8,430 nucleotides of DNA from an uncultured Clostridia bacterium (lineage in GTDB: Bacteria > Bacillota_A > Clostridia > Christensenellales > Aristaeellaceae), in NCBI GenBank assembly GCA_946408865.1, contig CAMJTZ010000076.1:1-8430 (forward strand). Reading direction: 5' to 3'. The notes beneath the pieces are model-generated. The model had not been told where the DNA came from, searched no databases, and saw nothing but the letters and a program-made list of their open reading frames with translations. This document shows, piece by piece, positions 1-8,430 of this stretch. The translations under genes were made by a program, and so were the position numbers. Every line of letters starts with the position of its first letter. The stretch's first letter is position 1.

Positions 1-1089
1 ATAGGTGTTCGTCTCCGGATCCAGATAGGACATCGGCAGATAATCTCCTGCAGTTCCTACCCGCAGTACACCGTTTTTCCGGATGGCATATATCACGTTA
101 TTTTCTTCGCCCGCTGCCTGTGTGCTGCCAAGAAATCGGATCAGCCTGTCCTGGAAATCGCGATAATACGGCTTTTCAATGAAGGCCACATGGGACGCTC
201 CTTCGATCACTTCCAGTTCGGAACCGGCCGGAAGGTCGTCAAGGACCGCGTTCACGCGGCTGAAGTCCAGATAGGGATCCTGATCCCCGCAGATCACAAG
301 CGTGGGGACCGTGATTTTTTTCAGATTAATCAGAGACTGTGTTTTGTCCACACAAATATCCCGTCTGCCGCCGTTGGGACTGGATTCTTTGTCATAATGC
401 CAGGAGCCTGAACAAAGCATTTCAATGACAACAGGATCCGCAATCAGGTAATTGAACGTCCCGTCTTCATTTTTCTGGAAATCATCCGCTGCATGCTCCC
501 ATGTATTGTGATGGAACGGCTCTGTTACGTCGGCCTTGCCGAGGCCGCTCAGGATGGGCGCAAAAAGGACAAGCCTGTTTATATGCCCGGGATGGTTTGA
601 GACAAACCGGCCGGCCGTCACTGTTCCCCAGCTCCAGCCCAGCAGATCGATCTTGTCCTGCCCGGATATTTCACAGATCTTCTCCACGGCGGCATGGATA
701 TCCTCCGCTGCATAATCCGAATCCGGAAGGAAGCCGTCTTCCACTTCCTCTGACTGACCGAATCCCGCGATATCCAGCCGCCATACAGCATAGCCTTCCC
801 GTGCGAGAAACCGTACCAGGCTGTAATCCTCATAATCGATATCGAACTCGTGGGAGGAATATGTAACGCCGTGGATCAGGAGGATATTTCTGTCCGGATT
901 CGATCCCGTGACCGACATGCGGTCCAGATGCAGATCGATGCCGTTTCTTTCCAGAGGGTATTCATTATAGCTGTACGAAACAGACGGCTCCGCCGCGCTG
1001 CTTTGCTTTTGTGGTTCCTCCCCGGAAGCACATGTCGCCAGTGAAAAGATCAACATAACGGCAAGAACCATTGCTGTTATTTTCTTCAT
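1..1089 (-). CDS. Exported alpha/beta hydrolase fused to the start of a solute-binding (PheC-like) domain; partial
   Basis: 363 codons are visible and the frame is still open at the left edge. Residues 1-20 form a signal peptide (MKK, hydrophobic stretch 6-18) ending in LATC. Cys20 could be a lipidation site, but Thr before it is not the usual lipobox residue. Residues about 45-322 are an alpha/beta hydrolase: oxyanion HG at 73-74, nucleophile elbow GWSWG with Ser153, acid Asp271 in GDQD, and His300 in GASHVAF. The substrate cannot be named. After a short linker, residues 332-363 (NGVLRVGTAGDYLPMSYLDP) match the start of family 3 periplasmic binding proteins and cyclohexadienyl dehydratase (PheC)-like domains, so a second domain probably lies off the edge. 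The start is set by GAGGA at 1096-1100, 6 nt before ATG. It lies about 80 nt downstream of the Nif11-like peptide gene on the same strand and may be cotranscribed. The hydrolase call is firm; the binding-protein domain rests on about 30 residues. Confidence 0.85.
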   Translation of the reverse strand, partial: MKKITAMVLAVMLIFSLATCASGEEPQKQSSAAEPSVSYSYNEYPLERNGIDLHLDRMSVTGSNPDRNILLIHGVTYSSHEFDIDYEDYSLVRFLAREGYAVWRLDIAGFGQSEEVEDGFLPDSDYAAEDIHAAVEKICEISGQDKIDLLGWSWGTVTAGRFVSNHPGHINRLVLFAPILSGLGKADVTEPFHHNTWEHAADDFQKNEDGTFNYLIADPVVIEMLCSGSWHYDKESSPNGGRRDICVDKTQSLINLKKITVPTLVICGDQDPYLDFSRVNAVLDDLPAGSELEVIEGASHVAFIEKPYYRDFQDRLIRFLGSTQAAGEENNVIYAIRKNGVLRVGTAGDYLPMSYLDPETNTY

Positions 1090-1095
1090 ATCCGA

Positions 1096-1100
1096 TCCTC
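1096..1100 (-). promoter_or_regulatory. Ribosome binding site of the hydrolase gene
   Basis: GAGGA on the minus strand, 6 nt before the ATG at 1089. It supports this ATG over the out-of-frame ATG at about 1109. Confidence 0.6.
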
Positions 1101-1168
1101 ACTTTTTTCATAAATATCCTTTCGGAATACCAGACCCTTGATGGGAAGACTGTTTTTTCCCGGGATCA

Positions 1169-1371
1169 TTACGGATCCGAAGCATAGAAGCAGTCATCTT
1201 CCTTACAATTGAAGGGACACCATCCGCCGGCCAGGGCGTTCAGCTGCTCCTCGGAGAGTTCATAGCCGGTTTCTTTGGCAATGGCCAGCAATTCCTCCTG
1301 GGTTTTAGCGTTTCCGATCTTTTGCTTCTGTTCGTCTGTCAGGGGCTGAGGATATTCTCGGGAATATTCAT
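1169..1371 (-). pseudogene. Nif11-like leader RiPP precursor, frame interrupted by an apparent one-base deletion
   Basis: From the ATG at 1371, placed 9 nt after AAAGGAG, the frame reads MNIPENILSP and then stops at TGA. The frame one base back continues LTDEQKQKIG, a helical stretch KTQEELLAIAKETGYELS, EEQLNALAGG and WCPFNCKEDDCFYASDP, then TAA at 1171-1169. Adding one C to the CCCC run (1342-1345) gives one continuous 67-residue peptide. The pattern 'E-E-L-L-A-x-A-K-E-x-G-Y-x-L-S-x-E-x-L' followed by ALAGG is that of Nif11-like leaders, whose precursors are cut after GG (residues 49-50) by C39-type peptidases during export. The remaining 17-residue core has three Cys (52, 56, 61), which could be crosslinked. 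The leader frame has no ATG, GTG or TTG of its own upstream. The break could be a sequencing error, real decay, or -1 slippage of tRNA-Pro on CCC before the TGA. The family call is confident; function is open. Confidence 0.82.
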
Positions 1372-1380
1372 GGACGCATT

Positions 1381-1387
1381 CTCCTTT
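1381..1387 (-). promoter_or_regulatory. Ribosome binding site of the Nif11-like peptide gene
   Basis: AAAGGAG on the minus strand, 9 nt before the ATG at 1371. It fixes MNIPEN as the N-terminus and shows that the leader frame is reached only after a frame change. Confidence 0.7.
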
Positions 1388-1430
1388 CTCCGGTCAGAAT
1401 ATTAAATTGGTTTTGCGTTTGGATATGCGG

Positions 1431-1459
1431 ATTATACAGCATAGAACGCTGATAAACAA
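1431..1459 (-). promoter_or_regulatory. Sigma-A-type promoter of the Nif11-like peptide gene
   Basis: On the minus strand, -35 TTGTTT (1459-1454), a 17-nt spacer, and a perfect -10 TATAAT (1436-1431). The predicted start is near 1424, giving a leader of about 50 nt. No other promoter this good is seen before the hydrolase, so it may drive both genes. Confidence 0.75.
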
Positions 1460-1513
1460 GAGAAAACGGTTCGCTTTGCAAAATGTCCCATTTTCATGTG
1501 CTTTGTACTGCAG

Positions 1514-1538
1514 CCCCTGCTCCGGCAGGGGTTTTATT
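1514..1538 (+). terminator. Rho-independent terminator on the + strand
   Basis: Stem CCCCTGC (1514-1520), loop TCCG, stem GCAGGGG (1525-1531), then TTTTATT. It fits a + strand terminator, but no + strand gene is visible upstream. It may have lost its gene, or it may block antisense transcription. Confidence 0.6.
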
Positions 1539-1543
1539 GAACC

Positions 1544-1579
1544 AAAAAATCCGGGAAAGAGCTGCGCCTTTCCCGGATT
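1544..1579 (-). terminator. Rho-independent terminator on the minus strand
   Basis: A 12-bp perfect inverted repeat, AATCCGGGAAAG (1548-1559) and CTTTCCCGGATT (1568-1579), with an 8-nt loop. Read on the minus strand it is followed by a T run (1550-1544). It probably ends transcription from the membrane-protein gene at 1815-3005 and insulates the Nif11 promoter downstream. Confidence 0.75.
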
Positions 1580-1633
1580 GAAAATCATCAGCCGATGGTT
1601 TCTGATCTGGTTTGTTAAGGTTTCATTCTTTAT

Positions 1634-1786
1634 ATGCTCTATGCGATCCTGGCGGTTGCCGGCAACGCGGTTTATACTTTTTCCAGCGGAATCAGCTGGC
1701 AGGGTCATCTTGGCGGAGACGTCACGGGAATTGTTTTGGCTTTGCTGCTGTTCGGGAAGGAAAGAAAACGGTCCGGCGCCGGCTGA
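1634..1786 (+). pseudogene. C-terminal fragment of a rhomboid-family intramembrane protease
   Basis: Fifty codons from ATG to TGA encode two hydrophobic stretches: MLYAILAVAGNAVY, and GIVLALLLF after SGISWQGHLGG. ISWQGHLGG resembles the last transmembrane helix of bacterial rhomboid proteases, where the His (residue 25 here) pairs with a Ser in an earlier helix. That earlier part is absent: a TAA lies five codons before the ATG, and the DNA upstream is occupied by the hairpins and the Nif11 promoter. No ribosome binding site is seen. It is most likely a decayed remnant. It lies on the strand opposite to its neighbours and may be transcribed only as antisense to the membrane-gene transcript. 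Moderate confidence, because the match is short. Confidence 0.5.
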
Positions 1787-1814
1787 AAAATCCCGGGGGC
1801 AGTCCTGAACCCGT

Positions 1815-3005
1815 TTATTTCACTGCGTTCATATTGACCGTTTCGAGCAGTTCCTGCAGCGATACTTTATTCATGGAACCGGAGTAAAGCCCTAGTCCCT
1901 GATGCACGCCTTCCAGCAGGATCAGAAGCATCAGCACGACCGCGATAACCGGGATTGCCAGGCTGATAAGCTTATTCTTCGGAATTCGCGTGTAGGAATA
2001 CAGCAGAACAAGCGGCGCCACAAAGATCAGGGGAACAGATCCGCCGAAGCCCAGGGATATGCTGATATCAACATATTGCCTGATCGTTTCTGCTGAAGCG
2101 GAGGCCATGGAATTCAGATCCGGAGCATAAACGATGGTAAAGACCAGCACTAAAATAAAATCAACAATAGCCGCGGCGACCAGTATGACCGAAAGGAAAA
2201 CAGAAAACTGCAGGCTGTTCCGGTTCGTTTTCAGAAAAGCCAGATACTCCTCATGCGTTTTTCCGTTCCGGCGGAAATGGCGTTCCCGCTTTTTGATATA
2301 CAGCGCCAGCGTCATAAACACCAGGAACGTTACGGGCGGCTTTACTGTCAGCAGCGGATAGCTCCAGAGGGGCAGCTGGATTTTCCCGGTTGCGGAAAAG
2401 CCCTTCAGGAGAATGGAGATTACTTCGTACGCAACCGGCAGGAGCGTAAGCAGCCTGAAAAGAATCACCTTTTTTCCGGTGAACGCCTTCGGGGGCTTTG
2501 CGTTCAGGAAATACATGAACAGCGTACACAGGAACAGGTCAATGAACATGTTGAAGGACAGGACCCCGCTGGCCTGAGACCGGTTCAAAGCCGTTTCCAT
2601 CATCGGGGCAACATTTTCCGGGTCCGAAACAAAGAGCCCTACTGAACCGATCACATACCGGCCAAACAGGAAAAACGAAGCCAGAAAGATCGCCGCGGCG
2701 ATGCTGCCGTTCCGGATCAGCTGCTTTTTATATCCTTCAGAATTATTCAGGATCTTCGAAAAATTGGCAATCAGCAGGAAGGGGAGGCTCAGTGACCGGA
2801 CATAGTTCAGCACATTGAGCAATCCGGCGGTTTTCTCCGCTATTTTCGGATCGATCCTTCCTCCGATCCGGAGGAGCAGCGTAGCGGCAACCACCGTAAT
2901 GCACAGCCAGCCCAAAGCCTGAAATCCCTGGTAGGAAATCGGTCCGCGGTAACGGATGTCTTCTTCTGCCAAAAGCTCATGCAGCTTGCGTTTCTTTTTC
3001 CACAT
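1815..3005 (-). CDS. Multi-pass membrane protein of unknown function
   Basis: 396 residues. I do not recognise the family. A basic, charged N-terminus (MWKKKRKLHELLAEEDIRYR) precedes about eight or nine hydrophobic segments, near residues 29-46, 69-82, 102-125, 148-168, 180-201, 218-237, 265-293, 318-338 and 345-365. A charged loop at 238-264 (KKRERHFRRNGKTHEEYLAF) is probably cytoplasmic by the positive-inside rule. No ATPase, protease, kinase or sugar-transferase motif is seen. The chosen ATG has GAGAGG about 9 nt upstream; upstream in this frame there is a stop (TAA near 3070) and no alternative ATG, GTG or TTG. It lies 163 nt after the serine dehydratase gene on the same strand, so it could be the last gene of that transcript or have its own promoter. 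Transcription probably ends at the hairpin at 1544-1579. A transporter role is possible but unsupported. Confidence 0.8.
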   Translation of the reverse strand: MWKKKRKLHELLAEEDIRYRGPISYQGFQALGWLCITVVAATLLLRIGGRIDPKIAEKTAGLLNVLNYVRSLSLPFLLIANFSKILNNSEGYKKQLIRNGSIAAAIFLASFFLFGRYVIGSVGLFVSDPENVAPMMETALNRSQASGVLSFNMFIDLFLCTLFMYFLNAKPPKAFTGKKVILFRLLTLLPVAYEVISILLKGFSATGKIQLPLWSYPLLTVKPPVTFLVFMTLALYIKKRERHFRRNGKTHEEYLAFLKTNRNSLQFSVFLSVILVAAAIVDFILVLVFTIVYAPDLNSMASASAETIRQYVDISISLGFGGSVPLIFVAPLVLLYSYTRIPKNKLISLAIPVIAVVLMLLILLEGVHQGLGLYSGSMNKVSLQELLETVNMNAVK

Positions 3006-3168
3006 GCACAGGATCCTCTCGTTCTGCCGGATTCTTCTGCGATGCAGAGGAAGGATCCGGGATTCACATTATTTCTCTCCTTCATTTTTTTCTTGTTTTC
3101 ATTCGTGTCCGGGCACAGGACCGCGGACAATTCTATATACAGATCAACCGGCGGCGCCGGCAGTTTTT

Positions 3169-4377
3169 TTAAACAGGATTCTGATATCCGGTATAGATCT
3201 GCGCCAGTCCGCCGTGGCTGGTTTCCCGGTATTTTTCGTCCATATCCTTCCCGGTGCGGTACATGGTCGCGATGACTTCGTCAAAGGAAATCTTCCGGGT
3301 TTCATACAGGAAGCGGGAAAGGTTCACAGAGCTGATCGCCCGCATGGCCGCGACGGCGTTGCGCTCGATGCAGGGAATCTGGACCAGGCCCTTCACCGGG
3401 TCGCAGGTCAGGCCCAGGTTGTGCTCCATGGCAATCTCCGCGGCGTATTCGATCTGATCCGTGTTCAGCCCGTAGAGGGACGCCAGCGCTGCCGCCGTCA
3501 TGGAACAGGCGCTGCCGATTTCCGCCTGGCATCCACATTCCGCGCCGGAGATGCTGGCATTGGTGCGGATCACGTTTCCCACCAGGCCGCCCACCGCCAG
3601 CGCGCTCAGGATCTCCTCCTTCGGGAAGCCCCGGTCTGTTTCCATATAGTACAGGACGGCGGGCAGAACCCCGCAGCTTCCGCAGGTGGGCGCCGTAACG
3701 ACAATATGCTCATCCGCGTTCTCCTCGCTGACCGCGTAGGCGTAGGCGGCGATGACGCGGTTCATGGCCACATCCGCGCTCTCGTTGTAGCAGCGTTTCC
3801 GGAACAGGATTCCGGCTTTCCGGGCCAGGCCGAGCCCTCCGGGCAGCGTTCCTTCCGCCGCCAGACCGCGGAGAACGGCTGCCTTCATGGCCTCCCAGAC
3901 CGTTTCCAGATAGTCCCGCAGCCCGTCATCCTCCATTTCCGTGATGAACCGGCTGAGGGAGATTTTTTCCGCTTTGCAGGTTTCCAGGATTTCGGTGAAG
4001 TTCTTCTGGGGATATACTTCCTTCTCTTCCTCCGAGGTTTCGCCTTCGAAGCGGATGTTTCCGCCGCCGATACTGAACACCCGGTTGCTTCCGATGGTTT
4101 TTCCGTCCCGGATGGCTTCAAAGAGCATGGTGTTCGGATGCGGAAGATCCGTTTCCTCCCGGTTGAACAGGATTTCAGCCCCGGGAAGACCGCTCCGGAT
4201 CGCCTTCCCGGTTCCGTGTCCCTCTCCCGTAAAGGCCAGGGAACCGAAAAGCGTCACCCGGAAGCGGTCCGCCTCCGGATAGCGTTTCCGGACCAGCAGG
4301 GCCGCCCGGTAGGGGCCGACGGTATGGGAGCTGGAAGGACCGTGACCGATTTTATATACGGATTTGATGGTTTTCAT
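3169..4377 (-). CDS. sdaA: L-serine ammonia-lyase (L-serine dehydratase), single-chain, Fe-S dependent
   Basis: 402 residues. The enzyme deaminates L-serine to pyruvate and ammonia in the cytoplasm using an oxygen-sensitive [4Fe-4S] cluster. The N-terminal beta domain begins with KIGHGPSSSHTVGP (residues 9-22), typical of the family, and contains FSIGGGNIRF (101-110). The alpha domain follows from about residue 125. It has TAPTCGSCGVLPA (228-240), GAECGCQAEIGSACSM (278-293) and LTCDPVKGLVQIPCIERN (323-340). By spacing to characterised enzymes, Cys283, Cys325 and Cys336 are the probable cluster ligands. Beta and alpha domains are in one chain as in E. coli SdaA, unlike the split SdaAB/SdaAA of many Bacillota. 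At 402 residues it is shorter than E. coli SdaA (about 454). It ends IYTGYQNPV and lacks the C-terminal tail cysteine known in some single-chain enzymes. The ATG follows AAGGAG by 11 nt. A GNAT gene ends 61 nt upstream on the same strand, so cotranscription is likely. Confidence 0.95.
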   Translation of the reverse strand: MKTIKSVYKIGHGPSSSHTVGPYRAALLVRKRYPEADRFRVTLFGSLAFTGEGHGTGKAIRSGLPGAEILFNREETDLPHPNTMLFEAIRDGKTIGSNRVFSIGGGNIRFEGETSEEEKEVYPQKNFTEILETCKAEKISLSRFITEMEDDGLRDYLETVWEAMKAAVLRGLAAEGTLPGGLGLARKAGILFRKRCYNESADVAMNRVIAAYAYAVSEENADEHIVVTAPTCGSCGVLPAVLYYMETDRGFPKEEILSALAVGGLVGNVIRTNASISGAECGCQAEIGSACSMTAAALASLYGLNTDQIEYAAEIAMEHNLGLTCDPVKGLVQIPCIERNAVAAMRAISSVNLSRFLYETRKISFDEVIATMYRTGKDMDEKYRETSHGGLAQIYTGYQNPV

Positions 4378-4438
4378 ATTCCTGGGCGCTCCTTCATTTG
4401 TTGTTTCCGTGGTTTTGCCGGATCCGGCTGCGGGCGGA

Positions 4439-4930
4439 TCAGGGGGCTGACAGATCCATCATCATGTAGCCGCAGGTGAAGGGGAAGAAGTCGAATTTCT
4501 CCGTGCCTGTATGCACGGCGCCGTTCTGCTCATACCATTTCCGGAGCACGGCGTTTTCCTCCACAATGCTCCACCGCATCACGCTGCAGTGATGCTCCCG
4601 GGCGATCTTCACGGAATGCTTCAGCAGCGCGGTTCCGATTCCCAGATGCCTGTATTCGGGCAGAACGGACAGGTTGCCCAGTTCGCATTCATTGTTCTCT
4701 TTCAGCAGCAGGGAATAGTACCCCCGGATGATTCCGTCCTGCTCCTCCGCAAACATCAGGCGGTGCTCGCCGTCCATATGCCAGCGCAGACGGTTTTCGT
4801 CGGTGGCGAACGCCACGTACCGCGGCGCGTTCTCCACGGTAAAGCCGTAGGTGTCCGCAACGGTCTGATGACTTTTCCGGATCACCTGTACGCATGCGGG
4901 GATTTCTTCACGCCTGACTTCCCGGATCAT
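4439..4930 (-). CDS. GNAT-family N-acetyltransferase
   Basis: 163 residues, one GNAT domain: transfers an acetyl group from acetyl-CoA to an amine. The substrate cannot be told from sequence. The acetyl-CoA binding core is CELGNLSVLPEYRHLGIG (residues 82-99), with the R/Q-x-x-G-x-G/A signature as RHLGIG (94-99) before helix TALLKHSVKIA. The C-terminal part, ENAVLRKWYEQNGAVHTGTE, is the usual NxxAxxFYxxxGF-type region. An N-terminal REVRREEIPACVQVIRKSH segment is the first strand and helix of the fold. The ATG has AGGAGG at 4940-4945, 9 nt upstream, and a consensus promoter behind it. It is probably the first gene of the unit with the serine dehydratase, though a joint function is not evident. 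Confidence 0.9.
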   Translation of the reverse strand: MIREVRREEIPACVQVIRKSHQTVADTYGFTVENAPRYVAFATDENRLRWHMDGEHRLMFAEEQDGIIRGYYSLLLKENNECELGNLSVLPEYRHLGIGTALLKHSVKIAREHHCSVMRWSIVEENAVLRKWYEQNGAVHTGTEKFDFFPFTCGYMMMDLSAP

Positions 4931-4939
4931 GGATGTAAA

Positions 4940-4945
4940 CCTCCT
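4940..4945 (-). promoter_or_regulatory. Ribosome binding site of the minus-strand GNAT gene
   Basis: Perfect AGGAGG on the minus strand, 9 nt before the ATG at 4930. Confidence 0.75.
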
Positions 4946-4975
4946 GCTCAGTCCCGTTTTTTTTTCGCTGCCTTT

Positions 4976-5004
4976 ATTCTATGCGATTCACGCCGGAGAA
5001 TCAA
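4976..5004 (-). promoter_or_regulatory. Sigma-A-type promoter for the GNAT / serine dehydratase unit
   Basis: On the minus strand, -35 TTGATT (5004-4999), a 17-nt spacer, and -10 TAGAAT (4981-4976). The predicted start near 4969 gives a leader of about 40 nt. No operator palindrome is obvious. Confidence 0.7.
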
Positions 5005-5079
5005 CTTTTCTCCCATAGTCTTCGAGAGTATGTTATACCATAATAATGGGACCGTCCAGGATGGATGTGAACGGATTGC

Positions 5080-5108
5080 TTTTGGAATGATCCGGTATAT
5101 GGTATTAT
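5080..5108 (+). promoter_or_regulatory. Possible extended -10 promoter for the + strand GNAT / NimA-like unit
   Basis: TGGTATTAT (5100-5108) is an extended -10 element (TG-N-TATTAT). The -35 region 17 nt upstream (TTTTGG) is poor, so the call rests on the extended -10. It would leave a leader of nearly 100 nt before the ATG at 5213. Confidence 0.35.
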
Positions 5109-5212
5109 GTTGGCGGCGCCCCGGAGAGGGTATTGCGGATTATCCGGAAATATATGGCTATCTTTGAGCTGAACGATTTAGCAAATCGGAATCCGGAAGG
5201 AGATACGGACAT

Positions 5213-5620
5213 ATGGAAATCATCGATCTGAATGAAGAGCAGGTTGAGGATATCGAATCAAGGCTGAGTTCATTTGACGAAAACTATATACCTTACAAAA
5301 TGGGCGGATGCATCCAGATTGGCGTCGAAGAGGACGGCAGGCTGATCGCAGGGCTGGACGCCTGCATTACCGCATTTAAAATCCTTTATGTTTCCACAGT
5401 GTTTGTGGATGAAGCATACAGAAGAAAGGGCGTCGGCGCCCGGATGATCCGTGAGATGGAAAAGAGGGCGCTGGCGATGGGTGTCAATACGGTCAGGCTG
5501 GATACCTTCAACTGGCAGGGGAAAGAATTCTACGAAGCGCTGGACTACCGGTGTGTCGGACAGTATGAGAATGCTGAAGACGGTTATTCCGAATACTTCT
5601 TCCTAAAGAGACTGTATTGA
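5213..5620 (+). CDS. GNAT-family N-acetyltransferase
   Basis: 135 residues, a compact single-domain GNAT. The acetyl-CoA loop is in VFVDEAYRRKGVGARMIREM (residues 63-82), with signature RRKGVG at 70-75. The next strand and helix, VNTVRLDTFNWQGKEFYEAL (91-110), are the usual C-terminal GNAT region in which the FY pair sits near the CoA. It ends GYSEYFFLKRLY, a typical last strand ending in basic residues. The substrate is unknown. It shows little similarity by eye to the other GNAT at 4439-4930 beyond the shared fold, so a recent duplication is unlikely. AAGGAG at 5197-5202 lies 10 nt before the ATG. The NimA-like gene starts 27 nt after its stop with its own strong ribosome binding site, so the two are probably one operon. 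Confidence 0.9.
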   Translation: MEIIDLNEEQVEDIESRLSSFDENYIPYKMGGCIQIGVEEDGRLIAGLDACITAFKILYVSTVFVDEAYRRKGVGARMIREMEKRALAMGVNTVRLDTFNWQGKEFYEALDYRCVGQYENAEDGYSEYFFLKRLY

Positions 5621-5647
5621 ATGGAATTCTGAAGGAGGATCAATATC

Positions 5648-6130
5648 ATGTTCAGGGAAATGCGGCGTTTTAAGCAGCAGATCAGCGCGGAGGAGTGTAT
5701 TCAGATTCTGAAGGAACAGCCCCGGGGCGTACTCTCCGTGCTGGGGGATGATGATTATCCCTACGGCATTCCGATGGATCACTGGTACTGCGAGGAAAAC
5801 GGAAAACTGTACTTTCACTGTGCGAAGACCGGACATAAACTGGACGCCATACGGAGCCATGACAAGGTCAGCTACTGCGTATATGATCAGGGCTTCCGGA
5901 AGGAAGGCGACTGGGCGCTGAATATCCGCAGCGTCGTGGTTTTCTGCCGGGCGCGGATCGTGGATGATTCTGAGGAGGAACTGAAGCTGAAGATCGCGAC
6001 CTGCCTGTGCAGGAAATTCACGGACGATGAAGCGTATCTGCAGAAGGAACTGGCAAACGCCATGCCGCGCGCGGCGTTCCTGGAGCTGACGCCGGACTAC
6101 ATGACCGGAAAGCTCGTCAATGAAGCGTAA
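5648..6130 (+). CDS. NimA-like pyridoxamine 5'-phosphate oxidase-fold flavoprotein
   Basis: 160 residues. It belongs to the FMN-binding split-barrel superfamily that includes PNPOx and the NimA 5-nitroimidazole reductases. Visible features are the N-terminal helix ISAEECIQILKEQPRGVLSV (residues 12-31), strands GDDDYPYGIPMDHWYCEENG (33-52), the family block LYFHCAKTGHKLDAI (54-68), SYCVYD (75-80) and the strand RSVVVFCRARIV (94-105). This set, especially FHCAKTGHKLDAI, matches NimA-like proteins that bind FMN and are widespread in anaerobes. Nitroimidazole reduction is known only for some members and is not implied here. Length is normal. AAGGAGG (5632-5638) is 9 nt before the ATG. Its stop overlaps the ATG of the next ORF by 11 nt. 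Confidence 0.88.
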   Translation: MFREMRRFKQQISAEECIQILKEQPRGVLSVLGDDDYPYGIPMDHWYCEENGKLYFHCAKTGHKLDAIRSHDKVSYCVYDQGFRKEGDWALNIRSVVVFCRARIVDDSEEELKLKIATCLCRKFTDDEAYLQKELANAMPRAAFLELTPDYMTGKLVNEA

Positions 6131-6488
6131 GATCAGAAACGCGTGCATATCCTGCATCAGACGCCGGCTTTCAGCATCCAAAGAAGAGAAAGGACAAAGT
6201 GAAAACGTTGACCGGCTGCCCGCGGTTGAATCGACCGGAAGCAGCGTTCTGGTGGCGTACTTCTCCACGGACGATACCGTCCGCGCGGCGGCGTATACCG
6301 CTGCGGACGCCCTGTCCGCGGACCTGTTTGAGATTCAGCCTGCCGAGCCGTATACCGCGGACGATCTCAATTACCGTAACCGGCAAAGCCGGACGAGCAT
6401 CCTGGGACATATCGATATAGGTCAGGAGGAGCTGAAATCCATTCTCGGCAGCGGTGACGCGGCCGTCACGCTTTCCGTCACTCCGTAA
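6120..6488 (+). CDS. Internally deleted flavodoxin / cyclophilin-like fusion protein (remnant)
   Basis: 122 residues. Residues 43-92 (VLVAYFSTDDTVRAAAYT, then ADLFEIQPAEPYTADDLNYRN) resemble the first strand, phosphate loop and second strand of clostridial flavodoxins. The FMN phosphate loop, normally Y-F-S-x-T-G-N/T-T, is altered to YFSTDDTV. After residue 92 the rest of a flavodoxin (about 100 residues) is missing. Residues 95-120 (LGHIDIGQEELKSILGSGD, then a TLSV strand) look like the last segment of a cyclophilin-like beta-barrel domain, which is found downstream of flavodoxin in some Clostridia proteins. The ORF therefore looks like the two ends of such a fusion joined in frame. Residues 1-42 are basic and low in hydrophobicity, not a signal peptide. 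It overlaps the NimA-like gene by 11 nt and lacks a good ribosome binding site. It is unlikely to bind FMN. Confidence 0.6.
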   Translation: MKRKIRNACISCIRRRLSASKEEKGQSENVDRLPAVESTGSSVLVAYFSTDDTVRAAAYTAADALSADLFEIQPAEPYTADDLNYRNRQSRTSILGHIDIGQEELKSILGSGDAAVTLSVTP

Positions 6489-6503
6489 AAGGGAAGCCGG
6501 AAG

Positions 6504-7718
6504 TCATTTGTGCTTTCGCATGTACTCTATGGTTTTATAAAGCGTCTCCCCGTTAAAAATTCTGTCCAGATTTCCGGCGAAATCCAGTCCGTACCGCCGG
6601 TGAAGCCGCTCCAGGTCCGCCTGAAGGGGATCCTGCGGATCCGCGGAGGGATCCCGGAGCAGATCATCCATATGAACCTGCTGATACAATTCTCCGGTCA
6701 GCTGATAAATCCCCACGCCGATCAGCCGGACCGGCTGTTTCTGCACGTGCTCCAGCAGCCCGGCCGCCTCCCGCCGGATCGCGGCCGCGGAGCGTGTGGT
6801 TTCCGTGAGCCGGGAGCGGGTGACGGTTTTCATGTCGGAATAGGTGATTTTCAGCTGTACGCCCCTGCCGTACAATCCCACCCGCTCGGCTCTTCTTTCC
6901 ACGCTGAGAGATAAAAGAACCAGGATGTCCCGCAGAAAATCAAAATCCTCAACGTCTTCCTGAAAGGTCAGCTCCCGGCTGATGGATTTGGCTTCCTCAG
7001 GTTTGTAAGCGACGACTTTCCGGTCGTCCCGGCCCAGGGCCTGCTCCACGATCCACCGGCCCTGCCGGCCCAGCAGACGGACGACCTCGTCCTGCCGGGT
7101 CTGAATATCCCGCACGGTGCGGATGCCGGAACGGTTCAGCTTCTCCCCGGTCTTTTTCCCGACGGTATACAGAACCCGCACATCCCGGTCCAGAATCAGA
7201 TTTACAAAAGCCTCTTCCGTCGGGATTTCAAAATAGCCGTCCGGCTTTTTTTCTTCGCTGGCGGTTTTTGCGGCAGTTTTGGAATACGCCACCCCCACTG
7301 AACAGGTAAGCCCCAGTTCCTCCCGGGTTCTGCGCTTGATGGCGCGGGCAAAATCGCAGGCGGTATCCCAGTTCCCCGCTTTTTCCGTTACGTCCAGATA
7401 GGCTTCATCCAGGGCGACGCTTTCCGCGGCGGAAGCGTATTCATACCAGATCTGATGCAGCTGCGCGGAGACGGCCCGGTATTTGTCGAAGCGGGGATGC
7501 ATATAGACGCCGTTGGGACACAGGCGGTACGCTTCCTTGATGTTCATGGCGGAATGAACGCCGTATTTCCGCGCTTCATAGCTGCAGGTGGCGACCACGC
7601 CCCGCTCATGGGGCAGGGAGCCGATGATCAGCGGCTTCCCGCGCAGGGAAGGATCGTCGCGCATCTCCACGGAGGCATAAAAAGCATCCATATCCACATG
7701 AATAATGATCTGCGACAC
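6504..7718 (-). CDS. dinB: DNA polymerase IV (Y-family translesion polymerase)
   Basis: 404 residues. It inserts nucleotides opposite damaged template bases and lacks a proofreading exonuclease. Metal ligands are Asp9 and Asp11 in IIIHVDMDAFYASVE and Asp104/Glu105 in SVALDEAYLDVT. Tyr14 takes the steric-gate position (Phe13 in E. coli DinB). CSYEARKYGVHSAM (45-58) is the conserved finger block, and GLTCSVGVAYSKTAAKTASE (136-155) the conserved palm block. Next come the helix-hairpin-helix thumb (VGKKTGEKLNRSGIRTVRDI) and the little-finger domain from about 245. No clean QxxLF clamp motif is seen; QQVHMDDLL near residue 348 sits where Bacillota enzymes often carry it. The start is GTG at 7718: an in-frame TAA lies two codons upstream, and AAGGGGG is 7 nt before it. 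It converges with the flavodoxin remnant with a 15-nt gap and no visible terminator. Confidence 0.95.
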   Translation of the reverse strand: MSQIIIHVDMDAFYASVEMRDDPSLRGKPLIIGSLPHERGVVATCSYEARKYGVHSAMNIKEAYRLCPNGVYMHPRFDKYRAVSAQLHQIWYEYASAAESVALDEAYLDVTEKAGNWDTACDFARAIKRRTREELGLTCSVGVAYSKTAAKTASEEKKPDGYFEIPTEEAFVNLILDRDVRVLYTVGKKTGEKLNRSGIRTVRDIQTRQDEVVRLLGRQGRWIVEQALGRDDRKVVAYKPEEAKSISRELTFQEDVEDFDFLRDILVLLSLSVERRAERVGLYGRGVQLKITYSDMKTVTRSRLTETTRSAAAIRREAAGLLEHVQKQPVRLIGVGIYQLTGELYQQVHMDDLLRDPSADPQDPLQADLERLHRRYGLDFAGNLDRIFNGETLYKTIEYMRKHK

Positions 7719-7725
7719 TTGTTAT

Positions 7726-7732
7726 CCCCCTT
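7726..7732 (-). promoter_or_regulatory. Ribosome binding site deciding the GTG start of dinB
   Basis: AAGGGGG on the minus strand, 7 nt before GTG. With the in-frame TAA just upstream, it leaves GTG as the start codon. Confidence 0.65.
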
Positions 7733-7754
7733 GTGCCATCATGGCTGGTTTCCC

Positions 7755-7823
7755 TCATATATCGCGCGGGCGATTTACGGAATCTTCCGAACGTCCTTCA
7801 CCCTGTTGTTTTATCGCTGTCAT
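7755..7823 (-). CDS. Short ORF (22 codons) in the dinB leader
   Basis: ATG at 7823 follows AAAGGA (7832-7837) by 8 nt and encodes MTAIKQQGEGRSEDSVNRPR plus DI, ending at TGA 36 nt before the dinB GTG. The peptide is hydrophilic and not recognised. It lies inside the roughly 180-nt leader predicted from the dinB promoter. It could be a translated leader peptide, a remnant of a longer gene, or chance. A second seven-codon ORF, MMAQGG, overlaps the dinB ribosome binding site (7742-7722). Confidence 0.3.
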   Translation of the reverse strand: MTAIKQQGEGRSEDSVNRPRDI

Positions 7824-7886
7824 CGTTTTTTTCCTTTCGTCCGGATCTGTTTTGCGCCTGCGGCCGGACAAGCCTGCCTGAGGGAT

Positions 7887-7901
7887 TCCGGTTGTACCGG
7901 A
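7887..7901. repeat. Short inverted repeat at the predicted dinB transcription start
   Basis: TCCGG, TTGTA, CCGGA: a perfect 5-bp inverted repeat with a 5-nt centre. It begins 5 nt from the dinB -10 box and spans the predicted start near 7899, so a repressor site is possible. It is not a recognisable LexA site, and TCCGG is common throughout this DNA. Confidence 0.3.
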
Positions 7902-7905
7902 TACA

Positions 7906-7934
7906 ATTATATACCGGCCGTAATCCCGAATCAA
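7906..7934 (-). promoter_or_regulatory. Sigma-A-type promoter of dinB
   Basis: On the minus strand, -35 TTGATT (7934-7929), a 17-nt spacer, and a perfect -10 TATAAT (7911-7906). No GAAC-type or CTGT-type LexA box is seen near it. Confidence 0.75.
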
Positions 7935-7971
7935 TCAGCGCTGGCGCAGGCAGGCAGACGAGCCGCGGCTT

Positions 7972-7995
7972 TTGACATAGTTATTGACATATGTC
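7972..7995. promoter_or_regulatory. Candidate operator: repeated TTGACATA with GACATATGTC palindrome over the -35 box
   Basis: TTGACATA occurs at 7972-7979 and again at 7984-7991, 12 bp apart. The second copy forms the 10-bp palindrome GACATATGTC (7986-7995) overlapping the -35. This layout fits autorepression by the DUF134 helix-turn-helix protein encoded just downstream. The binding itself is inference. Confidence 0.45.
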
Positions 7996-8012
7996 GTAAA
8001 CCGTGCTATATC
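7984..8012 (+). promoter_or_regulatory. Sigma-A-type promoter of the DUF134 gene
   Basis: A perfect -35 TTGACA (7984-7989), a 17-nt spacer and -10 TATATC (8007-8012). The predicted start near 8019 leaves a leader of only about 15 nt carrying the ribosome binding site AGGAGGGG (8021-8028). It is divergent from the dinB promoter about 50 nt away. Confidence 0.75.
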
Positions 8013-8033
8013 ATGAACAAAGGAGGGGACTGC

Positions 8034-8430
8034 ATGCCGAGACCAGTCAGATGCAGAAGGATCGGGCAGATGCCCGCGTTCCGCAGTTTTTCGCCGGATG
8101 ACGCGCCGGACGCCGAAGTAATCCGTCTGACGCTGGACGAGTATGAGACGCTGCGCCTGATGGACGCGGAAGGACTGAATCAGGAATCGTGCGCCGCCCG
8201 GATGAATGTGGCAAGAACCACGGTGACCGCGATTTATGAAAGTGCCAGGCATAAGATTGCCATGGCGCTGGTCCGGGGAAAAAGGCTGCAGATTACCGGC
8301 GGATGCTGCGAGTTCGCACCGGTTCCGCCTCCGGAAAACCTGATGATGAAAGGGAGCAGGAACATGAGAATCGCGATACCTTACGAACAGGGAGAAATTT
8401 TCCAGCACTTTGGCCACACCGAACAGTTCA
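8034..8430 (+). CDS. DUF134 helix-turn-helix protein fused to a NifX/NafY-like domain; partial
   Basis: 132 codons are visible; the frame is open at the right edge. Residues 1-92 are a DUF134 protein: MPRPVRCRRIGQMPAFRSF at the N-terminus, LTLDEYETLRLMDAEGLNQE (32-51), then a sigma-70-region-4-like helix-turn-helix, CAARMNVARTTVTAIYESAR (53-72), and KIAMALVRGKRLQITGGCCEF. After a short proline-rich linker (PVPPPENLMMKGSR), residues 111-132 read MRIAIPYEQGEIFQHFGHTE plus QF, the start of a dinitrogenase iron-molybdenum cofactor biosynthesis (NifX/NafY) domain, which binds metal clusters. DUF134 genes commonly sit beside such genes; here the frame is continuous. ATG at 8034 has AGGAGGGG 5 nt upstream. 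The internal ATG at 8364 follows GGGAG by 7 nt and might also be used. It may be a metal-cluster-responsive regulator (inference). Confidence 0.88.
   Translation, partial: MPRPVRCRRIGQMPAFRSFSPDDAPDAEVIRLTLDEYETLRLMDAEGLNQESCAARMNVARTTVTAIYESARHKIAMALVRGKRLQITGGCCEFAPVPPPENLMMKGSRNMRIAIPYEQGEIFQHFGHTEQF

Follow-up and report, generated by a model that had tools for sequence, protein, structure and literature searches.

A Nif11-type RiPP precursor gene with a broken reading frame in an uncultured Clostridia bacterium: probably a recently lost copy of a multi-copy family

Precursors of the prochlorosin family have been classed with Nif11 precursors, as stated in the available extract of PMC10783134, and the extract of PMC10027976 describes pseudogenes as a common feature of prochlorosin-family precursors. 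In the extracts of the open-access literature that our searches returned, we found no report of frameshifting in Nif11 precursors. The sequence CCC_UGA is itself a documented +1 shift site according to the extract of PMC5009743. Here we analyse a stretch of 8,430 nucleotides from an uncultured Clostridia bacterium (hereafter the window), which carries on its minus strand a Nif11-type precursor gene that is interrupted by a stop codon shortly after its start. We propose that this gene, a member of a Nif11 RiPP precursor family with multiple copies in uncultured Clostridia, was probably inactivated recently by a frameshift in codons 9-11. The elements of the gene and of its upstream region are as follows.

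1339 to 1371, minus strand: frame 0, encoding MNIPENILSP, from ATG at 1371-1369 to TGA at 1341-1339 (sequence and frame translation)
1342 to 1345, minus strand: CCCC run abutting the TGA, the place of the frame change (sequence)
1169 to 1342, minus strand: -1 frame with the rest of the leader and the core, 57 residues, ending at TAA 1171-1169 (Pfam Nif11 and match to the homologue P0001)
1381 to 1386, minus strand: Shine-Dalgarno-like AAGGAG, 9 bases 5' of the ATG (sequence)
1431 to 1459, minus strand: promoter-like elements TTGTTT (1459-1454) and TATAAT (1436-1431) with a 17-base spacer (sequence)

An earlier note on this DNA had read the ATG frame as ending after 10 codons at CCC TGA, with the leader continuing in the -1 frame towards ALAGG as cleavage site and a core of 17 residues, three of them Cys. 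These coordinates are confirmed, and cleavage site and core are present in the -1 frame translation as ALAGG / WCPFNCKEDDCFYASDP, with the length and Cys count given. No single open frame runs from the start through the core, the TGA intervening after 10 codons. Moreover, the leader frame contains no ATG, GTG or TTG from the preceding stop up to 1342 (third-frame translation), so that an alternative upstream start does not explain the leader.

The 57 residues of the -1 frame, taken alone, score 27.7 bits against Pfam Nif11 (cut-off 23.8, E 3.3e-6). Against TIGR03798 the same residues reach 26.6 bits, below the cut-off of 32.3, and five of five intact relatives (P0001, P0002, P0003, P0008 and L040) also stay below that cut-off, at 24.1-29.1. 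Of 200 candidates in a search with the 57 residues, 197 are homologues at E <= 1e-3, the best at 2.2e-29; the details of homologues given here rest on 120 of the 197, namely those among the matches listed. Together, the Nif11 score and the homologue search indicate that the leader match in the -1 frame is not due to chance. The closest homologue, P0001, is an uninterrupted protein of 67 residues with 95% identity over the 57 residues, followed by P0002 (86%) and P0003 (83%), and the N-terminus of the close homologues P0001-P0004 is MNIPENILS, which here stands in the ATG frame. Since P0001 reads straight through, what the TGA separates here, the start and the 57 residues, is one protein in relatives; and as the N-terminal part is in frame 0 and the remainder in the -1 frame, the break is confined to codons 9-11. 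The GG site is followed by a Cys-rich core of the variable kind, the cores of the relatives differing widely among themselves. The earlier identification of the gene as a Nif11-like RiPP precursor whose frame is broken was right.

Some genomes carry the family many times over. The eleven homologue loci taken from genome contigs come mostly from uncultured Clostridiales, some of them from goat or sheep duodenum, and P0001 has matches in 10 of the 308 genomes of the family to which genome G001 belongs, with 15 matches in G001 and 8 in G003 (one broken G003 copy accounts for two of the 8). P0001 has no match among viral contigs, and positions 1000-1560 of the window have none among plasmids. One sheep duodenum genome carries, in locus L009 from 5001 onward, a 119-residue precursor with a Nif11 leader and a core of tandem TGPL repeats.

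Is the gene equipped for expression? Promoter and ribosome binding site had both been called near consensus, and this view stands only in part. The TATAAT is there; the -35-like TTGTTT has just 3 of 6 consensus matches, and a promoter consensus scan of both strands of 1000-1850 passed no candidate. The AAGGAG does look like a real ribosome binding site, judging from its sequence, because nearly the same stretch (AAGGAGAATG..TCC) lies 5' of the precursor in the relative L081. About 90 bases upstream of the promoter-like elements, at 1548-1579 on the minus strand, there is a terminator-like hairpin of 13 pairs with T after it. No Rfam family reached its gathering score anywhere in the window.

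How intact is this gene in its relatives? We considered 25 distinct relative gene copies, defined as those whose match spans codons 8-13 of P0001; tblastn matches not spanning these codons (e.g. L043, L046, L048 and L061, which is partly masked), repeated hits to one and the same place, and the weak match G001:C102 were left out. The frame is open in 21 of the 25, so that the case of a plain pseudogene with the whole region degraded in relatives, which the earlier note had entertained, does not apply. The other four copies are broken, by two frameshifts, one nonsense mutation and one loss of the start.

L011: frame shifted around codon 19
L053 and L008, which are one place: frame shifted around codon 41
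L065, in one copy: nonsense mutation (stop) in codon 20
L064, in one copy: start codon missing

By genome, the broken copies are 2 of 6 in G003 and 2 of 14 in G001, whereas the remaining 5 copies, from five further genomes, are all open. G003 and G001 are draft genomes of uncultured bacteria, and their broken copies could in part be assembly errors. A start at codons 1-3 is present in 24 of the 25 copies, the one without being counted as broken; two open copies start with TTG, and in three open copies (L044, L055 and L057) a clean GG is missing. The breaks lie at differing places, as expected if paralogues arise and are lost, and not as expected of a common recoding site.

The geometry of the break had suggested to the earlier note that a tRNA on CCC could re-pair one base back, so that a corrective or programmed -1 frameshift, in which tRNA-Pro slips on CCCC at the stop, would let some ribosomes make the full precursor. 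There are indeed four C in a row, and a step of -1 leads into exactly the leader frame; beyond this geometry there is nothing in favour of recoding. The comparison of C-run lengths in relatives proposed in the earlier note goes against slippage, as CCCC occurs at codons 8-12 in 0 of the 25 copies, and none of the 120 listed homologues, whose alignments all include codon 10, has Pro there. The run being absent from relatives, no shift site is conserved; among the sequences examined CCCC is private to the broken copy, and on this comparison it looks more like a consequence of the break than like what caused it. The direction is also wrong, since the shifts documented at CCC_UGA go by +1 (PMC5009743, in its available extract), and a +1 shift here leads into the third frame, a dead end with a stop after 11 codons. 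Nor is there a stimulator in view: by eye, no Shine-Dalgarno-like stretch lies within 30 bases upstream of CCCC, and folding of the downstream 50, 70 and 90 bases (energies -1.3, -7.5 and -14.4) is not stronger than that of composition shuffles (means of 200 shuffles -4.2, -8.2 and -15.3). Both signs of programmed frameshifting, a conserved shift site and a stimulating signal, are thus lacking here, and the window has the heptamer CCCCTGA at three sites, both strands counted, the one in the broken gene included. We therefore regard -1 slippage as highly improbable, and we hold just as little to a variant of it, in which a real break is offset by a corrective -1 slip, recent in origin and private to this copy, that keeps the gene working at low level and so throttles one precursor among many. 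Internal initiation on an N-terminally shortened precursor, whether at CTG 1342, which overlaps the stop, or at TTG 1291, seems to us improbable as well, if slightly less so. A 40-residue open frame does begin at TTG 1291 with AGGAGG just upstream; however, only 2 bases separate the AGGAGG from the TTG, less than is usual for a ribosome binding site, and the AGGAGG falls inside the codons of the conserved EELL stretch, so that it may be coincidental. Internal initiation would also depart from the start at codons 1-3 that all relative copies but one possess.

This leaves as leading accounts the two ordinary alternatives that the earlier note had correctly named, a recent mutation and a one-base sequencing or assembly error. 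An error, by which the gene would be intact in the organism and the break would exist in the record only, is the main rival to a recent loss and, in our judgement, rather unlikely. It would fit well with the intact remainder of the gene and its 95% identity to the uninterrupted P0001. In addition, the 120 listed homologues, the shortest of 58 residues, include no protein for a broken allele, even though the 40-residue open frame fell inside the searched length range. Gene callers often skip such short frames, so that the absence of a broken-allele protein says little. Against an error, the larger genes of the window are open as reading frames (402, 404 and 396 codons, two acetyltransferases and others); by this measure the record does not have the look of one generally ridden with indels. 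What speaks against a recent loss is that at 95% identity no further decay is visible, which would equally fit a sequencing error or an allele in use; the same intactness is also compatible with a very recent loss. Recent loss, which we consider the probable explanation, has as its observed part the frame break, the intact close homologues, the lack of a shift site in common with the relatives examined and the existence of other broken copies in relatives.

What would the intact members of the family do? The relative L081, in genome G195, is informative here; it is the locus of the best P0001 match in the search of 308 genomes, and L081 and L040 are one place. At 1601-2971 it has a radical SAM gene for a 456-residue product, ending 27 bases before the precursor. 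The product scores 59.4 bits against Pfam Radical_SAM and passes the SPASM-domain model TIGR04085 (45.4, cut-off 27). Against the named maturases it reaches 168.8 bits for TIGR04463, the best of them (cut-off 525), 160.9 for TIGR04334 (cut-off 600), 107.3 for PapB (cut-off 340) and 73.5 for the Nif11-peptide maturase TIGR04064 (cut-off 518.7); with scores so far below the cut-offs, the enzyme belongs to no named subfamily scanned. The closest solved sequence is that of the radical SAM protein 5wgg (E 6.3e-13). A homologue with 50% identity lies in locus L078 of G001, on a stretch that also carries a C39 exporter domain, and among the loci searched these two places alone have a radical SAM gene of this type. 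In the window, tblastn with the L081 maturase gave no homologue, and no exporter was seen among the proteins scanned. In all five relative genomes tested a C39 domain and a SPASM domain are present. The C39 proteins of L076 and L077 are identified as NHLM_micro_ABC1 (924.4 and 918.1, cut-off 853.3), each beside an ABC2-type partner (710.1 in L076 and 700.6 in L077, cut-off 709.4). The related maturase is thus found in two relative genomes and NHLM-type C39 exporters are found in two. One of the five genomes, G113, has a C39 domain and no P0001-like precursor, and so the exporter alone is not a marker of the precursor family. A lanthipeptide and a thiazole/oxazole route were considered for the relatives and set aside, LanC-like domains occurring in 0 of the 5 genomes (1 of 14 controls) and YcaO in 0 of the 5 (5 of 14 controls).

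We would expect, then, that in intact members the Cys-rich core is modified by a radical SAM enzyme, maybe encoded elsewhere in the genome, and that the peptide is afterwards cut behind GG and exported by an NHLM-type C39 peptidase/ABC exporter. The broken copy would give only a peptide of 10 residues and no product. Its loss would be tolerated because sister precursors use one common enzyme set.

Two further genes in the window, beside the broken precursor, are present as remnants, namely a flavodoxin and a rhomboid C-terminus; both agree with a locus that loses genes. The truncated flavodoxin, at 6120-6488 on the plus strand, covers columns 2-53 of the 155 of Flavodoxin_4 (52 of 155 columns); residues outside the match follow, and it ends next to a DNA polymerase IV-like gene. 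At 1634-1786, also on the plus strand, a short frame resembles the C-terminus of a rhomboid protease (columns 102-141 of 143) at 21.6 bits, just under the cut-off of 22.6. Downstream of the precursor, at 1-1089 on the minus strand, lies an alpha/beta hydrolase whose C-terminus continues into a stretch, VLRVGTAGDY..., that resembles the start of a solute-binding domain; homologues of the hydrolase in L028 and L029 can be aligned as far as residues 358 and 348, and L036 carries a similar stretch after a presumably VanX-like domain. Among the 150 genomes drawn, 119 had a match to the serine dehydratase, the best being G113 (84%). When DNA 1-1800 was compared with 28 genomes of the genus of G113, 11 genomes gave matches, in 14 rows: 12 in the hydrolase gene, one at its solute-binding-like end (10-73) and one of 26 bases at 1514-1539. 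None of the 14 rows covers the precursor, so that these 28 genomes offer no same-locus relative of it, and P0001 itself has a match in 0 of the 28. A joint function with the downstream hydrolase was considered and discarded, as the hydrolase homologues in this genus sit in genomes without a P0001 match.

For annotation the point is a small one: precursors of this family are short, can be many per genome and are sometimes broken, and a broken frame without conserved signals is not to be taken as recoding. Rescue by frameshifting, were it nevertheless true, would make this natural-product precursor a striking example of corrective recoding. For peptide discovery, uncultured Clostridia offer a modest lead with their set of Nif11 precursors, an NHLM exporter and a radical SAM maturase that falls in none of the named subfamilies scanned.

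How, more generally, does this locus compare with known systems? With the Nif11-derived peptides (N11P; PF07862, TIGR03798), as characterised in the available extract of PMC2887384, it shares a leader with the ELSEEQLNALAGG motif, a GG site and a variable Cys-rich core, as well as many copies in some genomes and NHLM exporters (TIGR03796, TIGR03797-type partners) in relatives. Unlike N11P it has a frame broken between codons 9 and 11, a TIGR03798 score below the cut-off, and a leader of about 50 residues, against the average of about 70 originally described (in the same extract of PMC2887384). It resembles the radical SAM-matured Cys-rich RiPPs (TIGR04463, TIGR04334, PapB, TIGR04064) in that a maturase-like gene adjoins the precursor in L081, and differs from them in that this maturase scores below the cut-offs and the window has no such gene. 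From the prochlorosins, which are lanthipeptides, it is set apart by the LanC-like result in the relative genomes. What it has in common with the pseudogene precursors of the prochlorosin family, as the extract of PMC10027976 presents them, is the presence of broken copies among many paralogues that are served by common enzymes.
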